Below, piece by piece: positions 1 through 64,000 of a stretch of 64,000 nucleotides of DNA (its first letter is position 1; each line of letters opens with the position of its first letter). The position numbers and the translations under genes were made by a program. Under the pieces are notes generated by a model. It ran no database searches, was not told where the DNA came from, and saw nothing but the letters and a program-made list of their open reading frames with translations. Origin of the DNA: Paenibacillus sp. Root52 (GTDB taxonomy: Bacteria > Bacillota > Bacilli > Paenibacillales > Paenibacillaceae); NCBI RefSeq assembly GCF_001426865.1, contig NZ_LMFO01000001.1, positions 923,602-987,601 on the forward strand. Reading direction: 5' to 3'.

Positions 1-1942
1 CCGGTTTTTGCGGAATGACATGTTCCAGCTCCATCTGATCGAGCCATGGACGGATAGATTTAAAGGCATCTCCAAGACCGGTGGACTCCATGAACTGCTC
101 ACCCAGACTCTTTTTCCCACTTGAAGATCCTTGCCCAGAAGAGCGCTGTCCACTTAGTACCGGAGGTGTGGGTAGCATCGCTTGGATTTGCGCTTCCGTT
201 TTCCCTGCCCTTTCTCCTGTTGCCCGAATCTCTTTCGATTGTTGCTGCCAATTGTAAATCTTCGGCGTTTTACTGCTCATCCAGTCCTTCGCCTGATTCG
301 CTAGTCCCGGATCACTCTGAGCTGTCTGTGCAACCTGACTGCGAATATCAGCGCGCTGTGCATCGGTTAACTGTACTGCCGTCTTCAAATTCATCGACAG
401 ATCTATTTCCTTCTTCATGATTTCGCCATCTGCCAACATATCCAGATACAGCTCTTCCAGTTCTTCATCGGTCAACAATTCCGCAAAATCGACTTCGATC
501 TTCTGGAAATCCACCTTTTTACTCTGAATGCCCACCCGGTTGCCACTAAGGACGACATATTGATCCACATTCGTCTGCAAAACAATCTGCTGCTCTGCTT
601 GAATTTTGAATGATTCCAGCATGCCCTTGTCGCTACCTGAACCCGCCTCAATCTGACTACTCGCCACCACGAGCAGATCTTCCGTCGCGTTCAAGCTGAT
701 GTTTCCCGCATCCAGATGCAGACTGACGCTTCCTTTCTTGAACAATACGCCATCGTCGCCAAGCTGCATACGCGCTTCGCCTGGCATCTCGAACACTTTG
801 GTTGCTGGCTTATGGAATACAGTCCGGCTTTTCATATCCTCGCTACCACCGCGAACAGAATTAATAGCCATAGACTGTTTCTCTGTCCCGCTGGGGAAAT
901 ATACCTTGATGCGTGCACCTTCATCTGGCAAACAGTGAAAAATGTTGTTGCCTTCCCCCGAGTACGGAAACCACCAGTTTCCTTGCTCATCATGTTGGTC
1001 GTCGATGTCCAGATGCACTTTCACCATGTTATTCGCCCGTTTCACGACACGCCCTTCCAGCGATCTACCCTGAAGTTGCTCATTCCGTCGGGATTTGCGT
1101 CGTAGGCTTCGTCTTTGGACGAACAGGTATTCATATCTAACTCTGCCTGCGTTATAGCTAATGACGGATTCGGACACGACCCAGATCTGACCTTTGAAAG
1201 AGACATCATCGCCTACTTGGCAGAATTGTTCACTTGTCACGCGGTAACGGACAAAGTCAGACTCAGTTACCTTCTTAGCATCGTCACCTTCCGCATGTGC
1301 CTTCAGTTGCTCATACTGTGCTCGATCTTTCATCGCCGTGTACCGAATAGCCTTGATCTCCTGCCCCCACGTTAAGTCCGGGACTCCGAAGAATATACGA
1401 GGGGCATCCATTGTAACATCCGGCAAGATGACGGTACCCACACGGGCTGCGAGTCGCTTCATGAATTGCCAGTCCGTCTCCTCATATTGCACAAGCAAGG
1501 CTCCGATCGATGCCTGATCACTGGTCGCCATGTTCTGGGCATCTCCTCCATGGTACTTTCCAGCCAACTGGCGCACAGCATCAGTATACGTCAGACGTTT
1601 GTTCTGATAGGAACGGCTCTGGGGTGTCATATCCATCACGTAGCTACGCGAGAGTGCATGTACCTCAACAAGCGGGATGCCATCCTCCATCTGGATGTCT
1701 ACTTTGATAATCCCTCCAGCAAACCAGCTTTCCGGTCTTGCATCCGTAATCTTTTGTATAACCAAACTATCCTCAAAGCTGCTATGTATCAAGCATTGCT
1801 CTGCTTCCTCTTCGCTCATGCGAGCTATAAATACACATTTGGCATGCGTGTTAAAAGCTCTTTCAATTCGAAAACTACGCAGCTCCTTGATGTTATATGG
1901 CCACGTTAACTCATAGCCATCTCCTTGATAAGTTACTTCCAT
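1..1942 (-). CDS. VgrG/gpD-like contractile injection spike with C-terminal extension (3' end beyond window)
   Basis: An open frame of 647 codons runs off the left edge. The start is an ATG preceded by AAAGGGGGAG. The N-terminal half is of the gp27/gpD type; around residue 155 it has YEETDWQFMKRLA, a motif shared with the second spike of this operon. An OB-fold-like segment follows (about residues 290-360, ending in VYFPSGTEKQSMAINSVRGG), then a beta-rich needle-like stretch. Past the needle lie roughly 200 residues rich in Q, S and charged residues (LTDEELEELYLDML, QRSSGQGSSSGKK) that a plain spike does not need. By family the protein should trimerise at the tip of a contractile injection apparatus. 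The extension could be an effector or its linker; its end is outside the window, so toxicity cannot be judged. It is the last visible gene of a five-gene operon. Confidence 0.85.
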   Translation of the reverse strand, partial: MEVTYQGDGYELTWPYNIKELRSFRIERAFNTHAKCVFIARMSEEEAEQCLIHSSFEDSLVIQKITDARPESWFAGGIIKVDIQMEDGIPLVEVHALSRSYVMDMTPQSRSYQNKRLTYTDAVRQLAGKYHGGDAQNMATSDQASIGALLVQYEETDWQFMKRLAARVGTVILPDVTMDAPRIFFGVPDLTWGQEIKAIRYTAMKDRAQYEQLKAHAEGDDAKKVTESDFVRYRVTSEQFCQVGDDVSFKGQIWVVSESVISYNAGRVRYEYLFVQRRSLRRKSRRNEQLQGRSLEGRVVKRANNMVKVHLDIDDQHDEQGNWWFPYSGEGNNIFHCLPDEGARIKVYFPSGTEKQSMAINSVRGGSEDMKSRTVFHKPATKVFEMPGEARMQLGDDGVLFKKGSVSLHLDAGNISLNATEDLLVVASSQIEAGSGSDKGMLESFKIQAEQQIVLQTNVDQYVVLSGNRVGIQSKKVDFQKIEVDFAELLTDEELEELYLDMLADGEIMKKEIDLSMNLKTAVQLTDAQRADIRSQVAQTAQSDPGLANQAKDWMSSKTPKIYNWQQQSKEIRATGERAGKTEAQIQAMLPTPPVLSGQRSSGQGSSSGKKSLGEQFMESTGLGDAFKSIRPWLDQMELEHVIPQKP

Positions 1943-1964
1943 ATCTCATCTCCCCCTTTAGAAA

Positions 1965-2666
1965 CTACCTAGCTGAAAATTGAGGGGGAGCTGGATCCAT
2001 GCCATTGGTAAGTAAGCTGATTTTCCCACCGCATTTGCAATACAAGCAAGACTTGCTCGTTAACGCGGGTACCCCTTGAATAGATACATTGGAACTACCA
2101 TTTGTCCACTTTGTCGTTGCTCCAGTCAATGCATCCAATAATGAATTAGACATGGGTAGTGAGACCAAAGCGCTAAGTTGGGCTGTAGCTTGAGCGGTAA
2201 ACGGGGCTTGTGCTGGTGCAGATGCTGAAGCTGTAGGCATCAAACCTGGTGCACATGGAAATACAGCCTTACCGAATGTTGGTTCTAGTGGATCTGGATC
2301 AATGATATGTGGAAGGGCAGCGTAATCTCCAATTAGCTTTTCCGCTGTCTTCATGGGATGTAGCTCACTTCTACAGTATCCGAACGAATACAGATTCCCA
2401 TCAATGTTTTCTCCCATCTTGGTACAAGGCACGCCGTGCATAACTCTTGGCTCCGATGTGGACGTCACGCAGTCGTCCACTGTTAGCATTGGACTCCCAT
2501 TGATATACACACCATTAGGCTCCAGCTTGTTAAGCACATCTTCATGTGTTCCGAATGTACAATACATATAAGCACCTGCGGTTACATAGGTATCCTCACT
2601 TCTCCAAGGTGAGCTTAGCAACTCACCTAGCGTACCTTTATCTAGTACCGTATCTATAATCCCCAT
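1965..2666 (-). CDS. DUF4280 PAAR-like spike-tip protein
   Basis: A 233-residue protein with the DUF4280 layout. It has an N-terminal YVTAGAYMYCTFGTH segment, then GVYINGSPMLTVDDC, a paired-cysteine core (FGYCRSELHP, VFPCAPG), a low-complexity Ala/Gln/Pro insert near residues 145-165, and a C-terminal VPALTSKSCLYCKCGGKISL. DUF4280 proteins are PAAR-like: they form a sharpened cone on the VgrG trimer and often carry cargo. The gene overlaps the end of the upstream 180-residue gene by 29 bases, has a strong GGAGGAG site inside that gene, and sits directly before a VgrG-like gene, as expected for tip and spike made together. No toxin domain is fused; the protein ends soon after the PAAR-like core. 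Confidence 0.85.
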   Translation of the reverse strand: MGIIDTVLDKGTLGELLSSPWRSEDTYVTAGAYMYCTFGTHEDVLNKLEPNGVYINGSPMLTVDDCVTSTSEPRVMHGVPCTKMGENIDGNLYSFGYCRSELHPMKTAEKLIGDYAALPHIIDPDPLEPTFGKAVFPCAPGLMPTASASAPAQAPFTAQATAQLSALVSLPMSNSLLDALTGATTKWTNGSSNVSIQGVPALTSKSCLYCKCGGKISLLTNGMDPAPPQFSAR

Positions 2667-3180
2667 TTAGTTCTCCTCCTGTTATCTGAATCGGTCTCAC
2701 GATTAACCCGTATATTCCGGCTTTTAATAACTTCTCGGCTACTTCAAGTCCTACGATTGTCAGATATGAACGGTAATACGGGACGCACCATATGGAGCTT
2801 TCGCTCAACCCTTGATGTCCAAGAGCTATACCGTTCACTTGTCCGGCTTGAACCTGAACTGCCTCGGGTGCCATCCAGCTCACTTGAGGCAACTCGATCC
2901 ATTCATAGAACGTCTGGTTCTGCTGCTCCAGATTCATGACCACTATGCGTTTGTGATGAAGATCTGATTCCATTTTGAGCATGATGCGAGATAGCTCTTC
3001 CACATACAGTTGTATAGGATAATGGTTAACGATACATGGGGATGTAAACACTTCACCTTGTTTTACATACACCATTTCTTCATCTGCTGTCTGTTCATAC
3101 CCCCGAAGCATCCGTTCCGGCCATTGAATAGCCCCTTGCTGCGGGAGACGGCGGTCATATTCGATGATATAGTACTCCAT
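2638..3180 (-). CDS. Unassigned 180-residue protein of the spike operon
   Basis: I do not recognise a named family. The 180-residue protein is soluble-looking, with no signal peptide or membrane helix, and is rich in aromatic residues and Glu/Gln. GGAGG lies eight bases before the ATG. It lies between a pentapeptide-repeat gene and the PAAR-like gene, overlapping the latter. The C-terminal segment (VGLEVAEKLLKAGIYGLIVRPIQ) resembles the helix-turn-strand ending of imm11/Imm43-type immunity proteins found beside polymorphic toxins, but this is an impression only. Adaptor or chaperone for loading cargo on the tip, or an immunity protein, are the two contextual possibilities. Confidence 0.75.
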   Translation of the reverse strand: MEYYIIEYDRRLPQQGAIQWPERMLRGYEQTADEEMVYVKQGEVFTSPCIVNHYPIQLYVEELSRIMLKMESDLHHKRIVVMNLEQQNQTFYEWIELPQVSWMAPEAVQVQAGQVNGIALGHQGLSESSIWCVPYYRSYLTIVGLEVAEKLLKAGIYGLIVRPIQITGGELNGDYRYGTR

Positions 3181-3192
3181 AACGCTAGCCTC

Positions 3193-4332
3193 CTAAGCCT
3201 CAACCCATTCTACGGAAGCTCGTTGCTCAGAGGTCAGTTCAACCCGAAACCGATCCTGTGCAAGCATCCGGCTGCCCGAGAGATCTGCTCCTGTGAAATT
3301 CACTTGCTCTAGTTCTGCGCCCGTAAAATCACCAGCGATCCTAGCGTACCTAAATGTGGCATGGCTTAGATTCGCTCCCTGAAACCGAAGTCCATGAATA
3401 CCATAGATCAGTCCATGCGTCTCTATGAATGTATCCCGTTCACTCCATGCGCCATCGAAGCTGGCACCTGTGAGGTTACAATCTCGAAAGTCTGTATCAA
3501 GAAGTAGTGTTTGCCCGTAGTTGGACTGTGTACATTGACAACGTTCAAATCGTGTGCCGAGTAAGCGTGCACCTTCAAAGCTGCTTCCGCTCAAATCCAC
3601 TTCCTCGAATCTCGCATGATTGAAATCTAGTTCTGCATAATTTCCGTTACACAGATTGACACCAGCGATATGTTCATAGATATATTCATTCGGTAGCCTG
3701 CTTTCTAGCCAACCTTTGCACGCAATAGAGCTTCTCTGTAATCCGTTGATACGATATACCGATTCCGTTACTTCGTGATCCTGATACTCTCCCACACGAA
3801 CTTCGAACTGTACCTCTTTTCTGATCGCTTCAAAAGAATCCATTGTACGGATCGTATCCATAGCATGACGAACAGCAAGAACCATATAAACGTGAAAAGG
3901 ATAGAGCTGACCTGCTTGCCATGCCTCTAATGCGGCCTGATCAATCCGATTCATATAACGTCTGCGACCATCCTCGCATTCCTCAATCCATTGATCCATA
4001 AAGCTGTAGATCCAGCTCGCATCATATAAAAATCCACTGACAGGCACTTCATCTTCTTGACGTCTGTCACTTGCGTGCAGCATGTAGGCAGGATCGCCTT
4101 GAATGAGCCTTGTCCGCATCAACGATACGTGTATGGTGCTGCACGACTGAAGCTCCCCGCGCTCTTGCTGCAGCAAGATTTGTTCGCACAGCGCCCCGAA
4201 TAACGGAACGAACCCTTGCACGATCTCTGATTTATTCGCAATGTAATATTCATGAAGCTTATGTACTTTGGCGTTTCGCAGCGGCAATGCCTCTTGTTCC
4301 AGAAACTGCTGCCATAGTTCCAACTGATGCAT
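3193..4332 (-). CDS. Pentapeptide-repeat protein with non-repeat N-terminal domain, spike operon
   Basis: A 379-residue protein. About the first 210 residues are helical and non-repetitive (LWQQFLEQEALPLRN, FMDQWIEECEDGRRRYMNR). From about residue 220 there are A(D/N)LxX-type pentapeptides in several runs (LCNGNYAELDFNHARFEEVD, LTGASFDGAW, LRFQGANLSHATF, DFTGAELEQVNFTGADLSGS), predicting a right-handed quadrilateral beta-helix. Pentapeptide-repeat proteins recur next to VgrG and PAAR genes in proteobacterial type VI clusters, often joined to adaptor domains such as DUF2169. Here the same neighbourhood occurs in a Gram-positive. GGAGG precedes the start. The role is probably structural or cargo adaptor; gyrase mimicry is possible for the fold but not suggested by this context. 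Confidence 0.8.
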   Translation of the reverse strand: MHQLELWQQFLEQEALPLRNAKVHKLHEYYIANKSEIVQGFVPLFGALCEQILLQQERGELQSCSTIHVSLMRTRLIQGDPAYMLHASDRRQEDEVPVSGFLYDASWIYSFMDQWIEECEDGRRRYMNRIDQAALEAWQAGQLYPFHVYMVLAVRHAMDTIRTMDSFEAIRKEVQFEVRVGEYQDHEVTESVYRINGLQRSSIACKGWLESRLPNEYIYEHIAGVNLCNGNYAELDFNHARFEEVDLSGSSFEGARLLGTRFERCQCTQSNYGQTLLLDTDFRDCNLTGASFDGAWSERDTFIETHGLIYGIHGLRFQGANLSHATFRYARIAGDFTGAELEQVNFTGADLSGSRMLAQDRFRVELTSEQRASVEWVEA

Positions 4333-4351
4333 GGGTCCAACCTCCGCATTT

Positions 4352-5935
4352 TTACTGATTCATTAATATTTCGATCCCTTTGATCACGACCTGTCCTTGA
4401 TCGATGGTTAAACCGCCATTACCGTCTTTGGTAGACATATCAATCTGATTCGCCTGAAGGGTCACTGTCTCTGCTACTAATTCCACTTGTTTACTGGCCT
4501 GTAGCGTGATCTTGTTCTCGCAATTAAGAATAATGGTTCCAGCACTGGTCAAGGTCAGCGTTGCCCCTCCGGTCGAGCCGGTAATCGTGATGCGGTCCTC
4601 TTCAAAAGTAATCTTCTGACCCGTCGGTGTTAGAAGGAACTTCGTATTGGGATTGGCCATCAGATCTTCTTTCAGATCCTTATCAAAATTCACAACCGGC
4701 TGCAGCTGTTGCTGCTGTACAACCGTTGTCGTTCCACCACCTGCCCCACTGCTATTTCCGCTTCTGCTCCCACCTGTATGCGAGGATGCCCCCGATCCTG
4801 AGGACACCGCACTTGCCGTATCTTCCTCCGCAGGTAGTTTTTGACGAACAGAACTTAATGCAATGCCTTCGTTTTCTCTCGCATTGGGAAAATAGAGCCG
4901 GATACTATCACCTTTCTCAGGCATGCAATACCAGCCAGTCTGATCATCCGATGCATACATAGTGGAGTATGGGAACAGATAGGCTGTCGCCAGGCTCCAC
5001 TCCTGATCGCTATCTAGATGAACCTGAACCTCGTCTCTCACCACCCCCATGATATTTCCGGAGATAGACGCACCCACCAAACGGGAGTTGTAACGCTTGC
5101 GGCGATATGCAGATGCTTTGTGGCCAAGCACATAATGATGTAAAAGCAACCCCTTTTTCATCTCAGTCCGAATTTCGAACACATATAGTGACTGTCCTTT
5201 GAACTGCACTTGATCGCCAAGCTGGAGCACACGATCACGTACCTGTACTTCATAACGGATATAATCCTTTTCGTTGATATCGCCCGTCTCTAACTTGGCT
5301 TCTTTCTGATAAGCGAGCATATCTTTATACATTCGGTAGTGTGTTGCTTCTAGCTTGCCGGCATCCCGTTGTTCAGGCAGCCCAAGATAGATACGAATGC
5401 GTTCCTCCGTTGATACGGGAACAAGAACCGTATGATAATGTGACGCAAGTCGCTTCAGGAATTCCCAATCCGTTTCTTGATATTGAAGTGTATACGCACC
5501 CAGCTTTTTTTTCTCAATGAAGGTGTTGAAGACTTGTCCATCCGGATAGGACCCACTAATCTTCTGCATAACGTCAGGAATCAACATACTTATATTTTGA
5601 TAAGAACGTGTTTTGCGCCGAAGATCCATAGCATGCGAATGGGACACAGCTTCCGCTTCAAGCCAGTACACCTTGTTCTCCACCTTCACATGTAGCTTCA
5701 AAATAATTCCGTGAAATAAACGTTGCTTTTGACCCTGCTCGTCCGTATAAAACAATTCAACTGGTGTACTCTCGTCCGCCATTCGTACGTACTGTTCTTC
5801 CTTCTCTTCCGGAATCACTCCAGTGAAAGTAAGCTTGCCATGATCATGAACTTTCATGAGTAAAGTTACTTCATGGATTCGGATATCAAACGGCTGAATC
5901 TGCAATTGTTCATAACTAACTGTTACTAGAGACAT
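4352..5935 (-). CDS. VgrG/Pvc8-family contractile injection spike protein
   Basis: About 527 residues. The N-terminal gp27/gpD-like part includes the motif YQETDWEFLKRLA near residue 165, matching the other spike of the operon. An OB-fold-like domain follows (NIMGVVRDEVQVHLDSDQEW, MPEKGDSIRLYFPN). A Ser/Gly linker and a TTTVVQQQQLQ tract lie at about residues 385-420, and then a regular needle of short alternating repeats (GATLTLTSAGTIILNC, KQVELVAETVTLQANQIDMS). Unlike the first spike it ends with the needle and has no effector-like extension. I place the start at MSLVT; a GTG nine bases upstream is also possible, because AGGTGGTGAG could serve either. It is the first gene of the operon. Confidence 0.85.
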   Translation of the reverse strand: MSLVTVSYEQLQIQPFDIRIHEVTLLMKVHDHGKLTFTGVIPEEKEEQYVRMADESTPVELFYTDEQGQKQRLFHGIILKLHVKVENKVYWLEAEAVSHSHAMDLRRKTRSYQNISMLIPDVMQKISGSYPDGQVFNTFIEKKKLGAYTLQYQETDWEFLKRLASHYHTVLVPVSTEERIRIYLGLPEQRDAGKLEATHYRMYKDMLAYQKEAKLETGDINEKDYIRYEVQVRDRVLQLGDQVQFKGQSLYVFEIRTEMKKGLLLHHYVLGHKASAYRRKRYNSRLVGASISGNIMGVVRDEVQVHLDSDQEWSLATAYLFPYSTMYASDDQTGWYCMPEKGDSIRLYFPNARENEGIALSSVRQKLPAEEDTASAVSSGSGASSHTGGSRSGNSSGAGGGTTTVVQQQQLQPVVNFDKDLKEDLMANPNTKFLLTPTGQKITFEEDRITITGSTGGATLTLTSAGTIILNCENKITLQASKQVELVAETVTLQANQIDMSTKDGNGGLTIDQGQVVIKGIEILMNQ

Positions 5936-6277
5936 ATTCCTCACTCACCACCTATTTTCTTAGATGTATTAATTTTCTATTTATCGACTTTATAAGTAAA
6001 ATATTTAATGAATTTTGTTAATTTTCGTTAAAAATGATAAAATAAGACTTTATATACATATGATGTATTCGTATCCGCGCACAAAAATGAAGCAGTATCA
6101 CTACTGCCCCTTCTTCTTGCCCATTTAATCATTTTCGTTTTTAACCAGCTTACTTAGCACTTTTATCCCAGTCTTCACACCCATTAATTCATAGTAGATG
6201 AGCATCTGTTATACTATGGATAATCAGTTTTAGCTTGAACCTAATATACGATGCCTATAAAGGAGATCTACTTTTGC
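5936..6277. other. Divergent intergenic region, spike operon and mmcQ-like gene
   Basis: AT-rich and non-coding as far as I can see. It must hold the spike operon promoter on the minus strand, but I cannot point to a convincing -35/-10 pair. A small hairpin (GCAGTA, loop TCAC, TACTGC) lies near 6092-6107. On the minus strand it is followed by TTCATTTTTG and could be a weak terminator. Confidence 0.4.
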
Positions 6278-6625
6278 ATGAACAATATCATTGAATACTG
6301 CCTTACGAAGAAGGGTGCGGTGAAGGACTTTCCTTTTGGGCCAGACATCCTTGTGATCAAGGTTGCTGGGAAAATGTTTGCACTCATTTTTGAAAGCAGA
6401 CATACGATAAACCTCAAATGTGATCCGGTTATTGCGGAAAATTTGAGAGAACAGCATGAGAATGTGCAGCCTGGATATCATATGAACAAAAAACACTGGA
6501 ACACCGTTCTGATCAATGAATCTTTGGATGAGTCTGATGTGCTTCCTATGATTGATCATTCTTATGATCTGGTCTTCGGTAAACTTCCCAAAAGTACTCG
6601 AGAAGCGATCATGATGAGGATTTAG
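6278..6625 (+). CDS. MmcQ/YjbR family protein
   Basis: A 115-residue MmcQ/YjbR-type protein (CyaY-like fold). It shows the typical opening MNNIIEYCLTKKGAVKDFPFG, the core ALIFESRHTINLKCDP and the late KKHWNTVLINESLDESDVLPMIDHSYDLV. The family is described as double-stranded-DNA-binding-like and its physiological role is not settled. An upstream in-frame ATG at 6251 would lie before the AAGGAG site, so I start at the ATG twelve bases after that site. It converges on the germination operon with only 15 bases between stop codons and no clear terminator. Confidence 0.85.
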   Translation: MNNIIEYCLTKKGAVKDFPFGPDILVIKVAGKMFALIFESRHTINLKCDPVIAENLREQHENVQPGYHMNKKHWNTVLINESLDESDVLPMIDHSYDLVFGKLPKSTREAIMMRI

Positions 6626-6640
6626 TCCTCTCTGCGAAGT

Positions 6641-6859
6641 TCATTTCATGAATTTGTCTACCTTCCCGAATAAAAGTTTGATCCACTGCGTTGGGCCAGG
6701 CAGACTGGGTAAAAACAACAAAGTTAGAGCAAGCATCGCTGACAGTAGTGTAATGCCTCCTGCGACGATTCTTGCTTTTTTCTGTGCGCTACTGCGCCAC
6801 TCCCCATACACCATAGCTGCTGTCAGTAGACAGACTCCTACGACAGATACGAACTTCAT
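6641..6859 (-). CDS. Small two-helix membrane protein at end of ger operon (D-subunit-like)
   Basis: A 72-residue protein with two predicted membrane helices: residues 4-18 (VSVVGVCLLTAAMVYG) and 32-52 (VAGGITLLSAMLALTLLFLP). A basic RSSAQKKAR loop lies between them and a short charged tail follows. Strong GGGAGGAA site. It lies 51 bases after gerC on the same strand, at the end of the receptor operon. Small two-helix D-subunit proteins encoded with GerA-type receptors are known from Bacillus species and modulate receptor-dependent germination. Size, topology and position fit that description, but family membership is inferred. Confidence 0.7.
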   Translation of the reverse strand: MKFVSVVGVCLLTAAMVYGEWRSSAQKKARIVAGGITLLSAMLALTLLFLPSLPGPTQWIKLLFGKVDKFMK

Positions 6860-6910
6860 GCGCTCTATTCCTCCCTACACTTCTTATCAGTATAAACAGT
6901 TCATCCACGG

Positions 6911-8086
6911 CTAGTCTGTGCCCTGCTCCGGTATACCTTGAGGACCTACGGACTTTCCTGTACGCGTCACGAGTGCCTCCACCTTCACCTGAACATCCAT
7001 GATAGAAAAAAGCTCGTCCCAGTTCTTTTGCTGCGCGTTCCATTGCTTGGGATAATGTCTGCGGAATTCAGTAGCAAACTGGAAAAAATCCGTCTTTAGC
7101 TGTTTCTGTGCCATCACTAAAGCTTTCTCCGCAAGCTCTTTCAAATGCTCTGACCAAGCTCGATCCAGTTCTTTTAACATTGTCGGATCAGTTAAGTTCG
7201 CATCGGTAGTATTAAGTACGACTTCCCCTTTGGACTTCACTTGAACCTGCATACGCCATTCATTGTTGATAATTTGAGGGGTTAAGGCCGTATGCATTTC
7301 AATCGGCATGATGGAGAAGGAACCCTCCATATTCTTTAGCTGGACTGGAATAATAATGTTCTCCAGCTCGTTTGCAAGTAACAGAATGCCCACACTCATC
7401 GGTTCCGTAACGGTTTTAATATAATGATCATTTTTATATAGGCTTAACCCTTTGATATACGGAGTAGAATCATATCGATCTTTCCCCGGATCTGGTGGTA
7501 ACATTAACATTCGCGACAGTGTAGCAGAACGGCTTGGGCCTTCAATGGACTGGGCGAGTTCAAGTACCGTCACCCGTGTACCCAGCTTCATATTGGCCAT
7601 TTCACGCAAGGATTCTGCCGAGCTTCTTTCGAGGGGATCAAGCAAAGCTAGAATATCCTTAGCAGAATCGCTAGTGGAAAAGACATAGGCATGTTCGCGG
7701 AATTGAGGATATCGAAGTAGAAAATCGATGTATTGGCGTAAGCCCTGTTTGCCAGCATGTTCACTAATAACAATGACCTCGCAATGTCCCCAGAACATAT
7801 TACGAGGCACTTTCCTTTGTAATCGATTTAGAGCTTCGGCCACTGTACGTCCTTCCGCTGTTCGAATCATCGTCACTCCACTTGGGCTTGCCTCACTGCC
7901 TCCCGATGATCCCCCGCCCGCCTTTCGTGGAATAAATATCTGGGAAGTTAGTTGATATCGCTCATCCTCATAGTCGATGCCTGTCGCGAGCACAATCGCC
8001 AAATCGTTAACTTCAATCCGATCCCAGCATCCGGACAGCACGATACTGCTAAGTAGTATCGTGATTATAGAGATCACTTTCCTCAT
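6911..8086 (-). CDS. gerC: Ger(x)C family spore germination lipoprotein
   Basis: A 391-residue C subunit of a GerA-type germinant receptor. The N-terminus is a lipoprotein signal with lipobox LSGC at Cys20, followed by WDRIEVNDLAIVLATGID, the usual Ger(x)C opening. The rest shows the family's domains, including NMFWGHCEVIVISEHAG and KGLSLYKNDHYI. C subunits are lipid-anchored to the outer face of the spore inner membrane. The start overlaps the gerB stop by four bases, so translation is probably coupled. Expression should be under the forespore sigma factor SigG. The germinant cannot be read from the sequence. Confidence 0.93.
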   Translation of the reverse strand: MRKVISIITILLSSIVLSGCWDRIEVNDLAIVLATGIDYEDERYQLTSQIFIPRKAGGGSSGGSEASPSGVTMIRTAEGRTVAEALNRLQRKVPRNMFWGHCEVIVISEHAGKQGLRQYIDFLLRYPQFREHAYVFSTSDSAKDILALLDPLERSSAESLREMANMKLGTRVTVLELAQSIEGPSRSATLSRMLMLPPDPGKDRYDSTPYIKGLSLYKNDHYIKTVTEPMSVGILLLANELENIIIPVQLKNMEGSFSIMPIEMHTALTPQIINNEWRMQVQVKSKGEVVLNTTDANLTDPTMLKELDRAWSEHLKELAEKALVMAQKQLKTDFFQFATEFRRHYPKQWNAQQKNWDELFSIMDVQVKVEALVTRTGKSVGPQGIPEQGTD

Positions 8087-9216
8087 TCTCTTCCCCCCGA
8101 ATCTGTCTTAGCTCCATCTCCGCGGTTGCGTTTCCACAGCTTTTTAAGCAAGGCTATACCATACAAGATCGCTGGAAAAACCAATAATAGCACCAAGGTA
8201 TATACATTCGCTGAAGAGCTGACAAGATTGGCAGCACTTGCACTGTCGGATACAATCCAATATGCAAAAACCATACATAAAAATGCGAGTGGTGCTACAA
8301 CAGGTTTATAGTCATTCAACCCAAACCACTCTGCAGTGGATGTCGCAAAAATATAGAGAAAGACAGAGATTTTGACGAAAATCCCAAAGATCCATATCGC
8401 AATAATAATGGACTCAATATGCTGGAGAAAGTCAGCAATCGTAATATATCGTGCAGCAACCATGACAGGATAAGCAAAACTATCGGTTAAGTCTCCGATC
8501 AGAAATAAGCAGATGAGATTGGTCACCGTCATAGCAACCGTTGTAAATAGAAGCGAGAACAGCATCGTTCTGGTTAAACCCTTTTTACGATTCACGTAAG
8601 GTAACATAAACGCCAATACAATATATTCACTGAACCAAGCAGCAGGCGCAACAGCTCCTTTTAGACTTGGCACTATTCCTCTTTCCATAAATGGCAGCAT
8701 TTCTTCCGGCCTCAGTTCCTTGGTAAGCAAGACAAAGATCAGGCATAGAAGTACAACCACCAACGTAACAAACACTTGAGAGGTGCGACCCACCACTTCG
8801 ATACCCAATCTAACATTGATCATACAGACCACAACCATCGTACCCATAATCACGAACAAGGGTGTCTTAGGCAGAGCGTTACTTGCAATAAACTCACCAT
8901 ATTCACGAATAATTAAGCCTGTTAAATGTGGCAGAAAACCAAGATACATCAGCCCGAATAATTTACCTGGGAACCATCCTATGATGAACGTAGAAGACTG
9001 CATGATTGTTTTACCGGGATATAGCCGTTCAAGTCCTAGTGATATACCTATGGTCGCAAGGCCAACAAGTGAGCCCCAGATGGGCGAGATCCACATGTCA
9101 TGTCCTGCATAATGCATCGTTATACCAGGGACGGATAAGATGGATGTGGCCAGAATGGCGGGGAAAATCATGAATGCTAATTGAGTGACAGATATTTTCC
9201 CCTTCTCGGTCAACAT
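8083..9216 (-). CDS. gerB: GerB/GerAB family spore germination permease-like subunit
   Basis: A receptor B subunit of the amino acid/polyamine/organocation superfamily (PF03845 type) with about ten membrane helices, for example TQLAFMIFPAILATSILSVPG and VVGRTSQVFVTLVVVLLCLIF. It binds germinant within the membrane. A GTG-like frame extends upstream to 9291, overlapping gerA, but AGGTGGAGG lies eight bases before the ATG at MLTEKGKIS. That start gives a normal-length 377-residue protein and leaves 38 bases to gerA. Confidence 0.92.
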   Translation of the reverse strand: MLTEKGKISVTQLAFMIFPAILATSILSVPGITMHYAGHDMWISPIWGSLVGLATIGISLGLERLYPGKTIMQSSTFIIGWFPGKLFGLMYLGFLPHLTGLIIREYGEFIASNALPKTPLFVIMGTMVVVCMINVRLGIEVVGRTSQVFVTLVVVLLCLIFVLLTKELRPEEMLPFMERGIVPSLKGAVAPAAWFSEYIVLAFMLPYVNRKKGLTRTMLFSLLFTTVAMTVTNLICLFLIGDLTDSFAYPVMVAARYITIADFLQHIESIIIAIWIFGIFVKISVFLYIFATSTAEWFGLNDYKPVVAPLAFLCMVFAYWIVSDSASAANLVSSSANVYTLVLLLVFPAILYGIALLKKLWKRNRGDGAKTDSGGRE

Positions 9217-9254
9217 TGAACGTCGCCTCCACCTGTTATGTAATCCATTCCAGT

Positions 9255-10658
9255 CTACCGGGATTTGTTCTCTTGCGTTGGTCGCCACCATACATCCTTG
9301 AGCTTCTGGGCTGACGTTGGTGTTGCAGGAGATAGATACGGTGTACCAAAGGAGCGTAAACTGCTTAAGTGAATTACAATTAGGATCACCCCAAGCATTA
9401 CACCGATTAAGCCAAGTGTGCCCGCCATCAGCATAATCGGAAAGCGCAATAGACGTGCCGCAATACTGGCAGCATATCTAGGGATCATAAACGACGCAAT
9501 TCCTGTAATCGCGACGATAATGATCATTGGAGCTGAGACAATACCCGCAGTTGTAGCCGCTTGGCCGATAATTAACGCCCCAACGATACTCACAGCCGCA
9601 CCCACCTGTTTAGGCAGCCGGATACCAGCCTCCCGTAATGCTTCGAACGATATTTCCATAATGAGTGCTTCGACAAGTGCGGGAAAAGGAATCTCTTCTC
9701 TTGCTTTTGCAATACTAAGCAGCAGAACGGTTGGAACCATTTCCTGATGAAATGTGGTTATTGCTACATAAGCCGAAGGAAGCAGCAGAGACAGCGCATA
9801 GAAGATGTAGCGCAGCCAGCGAACAAATACACTCATGAACATATTTTGATAATAGTCCTCAGGGGACTGCAGCATGGAAAACAAAGTGACCGGGGCTATT
9901 AAACTAAATGGAGTGCCATCGATAAGCAGTGCAAACTTTCCTTCTAACAGATTAGCAGTGACCACATCCGGCCGCTCCGTTGCAATCATCTGTGGAAAGG
10001 GCGAGAAGCGCTGATCGATGATTCCCTCCTCTATGTATTGGCTTTCTAACACGTCTTGCACTTTCAACTCTGCCAAACGAGCTTCTATTTCTTGCAACAA
10101 TTTGGGATCTATGATGCCTTCCAGATAAGCAAGCGTAACCTGCGTGCCTGTATACTCCCCCATGGTTCGCATCTGTAGCTTAAGCGCTGGTGTTTTGATT
10201 CTCATTCGAAGCAAAGATAGATTCGTACTCAAAGATTCGGTAAAACCATCCCGTGAACCTCGCACTGTAGATTCCGCTGCTGGCTCCTCCGGCGTTCGGC
10301 TGGGAACTTGGTACAAGGGATAAAGTGTGCCCGGTACTTCGCCATCGATCAGGATTAGCGCTTGTCCTTCCATCACCGCTTGGACTGCTTGGCTTAAGGC
10401 AAGAATGGTCTTAGATGAAGCCATCGGAACTTGCGTAGGCTCTGCATTTCTTTTCATTTCCATAAGTGGCCCTAACACATGACGTTCTAGCCGATCCGTA
10501 TCACACAGCCCGACACAGTACACGCAGAGCGCAGTAGTCTGACAGGCCGTACGGAACGAATGAAATAGAACATCGGAACAACCTGCAAATGTGGTGCGCA
10601 GAGTAGCTTCATCTTCTATTAATTTACCGGTCAGTAATGTTTTCTCTAACGTGCTCAT
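9255..10658 (-). CDS. gerA: GerA family spore germination protein, A subunit
   Basis: A 467-residue GerA-type subunit: a large soluble N-terminal half followed by membrane helices. Family landmarks are PRTPEEP-like SRTPEEP around residue 110, STVRGSRDGFTESLSTN, LRMRIKT, YLEGIID, and the PAYVAI-like SAYVAITTFHQEMVPTVLL and QAATTAGIVSAPMIIIVAITGI stretches in the membrane part. It is the first gene of the A-B-C receptor operon. GGAGG lies eight bases before the ATG. I could not find a convincing SigG promoter by eye in the short upstream region. Confidence 0.93.
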   Translation of the reverse strand: MSTLEKTLLTGKLIEDEATLRTTFAGCSDVLFHSFRTACQTTALCVYCVGLCDTDRLERHVLGPLMEMKRNAEPTQVPMASSKTILALSQAVQAVMEGQALILIDGEVPGTLYPLYQVPSRTPEEPAAESTVRGSRDGFTESLSTNLSLLRMRIKTPALKLQMRTMGEYTGTQVTLAYLEGIIDPKLLQEIEARLAELKVQDVLESQYIEEGIIDQRFSPFPQMIATERPDVVTANLLEGKFALLIDGTPFSLIAPVTLFSMLQSPEDYYQNMFMSVFVRWLRYIFYALSLLLPSAYVAITTFHQEMVPTVLLLSIAKAREEIPFPALVEALIMEISFEALREAGIRLPKQVGAAVSIVGALIIGQAATTAGIVSAPMIIIVAITGIASFMIPRYAASIAARLLRFPIMLMAGTLGLIGVMLGVILIVIHLSSLRSFGTPYLSPATPTSAQKLKDVWWRPTQENKSR

Positions 10659-10816
10659 GGTGTGTCCTCCAGATGCGTGACGTGATTCAAATATTCATAG
10701 TTAACGACAGCATGTCCTTCTGAAAACACATTTATACGCTTCTATCTCTCCTCACTGCGCTCTCTTTGTCGAGTGAGATGTTGATAATTGCTATACGTTT
10801 TTCCATATGCATAACA

Positions 10817-10842
10817 GAAAAAAGCCGCCCTATGGCGGCTGT
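10817..10842 (-). terminator. Rho-independent terminator of sirtuin-macrodomain-radical SAM operon
   Basis: AGCCGCC, loop ATAG, GGCGGCT on the minus strand, followed by TTTTTTC. It lies about 20 bases after the radical SAM stop codon and separates that operon from gerA. Confidence 0.85.
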
Positions 10843-10860
10843 TCAATCTATAAAACACAA

Positions 10861-11688
10861 CTAACCCAAGAAGGATTCTTCCTTCGAAACACGAACCATT
10901 TCTTCTGGGAAAACGGTCTTGAAATACTTCTCCACACTCCGATGAATGTTCGGACGATACCATTTCTCCAGATCGTGTTCTTTAAAAAGTTCAGGCATAC
11001 CGAGCGACTTGGAACGTCTACCGCTTGCACCATCGCCAATGTTCAACGTATCAATCCAGATATGATCAACGATACCTAGTAGCTTCTTAGGGAAATCTGG
11101 CGTGAACGGTAATACAGGCGAGATGGAAGCCTGCGTAGGTATCCCTGCCTGATGCATCTCCTGCAAAGCCTTCATTCGTAATCGAATCCCGGGTGCATAG
11201 GGTGCAAATATTTGTTTTACATCCTCTCGGTCGGTCTCTACGGTCATCGAAACGATAACATTGCTTCGCTTAGTTAGTTCCTTAATCAGATTAATATCAC
11301 GTGTAACCAATGGACTGCGTGTCTGGATCTGAAGGTGATCCGGGGGACATTCCATCATCGCTTCCAACACACCACGTGTAATCTCGGCTTGGCGTTCAAT
11401 CGGCTGGTAAGGATCTGTTGCTGAAGACATAAACAAATGAATTGGTTTGTTCTTGGCACGAAGCTTCTTCCATTCTTTTGCATAGTTCTCAGCTGCATTT
11501 ATTTTCACATCGACCCATTCACCCCAAGGAATGTCCTTAAACCTCTGAATGGGCATCTCTCGAACATAACAATATTGACATGAGAAGGCACAACCACTAT
11601 ATGGATTAAGTGAATGCGTGAATCCCACGTTTAAGTAGCCTTTTGCTTCCGTCAATATCTGTTTAGCTAAGATTTCCGTGGTTTTCAC
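10861..11688 (-). CDS. SPL-like radical SAM protein
   Basis: A 275-residue radical SAM protein with the iron-sulfur motif CAFSCQYC (Cys33, Cys37, Cys40; a CX3CX2C spacing). The motif is preceded by GFTHSLNPYSG, as in the spore photoproduct lyase-related (SplB/Rv2578c-like) group. Later elements such as HLFMSSATDPYQPIE and VSMTVETDRED fit the partial TIM barrel. The reaction is unknown: relatives include DNA photoproduct lyase, but the SPL-specific C-terminal cysteine is not evident. Start is GTG with AAGGGGG upstream. It lies 15 bases after the macrodomain gene and before a strong terminator, so it appears to be the third gene of the sirtuin operon. Confidence 0.85.
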   Translation of the reverse strand: MKTTEILAKQILTEAKGYLNVGFTHSLNPYSGCAFSCQYCYVREMPIQRFKDIPWGEWVDVKINAAENYAKEWKKLRAKNKPIHLFMSSATDPYQPIERQAEITRGVLEAMMECPPDHLQIQTRSPLVTRDINLIKELTKRSNVIVSMTVETDREDVKQIFAPYAPGIRLRMKALQEMHQAGIPTQASISPVLPFTPDFPKKLLGIVDHIWIDTLNIGDGASGRRSKSLGMPELFKEHDLEKWYRPNIHRSVEKYFKTVFPEEMVRVSKEESFLG

Positions 11689-11703
11689 GTATCTGTTACC
11701 CCC

Positions 11704-12609
11704 TTATTGGGCTTGGAATACCCGCATGTACTGTTCATGATCTTCCTGACTAAACACGTTAAAAATGATCTGCTTAAAGTGATGATCCGGATGAGCATCT
11801 AACCACTGCTGTACAGTTGTTACGGCTATATTGGAAGCCTCGGCTTTGGGAAATCCAAATACACCCGTAGATATCGAGCATAACGCTACCGTTCTGATAT
11901 CGTCAATTTCATGCGCAAGCTCCAGACAGGACAGGTAACAGGAAGCAAGTTCCTCCTGTTGCTGTCTGGTCAGCGTTGTTCCTTGAGGAACGATAGGGCC
12001 CACCGTGTGCAGAATGTACGTTGCAGGCAAATGATACGCTCGCGTAATTTTAGCTCCACCCGTTGCTTCCGTCTCATTCTGGATGTTCATGATTCGATTG
12101 CAGTCCTCTCTTAGCAAAGGACCTGCTGCGGAATGAATGGCATTATCGATACAAGCATGTAACGGCTGAAAGCAGCCCAGCATATATTCATTTGCTGCAT
12201 TCACAATAGCGTCTACCTGGAGCTGCGTGATGTCCCCTTGCCAAACAAAGAGTTGATCCGCATGTTCGATAGAAGACTCGGGAAACAGATACGATATCGG
12301 GTTAAGCTGATCGCTCCGAACAATCACTTTCTCTCCCAGCTCCTTTTGCAAAAGGGAATCCATTTCTCTCTGGAATGCAACTGGAACCGGCGCTGGTTTT
12401 CTTAAGTTCATAAGTCCTCTGAGCAGTTCCCTCTTCTCTGCATATTCGGATGGAATAGACACATGCTGAAGATTACTGAATTCCTCAAGAAGATGCGTTA
12501 ATAACGTATCTATGATTTCCTCTTTTGACGCTTCGGTTGGAGAATAGGGTACATATGTGCTTTCTAACTGAATTTCATGTGCATATGCGCTCAAAGGCAA
12601 TTGATTCAT
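11704..12609 (-). CDS. Zinc-dependent protein-ADP-ribose hydrolase (macrodomain)
   Basis: A 301-residue protein: a helical N-terminal region of about 115 residues, then a macrodomain. The ADP-ribose loop is WQGDITQLQVDAIVNAANEYM (Asn137 and Asn140), followed by GCFQPLHACIDNAIH. In that stretch Cys146, His151 and Cys153 match the zinc ligands of the SauMacro/SpyMacroD class, and TVGPIV and SISTGVFGFP complete the site. This class removes mono-ADP-ribose placed on proteins by class M sirtuins. Its partner sirtuin gene ends 46 bases upstream. The start has GAAGGA upstream. Confidence 0.93.
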   Translation of the reverse strand: MNQLPLSAYAHEIQLESTYVPYSPTEASKEEIIDTLLTHLLEEFSNLQHVSIPSEYAEKRELLRGLMNLRKPAPVPVAFQREMDSLLQKELGEKVIVRSDQLNPISYLFPESSIEHADQLFVWQGDITQLQVDAIVNAANEYMLGCFQPLHACIDNAIHSAAGPLLREDCNRIMNIQNETEATGGAKITRAYHLPATYILHTVGPIVPQGTTLTRQQQEELASCYLSCLELAHEIDDIRTVALCSISTGVFGFPKAEASNIAVTTVQQWLDAHPDHHFKQIIFNVFSQEDHEQYMRVFQAQ

Positions 12610-12655
12610 CTATATTCCTTCTTCCTATATCCCTTTCATGGGGAAAAACACACAT

Positions 12656-13501
12656 TTACGTACGGATCAATTGAAATGCTTGATTCATATCCTCCGTAAA
12701 GGCGATAGTCTTATGTTGGTTCTCTGCTAATCCTGCTGGCTCATCTTGGTTAAAACGAAGCAATGTGGCATGCTCATTATGATACGTCATTCGTTCAAAC
12801 GGATACCGGATAATACCTGGCGTATTAAACCCAACACCAAGTTCCATGTAAACTACGTTCTGGTTTTCAGAGTCTTGTAGAAAACTACGATACATTCTCT
12901 CAGACATATGCCATTGCTCATCTTGAACAAAATATTCGTTAATTCGCAGGTTCACATCCATAGTTCCCCCACAAACAGGACATTTAGGCACAAGGTTTGT
13001 TGGTATCTTACAATCGACCGTCTGCTCTACCATCTTCTTCACTAGCTCTTCATTATCATACAGTGTATCATGGCATCCCTTTTCGCATTGCAGATACCCA
13101 TAATTACCCTGAATCTCAAATATGGAGCTGGAAGCAAACCCTGCCTTCTCGAATTGACTCTCAACATTGGTCGAAATCACAAAATGCTTTTTATTCTTCA
13201 CTAGCTCATACAAATCCAGATAGAGTTGTGTTGTGCCTGTGTCGTAACGATTCAGTTGGATATGTCGCGCCCAGTAAGCCCACTTGTCTTCCTGCGTCTC
13301 AAAAGGATAAAACCCGGAGCTATACAGATCCGTGAATCCGTACTTATCAATAAAGTCACCGAAGTGATCTGTAAATCTCTTCCCGCTAAATGTTATGCCA
13401 GCAGCAGCTGATAGACCCGCCCCTCCTCCCAGCAAAATATAATCTGCCTCTTGAATAATCGCTTTAGCACGATCTATCCGTTGTTGATAATCCGTGTTCA
13501 T
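12656..13501 (-). CDS. Class M sirtuin (SirTM), protein ADP-ribosyltransferase
   Basis: A 281-residue SIR2-family protein. The NAD site is GGGAGLSAAAG (residues 25-35), and STNVESQFEKAG (110-121) replaces the usual QNIDGLHxRAG. Gln131 in FEIQGNYG stands where deacetylase sirtuins have the catalytic His; Asn112 and Gln131 correspond to the pair used by SirTM enzymes. A zinc ribbon is made by Cys139/Cys143 and Cys174/Cys177. SirTM enzymes ADP-ribosylate lipoylated GcvH-like carriers in Staphylococcus and Streptococcus. An upstream GTG at 13546 has no ribosome site, whereas this ATG follows GAGGGAGA. A MarR-type palindrome lies about 56 bases upstream. The substrate here is unknown: no GcvH-L or LplA2 gene is nearby. 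Confidence 0.9.
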   Translation of the reverse strand: MNTDYQQRIDRAKAIIQEADYILLGGGAGLSAAAGITFSGKRFTDHFGDFIDKYGFTDLYSSGFYPFETQEDKWAYWARHIQLNRYDTGTTQLYLDLYELVKNKKHFVISTNVESQFEKAGFASSSIFEIQGNYGYLQCEKGCHDTLYDNEELVKKMVEQTVDCKIPTNLVPKCPVCGGTMDVNLRINEYFVQDEQWHMSERMYRSFLQDSENQNVVYMELGVGFNTPGIIRYPFERMTYHNEHATLLRFNQDEPAGLAENQHKTIAFTEDMNQAFQLIRT

Positions 13502-13556
13502 TATAGGTTCTCCCTCTATCAAGTCTGTCGTACGCTCTTCTAGCACACACCATTTA

Positions 13557-13574
13557 TAGTTTTATATAAAACAA
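13557..13574. promoter_or_regulatory. Candidate MarR operator upstream of sirtuin operon
   Basis: TAGTTTTATATAAAACAA, 17 of 18 identical to the palindrome in front of marR. The inner 14 bases are a perfect palindrome. It lies between the marR stop and the sirtuin start, where it could block the operon promoter. Confidence 0.7.
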
Positions 13575-13598
13575 ATTTAGCAAAAATAGTTCAACCCA

Positions 13599-14015
13599 TT
13601 AAAATTCAATCTTCTGAAGTAAGCTCATCACGGTCTTCTTTTCATCTAATGAGAACTTCTCATAGATCTTCTCAATAAGATGATGGGATATCTCTTCAAA
13701 CTCTTCCCGCAGGTCATGTCCTTTCGCTGTAAGAGATAAACGATAGATCCGCGTATCCTTCAGATCCTTCTCTTTATGAATGTATCCTCTTTTCACCAGT
13801 TTATCGACCAGAACCGTTACGGTTGACTTGTCTCGATCAATTAACTTGGACAGCTCTTGCATCGTAAGGCTATCCTGCTGATATAAACGAAACAGAATGT
13901 CACCATGAGATGGTGCAATATCGTTAATACTCCTTTTCCTTAATTCACTCTCAATAAAACGATTACCATGACGATGTATCCGACCAACCAGCGACAGTAT
14001 AACATTTTCATTCAT
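13599..14015 (-). CDS. MarR family transcriptional regulator
   Basis: A 138-residue winged-helix regulator. The recognition region is SLTMQELSKLIDRDKSTVTVLVDKLVKRGYI and the wing is KEKDLKDTRIYRLSLTAKG. It contains no cysteine at all, so it is not a thiol-switch regulator of the OhrR type; a small ligand or another mechanism must be assumed. It lies upstream of the sirtuin operon on the same strand and divergent from a membrane-anchored gene. Identical palindromes stand in front of it and of the sirtuin gene, suggesting autoregulation plus control of the operon. Confidence 0.88.
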   Translation of the reverse strand: MNENVILSLVGRIHRHGNRFIESELRKRSINDIAPSHGDILFRLYQQDSLTMQELSKLIDRDKSTVTVLVDKLVKRGYIHKEKDLKDTRIYRLSLTAKGHDLREEFEEISHHLIEKIYEKFSLDEKKTVMSLLQKIEF

Positions 14016-14025
14016 TTCTCTATTT

Positions 14026-14043
14026 TAGTTTTATATAAAACTA
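14026..14043. promoter_or_regulatory. Candidate MarR operator between marR and divergent gene
   Basis: TAGTTTTATATAAAACTA is a perfect 18-base palindrome. It lies in the 54-base gap between the two divergent starts and could control both directions at once. Confidence 0.75.
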
Positions 14044-14069
14044 TAGTCAAGACAAGGAGAAACTATGAA

Positions 14070-14543
14070 ATGAAGAAAAGTAATCTTGCATTTGTCATCC
14101 TGCTCGCCCTTATACTCGGTGGGAGTATGTGGAAATCGATGAATGATAACAGGACTATTGTCACAACCCTGGATCAGTTAGTTCTGAATCAGATCGCCAG
14201 TACACCGATCACCTCCATCGAGGTAACGCATTACGTCCTAGATCAATCATCCAAAGTCACTGTGACGAATCAAAACCAGATCAATACCCTACTTCACGAG
14301 TTTAAGGATAAGAAAGTAGAAGAACCTAACACAGTTGCACCTGACATGGAAGATTATCTCCGCATTCATATAAAAAGTGATACGGATAGCCTCATGAATG
14401 TTGTAATATTTCCGAATGATGTGATCCAGGTACTCAGTGATATGTCGCACAATAACCATAATAGTCGGGATGAAGTTACAGGAACTTACCACATGGTAAA
14501 CAAGATCAACACCCAACTCTTCGTCGATTTATTCAATTCATAA
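14070..14543 (+). CDS. Membrane-anchored hypothetical protein, divergent from marR
   Basis: A 157-residue protein, not recognised. It has one N-terminal hydrophobic helix (LAFVILLALILGGSMW), then an extracytoplasmic-type domain of about 130 residues with an alternating hydrophobic pattern (TSIEVTHYVLDQSSKVTVTN, LRIHIKSDTDSLMNVVIFPND). The ATG follows AAGGAGA by nine bases; the frame is open further upstream, but that part would run across the operator into marR. Its position makes it a likely target of the MarR protein. Confidence 0.75.
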   Translation: MKKSNLAFVILLALILGGSMWKSMNDNRTIVTTLDQLVLNQIASTPITSIEVTHYVLDQSSKVTVTNQNQINTLLHEFKDKKVEEPNTVAPDMEDYLRIHIKSDTDSLMNVVIFPNDVIQVLSDMSHNNHNSRDEVTGTYHMVNKINTQLFVDLFNS

Positions 14544-14548
14544 TATCA

Positions 14549-14593
14549 AAAATAACCTCTGATTGATGATTGTTCATCTTCAGAGGTTATTTG
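14549..14593. terminator. Bidirectional terminator hairpin
   Basis: Thirteen-base perfect arms, AAATAACCTCTGA and its complement, lie between convergent genes. The T-run is longer on the minus strand (TTTTT), so it serves the TetR gene at least. Confidence 0.75.
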
Positions 14594-14647
14594 GCTTGGA
14601 ATCACTGACGTATTGCTCTGCTATATTACATCGAATGAGAGTTTGCT

Positions 14648-15214
14648 TCAACGAGCTTTAAAGCCATTGTAGAACGTATCCACCACGAGCGCTGCAGCCG
14701 ATTTTCTAGCGATATGTCCATCAACAACTTGCTGCCAGGTAAGAAAAAGAATCGAATATAACACATCAATAATCCAATTACGATTCACATCCTGACGGAA
14801 ATATCCTCTTTGTTGCAGCATACTAACCGCTTCCAAGACAGGCTCTCTTAGCTTCTGATCAGCACCTTCAATGTCTGGATTATAGTTTACAGAAGAATCA
14901 TGTCCCAGGAAATAAATCTTATCTCCAAGTGGAATAAGGGCTTCAATTAAGTTCGGGAAATAATCCTCACAGTTCTCTTCAGTCAGCGGGAACTCCCGAA
15001 TCTTCTCACTAACAACTTCAATGGCACGGAATCCCAGATGAATCATGAGCTGTTCCCTGCTCTCCACATACCGATGCAATGTTGCAATTCCGATGCCAGC
15101 TGCATCGGCAATATCATTCATGGAGGCGTTAGGCTTCTCAATAAGCAGCTTGGTTGCTTCATCAAGTATGGCGTTCAGCCGTGTTTGTTTCATGGATGAC
15201 ATTTCTTTTTTCAT
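14648..15214 (-). CDS. TetR/AcrR family regulator
   Basis: 188 residues with an N-terminal helix-turn-helix (MNDIADAAGIGIATLHRYVESREQLMIH) and a helical C-terminal ligand-binding half. GAGGTG precedes the ATG. No obvious target gene is adjacent: downstream is a terminator and upstream a GNAT gene on the same strand that ends 81 bases away. I did not find a clear palindrome in its promoter region. Confidence 0.85.
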   Translation of the reverse strand: MKKEMSSMKQTRLNAILDEATKLLIEKPNASMNDIADAAGIGIATLHRYVESREQLMIHLGFRAIEVVSEKIREFPLTEENCEDYFPNLIEALIPLGDKIYFLGHDSSVNYNPDIEGADQKLREPVLEAVSMLQQRGYFRQDVNRNWIIDVLYSILFLTWQQVVDGHIARKSAAALVVDTFYNGFKAR

Positions 15215-15295
15215 GTTCGTACACCTCAGGGGAAATATGGCTATTTAATGTGTTCGCATCTCATTGCCCAGTATACCATAATCTAGAGCTATGCA

Positions 15296-15904
15296 TTATT
15301 TCAGCTTTTTCACCATTCTGTATAAGGATACCGCGGGTTTATTCACTTCGGATGTGATCTCATAACCGAGTCTGGCATAAAGTTTGGCCGCTAGATGATT
15401 TTCTTTTTTTACAGTGAGAGAACATAGGCTGAATCCCTGCTTGATTGCTTGTGCTTCCGCATGATGAATAAGCTGTGATCCGATCCCCATCCCTCTGCTC
15501 TCGGGCATAGCAGCAAGTGTGGCAATATGGAACTCTCCTGCGAATCCTTCCTTTAAAGTAATCGTAGATAATAACGCTCTTGGATGTAACAAGCTATAAC
15601 CAATTAGAGCTAGTTTTCGATGAGAAAACAGTTGTTTTACCGTAGAACTGACCAGATTATCCAGAACCGTTATTGGTAAACAGGTAATCATTCCGAGTGT
15701 TGAATCACCCATCTTCGCTTCATAGGCATATTCATGACTGAATCGATTATTTCTAGACTTCCATAACTTACGGAAGGTAGCATCAACGACGCTCTGGCTG
15801 CTCGACCCCGCTATGGTATGGGCAATATCCCCCACAGCCATTAAATTAAGCTTAGCTCCGGCAAGTGAGTGCGGGTTGGCTTGTACGATGGAAATGTTGG
15901 TCAT
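15296..15904 (-). CDS. GNAT family N-acetyltransferase
   Basis: About 202 residues. The acetyl-CoA site is ESRGMGIGSQLIHHAEAQA near residue 140, and the late ALYARLGYEITSE is typical of GNAT proteins. The acceptor substrate is not predictable. The start MTNISIVQAN follows AGGAGTG; a start 21 bases upstream lacks a ribosome site. Confidence 0.85.
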   Translation of the reverse strand: MTNISIVQANPHSLAGAKLNLMAVGDIAHTIAGSSSQSVVDATFRKLWKSRNNRFSHEYAYEAKMGDSTLGMITCLPITVLDNLVSSTVKQLFSHRKLALIGYSLLHPRALLSTITLKEGFAGEFHIATLAAMPESRGMGIGSQLIHHAEAQAIKQGFSLCSLTVKKENHLAAKLYARLGYEITSEVNKPAVSLYRMVKKLK

Positions 15905-15987
15905 ATTAATCACTCCTATGATCATTAATGATAAGGATTCATTCGGTTGCGAACGCTCGCGCTGCTATGCTATGTGCTATTCACCAT

Positions 15988-16338
15988 CTATTTAGTACTA
16001 AGATCTATACCTTCAATTTTGATATGAATTGTACTAATCGGTAATCCTGTGAAATTCTCTACAGCTGCTCTCACATTCTCCTGCAGATCTCTGCACACTT
16101 CCTGCATTCGGATCCCATATCGCACAATCACACTTAATTGAATATCTAACCCTGTGTCCTGTTCTCGTAGCTCGATGCCGTTATATATACGGTTGCCAGT
16201 CAATCTTTGTGCAAGTGACTCCACAATTCCGGTAGACAACGATCCAATACCCTCGGTCATACTTACTGTTTTACCAATAATTTTGGATACAACCTCTTTA
16301 GAAAAAGTCGTTTTACCCAGTACGTTTTGAATCAACAT
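15988..16338 (-). CDS. Asp23/Gls24 family envelope stress response protein
   Basis: A 116-residue protein with the Asp23/Gls24 pattern: SKEVVSKIIGKTVSMTEGIGSLSTG, DIQLSVIVRYGIRMQEVCRDLQENVRAAVENFTGLPI and VHIKIEGIDL-like TIHIKIEGIDL. Family members coat the inner face of the cell membrane or take part in alkaline and envelope stress. The second ATG, nine bases after AAGGGG, is the better start. Single gene. Confidence 0.88.
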   Translation of the reverse strand: MLIQNVLGKTTFSKEVVSKIIGKTVSMTEGIGSLSTGIVESLAQRLTGNRIYNGIELREQDTGLDIQLSVIVRYGIRMQEVCRDLQENVRAAVENFTGLPISTIHIKIEGIDLSTK

Positions 16339-16559
16339 CGTCTCCATCCCCTTTATAAAACTTTTCGTACTACATGCATTTTAGAGGTGATGCTTGAACT
16401 TTTTTAAACTTTTGATAGTTATTACTATCATTTGATTATATGATATTTCATTTATGTATATGAAGTCAACTTCCTTTAAGAAATACTAGAGCCTTTTGAG
16501 GATGATGAGATGGTATGATTGCATCATACCCATATAAAAACTAGAAAGACGGTGCCAAC

Positions 16560-17093
16560 GTGCAGTATTTTATCGCGATCGTTCCGCCTGACGATTACAA
16601 AGATCAGATCACTTCGTTTCGTAATCGTTGGGAACATCATCGGCTTAACGAAGTTGCCGAACCTCACATCACAGTGAAGGCACAAGGTGGGCTTACAGCG
16701 GATCTAACCTGGCTTGATAAAGTAAAAGTGCTTTGCTCGTCCGTACAACGTTTCCAGTTAACATTTATAGAGCCATCAGCGTTCGGAAAAGAGGTTGTTT
16801 TTCTTGGCGTACGTTCCAAAGAAATATATGAATTCCACAGATTACTCGTAGGAACCGTAGCCCCTCCGTCTGAACTTATCAAACAATATTTCGAATTGGA
16901 TGAGTTCCATCCTCATTTAACGTTGGGTCAAACCCACTGGGGGATGCAAGAATCAGAAGTTGAAGAAATGAAGCTCACATCAAAACATGCATTAGCCCCT
17001 TTTCCAACCTTTATGGTAACGCACGTTCGAGTGTACCAAGAAGTTGAACCTAACCGATACGCTCCATTTGAGGATATCCCACTCACTCGTTGA
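16560..17093 (+). CDS. 2'-5' RNA ligase family / cyclic phosphodiesterase-like protein
   Basis: A 177-residue 2H phosphoesterase-type protein with the two HxT/S motifs EPHITVKA (near residue 39) and FHPHLTLGQ (near residue 122). The family includes bacterial RNA ligases and cyclic phosphodiesterases; the substrate here is unknown. The start is GTG with only a weak ribosome site, so the exact N-terminus is slightly uncertain, though MQYFIAIVPP is the typical family opening. Confidence 0.88.
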   Translation: MQYFIAIVPPDDYKDQITSFRNRWEHHRLNEVAEPHITVKAQGGLTADLTWLDKVKVLCSSVQRFQLTFIEPSAFGKEVVFLGVRSKEIYEFHRLLVGTVAPPSELIKQYFELDEFHPHLTLGQTHWGMQESEVEEMKLTSKHALAPFPTFMVTHVRVYQEVEPNRYAPFEDIPLTR

Positions 17094-17153
17094 CCGCCAT
17101 ATCGAAGGGCACGGCTAAGTTGGTCAATTATTACAATGACGTAGCCAAAACAG

Positions 17154-17186
17154 AAAAAAACAGACGTGAATGGCTTCACGTCTGTT
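17154..17186 (-). terminator. Terminator of esterase transcription unit
   Basis: AACAGACGTGAA, loop, TTCACGTCTGTT, with a run of seven T on the minus strand. It lies just after the esterase stop. Confidence 0.85.
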
Positions 17187-17210
17187 AACTTCGAATCAAT
17201 ATATTTTGGC

Positions 17211-18104
17211 CTATTCTGGGTCGACACTTGAAAATGCATCTTTCAGCTTATCACACATCAGATACCAAGCATCTTCTGCGATGGCTATATCTCCATGATG
17301 TGTGAATCCATGTGGCACGTCTTCATACGGTTTGAAATGTACCTTCACACCTTGCTGTTCAAGTTTATCTGCATAGTCTCTTGCTTCAGCAGCGAGTGAA
17401 TCCTTGCTCGCAGTAATAATTAGAGCCTCCGGCAAGCCCTCAAGAGACTCGGCGAACACTGGTGAAGCCAAAGGATTCTGAGCATCGGCTGGATTATCCA
17501 AATACATTGCGTTAAACATTCTAGCCACTTCTGCAGGAATCGCTTCCGGAAAGCTTGGTTTAAGTGCAGGATCGGTGTGCAAATCAAGTGGTGGATAGTC
17601 CAGTATCTGCAATACAATTGGCAGTTGATCCCCACGCTGCTTGTTCAACAAACACACAGCCGCTGCTAGGTTCCCTCCTGCACTATGTCCTCCGATGGCC
17701 AACTTCTCTGCATGGATTCCGAATTCTTCTGGATGCTCATGCACCCACACAGCTACGTCATAACATTCATGAACTGCTGTAGGAAACTTATGCTCAGGAG
17801 CCAATCGGTAATCAATGTTGATAACGACACAACGAGCTTCATGTGCAATGAGCGGGCACCAAGGATCATCTCCTTCAGCATCCCCAGCGATAAAACCACC
17901 CCCATGCATATTAATAAATGCAGGTAAGGGTTCGCCTGGATCGGGCTCAGGAGTATAAATCAAGACACGAGTTTCACCAACAGAGGTAGGAATGAATACT
18001 TCTTGACGTTGTACAGAGAAACTGGAGCTTGGTTTCAGCCCTGAATCAGTATCAACCGGATTCTCACGTATTTGAGTTATCATTTCTTGCTGTTCTTCAT
18101 TCAT
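17211..18104 (-). CDS. Alpha/beta hydrolase, hormone-sensitive-lipase family
   Basis: A 297-residue esterase with the oxyanion motif MHGGGF and nucleophile elbow GGHSAGGN. The late Asp (TASKDSLAAEA) and His (DVPHGFTHHG) complete the triad. HSL-type esterases hydrolyse short acyl esters; the true substrate is unknown. The start MNEEQQ follows GGAGTG by eight bases; an ATG 18 bases upstream lacks a site. It is followed by a terminator and preceded on the same strand by an acetyltransferase gene 33 bases away, so the two may be co-transcribed. Confidence 0.9.
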   Translation of the reverse strand: MNEEQQEMITQIRENPVDTDSGLKPSSSFSVQRQEVFIPTSVGETRVLIYTPEPDPGEPLPAFINMHGGGFIAGDAEGDDPWCPLIAHEARCVVINIDYRLAPEHKFPTAVHECYDVAVWVHEHPEEFGIHAEKLAIGGHSAGGNLAAAVCLLNKQRGDQLPIVLQILDYPPLDLHTDPALKPSFPEAIPAEVARMFNAMYLDNPADAQNPLASPVFAESLEGLPEALIITASKDSLAAEARDYADKLEQQGVKVHFKPYEDVPHGFTHHGDIAIAEDAWYLMCDKLKDAFSSVDPE

Positions 18105-18137
18105 CGTCTTCACTCCATTCATTATTCATGGGGTTAA

Positions 18138-18725
18138 TCACTCTGAATCAGTCTGCACTTCGATTTCCTTAATGATCCGAGCCGGATTGCCGCCAACGAC
18201 TACGTTATCTGGAACATCCTTCGTCACAACCGCACCTGAAGCGATAACGACATTATGACCAATGTTCACGCCAGGGTTGATAATAGCTCTACCCCCAATC
18301 CAGACATTGTTGCCGATGGTAACAGGTTTACCATACTCCGGTCCGGCTGCACGTTGAATAGGATCCAGTGGGTGTGTTGCCGTATAGATATGTACATCTG
18401 GTCCCATTAAGCAATGATCTCCGATTCGCACTTCACAGACATCGAGAATGGTGCAGTTAAAATTGGTATAGAAGTGGTTGCCAACATGGATGTTATAGCC
18501 ATAATCAAAATGAATATTTGGCTCCATATACAGAAAGTCTCCCGTTGACCCCAACATTTCTTTTAACATCTTAACACGAATTTCTCCATCAGACTCTGTC
18601 GTTTGATTGTACAACCGCGTCATTCTCCGGATCTGTTCTCTTTCTTGGCTTAGTTGAGGATCAGCAGCATTGTAAAGCTCGCCAGCCAGCATTTTCTGTT
18701 TTTCTGTCTTAGAGATGGATTCCAT
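18138..18725 (-). CDS. maa: Maltose/galactoside-type sugar O-acetyltransferase
   Basis: 195 residues. It has the N-terminal Mac domain ([17 protein letters not shown]) and a left-handed beta-helix of hexapeptide repeats with catalytic His in TATHPLDP, ending [14 protein letters not shown]. The family acetylates maltose, glucose or galactosides with acetyl-CoA. The specific sugar is not decided. It forms a probable two-gene unit with the downstream esterase, which is biochemically suggestive (acetyl transfer and ester hydrolysis) but unproven. Confidence 0.88.
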
Positions 18726-18837
18726 AGTTATAATAGCTCCTTCACTTGCGTAAAATTTTATATTTATAATACTTTTTAAATGTATTTTAATTATAGGCTG
18801 AATATGGAATAAATCAAGTCTTCCATCCCTGAAATAG

Positions 18838-18862
18838 AAAAGGTCGCCATGTTGGCGACCCT
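18838..18862 (-). terminator. Terminator of aldo/keto reductase gene
   Basis: GGTCGCC, short loop, GGCGACC, followed on the minus strand by TTTTC. It lies about 40 bases after the stop codon. Confidence 0.8.
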
Positions 18863-18898
18863 TTCATGTGATATAGCATATTGATTCTATGTTAAAAT

Positions 18899-19879
18899 TT
18901 ATACAGCACCTACGACGGCATGGGGTACATACGGTTCTTCCAAGAATGAAATTTCTTCAGAGGTCAGTTTCACTGACAATGCCCCAACGGCATTATCTAG
19001 ATGCGAAATTTTAGTGGCACCAATAATCGGAGCCGCGACTGGTTGTTTCTGTAGTAACCACGCAAGCGCAATCTGTGCCCGAGGAACTTCATACCTGTTT
19101 GCAAGTTCTGCAACACGTTCCACAATAACACGATCCGTTTCAATGGTTGCGTCATATTTGGATTTCTGAATGTGATCTGACTCGGATCGTTCAGTTGTTG
19201 TCTCAGGATCTCTAGTCAGTCTCCCCGATGCAAGCGGGCTGTAAGGAATTACACCAATCTTCTCCTCCCTACATAGAGGGAGCATCTCTCTTTCTTCTTC
19301 GCGATATAGAAGGTTGAGATGATTTTGCATGGAAACAAAACGAGTCCATCCATGTATTTCAGCCACATGCAATGCTTTCAAGAACTGCCACGCGTACATT
19401 GCGGAAGCGCCAATATATCTAACTTTTCCAGCCTTCACCACATCATGCAGTGCCTCCATCGTTTCTTCAATGGGAGTATTGTAGTCCCAGCGATGAATCT
19501 GGTACAGGTCGACGTAATCCGTGCCCAATCGTTTAAGACTTTTATCTAATTCACTGATAATGGCCTTACGTGATAGTCCCCCACCGTTAGGTCCTTCATG
19601 CATACGTCCATGGACTTTCGTAGCAATAACAATCTCATCTCGATTAGCAAAATCATGGAGTGCTCGTCCAAGAATCTCTTCGCTTGCCCCAATGGAATAT
19701 ATATTGGCCGTGTCAAAAAAGTTAATCCCCATCTCGACGGCCTTCTGAATGATTGGACGGCTATTGGCTTCATCAAGCACCCAGGAATGTATCCATTTGT
19801 TTGCATCCCCAAATCCCATACAACCAAGGCACAATCTCGAAACATCCATTCCCGTATTCCCAAGTTTCACGTATTCCAT
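18899..19879 (-). CDS. Aldo/keto reductase
   Basis: A 326-residue NADPH-dependent oxidoreductase of the AKR fold. It has the FFDTANIYSIGASEEILGRAL segment with catalytic Asp and Tyr, Lys in IVIATKVHG, and YIGAS and IPYSPLASGRL in the cofactor-binding half. AKRs reduce aldehydes and ketones. GAAGGAG precedes the ATG. About 90 bases upstream lies a 17-base motif that recurs in front of the YqhC-type AraC gene nearly 9 kb away, hinting at shared control. Confidence 0.92.
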   Translation of the reverse strand: MEYVKLGNTGMDVSRLCLGCMGFGDANKWIHSWVLDEANSRPIIQKAVEMGINFFDTANIYSIGASEEILGRALHDFANRDEIVIATKVHGRMHEGPNGGGLSRKAIISELDKSLKRLGTDYVDLYQIHRWDYNTPIEETMEALHDVVKAGKVRYIGASAMYAWQFLKALHVAEIHGWTRFVSMQNHLNLLYREEEREMLPLCREEKIGVIPYSPLASGRLTRDPETTTERSESDHIQKSKYDATIETDRVIVERVAELANRYEVPRAQIALAWLLQKQPVAAPIIGATKISHLDNAVGALSVKLTSEEISFLEEPYVPHAVVGAV

Positions 19880-19970
19880 TGTTCATTCACTCCTTCAATT
19901 GGATGTGTTACCCGTTCATGTCTTTTATTATGTACCAAAAGTGAAGTTGAACGTTACCTCATTTATATCA

Positions 19971-19987
19971 AATGATTGCCTAATCCT
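19971..19987. promoter_or_regulatory. Motif shared with araC promoter (copy 1)
   Basis: AATGATTGCCTAATCCT, upstream of the aldo/keto reductase. It matches 16 of 17 bases at 28742-28758, upstream of the AraC-type gene. An inverted repeat TAATCCT...AGGATTA (19981-20000) overlaps it. Confidence 0.45.
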
Positions 19988-20008
19988 CTTATAAGGATTA
20001 ATTACAAT

Positions 20009-20072
20009 AACAAAACACCTTCAAGATGATTCCCTTATCTTACGACAAGGATTCATTCTACTGAAGGTGTTA
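20009..20072 (-). terminator. Probable terminator of ohr
   Basis: Ten-base perfect arms (AACACCTTCA and complement) enclose a second partial stem. On the minus strand the tail is TTTTGTTATTG. It lies about 105 bases after the ohr stop. Confidence 0.55.
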
Positions 20073-20178
20073 TGTGTTCTCACGCTATAGTTAAAGGTTA
20101 GTACCTTGGTTCAGGTATAACTCTTGTATCGTATTTTTGACAATGGTATTACTCTCAATCACCGAATCTGACTAAGGC

Positions 20179-20598
20179 TTAGTCCAGGTTGACAGTTACA
20201 TTCACATTGCCTTTGATGGCTTTGGAATATGGACAGTAGTCATGGGCAAGTTTTACGAATTTTTGTGCTTGCTCCTCATCCAATCCGTCAATTCTCACTT
20301 CAAGCTCAACTTCCAGCTTAACGCCGTTATCTGAAGGATCGGTCTGAAGCATTACAGTTGCAGTTACTGTGCTTTTTTCAATGCTTACATTGTGCTTCTT
20401 CAGTTGATATTCCAAGGCTGAATTGAAGCATGCACTATACCCAGCAGCAAACAATTGCTCCGGATTCGTAGCTGTAGTTACTTTACCGCCAAGCTCAGGT
20501 GGTGCAGCCACATCAAGCATAAACACAGTATCTGGAGATTGAACGACACCTTGACGTCCACCGGTATTAATCACTGAAGTTTCATATAAAGTTTTCAT
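20179..20598 (-). CDS. ohr: Organic hydroperoxide resistance protein Ohr
   Basis: A 139-residue thiol peroxidase of the Ohr/OsmC family. The peroxidatic cysteine is Cys57 in GYSACFNSAL and the resolving cysteine is Cys122 in HDYCPYSKA; the N-terminal GGRQG segment is also typical. It reduces organic hydroperoxides with dihydrolipoyl electrons. Two OhrR-type operators lie 58-87 bases upstream, so expression should be induced by organic peroxides through an OhrR encoded elsewhere. Confidence 0.95.
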   Translation of the reverse strand: MKTLYETSVINTGGRQGVVQSPDTVFMLDVAAPPELGGKVTTATNPEQLFAAGYSACFNSALEYQLKKHNVSIEKSTVTATVMLQTDPSDNGVKLEVELEVRIDGLDEEQAQKFVKLAHDYCPYSKAIKGNVNVTVNLD

Positions 20599-20655
20599 TG
20601 TAATAAGCTCCTCTGCAAATGTTTTAGTTTTTTAATTATTGATTATCTTTTTGTT

Positions 20656-20685
20656 TACAATTGAATTGTACACAATTGAATTGTT
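20656..20685. promoter_or_regulatory. Tandem OhrR-type operators
   Basis: TACAATTGAATTGTA is a perfect palindrome about a central G. It is followed directly by CACAATTGAATTGTT. This closely resembles the TACAATT-AATTGTA boxes bound by OhrR in Bacillus. No ohrR gene lies in the window. Confidence 0.85.
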
Positions 20686-20729
20686 GTTGTAAAGCTTTTA
20701 TTTTCTTTGTTTTTCGGATCGTACTTTTA

Positions 20730-20777
20730 GCTCAACTCACATGGCCTATGTTGTAGGCTTCTCTCGACACAAATAAA
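20730..20777. repeat. Direct repeat, copy 1
   Basis: About 48 bases starting TCAACTCACATGGCC and ending CACAAATAAAAA. It matches 21411-21460 with a few substitutions and a short indel. On the minus strand both copies begin inside the T-run of a terminator. Confidence 0.8.
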
Positions 20778-20802
20778 AAGAAGATACCTCATAAGAGATA
20801 TC
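20777..20802 (-). terminator. Terminator of small secreted-protein gene
   Basis: GATATCTC, loop TTAT, GAGGTATC, then TTCTTTTTATTT on the minus strand, just after the stop codon at 20820. Confidence 0.7.
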
Positions 20803-20819
20803 CTCTAAGCACCATAATA

Positions 20820-21272
20820 TTAAAATTGTCGAGCACTGATCGACATATCAATTTTATGTCCTGTTGAACTGTAGGTATTAACTTTGACGCTTGTTGTACC
20901 TATAACACCGATTCTTATTATATTTTGTTTCCCTTTCTCAAAAGGAACGACAAGTGGTGAAAGACTACCCACAGTAACTTTTGCATAAATAGTATCCGAG
21001 CTAGTGTTATGAATCCATAGATCAGCATCTTCTCCGTTTTCAGGATTAAATGTAAACGATCTCTCGTATGCACTGTAACCACTGAAGGTATCTGGTTCGA
21101 TAATATGTAACTCCATAGGAGTAATAACCGAATCGTCAAGATTCTCCAAACTGGTTGGAGGATTGGTATACGTCTCTTTTACACGATCATCTAATGCACC
21201 AGGAGTAACTGAATTGGTAGATAGTATCACAGCCAACGCTACACCAACACCTATCATTTTATTGAATAACAA
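20820..21272 (-). CDS. Secreted hypothetical protein
   Basis: A 150-residue protein, not recognised. It has a signal peptide (MIGVGVALAVILSTNSVTPG), then a beta-rich domain (YERSFTFNPENGEDADLWIH, IRIGVIGTTSVKVNTYSS) without cysteines. It is possibly a small extracellular beta-sandwich. I take the TTG start because GAGGAGG lies nine bases before it; the next ATG would be 25 bases away. The gene is bracketed by a direct repeat and has a perfect 12-base inverted repeat upstream. Confidence 0.75.
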   Translation of the reverse strand: MLFNKMIGVGVALAVILSTNSVTPGALDDRVKETYTNPPTSLENLDDSVITPMELHIIEPDTFSGYSAYERSFTFNPENGEDADLWIHNTSSDTIYAKVTVGSLSPLVVPFEKGKQNIIRIGVIGTTSVKVNTYSSTGHKIDMSISARQF

Positions 21273-21364
21273 AAAGTAATTCCTCCTCTAAGGTAGTATG
21301 TATTTGTGCTCAAATTACTTATATAATACTATTACCAAAACATGGAATCGTATATAGGACAAAA

Positions 21365-21393
21365 GTACAAATGTTAATTAATAACATTTGTAC
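21365..21393. promoter_or_regulatory. Perfect 12-base inverted repeat upstream of secreted-protein gene
   Basis: GTACAAATGTTA, five-base spacer ATTAA, TAACATTTGTAC. It lies about 93-121 bases before the TTG start. It has no T-run, so an operator is more likely than a terminator. Confidence 0.6.
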
Positions 21394-21410
21394 TAAGTAC
21401 ATCAAAAATT

Positions 21411-21460
21411 TCAACTCACATGACCTATGTTGTAGGATTCTTGACTCGACATAAATAAAA
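21411..21460. repeat. Direct repeat, copy 2
   Basis: Second copy of the repeat at 20730-20777, adjoining the terminator of the DUF2752 gene. Confidence 0.8.
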
Positions 21461-21491
21461 AAACAAGACTGCCGGGAGCGGCAGCCTTGTT
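21455..21491 (-). terminator. Terminator of DUF4234-DUF2752 unit
   Basis: AACAAGGCTGCCG, loop, and near-complementary CGGCAGTCTTGTT, followed by TTTTTTATTT on the minus strand. Confidence 0.8.
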
Positions 21492-21548
21492 CTACAAGCG
21501 TGATTCATAAAGAAATGATCAAGATAAACGATTGCTTATTCGCTTTAT

Positions 21549-21953
21549 CTATGTGAAACTGGTCGGCTCCATCCAACTGAATATCGGGATATTACGAAGG
21601 ATTCCAAATGAGATGGTTAGACCTAACATACTGTACAAAAGCCCATTTTTCAGGTTGACCCAATCTTTCTTCACAGCCAGCATATACAACAGATATAGCG
21701 GAACTAATATAAAAATAAGCATATTGTATCGAAAGGCTTCGTGAATATCGAGTCTTAATATAGCCCCGAGTGAACGAGTAATACCACACCCTGGGCAGTA
21801 AAGTCCCGTAACTTCATGGAATACACATGGAATGCCAATTCCTGTTAGAGGCAGCCATACTTTTAAATATAGATATCCGGCTCCACCGATCAATATCGTC
21901 CCAAGCACCTTTTTACAAACAGAAGAATTAGTAGTGATGAGGCGCATGCGCAT
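21549..21953 (-). CDS. DUF2752 membrane protein
   Basis: About 134 residues with the DUF2752 hallmark LYCPGCGITRSLGAILRLDI and three hydrophobic helices (GTILIGGAGYLYL, LIFILVPLYLLYMLAV, LLYSMLGLTISFGI). Function of the family is unknown; the CPGCG pair may bind metal. It overlaps the end of the DUF4234 gene, so the two are one unit. DUF2752 and DUF4234/TM2-like genes often occur together. The ribosome site of the chosen ATG is weak, so the start is uncertain. Confidence 0.8.
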   Translation of the reverse strand: MRMRLITTNSSVCKKVLGTILIGGAGYLYLKVWLPLTGIGIPCVFHEVTGLYCPGCGITRSLGAILRLDIHEAFRYNMLIFILVPLYLLYMLAVKKDWVNLKNGLLYSMLGLTISFGILRNIPIFSWMEPTSFT

Positions 21954-22284
21954 ATTTGTTAATCTCAGACTGAGCCAAAGCGTAAGTAATAATGCCCATA
22001 CCAAAAAGCATCAGAACCAGGTACAGAACCGAGTGATCCTGACTGTATTGTTTCCGTTGGTAATGAACAACTTCTAAATGTTTACCTAATTGATATGACC
22101 ATATGTAACTCCAGATTCCACAAGTCACGAGTGTTAATAACAGATGTTTCAATCCAACGAAATCTCGATCTCCACTAAGTTTGCTCACATCTTCTGTTAT
22201 CGTATAGAACCAATAAATCCCATACAACCCGCACGTGATAATCGTAAATACAATGGATAAAGCTATACTTCTATTCGTAATCAC
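21928..22284 (-). CDS. DUF4234 membrane protein
   Basis: About 118 residues with the DUF4234 pattern ITCGLYGIYWFYTITEDV and LVTCGIWSYIWSYQLGKHL, plus a third helix YLVLMLFGMGIITYALAQSEIN. Function unknown. The GTG at MITNRS lies nine bases after GGGGAGG and is a better start than the ATG six codons upstream, which falls before that site. With this start the gene overlaps the stop of a 32-codon frame by four bases (GTGA). Confidence 0.8.
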   Translation of the reverse strand: MITNRSIALSIVFTIITCGLYGIYWFYTITEDVSKLSGDRDFVGLKHLLLTLVTCGIWSYIWSYQLGKHLEVVHYQRKQYSQDHSVLYLVLMLFGMGIITYALAQSEINKYAHAPHHY

Positions 22285-22379
22285 TCTATTAATCCTCCCC
22301 ATATTGTGTAATGAATAACATAATTCATTTTATTCTTCACATGGTGGACTATGATTGACACAGGTAAAGACGCACACAA
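22281..22379 (-). CDS. Possible 32-residue leader or small protein
   Basis: The TTG start lies five bases after AGGAGG. The frame MCASLPVSIIVHHVKNKMNY... ends IWGGLIE with a TGA that overlaps the GTG of the DUF4234 gene. The good ribosome site and stop-start overlap argue for translation. An alternative frame from a GTG two bases later gives a 15-residue peptide with three cysteines (MCVFTCVNHSPPCEE). No family is recognised; either may be a leader peptide or chance. Confidence 0.35.
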   Translation of the reverse strand: MCASLPVSIIVHHVKNKMNYVIHYTIWGGLIE

Positions 22380-22503
22380 TTTCACCTCCTCATACGGGTA
22401 TATCTCTCTAGCTTCATTAATGCTTCGACGCTAAAACCCATAGGAATCATTATGGATATATTCCAGTATATTCATATTAAATCTAGCTGTACACTATTTG
22501 TCG

Positions 22504-22590
22504 AAAAAAACAAAAAAAGCAAACAAAGACTTCTGGAAGAGATCTGATTCTACTTCCTTCAGAACACATCCGAGAGTCTTTGCTTGCTTT
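22504..22590 (-). terminator. Long terminator hairpin of GH115 gene
   Basis: Sixteen-base arms with one mismatch (AGTCTTTGCTTGCTTT on the plus strand is the right arm) enclose a second stem. The minus-strand tail is TTTTTTTGTTTTTTT. It lies just after the GH115 stop. Confidence 0.85.
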
Positions 22591-22603
22591 AGCAGATATT
22601 AAC

Positions 22604-24619
22604 CTATATCTTAGATTGTTTCTTCTTCATTGCCTCATATAACTCCTCATTAGTCAGGTGATTCTCAAAATTCGTGATCAATATGACCTTTTTGTCCTCA
22701 GGCGCATATAACACTTCTCGCTGCCACATGAAGAAATGTGGACCGTCACCGATATTTCTCACAACACCCATCAGTATACCTAACCAGTAGGCGGTTTGCT
22801 TTACATCCGTCAGGCAGTCATTCTGATAGAATCCTCTCCACTTGCCATGTTCTCGGTCGATCATGCTCTGGTGTGCAGATTCATAAGCTTCCTTGGCTCT
22901 ACCTAGTTGATAAAATGCATTCATGTAATCTTGTTGCTCATAGTGAGTGTAAGCTTCACATAACGCGAGCCCACCCTCAGCAAAGTCAGCATACATCTGG
23001 TACTGCAAACCAATGCTGTCATCTAGAAGGACTTTTGCCGTAATTTCGTTTCTGACATCAGCAGTCTTACTCAACATACGACGATAGCTCTCAAGCGCTT
23101 CTCTACATTTTCCCGCATACCACTGAATTTGCTGCGCAAAGTTGTCCTTATCACACGCCCAATTCATGCCTTGCACGGGAGATAAGGTATCAGCCTTCAA
23201 CCATTGTGACACGAACTGGCGTGTGCTGTAATTGTAAAACTGATCTCCACAACCCTCATCCGCATGTTTCCCATACCTTGGGGCACAATCAGCATACTTG
23301 CGATATAGTTCTGCAATTCCACGATGCTCTCCCTCATAATAGGCTCTTACATAACGCTCTGGATAGGTTGAATGATCTAAGTCCCCGTTAGACCATATCT
23401 CAGCGATCGCTTGCAAGACATATACATGTGGCTTAACGTTGGAACAATTCACGATCAGGAAGTCATTGACACCTCGTTCTCGTGCATGAACAAGCTCATC
23501 CCTAACCATTGTTAATGAATTCGGTAACATCGTCATATGGCTTGCTGCCTGTAGATCATAGAATGAGGCATGATAATACACACCGTGAGAATCGTGCTTC
23601 TTATCTTCAGCGGGAAGTGCCTCAGTTCGTGAGTCAACCGCATGTTGTCTTCTGGCAACCATTTTACCGTACCCATTGTCGCCCCATATTTTGATGGTGT
23701 CCTCAGGAATGGTTAGGTAGCCCTTCTGGTATAAATCAACCATTTCGCCATATAAATTCGTACAAAACACAGGATTGTCCACCGATTTCCTCACTATAGT
23801 GCGCTGTTCTTCCATAATTGAAGCAATCAATCGTCCTCTGCTCTCATCCGTCTCGTAACGTTCGTCATCTAACCAAAATGGTCGATCTCCCTGCCCCCGG
23901 AAACCAATGTTCCAGATCACCTTCTTGTCAGCCTGCTTCTGTACCCCTTGCTCCCACAGCGCTCGGAACAGATCGGGATGTTCATCAAATGAAGGATTCA
24001 GATCCGGGTAAGCTCTCAGGAACATATCTGCGCCCAGGGGTTCTGCGTGATGATGTGTAATCCACAGTCCCATATCTGTGGCCAGTTCACTGTATTTCTT
24101 CGAATTATGATCCGTACCCGGAATAACCATGTTACCACCTAGGCGTAACAATGCTTCCATGACCATGAACCACGGTTCCTCTGTGCTTCCATTCAACGTC
24201 CAATGATTAATCAACACCTCATCGTTAACAAACCACCCACGGTAACGATAAGCAGCTGGGGTCGATTCCATGGTGGACGTCTCGATCTCTATGTAAGGCA
24301 CCTGTTGCAACACTTGATCATTCCAAAACCAGAACGGCTGAATTCCAAGGAATGTATAGCTCAATTCATTCAGTGCATAGATGCAGCCTAAGCTATCAGA
24401 GGCTTGAATGGTGAGCGTGTCGTGATCAATATCAATCATATAAGCTTCCTCTTGTACGTTGCTGTTCTTTTTCAAATAGATGTCACCCGTCGTAACTTCT
24501 ATATCCCGGGTTGTACTTAATGTAATTTCAAGATCACGATAGAACCTCTGAATTGCAAGCTGAATGGGTTTCGTATCTAACTCTGAATGAATCTTGGTAT
24601 CCGACGATAAAATAAACAT
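22604..24619 (-). CDS. GH115 family glycoside hydrolase (xylan alpha-glucuronidase-like)
   Basis: 671 residues with the GH115 layout: an N-terminal alpha/beta domain (QASDSLGCIYALNELSYTFLG), then the signature RYRGWFVNDEVLINHW and the central barrel with GTDHNSKKYSELATDMGLWITHHHAEPLG, IWNIGFRGQGDRPFW and a C-terminal helical part. GH115 enzymes remove (4-O-methyl)glucuronic acid from xylan. The protein has no signal peptide and is shorter than many members, which carry an additional C-terminal beta-sandwich. It is therefore probably cytoplasmic and acts on imported aldouronic oligomers. CTGGAGGG lies seven bases before the ATG. It is monocistronic with a strong terminator. Confidence 0.88.
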   Translation of the reverse strand: MFILSSDTKIHSELDTKPIQLAIQRFYRDLEITLSTTRDIEVTTGDIYLKKNSNVQEEAYMIDIDHDTLTIQASDSLGCIYALNELSYTFLGIQPFWFWNDQVLQQVPYIEIETSTMESTPAAYRYRGWFVNDEVLINHWTLNGSTEEPWFMVMEALLRLGGNMVIPGTDHNSKKYSELATDMGLWITHHHAEPLGADMFLRAYPDLNPSFDEHPDLFRALWEQGVQKQADKKVIWNIGFRGQGDRPFWLDDERYETDESRGRLIASIMEEQRTIVRKSVDNPVFCTNLYGEMVDLYQKGYLTIPEDTIKIWGDNGYGKMVARRQHAVDSRTEALPAEDKKHDSHGVYYHASFYDLQAASHMTMLPNSLTMVRDELVHARERGVNDFLIVNCSNVKPHVYVLQAIAEIWSNGDLDHSTYPERYVRAYYEGEHRGIAELYRKYADCAPRYGKHADEGCGDQFYNYSTRQFVSQWLKADTLSPVQGMNWACDKDNFAQQIQWYAGKCREALESYRRMLSKTADVRNEITAKVLLDDSIGLQYQMYADFAEGGLALCEAYTHYEQQDYMNAFYQLGRAKEAYESAHQSMIDREHGKWRGFYQNDCLTDVKQTAYWLGILMGVVRNIGDGPHFFMWQREVLYAPEDKKVILITNFENHLTNEELYEAMKKKQSKI

Positions 24620-24797
24620 AAGTACCCTCCAGTATAGAATGAATAACATTTCGTAATAACGCTTTCATTTCTCTGTTTCTTGAATCTGATTCATTAATCC
24701 ACTTCACATCTCATACTATCGTTTCCCCATCAAACCATCAACTAGGACATATCCATAATTTCAATTAGAAGTTCTTAGGACATGCTCACTATAAATG

Positions 24798-24823
24798 AAA
24801 AAAAGTCGCCATAAGGCGACTCT
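24798..24823 (-). terminator. Terminator of CDF transporter gene
   Basis: AGTCGCC, loop TTAT, GGCGACT and then TTTTTTTC on the minus strand. Confidence 0.85.
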
Positions 24824-24885
24824 CTAACTACATGCTGAAGAATGATACTCCGTTTCATAAAAGCTTAGGTGAAGCCGTATCCTTA

Positions 24886-25812
24886 CTATCCGTTTGCTTC
24901 TTTTGAATAATGATATTCCGTATTCTCTTTACCAGAGTCATCTAGTCCTGGCTCAACATGAACATGTACAGTGTACACATCGTATTCTCTAAACATTTCA
25001 TCCTCTACATTCGTTGAGATGTCATGCGCTGTCTGAATATCCATGTCCGCACGAACGACGATAACCACATCCACCACCGCATTGTTTCCATAACTACGTG
25101 CTCGTAGATCTCTAACTTCGTCTACACCGTCTACATTCGAAATCGTATCTCGATAAGCAACAATCAACGCTTCGTCGAATCCATCTGTCAGATGATGTGT
25201 GGCTTCACGGAAGATTCCCCATGCCGTTTTGCAGATAAGCAGGCCTACAAGCACAGCCGTCAAAGGATCAAGCCATGGCAAGCCAAACTGAGAACCAACA
25301 ATACCGATCACCGTTCCAACACTGACCCAAGCATCCGAAATATTATCCTTCGCTGCCGCCATGACAGCCTGACTCTTGATTTTCAGGGCTAGTCTCTTAT
25401 TGTACCTGTAGACAAAATACATCACCGCAGCACATATGATGCCTGTCCAAGCTGCAATGAGATCAGGAGATTCACTTTTCCCTTCGAATATGGAGGATGC
25501 TGCTTCGTACAACACCTGAAGACCTACAACCATCATGATAAATGAGGCCACTAGCGAGGCTACGGTCTCAGCTTTCCAGTGACCATACGTATGATCATTA
25601 TCTGCCGGCCGTTGAGCCAGTCTCAATCCGACCAACACGGCTATAGAGGCAACAATATCTGTGGCATTATTTAAACCATCGGCTTTTAGAGCCTCAGAGT
25701 TAGATGTATATCCAATAACCATCTTGATTGCAGTCAGACATATGTAAGCAATAATACTGATGATTGCGCCCTTTTCTCCCAATTTTAAATTGTCATACTT
25801 CACCTGATCCAT
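24886..25812 (-). CDS. Cation diffusion facilitator (CDF) family transporter
   Basis: A 308-residue CDF exporter with six helices. Metal-site motifs are EALKADGLNNATDI (helix 2), the preceding Ser/Glu region, and KDNISDAWVSVGTVIG (helix 5), followed by a ferredoxin-like cytoplasmic domain (VDVVIVVRADMDIQTAHDISTNVEDEM, VHVHVEPG). By family it exchanges Zn, Mn, Fe or Co for protons. DxxxD in both helices, rather than HxxxD, fits the Mn/Fe-type CDF branch better than the Zn branch; this is tentative. GGAGG lies upstream of the ATG. Single gene. Confidence 0.92.
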   Translation of the reverse strand: MDQVKYDNLKLGEKGAIISIIAYICLTAIKMVIGYTSNSEALKADGLNNATDIVASIAVLVGLRLAQRPADNDHTYGHWKAETVASLVASFIMMVVGLQVLYEAASSIFEGKSESPDLIAAWTGIICAAVMYFVYRYNKRLALKIKSQAVMAAAKDNISDAWVSVGTVIGIVGSQFGLPWLDPLTAVLVGLLICKTAWGIFREATHHLTDGFDEALIVAYRDTISNVDGVDEVRDLRARSYGNNAVVDVVIVVRADMDIQTAHDISTNVEDEMFREYDVYTVHVHVEPGLDDSGKENTEYHYSKEANG

Positions 25813-26013
25813 CTTTTTTTGAATCCTCCTGATTCCGCATCTTCTCGTTCGCTGTATGATCTTATCACTCGCATATTGTGTGGGTCTAGAGAAACGTTTT
25901 GAATCGAGTGAAACTTAATCTGACTGCCGAAAAATTGTGATAGAGGTCAAAATAAATTGGACGAGGTCAACTTTTAACGCAATGTTGATCCTGGATATTG
26001 AACTTCTTTCGTA

Positions 26014-26060
26014 AAAATAAAAAAAGCAGTGGGAACCACATCTGTGGTTTGCCACTGCTT
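26014..26060 (-). terminator. Terminator of Old Yellow Enzyme gene
   Basis: AAGCAGTGG...CCACTGCTT with a further inner stem, followed by TTTTTTATTTT on the minus strand. Confidence 0.85.
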
Positions 26061-26134
26061 GATAAGAATATCTTTTCGTACAGAAGATAGTAATTAGATT
26101 AGTCAATTAGAAAGTTATAATTACAAAATTCCAA

Positions 26135-27175
26135 TTAAGACAGCTCAGTCAAAGATTCTCTTGTGAAGGGGATTAGATCATCTATACGGCCTTCTTGGAT
26201 TTTCTTAGCCCATGCAGGATCAACCAGAAGCGCACGTCCAACAGCAACCAAGTCGAACTCATTGTTCTGAAGGCGTTGAACCAAACCATCGATACCGACG
26301 TTGCCAGCTCCTTTACCTTCTGTGAACAAACTTGTGAAATCCCCGTCAAGACCAATCGATCCCACGGTAATGGTTGGTTTTCCAGTGAGCTTTTTCGTCC
26401 ATCCAGCAAAATTCAGTTCAGAACCTTCGAATTCTGGCTCCCAGAAACGACGTGTAGAGCAGTGGAAAATATCAACACCAGCTTGAACTAGCGGTGCTAG
26501 AAGCTGTTCCAGCAATGCGGGAGTTTCAGCAAGCTTGGCTTGATAATCATCTGACTTCCACTGGGATAAACGAAGCACGATCGGGAATTCTGGTCCTACA
26601 GCTTCGCGGCAAGCCTCAATGACTTCAACCGCAAAACGTGTGCGGGACATCATATCTCCACCGTAACGGTCTGTGCGTGAATTAGTTTTCTCATATAAGA
26701 ACTGGTCAATCAGGTAGCCATGTGCTCCATGAAGCTCGATGCCATCAAATCCAAGACGTTTGGCTTCAGTAGCAGCCTCTGCGAATTCATGAACAATTGT
26801 AGCAATGTCTGCTTCTGTATAGTCGTTCACATGACCTTTGGCTCCCATGTGCCAGATCTGAGGAATAATTCGACCACCCGCTTCGTGTACCTCAGATACA
26901 ACCTGAGCCCAACCTTTCAATGCATCTTCCCCATAGAAGTGAGGTACATTCGCCTGGTTGGATGCATCCGGGTGATTAATAATCGTTCCTTCGGTCACGA
27001 TCAACCCTACTGCATTCTCTGCTCTACGGCGGTAATATCCTGCAACGTTCTCACCTGGAATTCCATCCGGGGAAAATTGGCGAGTCATCGGTGCCATTAC
27101 AATTCGATTGGATAACTTCAACGTTCCGATCTCAATAGGTTGGAACAACGCTTCTACGGTTTGAGAATGATTCAT
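26135..27175 (-). CDS. Old Yellow Enzyme family NADH:flavin oxidoreductase
   Basis: A 346-residue FMN oxidoreductase of the OYE fold. It shows MAPMTRQFSPDGIPGENVAGYYRRRA at the N-terminus, HMGAKG, the substrate-binding GFDGIELHGAHGYLIDQFL, ARGRALL-like AVGRALLVDPAWAKKI and GSIG at the FMN phosphate. OYEs reduce activated C=C bonds of quinones and other electrophiles. An operator sits 28 bases before the ATG and the TetR gene lies immediately upstream, so derepression by an electrophile is the likely control, like the E. coli NemR-NemA pair. The GTG four codons upstream is part of the ribosome site, so the ATG is chosen. Confidence 0.93.
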   Translation of the reverse strand: MNHSQTVEALFQPIEIGTLKLSNRIVMAPMTRQFSPDGIPGENVAGYYRRRAENAVGLIVTEGTIINHPDASNQANVPHFYGEDALKGWAQVVSEVHEAGGRIIPQIWHMGAKGHVNDYTEADIATIVHEFAEAATEAKRLGFDGIELHGAHGYLIDQFLYEKTNSRTDRYGGDMMSRTRFAVEVIEACREAVGPEFPIVLRLSQWKSDDYQAKLAETPALLEQLLAPLVQAGVDIFHCSTRRFWEPEFEGSELNFAGWTKKLTGKPTITVGSIGLDGDFTSLFTEGKGAGNVGIDGLVQRLQNNEFDLVAVGRALLVDPAWAKKIQEGRIDDLIPFTRESLTELS

Positions 27176-27202
27176 GATTACCTCCACATATTCGTTTTTA
27201 TT

Positions 27203-27218
27203 TTGACTACACAGTCAA
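27203..27218. promoter_or_regulatory. Candidate TetR operator upstream of OYE gene
   Basis: TTGACTACACAGTCAA: six-base perfect arms around ACAC. It is identical to the copy upstream of tetR except for one spacer base. Confidence 0.8.
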
Positions 27219-27237
27219 GAATGAAGTAAAAAAAAGA

Positions 27238-27813
27238 TCAAGCAACGATCATGCCAAATGACGTCCGCAGAACCGTCTCGATCTCTTCACGGGATGAACC
27301 CGATTTACCCATAACCCTCACACCGGCTATGGTGTTGTTAAGATAAGCAGCAAGCTCATGACTGGTGAAACGACTAGATATTAATTGCTGCTCTTGACCC
27401 TTTAGGATAATCTTCTCTAGAAGCTCTCGGCTCTCTTCAAACATGAGTTCAATCTGTTGCGCAACCTGTTCATCCTCTACTCCGAATTCAAGTGAAGCAT
27501 TCATCATCAGGCAGCCTTGGCAGCTCACTTCATGCTCTAATAAAGAATGACGAATCGCATCTAGCTGGTCAAGAGGAGACGAGTGCGAAGACTCAATCTC
27601 TTTCAACTTGGCAATAGCCTGTTCGCGGTATAGCGCTAGCGCCTTCAAAAATAAAGAACGTTTGTCGCTGAACACACAGTACAAGCTCTGTTTCTTGACA
27701 CCTGTCGTACGAGTGAGGTCCTCATAGGAGGTCGCTCGGTACCCTTGGCGCCAAAACACTTCCATAGACTGCTGTAATACCACATCAGCATCAAATTCTC
27801 TTGGTCTACTCAT
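27238..27813 (-). CDS. TetR/AcrR family regulator of the OYE gene
   Basis: A 191-residue repressor opening MSRPREFDADVVLQQSMEVF, with HTH TSYEDLTRTTGVKKQSLYCVFSDK. It carries Cys at SLYCVF and a CQGC pair near residues 97-100 in the ligand-binding domain, which could sense electrophiles as NemR does. It lies directly upstream of the OYE gene on the same strand with an operator in the gap and the same operator before itself. Autoregulated local repressor is the simplest reading. Confidence 0.9.
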   Translation of the reverse strand: MSRPREFDADVVLQQSMEVFWRQGYRATSYEDLTRTTGVKKQSLYCVFSDKRSLFLKALALYREQAIAKLKEIESSHSSPLDQLDAIRHSLLEHEVSCQGCLMMNASLEFGVEDEQVAQQIELMFEESRELLEKIILKGQEQQLISSRFTSHELAAYLNNTIAGVRVMGKSGSSREEIETVLRTSFGMIVA

Positions 27814-27831
27814 GTGTCTAATTTATCAATT

Positions 27832-27849
27832 CTTGACTACGCAGTCAAG
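27832..27849. promoter_or_regulatory. Candidate TetR operator upstream of tetR
   Basis: CTTGACTACGCAGTCAAG: seven-base perfect arms, between the tetR start and the pentapeptide gene. Confidence 0.8.
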
Positions 27850-27859
27850 TACTTAACAA

Positions 27860-28489
27860 CTATTGTATAATCATGCCTAACAAACCAACAAAGGTAGATG
27901 CCTGATATGGCGAGATCACACAGCCTTTCAGATTCTCGATATCCACACCTATTGAATCAAAATCACAAGTACTCAGGTTAACACCATTCAGCTTGGTACC
28001 ATGCATCATTGCTTGATCCATCTTACAACGGCTAAGTTCAAGTTGCTCAGAGACCAGATAGCTAAGGTCTGTACTGATGAGCGAGCACTCTTCCCATGCA
28101 ACGTGCTTCATGTTAGAAAATCGGAAATTCGCATAATCTATCAGGCTGTTGGAGAAGCCAACATTTTTCAACCGACTATCTGAGAAATCGGTTCCGATGA
28201 GTTTACAATTTTTCCAATGCGCACGGTGAATGAAGGCATTCGCGAGATTAACATTAGAGAAATCACAATTCTCAAAGATCACATCTGTAAATTCACAATG
28301 CTCTAAGCTGGATTCCGATATAATGACGTTTTTGAACCAAACCTTCTCGAAGGAAACCTTTGTCGCCTCCTGATTGGCGAGTGTCATATGTTCAAACCGT
28401 TTGTGGTCATATTCTGATTTGGATGTCAAAAAGTGAACCGTCTCATCATCAAGTAAATGCTCTTGAATATGGGGAACTTCGATTGTCAT
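27860..28489 (-). CDS. Qnr-like pentapeptide-repeat protein
   Basis: A 209-residue protein made almost wholly of pentapeptide repeats (FTDVIFENCDFSNVNLANAF, LIGTDFSDSRLKNVGFSNSL). The C-terminus PYQASTFVGLLGMIIQ matches the dimerisation-helix ending of Qnr proteins (YQASLLxxRLGI). Length fits chromosomal Gram-positive Qnr homologues. Qnr proteins mimic DNA and shield gyrase from quinolones. Whether this one does so is unproven; general pentapeptide-repeat proteins without that role exist. Good GGGAGG site upstream. Confidence 0.8.
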   Translation of the reverse strand: MTIEVPHIQEHLLDDETVHFLTSKSEYDHKRFEHMTLANQEATKVSFEKVWFKNVIISESSLEHCEFTDVIFENCDFSNVNLANAFIHRAHWKNCKLIGTDFSDSRLKNVGFSNSLIDYANFRFSNMKHVAWEECSLISTDLSYLVSEQLELSRCKMDQAMMHGTKLNGVNLSTCDFDSIGVDIENLKGCVISPYQASTFVGLLGMIIQ

Positions 28490-28523
28490 TATTACCTCCC
28501 TGACTATTGAATTTATTAAAGAT

Positions 28524-28679
28524 TTACGAAGTTAACTTGATCCACAACGCTAGATATGATTCTTTGTAGATCATGTTGGTTTCCTGTTTAATCTGCGTAG
28601 CTACCCGATCGGCAACGATACTCTTGAACAGCCTTGTTATTTTCTTCAATTCCTTCACCCAACTTTCCTTCTTCGACAA
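28524..28679 (-). CDS. Possible 51-residue basic protein or gene remnant
   Basis: Inside the 340-base gap between the pentapeptide and araC genes a frame runs from a TTG through SKKESWVKELKKITRLF and ends LALWIKLTS. It stays open about 12 codons further upstream. The composition looks protein-like (amphipathic, Lys-rich, few rare codons), but the ribosome site is poor and no family is recognised. It could be the decayed end of a longer gene. Confidence 0.3.
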   Translation of the reverse strand: MSKKESWVKELKKITRLFKSIVADRVATQIKQETNMIYKESYLALWIKLTS

Positions 28680-28741
28680 AATAATAACCTGAACATTAGT
28701 ATGCCGAACAAAGGGTTAGTAAAGGTATCTTGTTCCTCTTA

Positions 28742-28758
28742 AATCATTGCCTAATCCT
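28742..28758. promoter_or_regulatory. Motif shared with aldo/keto reductase promoter (copy 2)
   Basis: AATCATTGCCTAATCCT, about 72 bases before the araC ATG. It is 16 of 17 identical to the copy at 19971-19987. Confidence 0.45.
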
Positions 28759-28829
28759 ATCAATGCTACTATTACTGTAGTCCATTATCACATATAATAA
28801 AGCCTGACAAAAGTGCAAGGAGGATTCAA

Positions 28830-29753
28830 ATGCCCGAAAGAAATCTAGAGCAGCAACACATAGAACTGACCGAGATGATTAAACGTCACACCCTTCTAAA
28901 GGGTTCCGTTAAAACGATCATTCCTTCGCTTTTCTTCTTTCACTATTCCAAACTGACGGAGCCTGAGTACCGCGTGTACAACCCTTCGTTCTGTATCATC
29001 GCCCAGGGAAAGAAGGAAATTTTGCTCGCACAGGAGAGATTCGAATACAGTCCTTCTAATTATCTCTTAGCTTCCATGAATCTACCCGTCGTGGGTCAAG
29101 TGATCAAAGCATCACCTGAGATGCCTTACCTCAGTCTCAAATTGGAATTTACACCGAATCAAATTCTAGAAGTACTAAATGAATGTGATCTGAAAGTAAA
29201 ACCAACTGAAAACGCGAGACGTGCCTTGTTTGTAGGTCAGATGGAAGCCTCCATTCATGATGCCGTTATTCGTCTGGTTCGTCTGCTGGATACGCCGGAA
29301 GAAATTCCGTTTCTCGCTCCGCTATACACGAAAGAGATCTTGTATCGGCTTCTGCGGGGTTCGTATGGGAACGAATTAGCGCAGATTGCCGTTGAAGATA
29401 GCAGTACCTATCGGATCAGAGAGTCCATTGAATATATAATTCGCCATTGGGAGCAATCTTTTCGAATCGAAGACCTTGCAGAGAAAGCCCGCATGAGCGT
29501 TTCTTCGTTCCATCGCCACTTCAAAGAAATTACAGCGATGAGCCCCATTCAGTTCCAGAAACAAATGCGATTACAGGAAGCACGTCGAATCCTGTTAGCT
29601 GAATCGACGGATGCTGCTGATGTGGCCTATCGAGTTGGTTACGAGAGCGCCTCGCAGTTTAGTCGCGAATACTCCCGAATGTTCGGTTCACCGCCGAGAG
29701 CGGATATCAAAAAGCTAAGAGAAAAATACGATCTAATTGGGAACGATGTGTAG
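28830..29753 (+). CDS. AraC family regulator with AraC_N domain (YqhC-like)
   Basis: 307 residues. The N-terminal domain (LLKGSVKTIIPSLFFFHYSK, PSFCIIAQGKKEILL) is of the AraC_N type found in E. coli YqhC. The C-terminal AraC/XylS double HTH includes FRIEDLAEKARMSVSSFHRHFKEITAMSPIQFQKQ and VGYESASQFSREYSRMFG. YqhC activates aldehyde reductase genes including an AKR. Here the nearest AKR shares a 17-base promoter motif with this gene. AGGAGG lies six bases before the ATG. Confidence 0.92.
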   Translation: MPERNLEQQHIELTEMIKRHTLLKGSVKTIIPSLFFFHYSKLTEPEYRVYNPSFCIIAQGKKEILLAQERFEYSPSNYLLASMNLPVVGQVIKASPEMPYLSLKLEFTPNQILEVLNECDLKVKPTENARRALFVGQMEASIHDAVIRLVRLLDTPEEIPFLAPLYTKEILYRLLRGSYGNELAQIAVEDSSTYRIRESIEYIIRHWEQSFRIEDLAEKARMSVSSFHRHFKEITAMSPIQFQKQMRLQEARRILLAESTDAADVAYRVGYESASQFSREYSRMFGSPPRADIKKLREKYDLIGNDV

Positions 29754-29852
29754 GATCAAACTTTAGACTATATTGGGTCTATATTCGGACTATTGTTCGA
29801 TCTATAGCTCACAGTTCTTAGTTCGTGTCCTATTGTTAAAACTTTAGACAAG

Positions 29853-29879
29853 AAAAAAACCGCGCATTATGCGCGGTTT
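29853..29879. terminator. Bidirectional terminator between araC and ABC exporter
   Basis: AAACCGCGCAT and ATGCGCGGTTT, eleven-base perfect arms. Seven T follow on the minus strand, fewer on the plus. Confidence 0.85.
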
Positions 29880-29973
29880 GGTCATTTGATCACATGATCA
29901 TTTATGCATCTATTCACACATTCATTTAAACTCATATCATTTGTACTCATATGAATTGTACTCATGCTCAAAC

Positions 29974-31692
29974 TTATGATTGGCTATATTGCACTTGGTG
30001 AAGCCGACTGTAAATGCCTCCGGCTGCAACAAGCTCCTGATGACTCCCCTGCTCCGCGATCCCATCTTCGTTCACAACGATGATGCGATCCGCATTTTGA
30101 ATCGTAGTTAATCGATGCGCAATAACAAGGGTTGTTCTGCCTACTGACAGCTCAGCCAGAGATTTCTGAATCAACGCTTCCGTCTCCGTATCTAGTGCAG
30201 AGGTTGCTTCGTCCAGAATAAGAATCGGTGGATTCTTCAGGAACATACGCGCGATGGACAGGCGTTGTTTCTGTCCTCCCGACAGCTTGACTCCTCGCTC
30301 ACCAATGACGGTGTCCATGCCATCCGGAAGACTTCGAATGAGTTCTTCCAAGGAAGCACGACGCGCTGCATCCCAGATCTGATCATCCGTTGCAGATAGA
30401 TCACCGTACGCAATATTTTCCTTAATGGTACCCGAGAAAAGGAAAACATCTTGCTGTACAATCCCGATCTGTCTACGTAACGATTCCAACTTCACCTCTC
30501 GAATATCCGTCCCATCTACGGTGATTCGTCCTTCCTGTACCTCATAGAAGCGTGGAAGCAAGCTACAGATGGTAGTTTTCCCCGCACCGGAAGGCCCAAC
30601 GAATGCAACGGTCTCCCCTGGTTTGACAGTAAGGCTAATGTCGTTAAGTATTCGGCGGCTGTCCTCATAACCAAACGAAACATGCTCGAAGCGAATATTA
30701 CCACGGACATCGGTTAATTCGACGGCATTTTTGGAGTCTGCAATCTCGGGTTCAGTATCGATAATCTCCAGGTAACGTTTGAATCCTGCAATACCCTTCG
30801 GATAACTCTCAATGACAGCATTAATCTTCTCAATTGGACGGAAGAAAATATTCGATAGCAACAAGAATGCCATGAATTCACCCATATTAATTTTGCCTTC
30901 AATGAAGAACCAAGCACCGCACACCATAACAAACACTGTAACCAATCGCATCAGCATATAACTCACCGAAATGCTTTTTGCCATCGTTTTGTACGCCAGC
31001 AGCTTGGTCTTACGGAAGTTCTCGTTATCTACCGAAAAGAGTTTCTTCTCATGCTCTTCATTGGCAAATGATTGTACAACACGAATGCCACCAACGTTAT
31101 CTTCAATACGAGCATTAAAATTACCTACATCACCGAATAGGCGTCGATAGGTCTTCGTCATACGTCCACCAAATACAATGATAATCCATCCCATGAACGG
31201 GATAATAATAAACGTTAATAGCGCAAGCTCCAGATTAATATACGCCATAAGTGAGAATGAGCCGATTAAGGTCATAATTGCGATAAATACATCTTCTGGA
31301 CCATGGTGAGCAACCTCCCCAATATCATTCAGATCGTTCGTGAGATGACCAATGAGATGACCTGTCTTACGATTATCGAAGAACCGGAAGGAAAGCTTCT
31401 GTAAATGAGCAAACATTTTGGCACGCATGTTGGTCTCAATATTAATTCCTAACATATGTCCCCAATAGGTAACAACATAGTTCAGGACGGTATTTAATGC
31501 GTAAATCGCAAGTAATGCGATTGATGCAAGTAAGATCAAAGGCCAATCCTGTCCTGGCAACAGATCATTAATAAATTTACTCACGGCTAGCGGAAAAGCT
31601 AGTTCGAGAAGACCCGCAACGACCGCACAACCAAAGTCGATCATAAACAGTTTCTTATACGGGCGGTAATACGAGAAAAAACGACGAATCAT
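29974..31692 (-). CDS. ABC exporter, fused membrane and ATPase domains
   Basis: A 572-residue half-transporter. Six membrane helices span residues 1-320 (type IV/multidrug fold), followed by a nucleotide-binding domain with Walker A GPSGAGKTT, Q-loop IVQQDVFLFSGTI, signature LSGGQKQ, Walker B ILILDEATSALD and H-loop IAHR. It probably works as a homodimer, exporting lipids, peptides or drugs; the substrate is unknown. It begins two bases after a small RG-rich gene, with its own GGAG site, and the pair sits behind two tandem operators. Confidence 0.93.
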   Translation of the reverse strand: MIRRFFSYYRPYKKLFMIDFGCAVVAGLLELAFPLAVSKFINDLLPGQDWPLILLASIALLAIYALNTVLNYVVTYWGHMLGINIETNMRAKMFAHLQKLSFRFFDNRKTGHLIGHLTNDLNDIGEVAHHGPEDVFIAIMTLIGSFSLMAYINLELALLTFIIIPFMGWIIIVFGGRMTKTYRRLFGDVGNFNARIEDNVGGIRVVQSFANEEHEKKLFSVDNENFRKTKLLAYKTMAKSISVSYMLMRLVTVFVMVCGAWFFIEGKINMGEFMAFLLLSNIFFRPIEKINAVIESYPKGIAGFKRYLEIIDTEPEIADSKNAVELTDVRGNIRFEHVSFGYEDSRRILNDISLTVKPGETVAFVGPSGAGKTTICSLLPRFYEVQEGRITVDGTDIREVKLESLRRQIGIVQQDVFLFSGTIKENIAYGDLSATDDQIWDAARRASLEELIRSLPDGMDTVIGERGVKLSGGQKQRLSIARMFLKNPPILILDEATSALDTETEALIQKSLAELSVGRTTLVIAHRLTTIQNADRIIVVNEDGIAEQGSHQELVAAGGIYSRLHQVQYSQS

Positions 31693-31694
31693 TC

Positions 31695-32066
31695 TTAGTC
31701 ACTCTCCAAATCCTTAGTGTTACTAGCATGTTCTTCTTCAAGTTCGAAGAGATGAATATACTCATCAATCACCTGATCCATAGCCTTCAGCTCGCCGCTG
31801 ATTACAGGACGAATATGCTCGAACTCTTCTTGTGTCAGTTGTCTAGCCAGTGTAGTCCGATGATTCTGCATTTGCTCAAGAAACAGCAGGACTCTGCCTC
31901 TGCGAAACGTTTGGGCACCACCACCACCTCGACCACCAAATGGCTTACCTTGTCCTCCACCACGTCCAGGCCGTTCACCATGACGTTCTCCTTCGCCCCT
32001 GCTACGACCAGAACGCTCATTTAGAACCCCTTCTCTACCTCGTCCATCGTTGCGTCGATCTTTCAT
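31695..32066 (-). CDS. RG-rich small protein preceding ABC exporter
   Basis: A 123-residue protein in two parts: residues 1-55 are almost only R, G, E and Q (GEGERHGERPGRGGGQGKPF), and the remainder is a helical domain (GRVLLFLEQMQNHRTTLARQ, ISGELKAMDQVIDEYIHLFEL). It is not a recognised family by my reading; the helical part is reminiscent of regulator effector domains but has no helix-turn-helix. The ATG follows GAGGAG by nine bases. It is tightly coupled to the exporter gene, so it is probably a partner or regulator of it. The RG-rich part suggests nucleic-acid or membrane-lipid contact. Confidence 0.75.
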   Translation of the reverse strand: MKDRRNDGRGREGVLNERSGRSRGEGERHGERPGRGGGQGKPFGGRGGGGAQTFRRGRVLLFLEQMQNHRTTLARQLTQEEFEHIRPVISGELKAMDQVIDEYIHLFELEEEHASNTKDLESD

Positions 32067-32087
32067 ATCACAACACTCCTCTAGGTA

Positions 32088-32127
32088 TGTATACAATCGC
32101 ATACGCCAATGTATACAATCGTATACA
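32088..32127. promoter_or_regulatory. Tandem operators upstream of RG-rich protein / ABC exporter
   Basis: TGTATACAATCGCATACG (32088-32105) and TGTATACAATCGTATACA (32110-32127). The second is a perfect palindrome with seven-base arms around AATC. The starts are 22 bases apart, two helical turns, so two dimers could bind the same DNA face. The regulator is not in view. Confidence 0.75.
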
Positions 32128-32172
32128 AACAGCAAGGAACTGTCAACCTATTTATTCCATATATTTTCAATA

Positions 32173-32715
32173 CTAACTTAGCTTTAATGTAATAGCATAC
32201 ATCACATGCTCTTTCAATATTCCGTTGACTACGATGGATTGAACCCCTATTTGTCTGAATCCTGCTTTCTCAAGAACCCTGATCGAGCCTATATTATCCG
32301 GTAAGGCACCTGCTTCCAGGCGCTCAATGCCTACTTTGTGCAACGCAAAATCAAATAATAGCTGCAGCGCTTCGCTCATGTAGCCTTGACCATTATGATG
32401 TTGGTCTAGGACATAACCTACAATCCATTTTTTGGCCAAGTTCAGCTCTATTTCGAACATGGAAACTTCACCAATGAGCTCATCCGTGGAACGTAGGAAA
32501 ATGCCAAAAGAATATCTTGTTCCATCCTCCCTAGCCTGCACCCACTTCTCCAATAGCGCTACTTGACCTTCCAACGTATAGAAAGCCTCTGTTCGTTCAC
32601 TAGCCGTTATCTTTTCAAAGACCTCCCGGTTTCTTATCTGTAAATTCAACATATCTCGCGCATCTTCCACACTTAATAATCGAATGTAGATTCGCTGCCC
32701 ATCATACCTCTTCAT
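32173..32715 (-). CDS. GNAT N-acetyltransferase, RimJ/RimL-like
   Basis: A 180-residue protein of the ribosomal-protein/antibiotic acetyltransferase branch: RIYIRLLSVEDARDMLNLQ, WIVGYVLDQHHNGQGYMSEALQLLFDFA and the acetyl-CoA-binding RVLEKAGFRQIG. It acetylates N-terminal or amino groups; substrate unknown. It is near the exporter operon but separated from it by the tandem operators, so it is probably its own unit. Confidence 0.88.
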   Translation of the reverse strand: MKRYDGQRIYIRLLSVEDARDMLNLQIRNREVFEKITASERTEAFYTLEGQVALLEKWVQAREDGTRYSFGIFLRSTDELIGEVSMFEIELNLAKKWIVGYVLDQHHNGQGYMSEALQLLFDFALHKVGIERLEAGALPDNIGSIRVLEKAGFRQIGVQSIVVNGILKEHVMYAITLKLS

Positions 32716-32754
32716 ATCCAGTCACCTCTTCATCATTTAAATCAGCATGTTACA

Positions 32755-32779
32755 AGAAAAAGTCGCCTGTTGGCGACTT
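32755..32779 (-). terminator. Terminator of coiled-coil protein gene
   Basis: AGTCGCC, loop, GGCGACT and then TTTTTC on the minus strand. Confidence 0.8.
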
Positions 32780-32794
32780 TCCCAGTCTCACAAA

Positions 32795-33082
32795 TTAATC
32801 ACCCAGCAACGCTAATTCCTCGTCCAGCTCCGCCAAACGTTTACGAATGGTTTCAATCACTGTCTGTTGCTGAGCAATCTCATCCATTAGCTGAATTTCC
32901 ACTTCTTCGTATACCTCTCGATCCTGTGATGCTGAAGCACGATGTTGTTCGAGCTGTTGCTTTTTCACCTCTATAACTTCTTCGGCTTCCTTCAAATGCT
33001 CCTCCGTCTGACCGATCTGATACTCCAAATAAGTTATATCAGACGAAGCAGCGGCGTGAGTGGATCGCTGTGAATACGTCAT
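32795..33082 (-). CDS. Small coiled-coil protein
   Basis: 95 residues, nearly all from residue 15 on predicted coiled coil (LEYQIGQTEEHLKEAEEVI, LMDEIAQQQTVIETIRKRLAEL) with heptad-like leucines and isoleucines. No signal peptide, membrane helix or named domain. AGGTGAA precedes the ATG. It lies 44 bases downstream of the FAD oxidoreductase gene on the same strand and before a terminator, so it may be co-transcribed with it. Function unknown. Confidence 0.7.
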   Translation of the reverse strand: MTYSQRSTHAAASSDITYLEYQIGQTEEHLKEAEEVIEVKKQQLEQHRASASQDREVYEEVEIQLMDEIAQQQTVIETIRKRLAELDEELALLGD

Positions 33083-33126
33083 AGTTCACCTCATTTCACA
33101 GTTCATTACGGTTGAGTTATCTCAGC

Positions 33127-34260
33127 TTATGATGAAATAGGCTCCACTGCATGATCAAGCCTATAAGGCTCAATATCGATGTCCAGCTCCATATCCAGTG
33201 CTAATTTGGCTAATTGATTGCCGATGAATGGCCCCATTGTTAGTCCCGATGCGCCAAGCCCATTGGCTGCGATAATGCCTGACCATCCAGGGACTTCACC
33301 AAGCACGGGAAGGAATCCCGGCGTGAACGGTCTGAAGCCAACACGGACTTCATCAAAGGTACTATCAGCTAACCCAGGTGCCAGCTCTAGCCCTTTGTGC
33401 AAAATTTCCTGCATCCCACCTGGTGTTACTCTTGTATCGTATCCTACAATTTCGTTCTCATGTGTAGCACCAATAACAACCTTCTGTTGGTCAAATGTAA
33501 GCAAATACTGATCCGTAGGCGGCATGACAACAGGCCATTTGCCCGCATCATGATGATCAGCGGCCTGTAAATGCATAATCTGTGCCTTCTGGAAGCTGAC
33601 TTTGAATTCCATGCCCAATGGTCTTAATATCGATTGTGCCCATGCGCCTGCACAGACAACGACCGTATCCGCTATTAGATCTTGTCCATTCACATGCACG
33701 CCGCTTACGCGTGTTCCCTCGTACAAGAGAGAAGCATCTCCTTCGATTAGAACTGCACCATGTCTCTGTGCAGATCGAATCATTGCATCCCGAAGTGCAC
33801 GTCCATCTATTCGCGCAGCTCCGCTAATATAAAGGGAGTGATAGCCTTGTTCGAGCAGCGGAAAGTTCGCAAGAGTCTCTGCCTCATCCATTCGAATGAT
33901 ATCTCCGATCTCTGGTGCATCTACCTTTCGCTGCTGTGCCCGTTCTTCCATCTTGTGAATTTTCTCTATATCCCGATGGATGCTGAGAGCTCCAACTCTC
34001 GCATAGCCCGTTTCCGTTTCCCCTTCACGTTCTAAATCTTCAATTAAGCCAGGATAAAAACGAGCTCCAGCCTTGGCAAGCTGGTACCAGGCTTGATTAC
34101 GCCGTTGAGATAACCAAGGACAGATGATACCAGCAGCGGCATCCGTTGCTTGCCCTGCATCCTTTCGGTCAACGATATGTACGTCTGCTCCTAATTTAGC
34201 CAGTTGATAAGCAGTCGCTGCACCAAGTATGCCTGAACCTACTATGATAACTTTCTTCAT
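33127..34260 (-). CDS. FAD-dependent amino acid oxidase/dehydrogenase (DAO family)
   Basis: 377 residues. The dinucleotide fold is VIIVGSGILGAATAYQLAKL at the N-terminus, followed by ADVHIVDRK, DAAAGIICPW and the C-terminal FAD contact GFRPFTPGFLPVLGEVPG...ANGLGASGLTMGP. It belongs with glycine oxidase and D-amino acid dehydrogenase-type proteins. The substrate is likely an amine or D-amino acid. GGAAGGGAA precedes the ATG. The TetR gene upstream is on the same strand but 38 bases away, so a link is possible. Confidence 0.9.
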   Translation of the reverse strand: MKKVIIVGSGILGAATAYQLAKLGADVHIVDRKDAGQATDAAAGIICPWLSQRRNQAWYQLAKAGARFYPGLIEDLEREGETETGYARVGALSIHRDIEKIHKMEERAQQRKVDAPEIGDIIRMDEAETLANFPLLEQGYHSLYISGAARIDGRALRDAMIRSAQRHGAVLIEGDASLLYEGTRVSGVHVNGQDLIADTVVVCAGAWAQSILRPLGMEFKVSFQKAQIMHLQAADHHDAGKWPVVMPPTDQYLLTFDQQKVVIGATHENEIVGYDTRVTPGGMQEILHKGLELAPGLADSTFDEVRVGFRPFTPGFLPVLGEVPGWSGIIAANGLGASGLTMGPFIGNQLAKLALDMELDIDIEPYRLDHAVEPISS

Positions 34261-34298
34261 TATTACATTCCCTTCCTAGATCACTTCACTCATTATAA

Positions 34299-34919
34299 CT
34301 ATATTAAATCCTTGTAGCTATGCGACCGAATCAGCGAGAATTGCTTCGCTAGAAAATGTGGCGAATATGGCATATCTGAACGAAGCCACGCGACAATTGT
34401 ACCAATTAACGCAGAAGACCCATACCAGATAGCGATTTCCTTATGAATGCCTACATTAGCAAGCGGGCTATGGCTTTCCATTTTTTCGATTTTGGCTGTA
34501 ACCAGCTTGCTTAATAACTTTAATAACCCTTCAGTAAAGATCGGTGTTCGCTTGGAAGCAAGTACAACTTTATAAAACTTTGAATTCTCAGCAAAATGCT
34601 CAAGCAATTTGACGAGCACCGGCCATGGTTCATCCTCATTTGCTTCATTCTCAAATAGAGCACCGTGATCTTGAACGATTCCTTCAATCTGTTCAATCAT
34701 CTCGTCAGCCATCTTCTCCATCATATCTGTGATATCACGATAATGAAGATAAAAGGTTACCCGGTTAATGGTTGCTCGTTCTGCTATGCGATTAACAGAT
34801 AACTTCTCAATATCCATCTCTTGCAACAAATCAACAAAGGCATCGCGTATGAGCTGTCTCGTTCTCAGAATACGAGGATCTGTAGGTGTAGACAACTTCT
34901 TGTCCTGTCTCATCATCAT
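34299..34919 (-). CDS. TetR/AcrR family regulator, divergent from MFS efflux gene
   Basis: About 206 residues with HTH LSVNRIAERATINRVTFYLHYRDITDMMEKM and a C-terminal domain of the YxaF/DhaS-like group. AAGGAGG is followed by three consecutive in-frame ATGs (MMMRQDKK); any may start. A longer frame upstream would cover the promoter and has no ribosome site. Likely represses the divergent efflux gene. Confidence 0.87.
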   Translation of the reverse strand: MMMRQDKKLSTPTDPRILRTRQLIRDAFVDLLQEMDIEKLSVNRIAERATINRVTFYLHYRDITDMMEKMADEMIEQIEGIVQDHGALFENEANEDEPWPVLVKLLEHFAENSKFYKVVLASKRTPIFTEGLLKLLSKLVTAKIEKMESHSPLANVGIHKEIAIWYGSSALIGTIVAWLRSDMPYSPHFLAKQFSLIRSHSYKDLI

Positions 34920-35072
34920 CAAACCTCCTTCAATTTTTAACATTACAATTTTGAATAATGAGTCGTTTATGTCCGAAATACACAACAGATATGGGAATTG
35001 TGTAAAATAAGCAACGGTTATGCCCCAATTCGTAAATTGTAATCTGTGTGAATATGTATATAATTCAATAAA

Positions 35073-35100
35073 TACAATGTAAACTATACAACACATTGTA
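35073..35100. promoter_or_regulatory. Candidate TetR operator in front of MFS gene
   Basis: TACAATGT, 12-base spacer, ACATTGTA: perfect eight-base arms between the divergent tetR and MFS starts, about 38-65 bases before the latter. Confidence 0.6.
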
Positions 35101-35137
35101 AATTTAGTCGATGTGCTGATTGAAAGGATTGAATAGT

Positions 35138-36631
35138 TTGAGTCAGATTAGAGAAAAAGATGGCGTGCGAAAGGGTCCTATACTGTTCGTAATGATCTTG
35201 GGAGCATTTCTCGCTACCTTGAATCAGACAGTTATGAGTGTAGCTGTACCTGAGCTGATGGGTGATTTTAATATCACTGCTGCTACAGCTCAATGGTTAA
35301 CAACAGGTTATATGTTGGTGAATGGCGTACTCATCCCAATTACAGCCTATTTTATGCAACGCTTTTCCACAAGGCAGTTATTTCAAGCATCCATGTTCAT
35401 ATTCCTGTTAGGTACCATTGTATCAGCTATTGCGACGAACTTTGGTACATTGTTAACCGGACGAATGATACAAGCTGCTGGTGCAGGCATTATTATGCCA
35501 CTGTTAATGAATGTCATCTTAACGCTATTTCCGCCTAATAAACGAGGCGCGGCGATGGGAATGGTCGGCTTTGCTATCATATTTGCTCCGGCAATCGGCC
35601 CTACGCTCGCTGGTTATATTCTAGAGAACTACACCTGGGAAACGATGTTCTACGGCATGATCCCATTGACTTTAATTGTAATTGTCTGTGGATTTATATA
35701 CCTCAAGAATGTATCAGAGCGAGTCGAGACCAAGCTCGATATTCTCAGCGTTATTCTATCCACCGTTGGATTCGGTGCATTGTTGTATGGGTTCAGCCGT
35801 GCAGGAAGTGCAGGCTGGTCCAGCGTGGAAGTTATAACTTTTATAATCGTAGGCATTATTTCACTTGCTCTCTTCACATGGAGACAGCTCAGCTCGGCAG
35901 CTCCACTGCTTGATCTTCGCGCATTTAAGTATAATATGTTCTCTCTAACCACGATCATTAGTATTGCAATTACGATGGTTATGTACGCGGACATGATGCT
36001 GCTTCCGCTCTATCTGCAAAATGCCCGTGGGTACACGGCACTGGAGTCAGGATTGTTGTTGCTTCCCGGAGCGCTTGTAATGGGGTTCCTCATGCCAGTA
36101 ACGGGTAAATTGTTCGACCGATTCGGTGCCAAATGGCTGGCAATCATCGGTATGATCATAACGATCGTGACTACGATTGGATTTATTGATTTGTCAGACT
36201 CAACAAGCTATACCTACTTGTTATTGATGTCCACTGGACGCCGGATTGGGATGGCGCTGCTACTCATGCCGATCCAAACTGCCGGTTTGAATCAACTGCC
36301 TGCTAAACTGGGTGCACATGGTACGGCGATCTCCAACACAGTAAGACAGGTAGCCGGTGCTGTTGGTACATCCGTGCTCGTAAGTGTCATGACAAGTCGC
36401 ACTGCAACTCATCTGCAAGACACGTTAGCTACAGGTGCAGCACAGGGTGTAACTCAGCAACAGTTAATGACACAATCCATGATTCATGGCATCAATGACG
36501 CATATGTTGTCATTATTGGTATCTCTGTCATCGGACTGTTGTTATCCTTCTTCATCAAACGAACCAAACCCGCTACAGAAGATGAACCTCAACGTGCTGT
36601 AGGGAAGAAAGTTTCCGTGAATCCGAACTAA
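35138..36631 (+). CDS. DHA2-type MFS multidrug efflux transporter
   Basis: About 497 residues, 14 predicted helices of the drug:H+ antiporter-2 family. Landmarks are LGAFLATLNQTVMSVAVPEL (helix 1 motif D1 type), QWLTTGYMLV, LTGRMIQAAGAGIIMPLL (motif A/B region) and GFAIIFAPAIGPTLAGYI (motif C). Relatives such as LmrB export lincosamides and puromycin or other drugs. I choose the TTG nine bases after AAAGGA, giving MSQIREKD; an upstream TTG precedes that site. Controlled probably by the divergent TetR. Confidence 0.92.
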   Translation: MSQIREKDGVRKGPILFVMILGAFLATLNQTVMSVAVPELMGDFNITAATAQWLTTGYMLVNGVLIPITAYFMQRFSTRQLFQASMFIFLLGTIVSAIATNFGTLLTGRMIQAAGAGIIMPLLMNVILTLFPPNKRGAAMGMVGFAIIFAPAIGPTLAGYILENYTWETMFYGMIPLTLIVIVCGFIYLKNVSERVETKLDILSVILSTVGFGALLYGFSRAGSAGWSSVEVITFIIVGIISLALFTWRQLSSAAPLLDLRAFKYNMFSLTTIISIAITMVMYADMMLLPLYLQNARGYTALESGLLLLPGALVMGFLMPVTGKLFDRFGAKWLAIIGMIITIVTTIGFIDLSDSTSYTYLLLMSTGRRIGMALLLMPIQTAGLNQLPAKLGAHGTAISNTVRQVAGAVGTSVLVSVMTSRTATHLQDTLATGAAQGVTQQQLMTQSMIHGINDAYVVIIGISVIGLLLSFFIKRTKPATEDEPQRAVGKKVSVNPN

Positions 36632-36701
36632 TGGATAGTTAAGTTATAGATTCATATGCATACACTTATGACAACCACAACATTAAATAGTAGGTTATAG
36701 T

Positions 36702-36750
36702 AAAAGCGACGGGGCAGAATGTCATATGCATTCACTCCGTCGCTTTTTTA
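36702..36750 (+). terminator. Terminator of MFS gene
   Basis: AAAAGCGACGG and CCGTCGCTTTT arms enclose a smaller hairpin (GAATG...CATTC). The tail is TTTTTTAG. Confidence 0.85.
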
Positions 36751-36841
36751 GTTGATATATCATCGTATTTTCATGACAGGAGTCCTCAACGCTAGGGTGT
36801 GAACCGATTTTTAATGAGTGGGCCGCAACGAAATAATGAGC

Positions 36842-37756
36842 CTAATCCGACAGTGCCCGCATGATGTTGGATTTCGCCTCTGCCGCAATCACTTCATTCC
36901 CGTCATCGACCGCTTGCATTAAGATCAGTATGGGGATATATACCGCGATCAGACGCGCCAAAAGCTTCGTTTCCTCGTTCGCTCCGCCATACGTTTCGAA
37001 AAACACGCCGCGAGCGTAAGGTGGTAAAAAGCTATAAGCAACGCTCAAATCGCATGCCGGATGACCTACGCTCAGATCGCCCCAATCAATGATGCCGGAA
37101 ACGATCCCGTTCTCATTCACAAGCATATTTTTGAAATGAAGATCGCCATGTAGCAGTGTATAGACTGCCTCGACACGGTCCTTTTGCAGCCTGCCAATAT
37201 ACGCTTCGATCACACCGGACTCCTCCGGCGATAAGTGTTCAACCAGCTTCGATAGAAAACCCTCCAATTTCAATTTGCGCGATGCTATGTCCGTCAAGTT
37301 TCGATGATCTTGCTGAACTCCATACTTCAGCGCCGCTTGCACCGGAAACTCATGCAATCTCCGCAAAAATTTCGCCAGCGTCTCTGCCGATAAAGCCCGG
37401 CGCTCTTCCTTCAAACCAATTGGGAAATCTCCTGGTACGTAGGCATAGCCAAGAAATGGTGCTGGGTATTCGTCACTTGCTTCGCCGTAAAACAATGGTT
37501 TCGGATACGGGATGGTCATATATGCCTCCAGCTTCGGCAGCAGATTCCCTTCCATACGAATCGAGCCAACTGCAATCGTTCTTCTCGGAAACCGGAACAC
37601 GTACTCGTCACCGATGAGAAAAACCGTATTGTCCCAGCCCCAGCCCAATCGCTTCACTTGCTTCAATGACAGCTGAGTGAATTGTCTGCCGATCAGCGTC
37701 CGCGCCTGCTCTTCGTTAACCTCCCACTCCGCATCCCATACATTTGTTTCTCCCAT
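36842..37756 (-). CDS. Aminoglycoside phosphotransferase family kinase
   Basis: A 304-residue APH-fold protein with nucleotide-lobe NTVFLIGDEYVFRFPRR, catalytic loop LLHGDLHFKNMLVN (Brenner motif) and metal-binding GIIDWGDLSVGHPACDLS. It phosphorylates a hydroxyl of a small molecule, which may be an aminoglycoside, macrolide or a metabolite; resistance cannot be assumed. The codon choice looks more G+C-rich than its neighbours, compatible with later acquisition. GAGGAGG precedes the ATG. Single gene. Confidence 0.88.
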   Translation of the reverse strand: MGETNVWDAEWEVNEEQARTLIGRQFTQLSLKQVKRLGWGWDNTVFLIGDEYVFRFPRRTIAVGSIRMEGNLLPKLEAYMTIPYPKPLFYGEASDEYPAPFLGYAYVPGDFPIGLKEERRALSAETLAKFLRRLHEFPVQAALKYGVQQDHRNLTDIASRKLKLEGFLSKLVEHLSPEESGVIEAYIGRLQKDRVEAVYTLLHGDLHFKNMLVNENGIVSGIIDWGDLSVGHPACDLSVAYSFLPPYARGVFFETYGGANEETKLLARLIAVYIPILILMQAVDDGNEVIAAEAKSNIMRALSD

Positions 37757-37836
37757 GAATTGTCTGCCTCCTCATTCCTTACGTTATGGTACACGCCTTT
37801 CATAAGATCTCTGTTCAAGAATCCGAGTTCCTTATC

Positions 37837-38760
37837 TTACAATTCCGTTATGTTCACCAATGGTTCGTTTGCGATGAGAAACCAGAGTGGTGCAGCATAA
37901 GCATTGTCCAAACCTTTATTGTTTTGGATTATGGTAGCTAATTCTCCGCACTTCTCCTTCTGAGCTTCAGAGAGATTACCTGAGAAGTAGAGACATTCAA
38001 TATAATAATCAATTTCATAGTACTTTTCAGATTCCAGCTCTTTTTTCCCCACGAGACTTTCAAGACGCTTGATGCTCTCTTGTGCTAGTGGATTACCAAA
38101 GCGCTCCAATTGTTTGAATATTTCGTACTCCGATTTATAGTGTGAATAGGGAAATGTGCTTGCATACGAGTCGTGAACAGCCTCCATCCAATAATCCAAA
38201 CTTTCACTAACATTTAGCTTTTGATAGGATTCTAATTCCTCAAGATAAGACTGGTCTCTTTCTCTGATATCAGGAAATACCTCGTAGAACATTGTAGAGT
38301 CAATGGTTTTGCGCATTGTGATACTATAGTCAAGAAGATCGTTACCTGTCGCTACGTATGCTATAAACTGGTCTGTTTTGTTTAATACGTTAAACGCGTT
38401 CTCAGCAATAAGTTGCTGAATCGCATTTACGGCGAGCAGATTGAAGCCAGCCTTAATAATTCCTATTTCAAATGCAACAATTGGAGCACCTTCTATAGCA
38501 TCTGGTCTATTGAATTCACTCAGATCACCAGAAGCTCGATCTCCAATGAGTTCAAATTGTTTGATAACCTCTCCATATTCCCCCATATGAGCATCCCAAT
38601 ATTGAAAACTGAAATCCCCTGGATTATATTTTAAAGCGTTAATTTCTGTAGGTTTCGTGTATTCGTATTCTTCTAGAGTTTCTAAGAACGAACTATTGGT
38701 GTTCATGTATATGTAAAAACTATATTGCTCATCCGCGTATGATCCAAAATATCCAATCAT
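37837..38760 (-). CDS. Hypothetical protein, about 307 residues
   Basis: Not recognised. It is acidic and helical, with no signal peptide or membrane helix after the chosen start MIGYFGSYADEQ. Long Glu/Tyr-rich stretches occur (RERDQSYLEELESYQKL, ELESEKYYEIDYYIE). A longer frame upstream encodes a basic segment that falls across the neighbouring terminator, so it is not used. The ribosome site is weak. The coding region is AT-rich relative to the neighbouring kinase gene. It is isolated between a kinase gene and the end of the peptide operon. Confidence 0.65.
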   Translation of the reverse strand: MIGYFGSYADEQYSFYIYMNTNSSFLETLEEYEYTKPTEINALKYNPGDFSFQYWDAHMGEYGEVIKQFELIGDRASGDLSEFNRPDAIEGAPIVAFEIGIIKAGFNLLAVNAIQQLIAENAFNVLNKTDQFIAYVATGNDLLDYSITMRKTIDSTMFYEVFPDIRERDQSYLEELESYQKLNVSESLDYWMEAVHDSYASTFPYSHYKSEYEIFKQLERFGNPLAQESIKRLESLVGKKELESEKYYEIDYYIECLYFSGNLSEAQKEKCGELATIIQNNKGLDNAYAAPLWFLIANEPLVNITEL

Positions 38761-38820
38761 CAGATTAATGTATCTTCTTTTACAATTTAATACAATGCTT
38801 ATTTTTGAATAACAAACAGC

Positions 38821-38851
38821 ACAAAAAAAGAGCCGCGATACCGTGGCTCTT
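38821..38851 (-). terminator. Terminator of peptide uptake operon
   Basis: AAGAGCCACG, loop, CGCGGCTCTT and then TTTTTG on the minus strand, directly after the last gene. Confidence 0.85.
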
Positions 38852-38855
38852 AACA

Positions 38856-39317
38856 TTACTGATACTTCAATTGAATACTCACCATAATTGGTGAAGTAGA
38901 TTGTTCTGATTGTTCATCTTTCTCTTCCAAAACCACATCCCATTGACGGCTGATCATTGAACGAAGTAATTCAACCTCATGTGTGTGAAGTTGAACCTGG
39001 TGCAATGACAGATTCTCCTGTACATAATCTCGTTCTACCTTTTGATCAAAGCGAAAATCCAACAGCCTTTTTAACCCGTTAATATGCAAAAACTTGAATT
39101 CATATCCCAGACGGATCGCCGTCTCCCAATCTTCTCCCACTTCAGCAGCCGTCTGTAATCTCTCATCCAGATTCATTGCGGGTTCCTTCAGTTTGGGCAG
39201 TAACTGCGCGTAATCTCTCTGGTGTAAACATTGGATGATATCATCCGCGGCTTCACCGCTCGTGAGCACATTTTCGACTAACAGTCCAACCGGAATAGAG
39301 AGCTGGATCGTACTCAT
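38856..39317 (-). CDS. Hypothetical protein at end of peptide operon
   Basis: 153 residues, not recognised. The opening STIQLSIPVGLLVENVLTSGEAADDIIQCL and middle WETAIRLGYEFKFLHINGLKRLLDFRF suggest a small helical protein; no signal or membrane helix. Its ATG overlaps the S9 peptidase stop by four bases, so translation is coupled, and a strong terminator follows. It is plausibly an accessory or regulator of the peptidase. Confidence 0.75.
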   Translation of the reverse strand: MSTIQLSIPVGLLVENVLTSGEAADDIIQCLHQRDYAQLLPKLKEPAMNLDERLQTAAEVGEDWETAIRLGYEFKFLHINGLKRLLDFRFDQKVERDYVQENLSLHQVQLHTHEVELLRSMISRQWDVVLEEKDEQSEQSTSPIMVSIQLKYQ

Positions 39318-41341
39318 GCTTCTTCCCCTGCCTCTTGTAGATATTGATTAAACCAGCGATTCACCTGTTCGAAGCTATCTACGCGCAGTGAAGGTTTACC
39401 GATTTTGAGCAAAGAGTGGTTGGAACCTGGATATCGAATCAGCTTGGTCGTTTTGCCGTACCGCTTGAGCGTTGTATAGAGTTCTTCGGCTTGTGCGATC
39501 GGTGTTCGATAGTCCTGCTCCCCGTGCATAATCAGGAGCGGCGTCTCGATCTGGTGTGCATATGCAAGTGGTGATCGTGACCACAACCATTCTGCGTGAT
39601 GTGCTGGATTGCCTCCGATCACACCCTCGACATATGAAATGCCGATATCACTTGTTCCATACATGGACAACCAATTAGAGATGCAACGCTGAGTTACGGC
39701 GGCCTTGAATCGATGGTTATGAGCGACAATCCAGTTCGTCATGACACCACCGTAACTACCGCCACCCACACCAAGACGCGACTCATCTAATTCGCCATAC
39801 GTTGCGAGTGCGTACTCAACAGCTTCCATCAGATCCCGGTAATCTCCTCCAGCAAAATCACCACGGCACGCTCTAGCGAATGCCTGACTATATCCCATAC
39901 TTCCGCGCGGATTCACCCACAACACTGCATATCCTTGTGCCGCCAGCGATTGAATTTCATGGCTGAATGTGCCTGTGTACATCGCATGTGGTCCGCCATG
40001 AATTTGCAAGATCATTGGTGTTTTCGCTTGTTCACTTGGATCATGCTTCTCCGGTCGAATGATCCAACCTTGAATCGGCCATCCATCTGACGAGGTAAAT
40101 TCAATGCATTCAGGGCGATGTACTTCTAATTCAGACATCATCTCATCGTTTCGATGTGTAAGTCTGAGCACTTGCCCGTCATCCATATGCACATAGTACA
40201 ACTCACCAGGGCGATCTTCCGTCAGAGCAGCATATATAAGTGCTTTGCCATCGGGGGATAACGTGTATTGGTAAATATCCTTTTCGCTTGTTCCAGTAAT
40301 GGATTGGCACTCTCCATCTCCACTGATGCGATACACATCAACACTGCCACCATGTGTTCCTAAGACATATATCGTGTTACCCGCAGGATCATTCTGTTCA
40401 AAAAGTGGTGCCGGAGAAGCAGGAGCCGATTTCATATCTCCTAATGCTGCGTTGCCAAATTGCATATCCAGATGTGAGGAGATTGGCTTCACTGTGCCTC
40501 CACTCACTAACACTTCGTATAACCTATTGTGGCTGCCACTGCCATATTCACGGTCACTTGCAATCAATACAAGCCGCTGACTATCTGGTGTGTATGAAAA
40601 CTGGCTAACCAATAGATCAGACGTTGTCACTTTGAAGGAAACACGATCTGCAATTCGTATTGTAAATACATCGGTAAAATACAATAGATCTGGATCGAGT
40701 TCATGATCATCTACCTGTTTGGACATATAAGACAACGACTGACTATCCGGAGACCAGGCAGGTGAAGACACACTCCACTCACCAGACGTGAGCTGTGTTA
40801 CTTTGCCTGAAGCGAGCTCATAGATAAATAAGTGACTATAGAGTCCATCCCACCAACCGGAGCCTTCCGCTTTTGGCGTTGTGCGTTCGAATACACGTCC
40901 TCGCAAAAGAGCTGGTTCACTCGATCTATCCTCGGTCGATTCTTCTTGATTAAGAATTGCTTTGCTTGTAAATGCAATAGAACGTCCATCAGGGGACCAG
41001 ACATAACTCAATATTTTATATTCAGAAGATAACAGCACAGCGGGTTGTTCATCACCTGGTGCCAGAACCCACAGCCCTTTACCACCACCATCGCCAGCAC
41101 GCAGAAATGCGAGCTTATCACCGTCTGGCGACCAAGAAGGAGCCGAGTCTTTAACACCGTCCGTGACTGCAACATCTTGGCTGCCATCTAACCCAATCCC
41201 TCGGATTTGGGTGTTATATTCATTTTTCAAACGATCAATCGTTTGTTCCACATAAACTACCTGTCCACTCTGATTAACAACTGGCTGACTAATCCAACGA
41301 TAACGATATAAATCCTCAGGGATAATAGGTCGTTGATTCAT
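39314..41341 (-). CDS. S9 family peptidase (acylaminoacyl-peptidase/prolyl oligopeptidase type)
   Basis: 675 residues: an N-terminal beta-propeller with WSPDGDKLAFLR-type repeats (several SPDG/SPDSQ blades), then an alpha/beta hydrolase domain. The nucleophile lies in GVGGGSYGGVMTNW, Asp in MHGEQDYRTPIAQAEEL and His in PGSNHSLLKI. It is cytoplasmic (no signal peptide) and cleaves short peptides, sometimes N-acylated ones. The start is the ATG nine bases after GAGGAGGAG; the frame extends upstream without a site. It lies between the permease genes and a coupled small gene, so it probably processes peptides imported by this operon. Confidence 0.92.
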   Translation of the reverse strand: MNQRPIIPEDLYRYRWISQPVVNQSGQVVYVEQTIDRLKNEYNTQIRGIGLDGSQDVAVTDGVKDSAPSWSPDGDKLAFLRAGDGGGKGLWVLAPGDEQPAVLLSSEYKILSYVWSPDGRSIAFTSKAILNQEESTEDRSSEPALLRGRVFERTTPKAEGSGWWDGLYSHLFIYELASGKVTQLTSGEWSVSSPAWSPDSQSLSYMSKQVDDHELDPDLLYFTDVFTIRIADRVSFKVTTSDLLVSQFSYTPDSQRLVLIASDREYGSGSHNRLYEVLVSGGTVKPISSHLDMQFGNAALGDMKSAPASPAPLFEQNDPAGNTIYVLGTHGGSVDVYRISGDGECQSITGTSEKDIYQYTLSPDGKALIYAALTEDRPGELYYVHMDDGQVLRLTHRNDEMMSELEVHRPECIEFTSSDGWPIQGWIIRPEKHDPSEQAKTPMILQIHGGPHAMYTGTFSHEIQSLAAQGYAVLWVNPRGSMGYSQAFARACRGDFAGGDYRDLMEAVEYALATYGELDESRLGVGGGSYGGVMTNWIVAHNHRFKAAVTQRCISNWLSMYGTSDIGISYVEGVIGGNPAHHAEWLWSRSPLAYAHQIETPLLIMHGEQDYRTPIAQAEELYTTLKRYGKTTKLIRYPGSNHSLLKIGKPSLRVDSFEQVNRWFNQYLQEAGEEA

Positions 41342-41366
41342 CTCGGTTGTCTCCTCCTCAAGCCAT

Positions 41367-42299
41367 TTATTTTTGTGTTGTATCTGTACGTGGATCAAGC
41401 ACATCACGCAGCCAGTCCCCTAAGAAGATGACACCGAGCACGGTAAACGTAATGGCAAGACCCGGAAACGTAGCTACCCACCAGCTTGTCGCCACATATT
41501 GTCTACCATCACTTAACATCCCGCCCCAAGATACATCCGGTGGCTTAATGCCAAGACCGAGGAAACTAAGTGAAGCTTCCATAATAATCGTTGTACCGAC
41601 GTTCATACCCGAGATAACTATAAAGGAAGATAAAATGTTGGGTACAATGTGTCTAACGATTAAGCGGGCATTCTTCGCCCCAATAGATCTTGCGGCTTGA
41701 ACATAATCCCTCTCCTTGATACTGAGAACCTCACTTCGAACAACACGGGTATAAGATACCCAGTTCGTTACCCCAATTACGAAAATCAACGTTGTGATCC
41801 CTGGGCCTACAATCGCCATAACGACAAGCATAAATAGAATCGTCGGGATCGCCATGAACGCATCTCCCACCCGCATGATGACAGCATCGATCCATTTACC
41901 ATAGAATCCGGACAGCAGCCCCAGAATCGCACCAATGATTCCGGAAACAATGACCGCCCCCATACCTACAATTAAGGAGACCCTGGCTCCATACACGATA
42001 CGACTCCACATGTCCCTGCCTAGGTTGTCAGTACCTAGCCAATATTCCGAGCTTCCTCCCTCTAGCCATGCAGGCGGTTTGAGGCGATTCAGCGGATTGA
42101 CCGCAGCAGGATCATGGCTTGCGAGCAGAGGTGCACATATGGCTGTTAATACAACCAGCAAGACGAGCACTGCTCCAAACATTCCTGTTTTACTAATAAT
42201 CAGTTGTTTCCAGATGTAGCGTAATCCTGTTGGAGTTCGTACACCAGGCTCACGATCCGGCTCTGAACCCGGAAGTGGTAATTCATTGCTTCCTGTCAT
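41367..42299 (-). CDS. Peptide ABC transporter permease, DppC/OppC type
   Basis: 310 residues with an N-terminal cytoplasmic tail, a first helix (GAVLVLLVVLTAICAPLLAS), the DppC motif YWLGTDNLGRDMWSRIVYGARVSL and the EAA loop with G (YVQAARSIGAKNARLIVRHIVPN). Six helices. GGGAGGTG precedes the ATG. Forms the heterodimeric channel with the DppB-type permease 16 bases upstream. Confidence 0.93.
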   Translation of the reverse strand: MTGSNELPLPGSEPDREPGVRTPTGLRYIWKQLIISKTGMFGAVLVLLVVLTAICAPLLASHDPAAVNPLNRLKPPAWLEGGSSEYWLGTDNLGRDMWSRIVYGARVSLIVGMGAVIVSGIIGAILGLLSGFYGKWIDAVIMRVGDAFMAIPTILFMLVVMAIVGPGITTLIFVIGVTNWVSYTRVVRSEVLSIKERDYVQAARSIGAKNARLIVRHIVPNILSSFIVISGMNVGTTIIMEASLSFLGLGIKPPDVSWGGMLSDGRQYVATSWWVATFPGLAITFTVLGVIFLGDWLRDVLDPRTDTTQK

Positions 42300-42315
42300 C
42301 AGGTTGCACCTCCCT

Positions 42316-43233
42316 CTAGTCGTATTTGATTCGCGGATCAAGCAGTCGATAGACTACATCCGTCAAGATATTGGTAATAACCACAATGAATGCAATCACA
42401 AATACCGCTGCTTGTACAATCGCCATATCATGTGTGTTCACTGCAACTACTAGTAACTGACCAAGTCCTGGCCAGGAGAATACGGTCTCTGTAATCAAAG
42501 TCCCACCGATCAAACTCGTAAATTGCAGACTCATGATCGTAACCACAGGAATCAATCCGTTACGGAACGCGTGCTTTCCGATGACAACCATACGACCAAG
42601 TCCCTTACTTCGAGCGGTACGAATATAGTCTTGGCTCAAAATATCTAACATGCTGGAACGAATCAGACGAGTCATCTGAGCCGCCAATCCGACACCTAGC
42701 GTAAATGCAGGTAGGATTAAATGGCTTATTCCACCCCGACCGGATACAGGCAGCACTCCCCACATGACGGAAAAGAGTAGAATGAGCATGATCCCCATCC
42801 AGAAGTTTGGCATGGCTTTACCTATAACGGAGATACCTGAAATGATCAGATCCGTGAATGTGTTCCGTTTAACTGCTGAAGCCACACCTAACGGAATCGC
42901 CATAATTACCGCAAAAAACATTGCAGCTACAGCGAGTTCAAAACTGGCAGGCAAACGCTCTAAGACAAGTTGCAGAGCCGGCTCATTGTACCGAAAAGAT
43001 TGACCAAAATCTCCCTGCAATGCGCTGCCCAGGAATTTGATGTATTGCGTGTATAGCGGCTGATCCAGTCCAAGCGCTTGTGTCAGTACAGCCCGATCCT
43101 CAGCAGTGGCTGTCTCTGGAAGCATTAGTGCAACAGGGTCTCCGGTAACCCTGACCAAGATGAATACGATCAGTGAAACAATGAATAACACCGGAATAAC
43201 TTGAAGTAAAGATTTAAGTACATACTTCCCCAT
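42316..43233 (-). CDS. Peptide ABC transporter permease, DppB/OppB type
   Basis: 305 residues with the usual opening YVLKSLLQVIPVLFIVSLIVF, then DPVALMLPE and LGLDQPLYTQYIKFLG, and the EAA loop DYIRTARSKGLGRMVVIGKHAFRNGLIPVV. Six helices. Start ATG follows GGAGGTGAACGAAG; a start ten codons upstream is ignored because the site lies within it. It is separated from the binding-protein gene by 149 bases that hold an attenuator-like hairpin. Confidence 0.93.
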   Translation of the reverse strand: MGKYVLKSLLQVIPVLFIVSLIVFILVRVTGDPVALMLPETATAEDRAVLTQALGLDQPLYTQYIKFLGSALQGDFGQSFRYNEPALQLVLERLPASFELAVAAMFFAVIMAIPLGVASAVKRNTFTDLIISGISVIGKAMPNFWMGIMLILLFSVMWGVLPVSGRGGISHLILPAFTLGVGLAAQMTRLIRSSMLDILSQDYIRTARSKGLGRMVVIGKHAFRNGLIPVVTIMSLQFTSLIGGTLITETVFSWPGLGQLLVVAVNTHDMAIVQAAVFVIAFIVVITNILTDVVYRLLDPRIKYD

Positions 43234-43301
43234 TCTTCGTTCACCTCCATAACCATTAATCATAGCAACAACTTCACTTACGAAATCGTACTTTGGCGTT
43301 A

Positions 43302-43343
43302 ATAAAAGAACGGCAGGAACATGGTATCCAGTCCCTGCCGTTC
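43302..43343 (-). terminator. Intercistronic terminator-like hairpin between binding protein and permeases
   Basis: GAACGGCAGG...CCTGCCGTTC, ten-base perfect arms with a 16-base loop region, then TTTTATT on the minus strand. It lies about 40 bases after the binding-protein stop and would let only part of the transcripts continue into the permease genes. Confidence 0.75.
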
Positions 43344-43382
43344 ACGGCTTATCCTTGCGATGACAGACTGTTCTGTCCGATG

Positions 43383-44951
43383 TTATTTTGCAGCAGGAGT
43401 GATCTCGTCAGCATAGAACATTTCATCACTACGAGGCGCAAAATTCACGTTTGCATTCGTTCCGTAGACACCTTCCATCTGGTAGAGGTATACCGCCGGA
43501 CGTTCTTCTGCAAAAATTTGCTGTACTTGTTGATACTCTTTCTCACGAGCCTCAGGATCCATATTCACCAATGCGGATTGGAGCAACTTCTCCACTTCCG
43601 GATTGTTGTAATCGGATTCGCCTTTGGCTTCTTCTGCCATGTAACGGTTGTAGTTATTGGATGCGTCAAATAGAGAGTTACCGATACCAATCATGAAAAT
43701 TTCTTTGAATGACTTGGAGCTGTAACGTTCGCTGAACGCACTTGGCTCAAGCACATCAAGGTTAATTTTGAATCCAGCCTGTTCGAGCATTGCAGCTACA
43801 ACCTCAGCCTGTTCCTTGTATTGAGAAGACACCGAGATCGTCATCTCTGCTTCACCTTCAGCATAACCTGCATCGGTCAACAGCTGCTTAGCCTTGTCTA
43901 GGTCATAGAGTGATGTTTGGTAGAGTGATGGATCAGCACCGAAGTTACCTGGTGTTACAGATGTGCGCGTTACGATACCTGCGCCTCCAGCAATACTGTC
44001 TACAATGCCTTGTTTGTCAATCGCAAGATCAATAGCTTCACGAACCTTAGGATCAGCCGTGATGCTGCCTTCGGTTTGACGGAAGATCAACTGAAGCACA
44101 CGTTGGATCGGTGCCTTCACGATTTTTTTGTCAGCTTCGCCTTCAATACGAGCGATATCTGTAGATGGGATCGATGAAGCGACATCCACTCCGCCTGCGA
44201 GCAATTCAGATACACGTGTGGACGCTTCTGGAATTACGCGGAACACAACTTCATTCCATTTTGGCTCTCCATCAAAGTAATTCTCATTTTTCACGAGTTC
44301 AACACGATCATCTTTGTTCCATTTGCTGAACTTGTAAGGCCCTGTTCCTACCGGTTGCTTCAAGAATGCATCGATTCCGTTTTCTTCAATATATTTAGCT
44401 GGGAGAATACCTGCGCCCATCTTGGACAGACGGTTCAAGAGCAATGGATCTGGTCCGTCAGTAATGATGTCAACGGTGTGTTCATCTACAACCTTCACTT
44501 CAACGATGTTTTTGAAATAACTATTTTGCTTCAAAGCGCTATCTTTCGCTACACGCTCCAGCGTGTATTTCACATCGTCTGCTGTGAACGGATCTCCGTT
44601 ATGGAAAGTAACGCCTTCACGCAGATTGAATCTCCACGTTGTATCATTAACTTGCTCCCATGAAGTAGCAAGCCCAGGAACTTTCTTCTGTTCACTGTCG
44701 TTCTTGATCAAGTAATCGAATACGTTAACCAATACAGCTTCACTTGAAGTGTTGTTGTTATTGTGTGGATCAAAGCTTTCAATATCGGTCGCTGCCGCAA
44801 TCGTAAGCGTTGTGCTTGGTGCAGTGTCACCGCTCGCTTCACTTGATGTGGAATTCGTACCAGAATCAGTTGCTTTACTGCCGCATGCGCTCAACACCAA
44901 TACTACGGCCAGTAGTGTAATCAACATGCTTGTCCAATGTCTTTTTCTCAT
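43383..44951 (-). CDS. Peptide ABC transporter substrate-binding lipoprotein (SBP family 5)
   Basis: 522 residues with lipobox LSAC at Cys23 and a Ser/Thr-rich linker, then the family 5 fold: DIESFDPHNNNNTSSEAVLVN, TWRFNLREGVTFHNGDPFTADDVKYTLERV and VGTGPYKFSKWNKDDRVEL. It is anchored outside the membrane and delivers oligopeptides or related ligands. Its ATG overlaps the M20 hydrolase stop by four bases. A terminator-like hairpin follows it, typical of operons that make more binding protein than channel. Confidence 0.93.
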   Translation of the reverse strand: MRKRHWTSMLITLLAVVLVLSACGSKATDSGTNSTSSEASGDTAPSTTLTIAAATDIESFDPHNNNNTSSEAVLVNVFDYLIKNDSEQKKVPGLATSWEQVNDTTWRFNLREGVTFHNGDPFTADDVKYTLERVAKDSALKQNSYFKNIVEVKVVDEHTVDIITDGPDPLLLNRLSKMGAGILPAKYIEENGIDAFLKQPVGTGPYKFSKWNKDDRVELVKNENYFDGEPKWNEVVFRVIPEASTRVSELLAGGVDVASSIPSTDIARIEGEADKKIVKAPIQRVLQLIFRQTEGSITADPKVREAIDLAIDKQGIVDSIAGGAGIVTRTSVTPGNFGADPSLYQTSLYDLDKAKQLLTDAGYAEGEAEMTISVSSQYKEQAEVVAAMLEQAGFKINLDVLEPSAFSERYSSKSFKEIFMIGIGNSLFDASNNYNRYMAEEAKGESDYNNPEVEKLLQSALVNMDPEAREKEYQQVQQIFAEERPAVYLYQMEGVYGTNANVNFAPRSDEMFYADEITPAAK

Positions 44952-46156
44952 TTTGCACGCTCCCCCTGAGTTGTGTTCTTATTCAGAAATTCTAATGCGA
45001 TTGCTGAAAGCATAGCTACACCATACGGCATCACGTTCTCATCCAGGTCGAACATCGGATGATGGAGTGCGTAACGAGTTCGTTCTTCTTCATTACCTGA
45101 TCCTAGTCGGAAGAATACACCAGGAATTTGTTCACAGTAGAATGCAAAATCCTCGCCTCCCGTGGAAGGTGGAATACTGCTCCAGCCTTTAGCCCAATCG
45201 AGTCCATCAACCGTCTCGCCAAGAAAATCCACCATACCCAAATCGTTAACTACAACCGGATAACCATCCCCATAAATGACTTCATGGCCTGCTCCAAACG
45301 AGCTACATACACCGCTGACCACCTGTTCGATCAGTGCAGGCATTCGCTCACGCACTGCAGGAGAAAGTGTTCTCACCGTTCCGATCATTTCAACCTCATC
45401 TGCAATGGCTGTTCCCATATAACCACCTGTAATTTTGCCGATCGTTACCACGACAGGTTCTAGCGGATCTACCATACGACTCGCGAGATTCTGCAAGGCT
45501 GTTATCACTTGAGCAGATACGGCAATCGCGTCGATACCTTCATGTGGTCTAGCAGCATGCCCGCCTTTGCCCAGAACACGAATGACCAAACGATCCGCCG
45601 AAGCAAATGCAACTCCTCTGCTCACACCGACCGTTCCAGTATCCTGACCTGGAGTCACATGAAGTCCTGCGATTGCATCGACCTTCGGATTCTCCAGCAC
45701 ACCATCCTGAATCATTGCACGTGCGCCAGCAAGTCCCTCTTCGGCAGGCTGAAAGACAAATTTGATGTTACCCGATTGGGGTCGTCCCAACTTGGTCAGA
45801 AGTTCAGCCGCTCCCATCAGAATCGTTGTATGGGCATCGTGACCACACAAATGAGCTTTGCCTTCAATCTGTGAGCTGTACTCTACTGTTTTCTGATCCT
45901 GAATCGGTAATGCATCCATATCCGCTCGAAGTGCAAAAGTTGGCCCATCGCTCTCACCCCGCAGCAGGCCAACTACTCCGGTCTTCCCTACATGGCGCGT
46001 CACTTCAAGTCCTAGACTCTCTAAGTGCGCAGCTACGATCTCGGATGTTCGATGCTCTTCGTAACCAATCTCCGGATGACGATGAAAATCCCTCCGCCAA
46101 TCTACCAAACGAGGCTGAAGTTCTTGTGCAAGCTGATATAAATCGGTATGTTGCAT
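44948..46156 (-). CDS. M20 family amidohydrolase
   Basis: A 402-residue M20D-type metallohydrolase (hippurate/N-acyl-amino acid hydrolase group). Metal-site motifs are FALRADMDALPIQD, HLCGHDAHTTILMGAAELL, VFQPAEEGLAGARAMI and TGGEDFAFYCEQIPGVFFRLG, with the dimerisation domain between. It releases amino acids from N-acyl, N-acetyl or dipeptide substrates in the cytoplasm. It begins within the TAATG junction with the FadR-type regulator gene, and its stop overlaps the binding-protein start. Confidence 0.93.
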   Translation of the reverse strand: MQHTDLYQLAQELQPRLVDWRRDFHRHPEIGYEEHRTSEIVAAHLESLGLEVTRHVGKTGVVGLLRGESDGPTFALRADMDALPIQDQKTVEYSSQIEGKAHLCGHDAHTTILMGAAELLTKLGRPQSGNIKFVFQPAEEGLAGARAMIQDGVLENPKVDAIAGLHVTPGQDTGTVGVSRGVAFASADRLVIRVLGKGGHAARPHEGIDAIAVSAQVITALQNLASRMVDPLEPVVVTIGKITGGYMGTAIADEVEMIGTVRTLSPAVRERMPALIEQVVSGVCSSFGAGHEVIYGDGYPVVVNDLGMVDFLGETVDGLDWAKGWSSIPPSTGGEDFAFYCEQIPGVFFRLGSGNEEERTRYALHHPMFDLDENVMPYGVAMLSAIALEFLNKNTTQGERAK

Positions 46157-46902
46157 TATTGCTCATTCCCTTCTTGTTGTTCAGGTGAAACCAGACGAGA
46201 GTATATAGCATCCGCAGAGAAAGCGATATGCTTTTTCATCGTATCGCGTGATCTAGCAGGATCATGAGCCTTCAAAGCCTCCAAAATCTCTGTATGTACA
46301 CCCTGATTAAGAGAGCGAACTTGTTCGTTGTAGGGCATGAGATCCAGTGCTGGATTGATCTTGGTTCGAATCTGTCTTACCGCTGACTCCAGATAAGGAT
46401 TCCCCGATGCTTTTGCGATGGTCAGATGGAACTTAACATCAAGCGCCCTGAACCATTCCCGCGAGCAATCCGGTTGCACGCTCTGCACAATATAGCTTTC
46501 AAGCAACTCCAGCTCGCCTGCGGTGATCCGCTCAGCAGCCAGAAAAGCACCTTCTGGCTCAACAATCGTACGATATTCGAACACATGTAACATTTGATCC
46601 CAGTCCCGCATAATCTCTTCCTTGGTTCGCTTATGTGCATTGGCCGTGATCGGAAGGATAAACGTGCCTCCCTTGGCACCCACACGCTTCTCGATTAAGC
46701 CTTTGGCTTCCAGGGCAGATAGCGCTTCACGTACTGTAATTCGGCTGGCATTGAAAATTTCAGCTAACTCTCTTTCGGAAGGGAGCTGGTCCTCACTCAA
46801 CATTTCCTTGAGTATTATGGCTTCCTCCAACTGCTCCCTAATAAATTCACTAACCTTTATTGCGGAAACTTTCTCAAATTGGAAAGTCTGTTGGTTAAGC
46901 AT
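46156..46902 (-). CDS. FadR-subfamily GntR transcriptional regulator
   Basis: 248 residues: an N-terminal winged helix (LPSERELAEIFNASRITVREALSALEAKGLIEKRVG) and an FCD ligand domain (FEYRTIVEPEGAFLAAERIT, DVKFHLTIAKASGNPYLESAV) whose Asp and His residues usually bind metal and a carboxylate ligand. First gene of the peptide operon and probably its autoregulated switch, sensing a product of the pathway. GGAGGGTG precedes the ATG; the GTG two codons earlier is inside the site. Confidence 0.92.
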   Translation of the reverse strand: MLNQQTFQFEKVSAIKVSEFIREQLEEAIILKEMLSEDQLPSERELAEIFNASRITVREALSALEAKGLIEKRVGAKGGTFILPITANAHKRTKEEIMRDWDQMLHVFEYRTIVEPEGAFLAAERITAGELELLESYIVQSVQPDCSREWFRALDVKFHLTIAKASGNPYLESAVRQIRTKINPALDLMPYNEQVRSLNQGVHTEILEALKAHDPARSRDTMKKHIAFSADAIYSRLVSPEQQEGNEQ

Positions 46903-47020
46903 ATTCACCCTCCGATTGATCTATTGTCTAAACCTTATACCATTAAACTTATACTCTTAATATAATTCCGAGTAAACAGATATGCAATCATTTTTTTTCA
47001 AAATTCAGCATATTTATTTC

Positions 47021-48265
47021 TTATTCGACAGAGGCATTCACAACTTCGTTCATTTTGGGATGCTCCATCTGTTCCATCTGCTCTCCAATGACAGCTAAAG
47101 CTTGTTGAAGATCTGCAATGATATCTTGTGCATCCTCCAGTCCAACAGACAAACGGATTAAACCATCCGTAATTCCAAACTGTAGTCTTTCCTCTGGGGG
47201 TATGGAGAAATGCGTCATCGTAGCAGGGTGCTGCACCAATGTCTCAGGATCACCAAGGCTGAATGAAATTAGTATGAGTTTCAATTGATTCATAAATGCC
47301 TTAGCTGACTCTAACCCTCCCTTGACCTCAAATGAAACGACTCCACCCATGTTATCCATCTGTTGCTTCGCCAATTCATGCTGAGGATGGGACATGAGCC
47401 CTGGATAATGCAAGGCTTGAACCTGTGGATGTGTAGTTAGAAATGCTGCAACCTCACGTGCATTCTCGCAATGCGCACGTACGCGAAGACCAAGCGTTTT
47501 CAATCCCCTTAGAATCAGAAATGACTCCCAGGCGTTTAAATTTTGACCAAGGTCACCCGCTATTCTTTTACGGATAAATTCAATAACTTTGCTGGAAGCG
47601 ACAACAACGCCTGCGACGACATCTCCATGACCGTTCAGATACTTGGTTGCACTGTGGACAACAACATCAGCCCCAAGCTCAAGCGGGCGTTGAAGATACG
47701 GTGTCATAAATGTGTTGTCCACAATTAGTGGAATGCCTCTGGCATTAGCGATCATGGCAATCTGCTTCAGATCCAGAATCGTTAACAGTGGATTAGAAGG
47801 CGTTTCGACATAAATCGCCTTCGTATTCTCTCGTATAGACAGCTCCAAAGCCTCCAGATTCGTACAATCCACGAAGTCGTGACTTATACCAAAACGACTA
47901 CCCATCTGGGTTACAAAATTGTATGTGCCTCCATAAATATCTTTCGTTACAACGACATGATCTCCATGTTGCAAAAAGGCCAACAATGCTGAAGAGATCG
48001 CTGCCATCCCACTGCTTAAAGCAATCGCATCCTCTCCACTTTCCAACTCCGCTATTTTTAGCTCCAACGTGCGTGTGGTTGGATTACCATATCTTCCATA
48101 GAACGTGCCTTCCATCTGTCCCGATACAACGGCTGCGGCAGCATCCGCATTCGGAAAAGCATATGCAACAGCAGGAACGATCGGTTGAGAGACAGCACCT
48201 GTGCACTTATCCGGTTGATATCCTACATGAACCACCTTCGTATCAAACTTCCAAGAATCCTTCAT
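47021..48265 (-). CDS. Cys/Met metabolism PLP enzyme (cystathionine gamma-synthase / methionine gamma-lyase type)
   Basis: 414 residues with family landmarks TKVVHVGYQPDKCTGAVSQPIV, the Tyr/Arg pair in YGRYGNPTTRTLELKIAELE, SSGMAAISSAL, the PLP-binding DNTFMTPYLQRPLELGADVVVHSATKYLNGHGD (Lys in SATKY) and VGLEDAQDII near the end. Whether it is gamma-synthase, gamma-lyase or homocysteine-forming is not readable. Its promoter region has a 16-base palindrome but no S-box or T-box features I can recognise. Single gene. Confidence 0.92.
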   Translation of the reverse strand: MKDSWKFDTKVVHVGYQPDKCTGAVSQPIVPAVAYAFPNADAAAAVVSGQMEGTFYGRYGNPTTRTLELKIAELESGEDAIALSSGMAAISSALLAFLQHGDHVVVTKDIYGGTYNFVTQMGSRFGISHDFVDCTNLEALELSIRENTKAIYVETPSNPLLTILDLKQIAMIANARGIPLIVDNTFMTPYLQRPLELGADVVVHSATKYLNGHGDVVAGVVVASSKVIEFIRKRIAGDLGQNLNAWESFLILRGLKTLGLRVRAHCENAREVAAFLTTHPQVQALHYPGLMSHPQHELAKQQMDNMGGVVSFEVKGGLESAKAFMNQLKLILISFSLGDPETLVQHPATMTHFSIPPEERLQFGITDGLIRLSVGLEDAQDIIADLQQALAVIGEQMEQMEHPKMNEVVNASVE

Positions 48266-48310
48266 CTACTCTCTCCATTCTGTTATAACTTTGCACGATG
48301 ACCAAACCTA

Positions 48311-48326
48311 TAAGGTATAAACCTTA
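48311..48326. promoter_or_regulatory. Palindrome upstream of trans-sulfuration gene
   Basis: TAAGGTATAAACCTTA: six-base perfect arms around ATAA, 46 bases before the ATG. Candidate operator; binding protein unknown. Confidence 0.45.
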
Positions 48327-48496
48327 AACCATTTATTTGTTTCAATATATACTTCACCTTATATACCGTCAACAACATTAATGCTAGATGATAAATACAA
48401 ACCAACTGATCGTCTCCGGCGCTTCTTTAGGCGATATACCTTATCTTGACATTCAACCGTAAGTTGTTCATGGAACATATACACTTAAATACAAAA

Positions 48497-48537
48497 GAAA
48501 AGCCCCGCTCCCTTCTTATTTAGAAAGGATTGGGGCA
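48497..48537 (-). terminator. Terminator of large serine protease gene
   Basis: GCCCC...GGGGC with inner pairing (CCTTTC...GAAGGG type), then TTTTCTTTTG on the minus strand, about 35 bases after the stop. Confidence 0.7.
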
Positions 48538-48571
48538 TGCCATTGCGTTTACACTTTAAACTCCATTCGTA

Positions 48572-51500
48572 TTATGTGGTCGGTTCAGCATCATTTTCGA
48601 CATCTGTTGGCGAGTCCACGTCCTCTGCTGCTGGTGTGTCAGGAATTTCGGATGGTGACTCGACAGCGTTTGGTGCTGAAACGTGCAAACGTCCAGCTGC
48701 TTCAATCTCAGTTTCATTGCCTGCAGCATCACGAACTTTGATCACGATAACGCCACCATCCAGAACCAAGGATTCAGGTGTTGTATACGTTCCTGTATAA
48801 TGTCCCGGGGAGCTTTCCGTCAATGGAATTCCTGCTCTTGCTTGCAGATCGAGTGGCAATTCAATTCGGAATGAAGCCTGCAAATTCGGTGCGCTCTCAA
48901 ACGAAACAGTGACGCTCTCGCCAGAGGTAATGCGAACATCTTCAGCCGGCGTTATATTCGTTATTTCTGGCAACTCAGTCTCCACTTGTACGATTCGAGT
49001 AATCGTGGTTATATTTCCTGCAAGGTCTTTGGCTGTAATGGTAATCGTATTCTTGCCTTCATTCACAAGTACCCGGTGACTGAAGCTTCGATCTTGGCCA
49101 ACGACAACCTTCTGTCCATTCACGGTTACCGTATCCAGGAATGCTTCCACCACATTACCTGTAACATGAACGACTTCAGCGTTTGTGCGACTTCCCTCTT
49201 CAGGTGTAAGGATGTTTAATACTGGCGCTGTCTTGTCCAAGATAACGACAACTGGAAGAGAGCGATCAGTTGCTTTGCCGTTCACGATCACCTCTGCCGT
49301 GAGTGCGTTCACTCCTGGCTGAAGGTTCACTTCATGCGTGAATTTACCATTCGCCACCTGAGCCGTACCTACAGCTTTTCCGCCATTGTAGATGCGAGCC
49401 TCTGCTCCAGAAGCTGGGGAAGTGCCGTTCACGGTAATTTTGGTTTTATTCGTATATGTTCCTTTCACGGAAGTCGTGATAACAGGTGCATTGACTGGAT
49501 ATTTAACGATTGCACGGATCATATAATTGCCTTCTTCGGCAGGTGCTGTAGTCCAGTTACCATTCACTCGCTGCCAACTGCGACCAGCATTTACTCCTGT
49601 TTCGTCAGTCGCCAGTCCAGGCGCTTGTGTGCCTTCGGTTGTCTGAACATACACGATGTAGAAGTCACCTTCTACAACCACGGATTCAGGGAATTCAACG
49701 GTTGTCCACTGATCATTGCGCAGTGCTGTACCATCGAAAGGCCCTGCGAGCAATCGTCCAGGTGCACCAGCTGCACCGCTTGCGTCGTACACTGCATACT
49801 GGAATGCTGTGCCACCTGGCTGCGGCCATTCAGTATTCCAGAATCGGAAGGAAGCCCCTGTAAGTTGAGCCGTAGCCAAGTCTGGTGTCATGCGCACAGC
49901 CCAAGCATTATTCGCTGCCACAAAAGCTCTCGCATTCTCAGCTGTTCCATCATCATAAGCAATTTCTCCAGGGAATCCGATAAAAGGTTTCAGCGTAACA
50001 TTGGATTGCACTGACCCATTGCCAGGCACGGTTACGTTCACCTTTTTACTGTAATAATCCGTTGCAACTACGGACAGCGTATAGGTTCCCTCTAGTACTT
50101 CAAGCACAAAGCTACCGTCTGTACCGGTACGTATTGCCCCTACCTGAGCGTCTTCGAGAACAAGAACCGTTGCTCCAGCAATCGGTTTACCTGAGCGTTC
50201 ATCCGTCACAATACCTTGAATTTCTCCATGAGGTATCGCTTCCAGATTAAAGTTGGCTTTCGCGCCTCCACCATCTGTAATGGTAACTCTTTCAGTGCGT
50301 GGATAATAACCATATGCCTCTGCTTTCAAGGTGTATTCACCTGCGACATGGGTGAAGCTGTATCTGCCAGTCGCCGAATCTGTCTTCACAGAACGTCCCG
50401 TCTCCAGCACGGTAACCGTAGCACTCGCAGGCAAGCTTAGTGGTGAAACGGAACCATCTTGCGGCTGTTCTTGTTTAGGTGCTTCTTGCTTTGTTTTATT
50501 AAACTCATATTTGTCCGTACGTGTGATCTTGTACCAAGGATTGTCGTAAACTGGTTTTGGCTTGTCGCCACTGAGCACAACAGCATGGTCAGTCGTTACC
50601 GTAGCGGTAGCAACACCCAGAATACGAAAATCATCAATGTACCAGCCTTGCTTCACAACGCTGTTGTCCGAGGTTAAACGGAATCGGAATTGAGCTTCAT
50701 GACCTGTGAGTGCCTTCAGGTCATAAAATACCGGAGTCCATTGCTTCCCAATCGTATTATGTGAAAATTTCCCGAGCTCAGACCATGTTGCACCACCATC
50801 CGTTGTTGCTTCAACGTAACCATAATCGTAACCACCTTCAATCTCATACCAGTGGTTAAATGTCAGCGTAGCTTCAGGAAGCTCTGTCAGGTCAACAACT
50901 GGAGATACGAGAGAGTAGTTCGAACCGTTCTCATACGTACTATCCAGATCGGTTGCCCAAACATTCGTTGCTGATACAGCACTTGCAGGTCCATTGACTG
51001 GGACTCCACGTTCCCACTCATCCTTGGTTCCTGCATGTGTCCATCCGTTATCCGAATCACCGTCGAACGAATCCGTATAGATATCCTCCGGAACTTCGAC
51101 AGTCACGGATGCTTCATTGGATTTCTCACTTTCATTCCCACTGTAATCTAGCGCCGCAACGGTGTAATAATACGTTGTATCCGATACTGTCGCGGTGTCT
51201 ATAAATGTTGTTGCCGTTGTATCGCCGATTGCCTCGTAATCTTCACCAGAGCTTGATGAACGATAGACCACATAAGACTTCAGATCTTCATCCTCTGGCC
51301 CCGTCCAAGACAAGGTTACATTGCCTAAAATGTCTTTCGCTGCAGACAAAGCGCTTGGTGCTGCAGGAGCAACATCATCTGGTGCTTGGACGGAGAAGTC
51401 ATCGATGTACCAGCCTGCTTTTTGAATTGAATTATCACTTGTTAGATTAAACTTGATAAATACCTGTTGTCCTGCATACTCTCTTAGATCCACAAATTGC

Positions 51501-53755
51501 GTTTTCCAATCTCCCCCAGCTCCTGTGAAACTGAGTATCTCTTCAAAAGCAAAATCACGATCTTCTGTTGCAATGTATACTTTACCAAAATCGATGTTAT
51601 TCTCTAGATCGAACCAATGCTTGAAGGATAGAATAGCCCCTTCTGGACTTTCGGTCAGATCAATAGGCGGTGCGAGCAAATAAGCATTACTGTTCGCTGC
51701 ATAAGTACCTTCCAAATTGGTTGCGATCAGCTTATCACCCGAGTATGCCTGTTTGGGACCACTGGTTGGTGCCCCCCATGCCCACGTATTTCCAGGCCCT
51801 CCGGAAGTGAATCCGAGATCATTTTCCTCAAAATCCTGAATATATCCGGGTTGAACGCCATTTGACACAGCGACGTCATACACTTTACTGTCAAAACCGT
51901 TGTTGCCATAATCGTTAACTCGAATATAATATTCTAGCCCAGGTGACTCCACTAAAAATGAAGGTATCGTTGCGGAATATGTGCCGTCCTTACTATCTCC
52001 AGTAATTCGTTGCATCGGCAAATACACATAGGTGTCAGTTCCCTTCGTTCTAGCAAAAGCCTCAACCGACAGCACAGCCACATTATCTGTAACGTGCGCG
52101 GTAAGTGGAACGTCGATTCCTGAGAAAGCTGAGTTGACAGGCGTATGCTCTAATACAGGCTCTTCCAGATCATCTCCAGCAGTAACGACTCTGCCAGAGA
52201 CTGTACCGATGCCTTCAACCACAGAACCTACTGCATCCAAAGCATTAATAATTCCGTGTCCATACCCGTTATTAGGTGAGGTTGGGTATCGTTGATCTGT
52301 TGCGGGTGTCGCCGTATCCATAATAATCTGCTCAAGCTGATCTACGTTTAGGGAATGATTGGCTTGGAGCAGCAGAGCTGCGAGTGCTGTCGTGTGTGGC
52401 CCAGCCATGGACGTACCGTCCCAGCCTCCCTCATATCCCCCGCCAGGAATGGCGGAACGAATGTTAACACCGGGTGCAGCAACATCCGGTTTAATCTCAT
52501 CATATGGAGATGGACCTAGAAGGGAGAACGAGCCCAGATTACCGTTGATATCTGTTGCCCCTGTCGCAAAGCTCTCTGGATAGTTGGCTGGGTTCGCGAC
52601 CGAACCAGGACCACCCGGATTCGTTAAGGTGACGTTACCTGCAGAGAACTCAGGGAAAATCTGAGCGTCACGCCAAGCTTGTACCATTGGACGGAACCAC
52701 TCGTCTAGTCCTGGTCCGCCGCCCCATGAGTTGTTCACTACGTCCGGCGCAAGCTCCGGATGAAGATTACCTTCAGCATCGACTGGTGCAAGCAACCACT
52801 GTCCGCCGTCTAATATGATGGCATCCGTTGTGCTGGGATTGAAAATACGAACGCCAATCCATTTGGCACCGGGAGCAACACCAATCTGATTGGAGCCATC
52901 TGCTTCCGCACCGACCATCGTACCCATCGTGTGGGTTCCATGACCGTCGCCATCGGCAGGAAGGGATGCACGGCTGTGCGGGTCATACCAGCTAAGCTCA
53001 GGGTTCACAATATTACCTGAAGCATCAATACCTCTCCACTGGTTGCGTAGCGCTGGATGGGTGTAATCAACGCCGCTATCTAAGTTCGCAACAACTATAC
53101 CTGTCCCGTCGATCCCCTTTTCCCAGACTGCTGGTGCATTGATATAATCGATATTCCATTCGACATTTTCGGTTGCTGCGGTGGCTTTCGCTGCTTCATC
53201 TGCTTGCTCTTTGTTGATTTCTACTTTCTGGAGGAAACGCTCCTCGTTCGGAAGGATTTTATCCACTTCTGAATGAAGGGCAATCTGCTCCATGACGTCC
53301 TTTGTGCTCGTGACTACAAGGGAGTTAACGATAAAATAGCTTTTGTATTCTTTTACTTTACCTAGCTCAAGCTCTTCTTCTAGTAAACGTTCCAGATTAT
53401 ATTGTGTGCGTGAAGCGGTCTCCCGCAAAGAACCTACTACAGAAGTTCGAACCGATAGCTTCGTCGCCGAAGCGGTCATCTTCTGAATTGTGGCCTGCTC
53501 CATGGCCTGTTGAGAGACTTTTGTCGTATCAACCTGCTCTTTCATTTTGACTAAATAAGTAACATAATCCTTGCTCTCAAACTGTGTGTTCAGCTTCGCA
53601 TTAACTTTGGACGTCGTAACCTTAGCTGCGCCAGACTTCATGTCAATCTTCTGTGATGAGGTGTTGTCAGCCGAAACCGGTTGAACAATCGATAGTGCAA
53701 GGAGAAGCGATAACCCTAATGAGAGGGGCTTACGTAACCGTTTTGCTTTTATCAA
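48572..53755 (-). CDS. Extracellular S8 serine protease, bacillopeptidase F-like, multidomain
   Basis: 1727 residues, exported. Order: signal peptide (1-29, cut near PVSA-DN), I9-type propeptide (about 60-180), and a subtilisin domain with Asp226 in LDSGVD, His272 in DGHGTH, Asn374 in SAGNV and Ser449 in GTSMAGP. Then come two immune-inhibitor-A/MAM-like jelly-roll domains (each ending KxGWYIDDF) separated by a fibronectin III domain, two carboxypeptidase-regulatory-like domains (YTLKAEAYGYYPR, YTLSVVATDYYSK), another jelly-roll-like region and three Ig-like repeats. An acidic Pro/Glu tail ends in ENDAEPTT. There is no LPXTG or SLH anchor, so it should be released unless the tail holds it. 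The start is TTG after GGGAGTGG. Bacillopeptidase F of B. subtilis is similar but somewhat shorter. Confidence 0.93.
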   Translation of the reverse strand: MIKAKRLRKPLSLGLSLLLALSIVQPVSADNTSSQKIDMKSGAAKVTTSKVNAKLNTQFESKDYVTYLVKMKEQVDTTKVSQQAMEQATIQKMTASATKLSVRTSVVGSLRETASRTQYNLERLLEEELELGKVKEYKSYFIVNSLVVTSTKDVMEQIALHSEVDKILPNEERFLQKVEINKEQADEAAKATAATENVEWNIDYINAPAVWEKGIDGTGIVVANLDSGVDYTHPALRNQWRGIDASGNIVNPELSWYDPHSRASLPADGDGHGTHTMGTMVGAEADGSNQIGVAPGAKWIGVRIFNPSTTDAIILDGGQWLLAPVDAEGNLHPELAPDVVNNSWGGGPGLDEWFRPMVQAWRDAQIFPEFSAGNVTLTNPGGPGSVANPANYPESFATGATDINGNLGSFSLLGPSPYDEIKPDVAAPGVNIRSAIPGGGYEGGWDGTSMAGPHTTALAALLLQANHSLNVDQLEQIIMDTATPATDQRYPTSPNNGYGHGIINALDAVGSVVEGIGTVSGRVVTAGDDLEEPVLEHTPVNSAFSGIDVPLTAHVTDNVAVLSVEAFARTKGTDTYVYLPMQRITGDSKDGTYSATIPSFLVESPGLEYYIRVNDYGNNGFDSKVYDVAVSNGVQPGYIQDFEENDLGFTSGGPGNTWAWGAPTSGPKQAYSGDKLIATNLEGTYAANSNAYLLAPPIDLTESPEGAILSFKHWFDLENNIDFGKVYIATEDRDFAFEEILSFTGAGGDWKTQFVDLREYAGQQVFIKFNLTSDNSIQKAGWYIDDFSVQAPDDVAPAAPSALSAAKDILGNVTLSWTGPEDEDLKSYVVYRSSSSGEDYEAIGDTTATTFIDTATVSDTTYYYTVAALDYSGNESEKSNEASVTVEVPEDIYTDSFDGDSDNGWTHAGTKDEWERGVPVNGPASAVSATNVWATDLDSTYENGSNYSLVSPVVDLTELPEATLTFNHWYEIEGGYDYGYVEATTDGGATWSELGKFSHNTIGKQWTPVFYDLKALTGHEAQFRFRLTSDNSVVKQGWYIDDFRILGVATATVTTDHAVVLSGDKPKPVYDNPWYKITRTDKYEFNKTKQEAPKQEQPQDGSVSPLSLPASATVTVLETGRSVKTDSATGRYSFTHVAGEYTLKAEAYGYYPRTERVTITDGGGAKANFNLEAIPHGEIQGIVTDERSGKPIAGATVLVLEDAQVGAIRTGTDGSFVLEVLEGTYTLSVVATDYYSKKVNVTVPGNGSVQSNVTLKPFIGFPGEIAYDDGTAENARAFVAANNAWAVRMTPDLATAQLTGASFRFWNTEWPQPGGTAFQYAVYDASGAAGAPGRLLAGPFDGTALRNDQWTTVEFPESVVVEGDFYIVYVQTTEGTQAPGLATDETGVNAGRSWQRVNGNWTTAPAEEGNYMIRAIVKYPVNAPVITTSVKGTYTNKTKITVNGTSPASGAEARIYNGGKAVGTAQVANGKFTHEVNLQPGVNALTAEVIVNGKATDRSLPVVVILDKTAPVLNILTPEEGSRTNAEVVHVTGNVVEAFLDTVTVNGQKVVVGQDRSFSHRVLVNEGKNTITITAKDLAGNITTITRIVQVETELPEITNITPAEDVRITSGESVTVSFESAPNLQASFRIELPLDLQARAGIPLTESSPGHYTGTYTTPESLVLDGGVIVIKVRDAAGNETEIEAAGRLHVSAPNAVESPSEIPDTPAAEDVDSPTDVENDAEPTT

Positions 53756-54476
53756 ACTTTTCCACTCCCTTTACCCGGTTTTTGGAATCTAGCGAAGTAC
53801 GTAGCTCATCGCCGTGTCATGAAACGGTACAACAGTTTGAAAAATCTCCACAACTGATATATTACGAAGCTTATTGGACTACGCTAAGCCTCACCTCCCT
53901 AACAGGCAACTTCTATAGTGATTAGAATGAATTTGTTTTATATAGGATTGATAGAATAGATCGAATGAAGTAGGGGTACTCTGTTGGGATAGCCATTGCA
54001 ATAGATTGATCATGAGTGAGTTAACATTGGAAGTGGGATAACGTAGATCATCGATGTGAGCGAACGTTTGTAAGTTCTATGTCGGAGGGTGATCACAAGC
54101 GTTAGTAGAAGTATGCATCGTGTCTGAGGCGTTGAATGTATATCGTCAACATGCTAAATGAAACCTAGTAGAAAAACATCTTGAATTTCATATAAATTAC
54201 AATTTATATTTATATTGGATTTTTATGATTTAGTATAGAGTCGTATTATGAGATAATCAAGCATATTTATTGAAAAATATAGAAATTAAGCCTTTATAAG
54301 TATTTATCATGTCTACCAACGCTGAAATACTCTACGTTATTTCGTCATTATGAAAGTTCTATTAATTAGATAGTTCAATCGATGCTAACTCACAATGTCA
54401 ATTCGCGCCAAATGCGCTTATCCTTGTTTGTATGACATATTCCTACAGCGCTGAATGGACTAAAACACATCAAAAA
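53756..54476. other. Long intergenic region upstream of protease gene
   Basis: About 720 AT-rich bases without a convincing gene on either strand. It must hold the protease promoter. A ribosome-site-like GGGAGGTGAGG lies on the minus strand near 53895, far from the gene start, so a short leader is conceivable but not supported. I found no strong repeat or palindrome. Confidence 0.4.
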
Positions 54477-54501
54477 ACCAATGCGATTCATTCGCACTGG
54501 T
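54472..54501 (-). terminator. Terminator of alpha-L-fucosidase gene
   Basis: ACCAGTGCGA, loop, TCGCATTGGT (one mismatch), then TTTTTG on the minus strand. Confidence 0.8.
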
Positions 54502-54557
54502 CTCTGAGTCTCTCTATTCCCTCACATCATGCATGTAACGATATCGTGATCTGACTA

Positions 54558-56024
54558 TCAATCCAATTCAATCCGAAAGACGACAGGCAATTCGCTTTGT
54601 ACATTGGTCGTAGTAATCGTTAGAGCATCCCCCGTTCTTACCCACTCAGGTTGTTCATCAAATCCAAGAACTTCAATTCCCTTGATGATTCCTTCAAAAT
54701 AAGGTGATTTTTCCTTCAAGGATTGAATATGAACTACACCATTTTCCGGATAGACCAGAACGGATGCATAGAGATAATGATCTCTTACCGTAAATCGGAT
54801 ATCTTCACTGGTAAACAGTTTGGTCTGCCCATCCGTAAATTGTCCTTCCTTTATTTCCGTTGGCCCTTCTCCAAACTTGCGCCAGTACGTGGTATCATAG
54901 ATCGCTTTACCGTTTACCTCCAGCCATTTACCGATCGATAGCAGCAGATTTCGATCCTCATCTGGTATAGTACCATCGGCACGAGGCCCCACATTCAGCA
55001 GAAGACTTCCATTCTTACTCACGATATCGACAAAATCTCTTATAATCTCTCCTGCCGTTTTATACACATTACCTTCTGTGTAACACCAGGAATTTTTGGC
55101 GACAGCTGTATCTGTTTGCCAGAAGTAAGGTTTAAGCTCAGCAAATTGCCCCCTCTCCACGTCTGGAACCGCAGAGCCAAACATCAAGGCATCATGCTTA
55201 TAATTAATTGCAACAGGTGTACCCCACTCTTCCCCTTTGTTGTAATAGTAGGCACAGAATTTTTTCAAATAAGGCTTGAACGCGGCGTTCTGAATCCACC
55301 AGTCAAAATAAAATACACGTGGCTGATATTGATCAACCAATTCACAGCATCGGATCAACCAGTCCTCTAGAAACGCTTGGCTCGGCGGACAATCATATAG
55401 GTCGAAATGATCCTTAGGTTCAGGCATAGCAGGCCAGTAGAAGTCTCCCTGCTCTAACGGCTCGTGCACATCCGATTCAAATTCTTTGCCATGGGACATG
55501 AAGAACCAATGCTCCGCGCGATGTGATGACACACATAATGTGAGCCCTTGCTTCTCATAAGCCTCTTTCATCTCTGCCAGCAGATCACGTTTGGGTCCCA
55601 TTTCATATGTGTTATAGTGAGAGATGGAGCTTCGATACATTTGAAAACCATCATGGTGCTCCGCTACAGGCATCACGTATCTTGCGCCAGATTGCTTGAA
55701 CAGTGTAGCCCATTCATCTGCATCAAACTTCTCTGCCTGAAACATGGGGATGAAGTCTTTGTATCCAAAATCTTTATGAGGACCGTATACCTCTAGATGA
55801 TGATCATAGGCTTTGGAGCCTTGAATATACATATTTCGCGAATACCATTCGCTATCATAAGCAGGTACGGAGTATAGCCCCCAGTGAATGAATATGCCAA
55901 ACTTCGCGTTCTGGTACCAATCAGGTACTTTAAATTGACGAAGCGAGCTCCAGTTATCCTGGTACTTTCCATTCGCAATCGTTGTATCAATGTGTTTCAA
56001 ATATTCGTTTTTGTCTAATTTCAT
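54558..56024 (-). CDS. GH29 alpha-L-fucosidase
   Basis: 488 residues of the GH29 barrel: KFGIFIHWGLYSVPAYDSEWY near residue 35, GARYVMPVAEHHDGFQMYRS, VFYFDWWIQ (likely nucleophile Asp) and LLLNVGPRADGTIPDEDRNLLLSIGKWLEVNG. It lacks a signal peptide, so fucosides are probably hydrolysed inside the cell. The ATG at MKLDKNEY follows a GAGGG site; an in-frame start further upstream is less convincing. Divergent AraC regulator 120 bases away is the likely activator. Confidence 0.93.
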   Translation of the reverse strand: MKLDKNEYLKHIDTTIANGKYQDNWSSLRQFKVPDWYQNAKFGIFIHWGLYSVPAYDSEWYSRNMYIQGSKAYDHHLEVYGPHKDFGYKDFIPMFQAEKFDADEWATLFKQSGARYVMPVAEHHDGFQMYRSSISHYNTYEMGPKRDLLAEMKEAYEKQGLTLCVSSHRAEHWFFMSHGKEFESDVHEPLEQGDFYWPAMPEPKDHFDLYDCPPSQAFLEDWLIRCCELVDQYQPRVFYFDWWIQNAAFKPYLKKFCAYYYNKGEEWGTPVAINYKHDALMFGSAVPDVERGQFAELKPYFWQTDTAVAKNSWCYTEGNVYKTAGEIIRDFVDIVSKNGSLLLNVGPRADGTIPDEDRNLLLSIGKWLEVNGKAIYDTTYWRKFGEGPTEIKEGQFTDGQTKLFTSEDIRFTVRDHYLYASVLVYPENGVVHIQSLKEKSPYFEGIIKGIEVLGFDEQPEWVRTGDALTITTTNVQSELPVVFRIELD

Positions 56025-56144
56025 GTCGCCCTCATCCCTTCTACTAATGGGTTGCACTTGTATTGTAGTGGCTTCTGACGGGAATAGACATGTAGATCAC
56101 TAACCTATAGATGGACAATACTAACATGGTCGGGAGATGAAGGT

Positions 56145-56978
56145 ATGAACCAACATACATTGCTTACCCACTACTTATCCAACCTTGAAGTTGAGTTATA
56201 CATGGGCGATTACAATCGCTGCGGATCGGATTGGCGGGATTTGGACTATACGCCTGATTACAGCAAATTTTATTGGATCTGTGAGGGGGAAGGATGGCTC
56301 AAAATTGGAGAACAGGAATACTATCCTGTGCCAGGTCAGCTCGTTTTGATGCCTGAGGGAGTAACACAGTCCTACTCTTCCATAAGTGATCAACCTTTTC
56401 TCAAATACTGGTGTCATTTCAGCGCGAAGGTTGGAGGCATCAACCTATTTCAGATTGTGAAGTTCCCTCACTTCTGTACGATCGATCAGCCTGAACAGAT
56501 CAATACAATCTTCCGCGATATTCTTATGTATCTGAAATCAGGTGAAGTCTATGGGCATATGATGGCCAAAAGTAAACTGATGGAGCTCATATCACAATAT
56601 GTGATGCGAATGGATATTGAACAGATTGCTTATCTGAATGTGCCTGCCATAGAGAAAATCACGGCTGTATTAGCTTACATTGATTCGCATATTGAAGAGA
56701 ATATTTCTGTTCAGGAGCTGGCACAGCTCGCATACATGCATCCTAATTACTTTATTCGATTCTTCAAACAGCAGATTGGTGTCCCGCCTATCCACTATAT
56801 TACGGGCAAAAAAATTGATAAAGCGAAGGAGCTATTAAGCTGCACACCAAGTACAGTCACCATCATTGCTGAGCATCTTGGCTTCAGTGATCTGTATTAT
56901 TTCTCTAGGCAGTTCAAAAAGCACACCGGACTAACACCGACGGAGTACCGTAAATTAAAGACGGGCGTTGCCTTGTAA
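56145..56978 (+). CDS. AraC family regulator, likely activator of the fucosidase gene
   Basis: 277 residues: a cupin-like sugar-sensing N-terminus (YWICEGEGWLKIGEQEYYPVPGQLVLMPEGV) and C-terminal AraC/XylS HTH pair (ISVQELAQLAYMHPNYFIRFFKQQIGVPP, IAEHLGFSDLYYFSRQFKKHTGLTPTEYRK). This architecture is typical of carbohydrate regulators. It is divergent from the GH29 gene. GGAGATG lies upstream of the ATG. Confidence 0.93.
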   Translation: MNQHTLLTHYLSNLEVELYMGDYNRCGSDWRDLDYTPDYSKFYWICEGEGWLKIGEQEYYPVPGQLVLMPEGVTQSYSSISDQPFLKYWCHFSAKVGGINLFQIVKFPHFCTIDQPEQINTIFRDILMYLKSGEVYGHMMAKSKLMELISQYVMRMDIEQIAYLNVPAIEKITAVLAYIDSHIEENISVQELAQLAYMHPNYFIRFFKQQIGVPPIHYITGKKIDKAKELLSCTPSTVTIIAEHLGFSDLYYFSRQFKKHTGLTPTEYRKLKTGVAL

Positions 56979-57090
56979 GCGTTTAATAAAATAAAAATAG
57001 ACGTGGTATGTATCCAATGCTAACTCGTGTTTATATTCCTTCTTTGTACGAGTGCTACAGTTTGGCCCAAACTAATTAAGTTTCCTCAAA

Positions 57091-57130
57091 ATAAATATAG
57101 CTCAGTACGCCATTACTAGCGACTGAGCTA
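57091..57130 (-). terminator. Probable terminator of pentapeptide-repeat gene
   Basis: TAGCTCAGT...ACTGAGCTA, nine-base perfect arms with extra inner pairs, tail TATTTATTTT on the minus strand. Confidence 0.6.
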
Positions 57131-57150
57131 CTCCTTATCCATTGGGCTTT

Positions 57151-57756
57151 CTAGTCAACCTTAGCCCCGTATGAGCGCATAAACAGAACCGCTTGCTCTC
57201 TGTCCATCCGTGCACCTTTTACATCCATGGATTTCAGATCAATTCCTTCTAGATTAGCACCTCGAAGGTCGGCTCCTACAAGCTTGGTTCGGGTTAATGT
57301 CGCTCTGGACATATCGCAATCTCTCAGATCAGCTTTCCCCAAGTCGGTATCCGTGAGATCCGCTTCATAGAAACGAATGCCTCTTAGATCCTGCTTCCCC
57401 AGCTTAGCATGCCTTAGATTCGTATACGACCAATCTCCTTTAAGCATACTAACACCATCGATCTGCGCTCCGGAGAAGTCAGAGCCTGTCATCTTGCAAG
57501 AAGTGAATTTGGAGACAAATAGATTCGCTCCACTAAACTTACAATTCTCAAAGGCAGATTCGGTATGAAATGAACCATTCAGTGTCGCACCTCGAAAGTC
57601 GCATTCAATAAAACGACAATGACTTGTCTCAATTTCTTCCATTTCTGCGTTCATAAATGTACATCTTATAAACACACAGCTTATGAGCTCTCCGTAACGT
57701 AAATCGCGTCCATCAAATTGCACTTCATCATATTCCTGATCCTTGTATTGATACAC
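57151..57756 (-). CDS. Pentapeptide-repeat protein, Qnr-like
   Basis: About 201 residues, almost entirely A(D/N)LxX-type pentapeptides (ADLTDTDLGKADLRDCDMSR, LVGADLRGANLEGIDLKS). The ending DREQAVLFMRSYGA recalls the C-terminal dimerisation helix of Qnr proteins. I choose the GTG preceded by AGGGGGA; a GTG twelve codons upstream keeps the frame open but has no site. Third pentapeptide-repeat gene of the window. Possible gyrase-protecting DNA mimic; unproven. Confidence 0.75.
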   Translation of the reverse strand: MYQYKDQEYDEVQFDGRDLRYGELISCVFIRCTFMNAEMEEIETSHCRFIECDFRGATLNGSFHTESAFENCKFSGANLFVSKFTSCKMTGSDFSGAQIDGVSMLKGDWSYTNLRHAKLGKQDLRGIRFYEADLTDTDLGKADLRDCDMSRATLTRTKLVGADLRGANLEGIDLKSMDVKGARMDREQAVLFMRSYGAKVD

Positions 57757-57868
57757 GGTATCCCCCTGCAATCTATCATATTTCAGTAACACTTGAACTT
57801 TTCAACTATACCATACCCCTGTCAAGTCCCCGCCGAAATACAGATGAATGTCAAGGTTCTTTTTTTAT

Positions 57869-58162
57869 TTACTTCCAATCTCTCTTACGAAGATACGATT
57901 CGAATACAAAGGTTCCAAAAGGTAAAAATCCAGCAAGCACACCCATGAACCAGCGCACTGGCTTCCATTTATGTACGATCGCAATATGCACTAGCGCAAT
58001 GAGATACAGCGGAAAGAGAATTCCATGAATCATGCCCACCACAGCTACAGCTGAGGATATGTCTGCAAAATACTTCAATGGCATTGCAACTAAAAGCAAT
58101 AATAAGAAGGAAATCCCTTCCCAAATGCCTGCGATTCTAAAACGGCCGGTAATGGTCTTCAT
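57869..58162 (-). CDS. DUF3817 membrane protein
   Basis: About 97 residues with the DUF3817 pattern: FRIAGIWEGISFLLLLLVAMPLKYF, VVGMIHGILFPLYLIALVHIAI and WFMGVLAGFLPFGTFVFESYLRKRDW, giving three helices. Function unknown; relatives resemble the YdzA/integral-membrane family. AAAGGTGAG lies upstream of the ATG. Single gene. Confidence 0.83.
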   Translation of the reverse strand: MKTITGRFRIAGIWEGISFLLLLLVAMPLKYFADISSAVAVVGMIHGILFPLYLIALVHIAIVHKWKPVRWFMGVLAGFLPFGTFVFESYLRKRDWK

Positions 58163-58332
58163 AACATCCAATCTCACCTTTCTTTTGTTTACAGTTTGTG
58201 AAATATGTAACTTGTAACATCGCACGCTTACTTGAGCATCACTGTTTACCCATCCCCATACAGTTGAAACTCCTGTTCAGTATAACGCATGTCTTCAATA
58301 ATGAATTACTTCAAATTTGAATAATTAAAGAA

Positions 58333-58367
58333 CAAAAAGAACACCTGATTGGAATAATCAGATGTTC
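58333..58367 (-). terminator. Terminator of lacI-type gene
   Basis: GAACATCTGATT, loop, AATCAGGTGTTC (one mismatch), then TTTTTGTTC on the minus strand. Confidence 0.8.
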
Positions 58368-58374
58368 AGACTAA

Positions 58375-59343
58375 TTATGTAGTCTCACGTTCAATTAATC
58401 GATATGTGAGTGGCTCAGGCTCCACCTTCTGTCTGCCGAGCACAGCCCATAATTGATGAAATGCCTGGGTTGCCTGTTCCGCAATCGGATTATGTATCGT
58501 CGTGATTCCGAGTACACGAGCCAGTTCTACATCATCGAAACCAACGATTGCGAGTTGATCCGGTACGCTAATATGTAGTTTGCGCGCTTCACTTAAAATG
58601 CCGATTGCTGCATAATCATTGGAGCATAATACAGCTTGCGGAAGTTCGGGTGCTTTTGCCATTTTGCGCATCGCTTCTTCCCCATCTGACGAAGTAAATA
58701 CCCAGTATTGATAAGCCTCCTTCAACACAGGTAACCCTTTACTTGCCATGAATGTCTCATAAGCCGCTCTGCGACTTTGCGTATTTATGCTATCTGCCCG
58801 ACCGAATACGTTGGCGATTCGCGTGTACCCTTTGGATACCAGATGCTCTAATGCAAGAATATACCCCTCAGCCTGATCCATTGCGACTGACGGAATCTCG
58901 TTATTCCCCATGCGTTGCCATGAAACGATAGGGCCATATTCAAGATAAGCTTTCAACTTCTCAGGATCGTTCACACATGCGATGATCGCTAACCCATCCA
59001 CACGTTTACTCCGCAGATCTTCAAAAGCCTTTAATTCAATATCTTTATCTCCACGCGTTGTATAAATCAGCGTTTGAAATCCAAAGTCCATCGCTGTATC
59101 AATAAATTGATTCATAAAAGATAAAATAATGGCATTTGATGTGGATGTGACGATGCCGATTTGCTTCGTTTGCCCTGTTGATAGCGAAATGGCATTTCGA
59201 TTAGGAATATAATTTAATTGCTTCATAATCTCAGTTATTTTCTGCCTCGCTTCGTCACTAACGTGACGTGAGTTGTTGATCACTCGTGAAACGGTTGCCT
59301 TCGAATAACCAGATCGCTTCATAATTTCATCGAACTTGGACAT
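58375..59343 (-). CDS. LacI family regulator, likely repressor of the 6-phospho-beta-glucosidase gene
   Basis: 322 residues. The HTH YSKATVSRVINNSRHVSDEARQKI is followed by hinge helix LNYIPNRNAISLSTG and the sugar-binding domain (IGIVTSTSNAI, VVGFDDVELARVLGITTIHNP-like end). Divergent from the GH1 gene, with a candidate operator in between. Probable effector: the phosphorylated beta-glucoside. Confidence 0.92.
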   Translation of the reverse strand: MSKFDEIMKRSGYSKATVSRVINNSRHVSDEARQKITEIMKQLNYIPNRNAISLSTGQTKQIGIVTSTSNAIILSFMNQFIDTAMDFGFQTLIYTTRGDKDIELKAFEDLRSKRVDGLAIIACVNDPEKLKAYLEYGPIVSWQRMGNNEIPSVAMDQAEGYILALEHLVSKGYTRIANVFGRADSINTQSRRAAYETFMASKGLPVLKEAYQYWVFTSSDGEEAMRKMAKAPELPQAVLCSNDYAAIGILSEARKLHISVPDQLAIVGFDDVELARVLGITTIHNPIAEQATQAFHQLWAVLGRQKVEPEPLTYRLIERETT

Positions 59344-59465
59344 CTGAACTCCTTTTCTTCCCGCTCATCATGTTGCAGAATGTTCGCCTAAGGAATTGGG
59401 ATTAATAATATCACTGATGCTATATATAGTATGCCTCAACAAAAGGTCAAAAGTAAAACTTGACG

Positions 59466-59479
59466 TGTAACCCGTTACA
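59466..59479. promoter_or_regulatory. Candidate LacI-family operator
   Basis: TGTAACCCGTTACA: TGTAAC and GTTACA arms around CC, overlapping a TTGACG -35-like element of the GH1 promoter. LacI-family sites have this pattern. Confidence 0.7.
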
Positions 59480-59580
59480 ACGTTTAAGCTTTTTTTATCA
59501 GCCTGTTGCTTGATTTCATTTCAAGTGCTTCAGGCAATAATCACTTTTTATTCGTTTAACCAATTTGACTACTGGAGTGA

Positions 59581-61011
<1,431 letters not shown>

Positions 61012-61085
61012 TTAATGTACACTACATCGCTGGACGATTGTTGATTCAGCGTATAGAAGTGCATGAATTTTCAAGAAATTGTATT

Positions 61086-61135
61086 AAAGCGCAAGCTTCG
61101 CGGTGAAATCAACCCCGTTGCTTGCGCTTTTCTTT
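61086..61135 (+). terminator. Terminator of 6-phospho-beta-glucosidase gene
   Basis: AAAGCGCAAGC and GCTTGCGCTTT, eleven-base perfect arms with a long loop, tail TTCTTTATC. Confidence 0.85.
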
Positions 61136-61264
61136 ATCTGTCAACCTTACGTTTGCTATAGTTGAACTACAGCTACCTAACATATTGAACACACTGAAGC
61201 TGATCTATCGTTTCTGTCATCAATCACCTGTTATTGCACTAAATTTATATGGTTTGGATCAGGA

Positions 61265-62191
61265 TTATGATAGGCTAAGCAACTCTGCTTCTAACGCATC
61301 CCAGTTCGGTGTGGACACATCGGATAAAGTTCTCCAACCTGCAAATGAGTTATTCAACGCCTTGAGCTCTACTACTGTTCCATCAATCAATCGACTAACC
61401 GGAAGCGCTAAGAAAAGCTTTAGCGCCCAGCGGATGAAGTGAGGATGTTTGGTAATCCACGATGCTTGCCCCGCAGGAATTAGCGGATACCCTAATGAAT
61501 CTAATACACGGAAGCCCTCCCCCATCGCCGCCACCATCTGACGCATGCGCTTGTCATCACGCACAACCTCTTTCATCTGAAAGCCATGGAATAGAATGAC
61601 CATGTTCATCGGCACAACCAACACCATGTGATTTTTCAGCCAAGCATCGATTTGTTCATGAAAATCAAGCTTGTATTTGGTTCGCATAAATGCCTGCTCC
61701 AGTAGGGAACGGAAAGGAATCGTGCCATCCAATCCCCCGATGACCATCTGCCCGTGGCCGCCACGGATACAAATAACTTTTCCGTCAGCACGTGTACCAG
61801 CAGTAGTCTGGAACCCAAAAGCAACCTGTTTAGGTGATCTCTTAGATTTGCTTAAATAGTCCTGCATCGCGTATGTATCCATATTGTTACCGACTAGCAC
61901 GATATGGCGGCTATCGTTATCCGCGAGGATCGGCAGCACAGCCTCGAAGTCGGAATATTTCATCATGACGAAGATTAAGTCATACACATCTTCCGGTTCT
62001 AATGTACGAATCACCTGAACGGAATCAACCGTTGTCTTACGCTGAAGGTAATGTCGGATGACGACTCCCTCGTTTTCCAATTCCTCCGCTCGCTTGCCTC
62101 TTGCTAACACAGTCACGTCATGCCCCCCTTGAACGAGGACATGCGCTAGATAGCTTCCCTGCACACCCGCACCGTACACGAGTATCTTCAA
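61265..62191 (-). CDS. Ketopantoate reductase family protein
   Basis: 308 residues. The NADP site is MKILVYGAGVQGSYLAHVLVQGGHDVTVLARG, and the ApbA-type middle and C-terminal helical domain follow (DAWLKNHMVLVVPMNMVI). It resembles 2-dehydropantoate 2-reductase, but the usual K-x(n)-N-N-P catalytic layout is not obvious. Many such proteins with a divergent TetR act on other 2-oxo acids or xenobiotics. Not called panE. A palindrome lies between it and the divergent TetR. Confidence 0.85.
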   Translation of the reverse strand: MKILVYGAGVQGSYLAHVLVQGGHDVTVLARGKRAEELENEGVVIRHYLQRKTTVDSVQVIRTLEPEDVYDLIFVMMKYSDFEAVLPILADNDSRHIVLVGNNMDTYAMQDYLSKSKRSPKQVAFGFQTTAGTRADGKVICIRGGHGQMVIGGLDGTIPFRSLLEQAFMRTKYKLDFHEQIDAWLKNHMVLVVPMNMVILFHGFQMKEVVRDDKRMRQMVAAMGEGFRVLDSLGYPLIPAGQASWITKHPHFIRWALKLFLALPVSRLIDGTVVELKALNNSFAGWRTLSDVSTPNWDALEAELLSLS

Positions 62192-62254
62192 TAGAATTCC
62201 CCCTCACATAATTAACAGTTGTTGTATATCTAACACCTGTGTACTACAATCAAG

Positions 62255-62273
62255 GTATCATTGAGAACGATAC
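62255..62273. promoter_or_regulatory. Candidate TetR operator between divergent KPR and TetR genes
   Basis: GTATCATT GAG AACGATAC: arms match at seven of eight positions. It lies in the 164-base gap between divergent starts. Confidence 0.6.
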
Positions 62274-62355
62274 ACGCGCAATGGCTAATCACATTCGCTT
62301 TTGTTGAAAATTGAACATTGAACACTGGATGTGTTCAAGAAAGAAGGGAAAAACC

Positions 62356-62907
62356 ATGGATCGACGCATTATGCGATCAAGACAAATGATTATGCAAGCG
62401 TTTATTGAGCTGTTAGGAGAGCAGGATTTTGAGAAAGTTACGATACAGGGGATTGCGGATCGAGCCAATGTCAACCGGGGAACAGTCTATTTGCATTTTA
62501 CGGATAAATACGACTTACTAGAGCAGAGCGTGGATACATATCTGATGATGTTAGCTGACAGTTGTATACCGGAGGAAGGAACCACCACCGAACTGTCCCG
62601 GGATCTGTTCATTCGTGCGTTCACGTATCTGAAGGAGCATGCAGCGATCTATAGCGTACTGATTACGAACAAAGGTATTCCCACGTTCAGACACCGTATG
62701 ACACAGATGATTAAGGGGAATGTCACTATGGTGGTGAACCATATGAAACTAGAAAGCGATATTCATAGGGATGTACTCGCCCAATTTTTATCCGTTTCCA
62801 TTACAGGATTGATTGAGTGGTGGGTGGTCGAATCCATGCCGTATACACCAGAAGAGATGGTCGAACAGATGAATAAGATTCTTGAAGCAAGGCTGCAGCT
62901 ATGGTGA
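62356..62907 (+). CDS. TetR/AcrR family regulator
   Basis: 183 residues, opening MDRRIMRSRQMIMQAFIELL, HTH VTIQGIADRANVNRGTVYLHFTDKYDLL, and a C-terminal TetR_C_7-like domain (SVSITGLIEWWVVESMPYTPEEMVEQM). GAAGGG precedes the ATG; an in-frame start 15 codons upstream has no site. Divergent from the ketopantoate-reductase-like gene, its likely target. Confidence 0.9.
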   Translation: MDRRIMRSRQMIMQAFIELLGEQDFEKVTIQGIADRANVNRGTVYLHFTDKYDLLEQSVDTYLMMLADSCIPEEGTTTELSRDLFIRAFTYLKEHAAIYSVLITNKGIPTFRHRMTQMIKGNVTMVVNHMKLESDIHRDVLAQFLSVSITGLIEWWVVESMPYTPEEMVEQMNKILEARLQLW

Positions 62908-63060
62908 AGACTTCCTTATATGCACGATCGTCTAGCCACCAATATCTCTCCTTACTTCTATAACCACTAATTCATGTACAACAAAAAAAACGCCGATCTT
63001 TGGCAGATGGACGGTTTCAAAAGCAGAGTGAGCTCATTATGTTCGTGTTAAATAAATGAA

Positions 63061-63094
63061 ACAAGTCACTATAGTAGTGACTTGTAATTTTTTT
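63061..63094. terminator. Terminator hairpin between TetR and LysR genes
   Basis: ACAAGTCACTA, loop TAG, TAGTGACTTGT, then AATTTTTTTG on the plus strand. It lies between convergent genes; the minus-strand tail is also T-rich. Confidence 0.75.
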
Positions 63095-63174
63095 GTATAC
63101 ATTTTATGGTCACCTTTTGATATCTTCTATCTACGTTTTCCTCTTGTTTTTCTTTGCTTCTCATTTTTACCACT

Positions 63175-64000
63175 TTATATCCCTCGTTTAGACGTTTTAT
63201 CGCTAAAAAGTGAACATGCTGTTTGGATGAAAACATCTGTAGCATTGGATATGTCATTCATGTCTGGCACGGCTATATTAATATCTCTGAACATATTGGG
63301 CTTTAATTCACGTAATATTACTTGTTCCGGTAGAGATGAGAGCGCTCCTCGAGTTGTAATAATAATCCCTAAATCTTCTTTGACCATACTGAGTGCTGTA
63401 TCGAGATGATCAACTACAAACCGTACTTTAGGTTTCATTTTAAACTCATTAAATATCGCATGTACTGGTGCCTCATATCCACCTCTTCCAAGAATTAAAT
63501 TCTCACCTTCCAATTCAGGAATCTGTATGAATTCGTTCTGAACTAAAGGGTGGTTTGAATGAATAACTACAATGAACTCATCCTGCACTAATGGAATAAT
63601 ATCAAAGTCATGGTCTGGAGATATCGTTATTCCTACATCAACAGATCTAGTTCGTAACCATTCTTTAACTTGATCCACACTGCCTTCCGAAAGCTTGATT
63701 TCAAGACCTGGATGCTTTTCTTCCATTGTGCGTATAATTTTGGGGATAAACCTTGTACATGCTGTAGGGTAAGCTCCTATATGAACTTTTCCAATTTCTA
63801 ACCCTTTCTCGGCTGCAACTAATTCATCCACTTTTTGCAATTCACCCAGGACATTTCTAAAAAGAATTAATATACGTTCTCCCACATCAGTAAAAACCAC
63901 TCCCTTTCTCTTGTTTCTCACAATCAACTTTGTACCTAATTCGGATTCAACAGCTGCCACAATGCGACTTACTGCTGGTTGCGTCATATGCAATTCTTCG
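63175..64000 (-). CDS. LysR family regulator (5' end beyond window)
   Basis: An open frame reaches the right edge, reading EELHMTQPAVSRIVAAVESELG: the second half of a LysR HTH. The effector domain follows (GKVHIGAYPTACTRFIPKII, RSVDVGITISPDHDFDII, IIITTRGALSSL). About 275 residues are visible; 15-25 N-terminal residues are missing. The target is presumably a divergent gene outside the window. Confidence 0.92.
   Translation of the reverse strand, partial: EELHMTQPAVSRIVAAVESELGTKLIVRNKRKGVVFTDVGERILILFRNVLGELQKVDELVAAEKGLEIGKVHIGAYPTACTRFIPKIIRTMEEKHPGLEIKLSEGSVDQVKEWLRTRSVDVGITISPDHDFDIIPLVQDEFIVVIHSNHPLVQNEFIQIPELEGENLILGRGGYEAPVHAIFNEFKMKPKVRFVVDHLDTALSMVKEDLGIIITTRGALSSLPEQVILRELKPNMFRDINIAVPDMNDISNATDVFIQTACSLFSDKTSKRGI

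Follow-up and report, generated by a model that had tools for sequence, protein, structure and literature searches.

One question raised by this locus of Paenibacillus sp. Root52 is what a class M sirtuin (SirTM) and its zinc-dependent macrodomain (Zn-Macro) act upon when they are encoded without GcvH-L and LplA2, and together with a radical SAM protein and a MarR-family regulator. To our knowledge, no SirTM substrate other than GcvH-L has been described. Operons consisting of the pair alone ('independent' or 'minimal') have already been published with targets unknown (Rack 2015, PMC4518038; Ariza 2024, PMC11490716), and the consulted part of the latter paper states that what the other SirTM/Zn-Macro systems act upon is not known.

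The operon and its proteins

Four open reading frames of the window (the whole stretch of 64,000 nucleotides that was analysed) form a single minus-strand operon at this locus, in which the genes for MarR, SirTM, Zn-Macro and the radical SAM protein are followed by a terminator. The features are as follows:

14070..14543, plus strand: divergent DUF5301-like gene (open reading frame and family match), outside the conserved module, sharing the operator-bearing intergenic region
14028..14041, no strand: candidate MarR operator 1, GTTTTATATAAAAC, exact palindrome between the -35 and -10 hexamers of the MarR promoter
13599..14015, minus strand: MarR-family regulator, 138 aa, cysteine-free (open reading frame list, family by HMM; orthologues 79-80% identical are the first gene of the module of G690 and of G723)
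13559..13572, no strand: candidate MarR operator 2, GTTTTATATAAAAC, between the MarR and SirTM genes; 57 bases separate it from the likely SirTM start
12656..13501, minus strand: SirTM, likely start ATG 13501 (QG motif, four zinc cysteines, match to 5a3a); the open frame extends back to GTG 13546 (12656-13546)
11704..12609, minus strand: Zn-Macro, predicted ADP-ribosyl hydrolase (C146-x4-H151-x-C153, D155-x3-H159)
10861..11688, minus strand: radical SAM protein, 275 aa, CX3CX2C, nearest to the PA0069/SplB-like group
10823..10840, minus strand: terminator-like hairpin with T tail (from the sequence), operon end

The first-pass annotation had described a SirTM/Zn-Macro operon with a radical SAM gene and MarR control, and the families and motifs of the four genes agree with it (Pfam scores: PF04055, 51 bits; PF01661, 116 bits; PF01047, 54 bits). 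Its details proved exact: a 15-base gap between the Zn-Macro and radical SAM genes (11689-11703), a hairpin with T tail after the latter (10840-10823), the CX3CX2C motif (C33-x3-C37-x2-C40) and a MarR with no cysteine among its 138 residues. The stretch 10861..14543 that it had delimited does contain the four operon genes, but its far end is the divergent DUF5301-like gene, which does not belong to the operon. This gene also adjoins the operon in G034 and, split over two frames, in G064; no match to it was found beside the operon in G037. A spore-germination-type gene neighbours the window operon.

SirTM translation probably starts at ATG 13501 (281 aa), preceded by GAGGGAGAA, rather than at GTG 13546. 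The SIR2 family score (22 bits) is just below the Pfam cut-off of 24 bits. Kinship was seen in the match to the sirtuin structure 5a3a (E 2e-56), which we take to be the S. pyogenes SirTM, in the replacement of the catalytic HG by QG (FEIQGNYGY) and in the adjoining Zn-Macro gene. The protein is, as judged by these features, a class M sirtuin with predicted NAD-dependent ADP-ribosyltransferase activity. The glutamine of the QG motif is kept in 40 of the 45 aligned sirtuins; the exceptions are L120 (H), L122 (A) and three twin-type rows (E). All 45 have the four zinc cysteines, and T replaces the active-site (TN-aligned) asparagine in L120 and L123. An intact SirTM is rare in the genus (3 of 75 genomes); a window-clade SirTM or a relic of one was present in 6 of the 75, leaving out the sirtuin fragment G631.

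The macrodomain scored 326.7 bits with the NCBIfam protein-ADP-ribose hydrolase model NF003163 (cut-off 272). The residues C146, H151, C153, D155 and H159 are invariant in the 33 aligned Zn-Macros, and the hallmarks of the group are an eight-residue zinc motif and Dx3H, according to the part of PMC11490716 consulted. Its best solved match is MorMacro (8rsi). We classify it as a Zn-Macro and predict it to be an ADP-ribosyl hydrolase. Purifying selection (dN/dS 0.016-0.135) was detected among G000 (the genome of the window), G034 and G037, with G064 added in the radical SAM comparison and the Zn-Macro comparison covering the C-terminal part.

The third enzyme is a radical SAM protein by its CX3CX2C motif, its PF04055 match and its fold; C33, C37 and C40 are the only cysteines conserved in the 29 aligned rows. 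Its closest named NCBIfam families are PA0069 (132 bits), Rv2578c (99) and the radical SAM mobile pair (102.6, B model), all far below their cut-offs (360, 430 and 410, respectively). The predicted structure is of moderate quality (mean pLDDT 73.6, cluster loop poor), and the VIA-align matches are generic radical SAM ones, among which lipoyl synthase, NifB, viperin and spore photoproduct lyase (SPL) lie so close together that the reaction cannot be read from them. A profile search of solved sequences gave no more than two matches, both weak (E 0.04 and 2.3). Lipoyl synthase needs a second cluster, of which the three conserved cysteines give no sign, and this identity was rejected. The earlier description of the enzyme as 'SPL-like' held at the level of the superfamily but not as an SPL proper: the SPL model TIGR04070 gave 23.6 bits against a cut-off of 400 (E 2e-5), and the H-donor cysteine that SPL carries outside the cluster has no conserved counterpart in the 29 rows (C140 mutants are named among the solved-structure matches). 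A defence system was likewise rejected, PADLOC giving only weak radical SAM and HTH matches.

Candidate operators and the larger module

Two exact copies of the palindrome GTTTTATATAAAAC occur in the window, against 0.02 expected in a search tolerant of one mismatch. Operator 1 lies on the 17-base spacer between TTGACT (-35) and TAAAAT (-10) on the minus strand (hexamers 14050-14022). Its location is the same in G034, G037, G690 and G723, and the palindrome is kept between genera. The exact palindrome was found in 12 of the 184 fetched loci, all of them from the six MarR-bearing genomes (G000, G034, G037, G064, G690 and G723). The operon is very probably repressed by MarR through GTTTTATATAAAAC. 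A common palindrome was also sought in the HxlR and Rrf2 loci and none was found, one palindrome being restricted to L180-L182.

In relatives the operon is accompanied by further genes, assigned to families by HMM. The order in G690 is MarR, OpuB, substrate-binding protein (SBP), ATPase, OpuD, MDR, SirTM, Zn-Macro, a radical SAM relic and SnoaL; in G723 it is MarR, an MDR relic, SirTM, Zn-Macro, radical SAM and SnoaL. Versions with HxlR occur in G714, G538 and Saliterribacillus (L022). These gene orders suggest that the window carries a trimmed version of a larger module with an OpuC-like ABC transporter, a quinone-oxidoreductase-like enzyme and SnoaL; at E<=1e-60, no MDR match was found in G000.

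Around the 27 SirTM+Zn-Macro loci, which include relics (G714) and weak matches (HxlR, 31-33% in L023 and L025), an HxlR, Rrf2 or MarR match was found at 25, perhaps partly by chance because HxlR and Rrf2 are common families, and at 15 a match to an oxidoreductase of MDR- or NmrA-like type. The 24 comparison loci, of differing taxonomy, comprised 8 of GcvH-L type, 10 of twin type, 4 with a lone sirtuin and 2 others. None of them had a radical SAM, AcgM, Opu permease or binding protein, NmrA, SnoaL or Rrf2 match; one had weak MDR (24%) and MarR (36%) matches, one a weak ATPase match, and HxlR was present in 9 of the 10 twin-type loci. The eight GcvH-L-type loci showed no module neighbours except one weak ATPase match. 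The recurrent neighbours of SirTM loci are redox, transport and regulator genes; the module HxlR (L059) is nearest to the redox factor RrpB, at 132 bits against a cut-off of 175.

Proposed mechanism and alternative readings

We propose, with a probability of about 0.53, that the operon encodes a MarR-controlled switch of reversible protein ADP-ribosylation with a co-transcribed radical SAM enzyme, as the stripped-down form of a stress module of Bacilli. MarR on the two palindromes would block its own promoter and that of the SirTM, Zn-Macro and radical SAM genes, until released by a small-molecule inducer, for which a reactive electrophile or a quinone is the likeliest candidate. SirTM would then mono-ADP-ribosylate a target other than GcvH-L using NAD+, and Zn-Macro would take the tag off. 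The radical SAM enzyme would act in the same stress response as a co-regulated effector, not strictly required for the switch and with no role in DNA repair. The full module of relatives further includes the OpuC-like transporter, the SnoaL protein and a PIG3-like NAD(P)H:quinone oxidoreductase. Gene identities, catalytic residues, the operon and its terminator, the paired palindromes, the linkage, the larger module and the one canonical-length GcvH are read from the sequence; that MarR binds, that the enzymes have these activities, that an electrophile is the signal, and what the target and the radical SAM reaction would be, we infer. Against the proposal, the electrophile or redox signal is deduced from neighbours in relatives, and the window itself has a cysteine-free MarR and neither oxidoreductase nor transporter in the operon.

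One important question is whether the radical SAM protein is an independent enzyme that merely shares the transcript of the pair, a reading that we consider rather unlikely. It would fit the presence of a radical SAM gene (E<=1e-40) in 70 of the 75 genus genomes, 20 of them with the closer type, against 6 with a window-clade SirTM or relic. Its frame stays open where SirTM or Zn-Macro has decayed (G064, G012, G067 and G714), and most SirTM operons read outside Paenibacillaceae are without it. The linkage itself argues against mere sharing. The gene is the next one downstream, and in the same orientation, in all six window-clade SirTM loci or relics of the genus and in G690, G723 and G714, and within about 4 kb in four of the five SirTM loci elsewhere in the family. 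Saliterribacillus has the same cluster despite a distant homologue (44%), and copies without SirTM remain beside HxlR-Opu-MDR in G016, G036 and G055 (copy G054 was left out; those of G011 and G022 were covered for 1.5 kb on each side). Since the adjacency is conserved across genera, the linkage noted in the first pass withstood the survey of relatives. Nevertheless, the coupling of SirTM and radical SAM in one pathway may be loose, because decay has repeatedly struck SirTM and Zn-Macro and mostly spared the radical SAM gene, and because in G690 that gene is broken beside an intact SirTM and Zn-Macro. The SirTM-linked copies require five changes on the radical SAM tree, and SirTM+Zn-Macro lack a radical SAM gene in the stretch read of G582, G828, G810 and G785.

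The broken gene of G690 bears on the improbable reading that SirTM ADP-ribosylates the radical SAM protein, or the product of this enzyme, in the role that GcvH-L has in the extended operon. The known system does encode its substrate in the operon, according to the part of PMC4518038 consulted, and besides the pair the window operon encodes only MarR and the radical SAM protein; the G690 relic, together with the lack of a radical SAM match in most other operons of the same SirTM type, speaks against it.

GcvH-L and LplA2, reported absent from the operon, were indeed found neither among its frames nor in a 15-kb stretch of the same species (L051). Elsewhere in the genome, a single GCV_H protein was detected, on a different contig and of canonical length (130 aa, 143.7 bits). 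The same Pfam model recovered three of three GcvH-L examples from relatives (52-64 bits, 110-114 aa), which makes a GcvH-L elsewhere in G000 unlikely. There is little probability, too, that the target of SirTM is this canonical GcvH or a different lipoylated protein whose gene lies elsewhere, even though G000 has four proteins of the BPL/LplA/LipB family and the known SirTM reaction requires lipoylation (PMC4518038, consulted in part). In the same source, published SirTMs leave canonical GcvHs unmodified, and MorMacro, from a pair-only operon, cannot demodify GcvH-L (PMC11490716, likewise in part). On the sirtuin tree, moreover, the GcvH-L-type SirTMs form a separate clade that excludes the window SirTM with 100/100 support.

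A toxin-antitoxin-like pair, in which SirTM would be harmful without Zn-Macro, is very improbable. The patchy distribution, the repeated decay and the plasmid location of some relatives would suit it, and the lone SirTM paralogues L120, L122 and L123, without Zn-Macro, are each altered at the QG glutamine or the TN-aligned asparagine, as though cells did not tolerate an active writer on its own. In G037, however, a SirTM that keeps Q and N under purifying selection stands intact next to a Zn-Macro whose frame is split in two (a break that could be an assembly error), and at E<=0.001 PADLOC matched neither SirTM nor Zn-Macro. Finally, the link to repair chemistry put forward in the first pass, with the radical SAM protein as an SPL-type repair enzyme, is scarcely credible and was dropped: the distant TIGR04070 similarity, the adjacent spore-germination-type gene and the SplB-like proteins of SOS operons elsewhere (PMC3765255, consulted in part) are outweighed by the very low SPL score, the three cluster cysteines as the only conserved ones and the redox, transport and regulator neighbours.

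Relation to known systems

The window operon shares with the 'minimal' operons the writer/eraser pair and its motifs, the lack of GcvH-L and LplA2 and an unknown target, but adds the radical SAM gene and MarR with two candidate operators, to which relatives add MDR, SnoaL and the Opu ABC transporter. In the main text, neither PMC4518038 nor PMC11490716 uses the terms radical SAM, MarR, HxlR, Rrf2, transporter or quinone. With the extended operon of Staphylococcus and Streptococcus (GcvH-L, LplA2, OYE, LLM) it has in common SirTM, Zn-Macro and an association with redox enzymes; it differs in lacking GcvH-L/LplA2, in the clade of its sirtuin and in its accessory enzymes. Relative to the PA0069, Rv2578c and mobile pair families, it has one radical SAM protein where the mobile pair, judged by its name, has two; that pair also comes with a MarR regulator (TIGR04472), whose model gave 64 bits with the window MarR against a cut-off of 240.

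At four loci (L024, L030, L158 and L168) a radical SAM enzyme of another kind, that of the ACGX-repeat peptide/TIGR04340 system, lies beside Zn-Macro and SirTM. It is a maturase of the SPASM type that comes with a Cys-rich repeat peptide, unlike the window, where no ACGX-like peptide was found among the small Cys-rich frames at 8000-17000. In a broader and doubtful view, operons without GcvH-L would be the ADP-ribosylation arm of redox-controlled modules into which radical SAM enzymes were recruited two or more times (an SplB-like one in Bacilli; AcgM, together with a Cys-rich ACGX peptide, in Bacteroidota and Clostridia), ADP-ribosylation would gate a product made or handled by the radical SAM enzyme, and the ACGX peptide would be an operon-encoded SirTM substrate. 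Literature searches, with most subscription papers outside their coverage, found no paper joining macrodomain, radical SAM and sirtuin, nor one joining ACGX, radical SAM and peptide.

What is new here is a radical SAM- and MarR-linked variant of the known SirTM/Zn-Macro system. The first-pass annotation had not taken in the published pair-only operons, the larger module and MarR operator in relatives or the persistence of the radical SAM gene without the pair. The recurrent module corrects the picture of GcvH-L-less operons as pair-only. Its partners can be named, it has two candidate operators and its host is a spore-former of soil type, so that the question of the SirTM target becomes testable.

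The operon and its predicted writer and eraser

The four genes described in the first-pass annotation were borne out by the analysis; all are on the minus strand, with 15 bases separating the macrodomain gene from the radical SAM gene:

13599-14015, minus strand, MarR regulator gene
12656-13501, minus strand, class M sirtuin (SirTM), frame open back to 13546
11704-12609, minus strand, zinc macrodomain (Zn-Macro)
10861-11688, minus strand, radical SAM protein gene
10840-10823, minus strand, terminator-like hairpin after the radical SAM gene

The idea of a variant operon was correct; to it the analysis adds evidence of conservation, a probable operator and a wider gene context. Directly past the terminator lies a GerA-type spore-germination operon (window 6911-10658), whose GerA-type gene scored 571 bits with PF03323 and whose two partners were assigned by eye.

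In the window sirtuin the HG motif is replaced by QG, which PMC4518038 gives as the mark of class M. The four zinc cysteines were invariant in an alignment of 45 sirtuins, and the QG glutamine was kept in 40 of them; it is absent from the lone copies L120 and L122 and from three sirtuins of the twin type. For Zn-Macro, the mark described in PMC11490716 is a compact zinc loop plus Dx3H, and C-x4-H-x-C together with Dx3H was present in 33/33 aligned rows. The dN/dS values of all four operon genes ranged from 0.016 to 0.135 in comparisons of the host genome with G034 and G037 (also G064 for the radical SAM gene; only the C-terminal part for Zn-Macro). The predicted writer (SirTM) and eraser (Zn-Macro) of the window look functional.

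Lone SirTM paralogues with no Zn-Macro nearby were located at L120:6158-6952 (QG glutamine changed to H, active-site Asn to T), L122:1969-2760 (A in the Q column) and L123:6523-7314 (active-site Asn to T); with these changes at catalytic positions they are either degenerate or altered in their chemistry. At locus L125, a Zn-Macro 53% identical to that of the window is paired with a SirTM of distant type (37%); Rrf2 and a double SnoaL protein precede them, and partners may have been swapped there.

Linkage of the radical SAM gene and the larger module

Sirtuin matches were found in 10 of 75 genus genomes. Six of these carry a sirtuin grouping with that of the window (window clade), intact in the host genome (G000), G034 and G037 and as relics in G064, G012 and G067, and the remaining four are twin-type (34-39% identity). 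The radical SAM gene lies directly downstream on the same strand in all six window-clade loci. In the family, 21/394 genomes matched the sirtuin, and among the five further genomes that combine a window-clade sirtuin, intact or decayed, with Zn-Macro, the radical SAM gene was within about 4 kb in four, G582 being the one without it. All four genes are intact in G723 (second genus), the radical SAM gene is a relic in G690, it adjoins relics of SirTM and Zn-Macro in G714, and it is 3 kb off in G538 (third genus). Linkage of this gene is conserved across genera. The same set of genes occurs in Saliterribacillus (L022), where the radical SAM gene is a distant one (44%) on the opposite strand. In its order, 11/397 genomes matched the sirtuin; seven were GcvH-L-type or twin-type, as called by identity and from the stretches read, and no radical SAM gene was present in the stretches read from G828, G810 and G785, which have window-clade sirtuins.

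The radical SAM family, much commoner than the sirtuin, was detected at E<=1e-40 in 70/75 genus genomes (the closer type in 20 of these), its frame stays open despite decay of SirTM or Zn-Macro in G064, G012, G067 and G714, as it does in G037, where Zn-Macro is split over two frames, and G690 is the reverse case. The radical SAM tree requires five changes for placing the SirTM-linked copies. This indicates that several lineages maintain the genes together without any mutual dependence between them. In Paenibacillus tundrae (L053 / L028) the same locus is decaying, with a full-length, 98% identical radical SAM protein, only partial matches to SirTM and MarR, and no Zn-Macro match.

A radical SAM core was found in the protein (structure model pTM 0.78), and its closest named families (PA0069, mobile pair B, Rv2578c) are all far under cut-off. 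Spore photoproduct lyase identity failed on both tested features, the TIGR04070 cut-off and a conserved cysteine outside the cluster, and the suggested link to repair chemistry found no support.

A larger module was evident in G690, in the order MarR–OpuB–binding protein–ATPase–OpuD–MDR–SirTM–Zn-Macro–radical SAM relic–SnoaL. HMM scans back the names (OpuAC binding protein, BPD permeases, ProV-like ATPase, PIG3-like oxidoreductase for MDR, SnoaL, HxlR), with NCBIfam scores under the curated cut-offs. The window retains four of these genes (MarR, SirTM, Zn-Macro and radical SAM), and G723 the same four plus an MDR relic and SnoaL. HxlR takes the place of MarR in G714, G538 and L022 (the last with a fragmented binding protein). 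The radical SAM gene stands beside HxlR–Opu–MDR–SnoaL with no sirtuin in G016, G036 and G055, and beside HxlR–Opu–MDR plus a sirtuin relic in G012 and G067; G001, G015 and G068 have the HxlR–Opu–MDR set without it. An MDR orthologue (E<=1e-60) was found in 8 of the 75 genus genomes searched, G000 not among them, and the radical SAM gene is about 3.7 kb from it in five of the eight, the other three being G001, G015 and G068.

Candidate MarR operators

Two copies of the palindrome GTTTTATATAAAAC were found in the 64 kb window, versus 0.02 expected with one mismatch allowed. In the MarR promoter one copy sits between TTGACT and TAAAAT, and the second is in the MarR–SirTM spacer. G690, G723 and G034 also have the pair, with one mismatch in the second copy of G034; G037 and G064 each retain one copy. 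The exact sequence was found in 12 of 184 fetched loci, all from the MarR-bearing genomes (G000, G034, G037, G064, G690, G723). From sequence, we infer that it is a candidate operator to which MarR would bind. In G690 the second copy precedes the transporter genes, and MarR therefore seems to control the entire module.

Survey across taxa and the substrate of SirTM

Among 27 stretches with SirTM and Zn-Macro (relics counted, window excluded), 25 gave an HxlR, Rrf2 or MarR match, L121 and L160 being the exceptions; matches to an MDR- or NmrA-like oxidoreductase were obtained in 15. The 24 comparison loci gave no radical SAM, AcgM, Opu permease, Opu binding protein, NmrA, SnoaL or Rrf2 match; weak MDR and MarR matches were seen in one, a weak ATPase match in one, and HxlR in 9/10 of the twin-type loci. 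These counts are suggestive and not a formal test, since the matches are local, against exemplar proteins (E<=1e-5), and the regulator families are common.

Twin or triple class-M-like sirtuins, with no Zn-Macro match, were observed at L054-L058, L067 and L164-L167 (only one sirtuin at L058), preceded by an HxlR regulator in nine of the ten. On two plasmids, L156 from Paenibacillus sp. 37 and L157 from Mesobacillus, sirtuins stand with genes annotated as an HD protein, a nicotinate phosphoribosyltransferase and an isochorismatase-family hydrolase, apparently an NAD-salvage-linked sirtuin operon; L164 looks similar. In Roseburia (L158:5884-6825) a DUF1848 protein (PF08902, 327 bits) directly follows SirTM; in Pfam's description, part of this protein resembles a radical SAM cluster motif.

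GcvH-L was sought elsewhere in the host genome, and a single GCV_H protein (130 aa) was found, on a different contig from the operon, together with four BPL/LplA/LipB-family proteins on other contigs. The GCV_H model picks up the GcvH-L of three relatives (110-114 aa) at 52-64 bits, so any GcvH-L in the host should have shown up. The sirtuins of GcvH-L operons form a separate clade (100/100), apart from that of the window. PMC4518038 reports that SirTMs leave canonical GcvH unmodified, and PMC11490716 that MorMacro, from a pair-only operon, is unable to demodify GcvH-L. Taken together, these results indicate that the SirTM target is most likely something other than GcvH or GcvH-L.

In Bacteroidota and Clostridia (L030:1670-6855, L024, L158, L168; 4/27 stretches), an ACGX-like Cys-Gly repeat peptide and the adjoining radical SAM/SPASM enzyme AcgM precede the Zn-Macro and SirTM genes; TIGR04340 was scanned against the L030 enzyme, and the other three are its homologues (58-87% identity). 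The cysteine-rich ACGX peptide is a candidate SirTM substrate.
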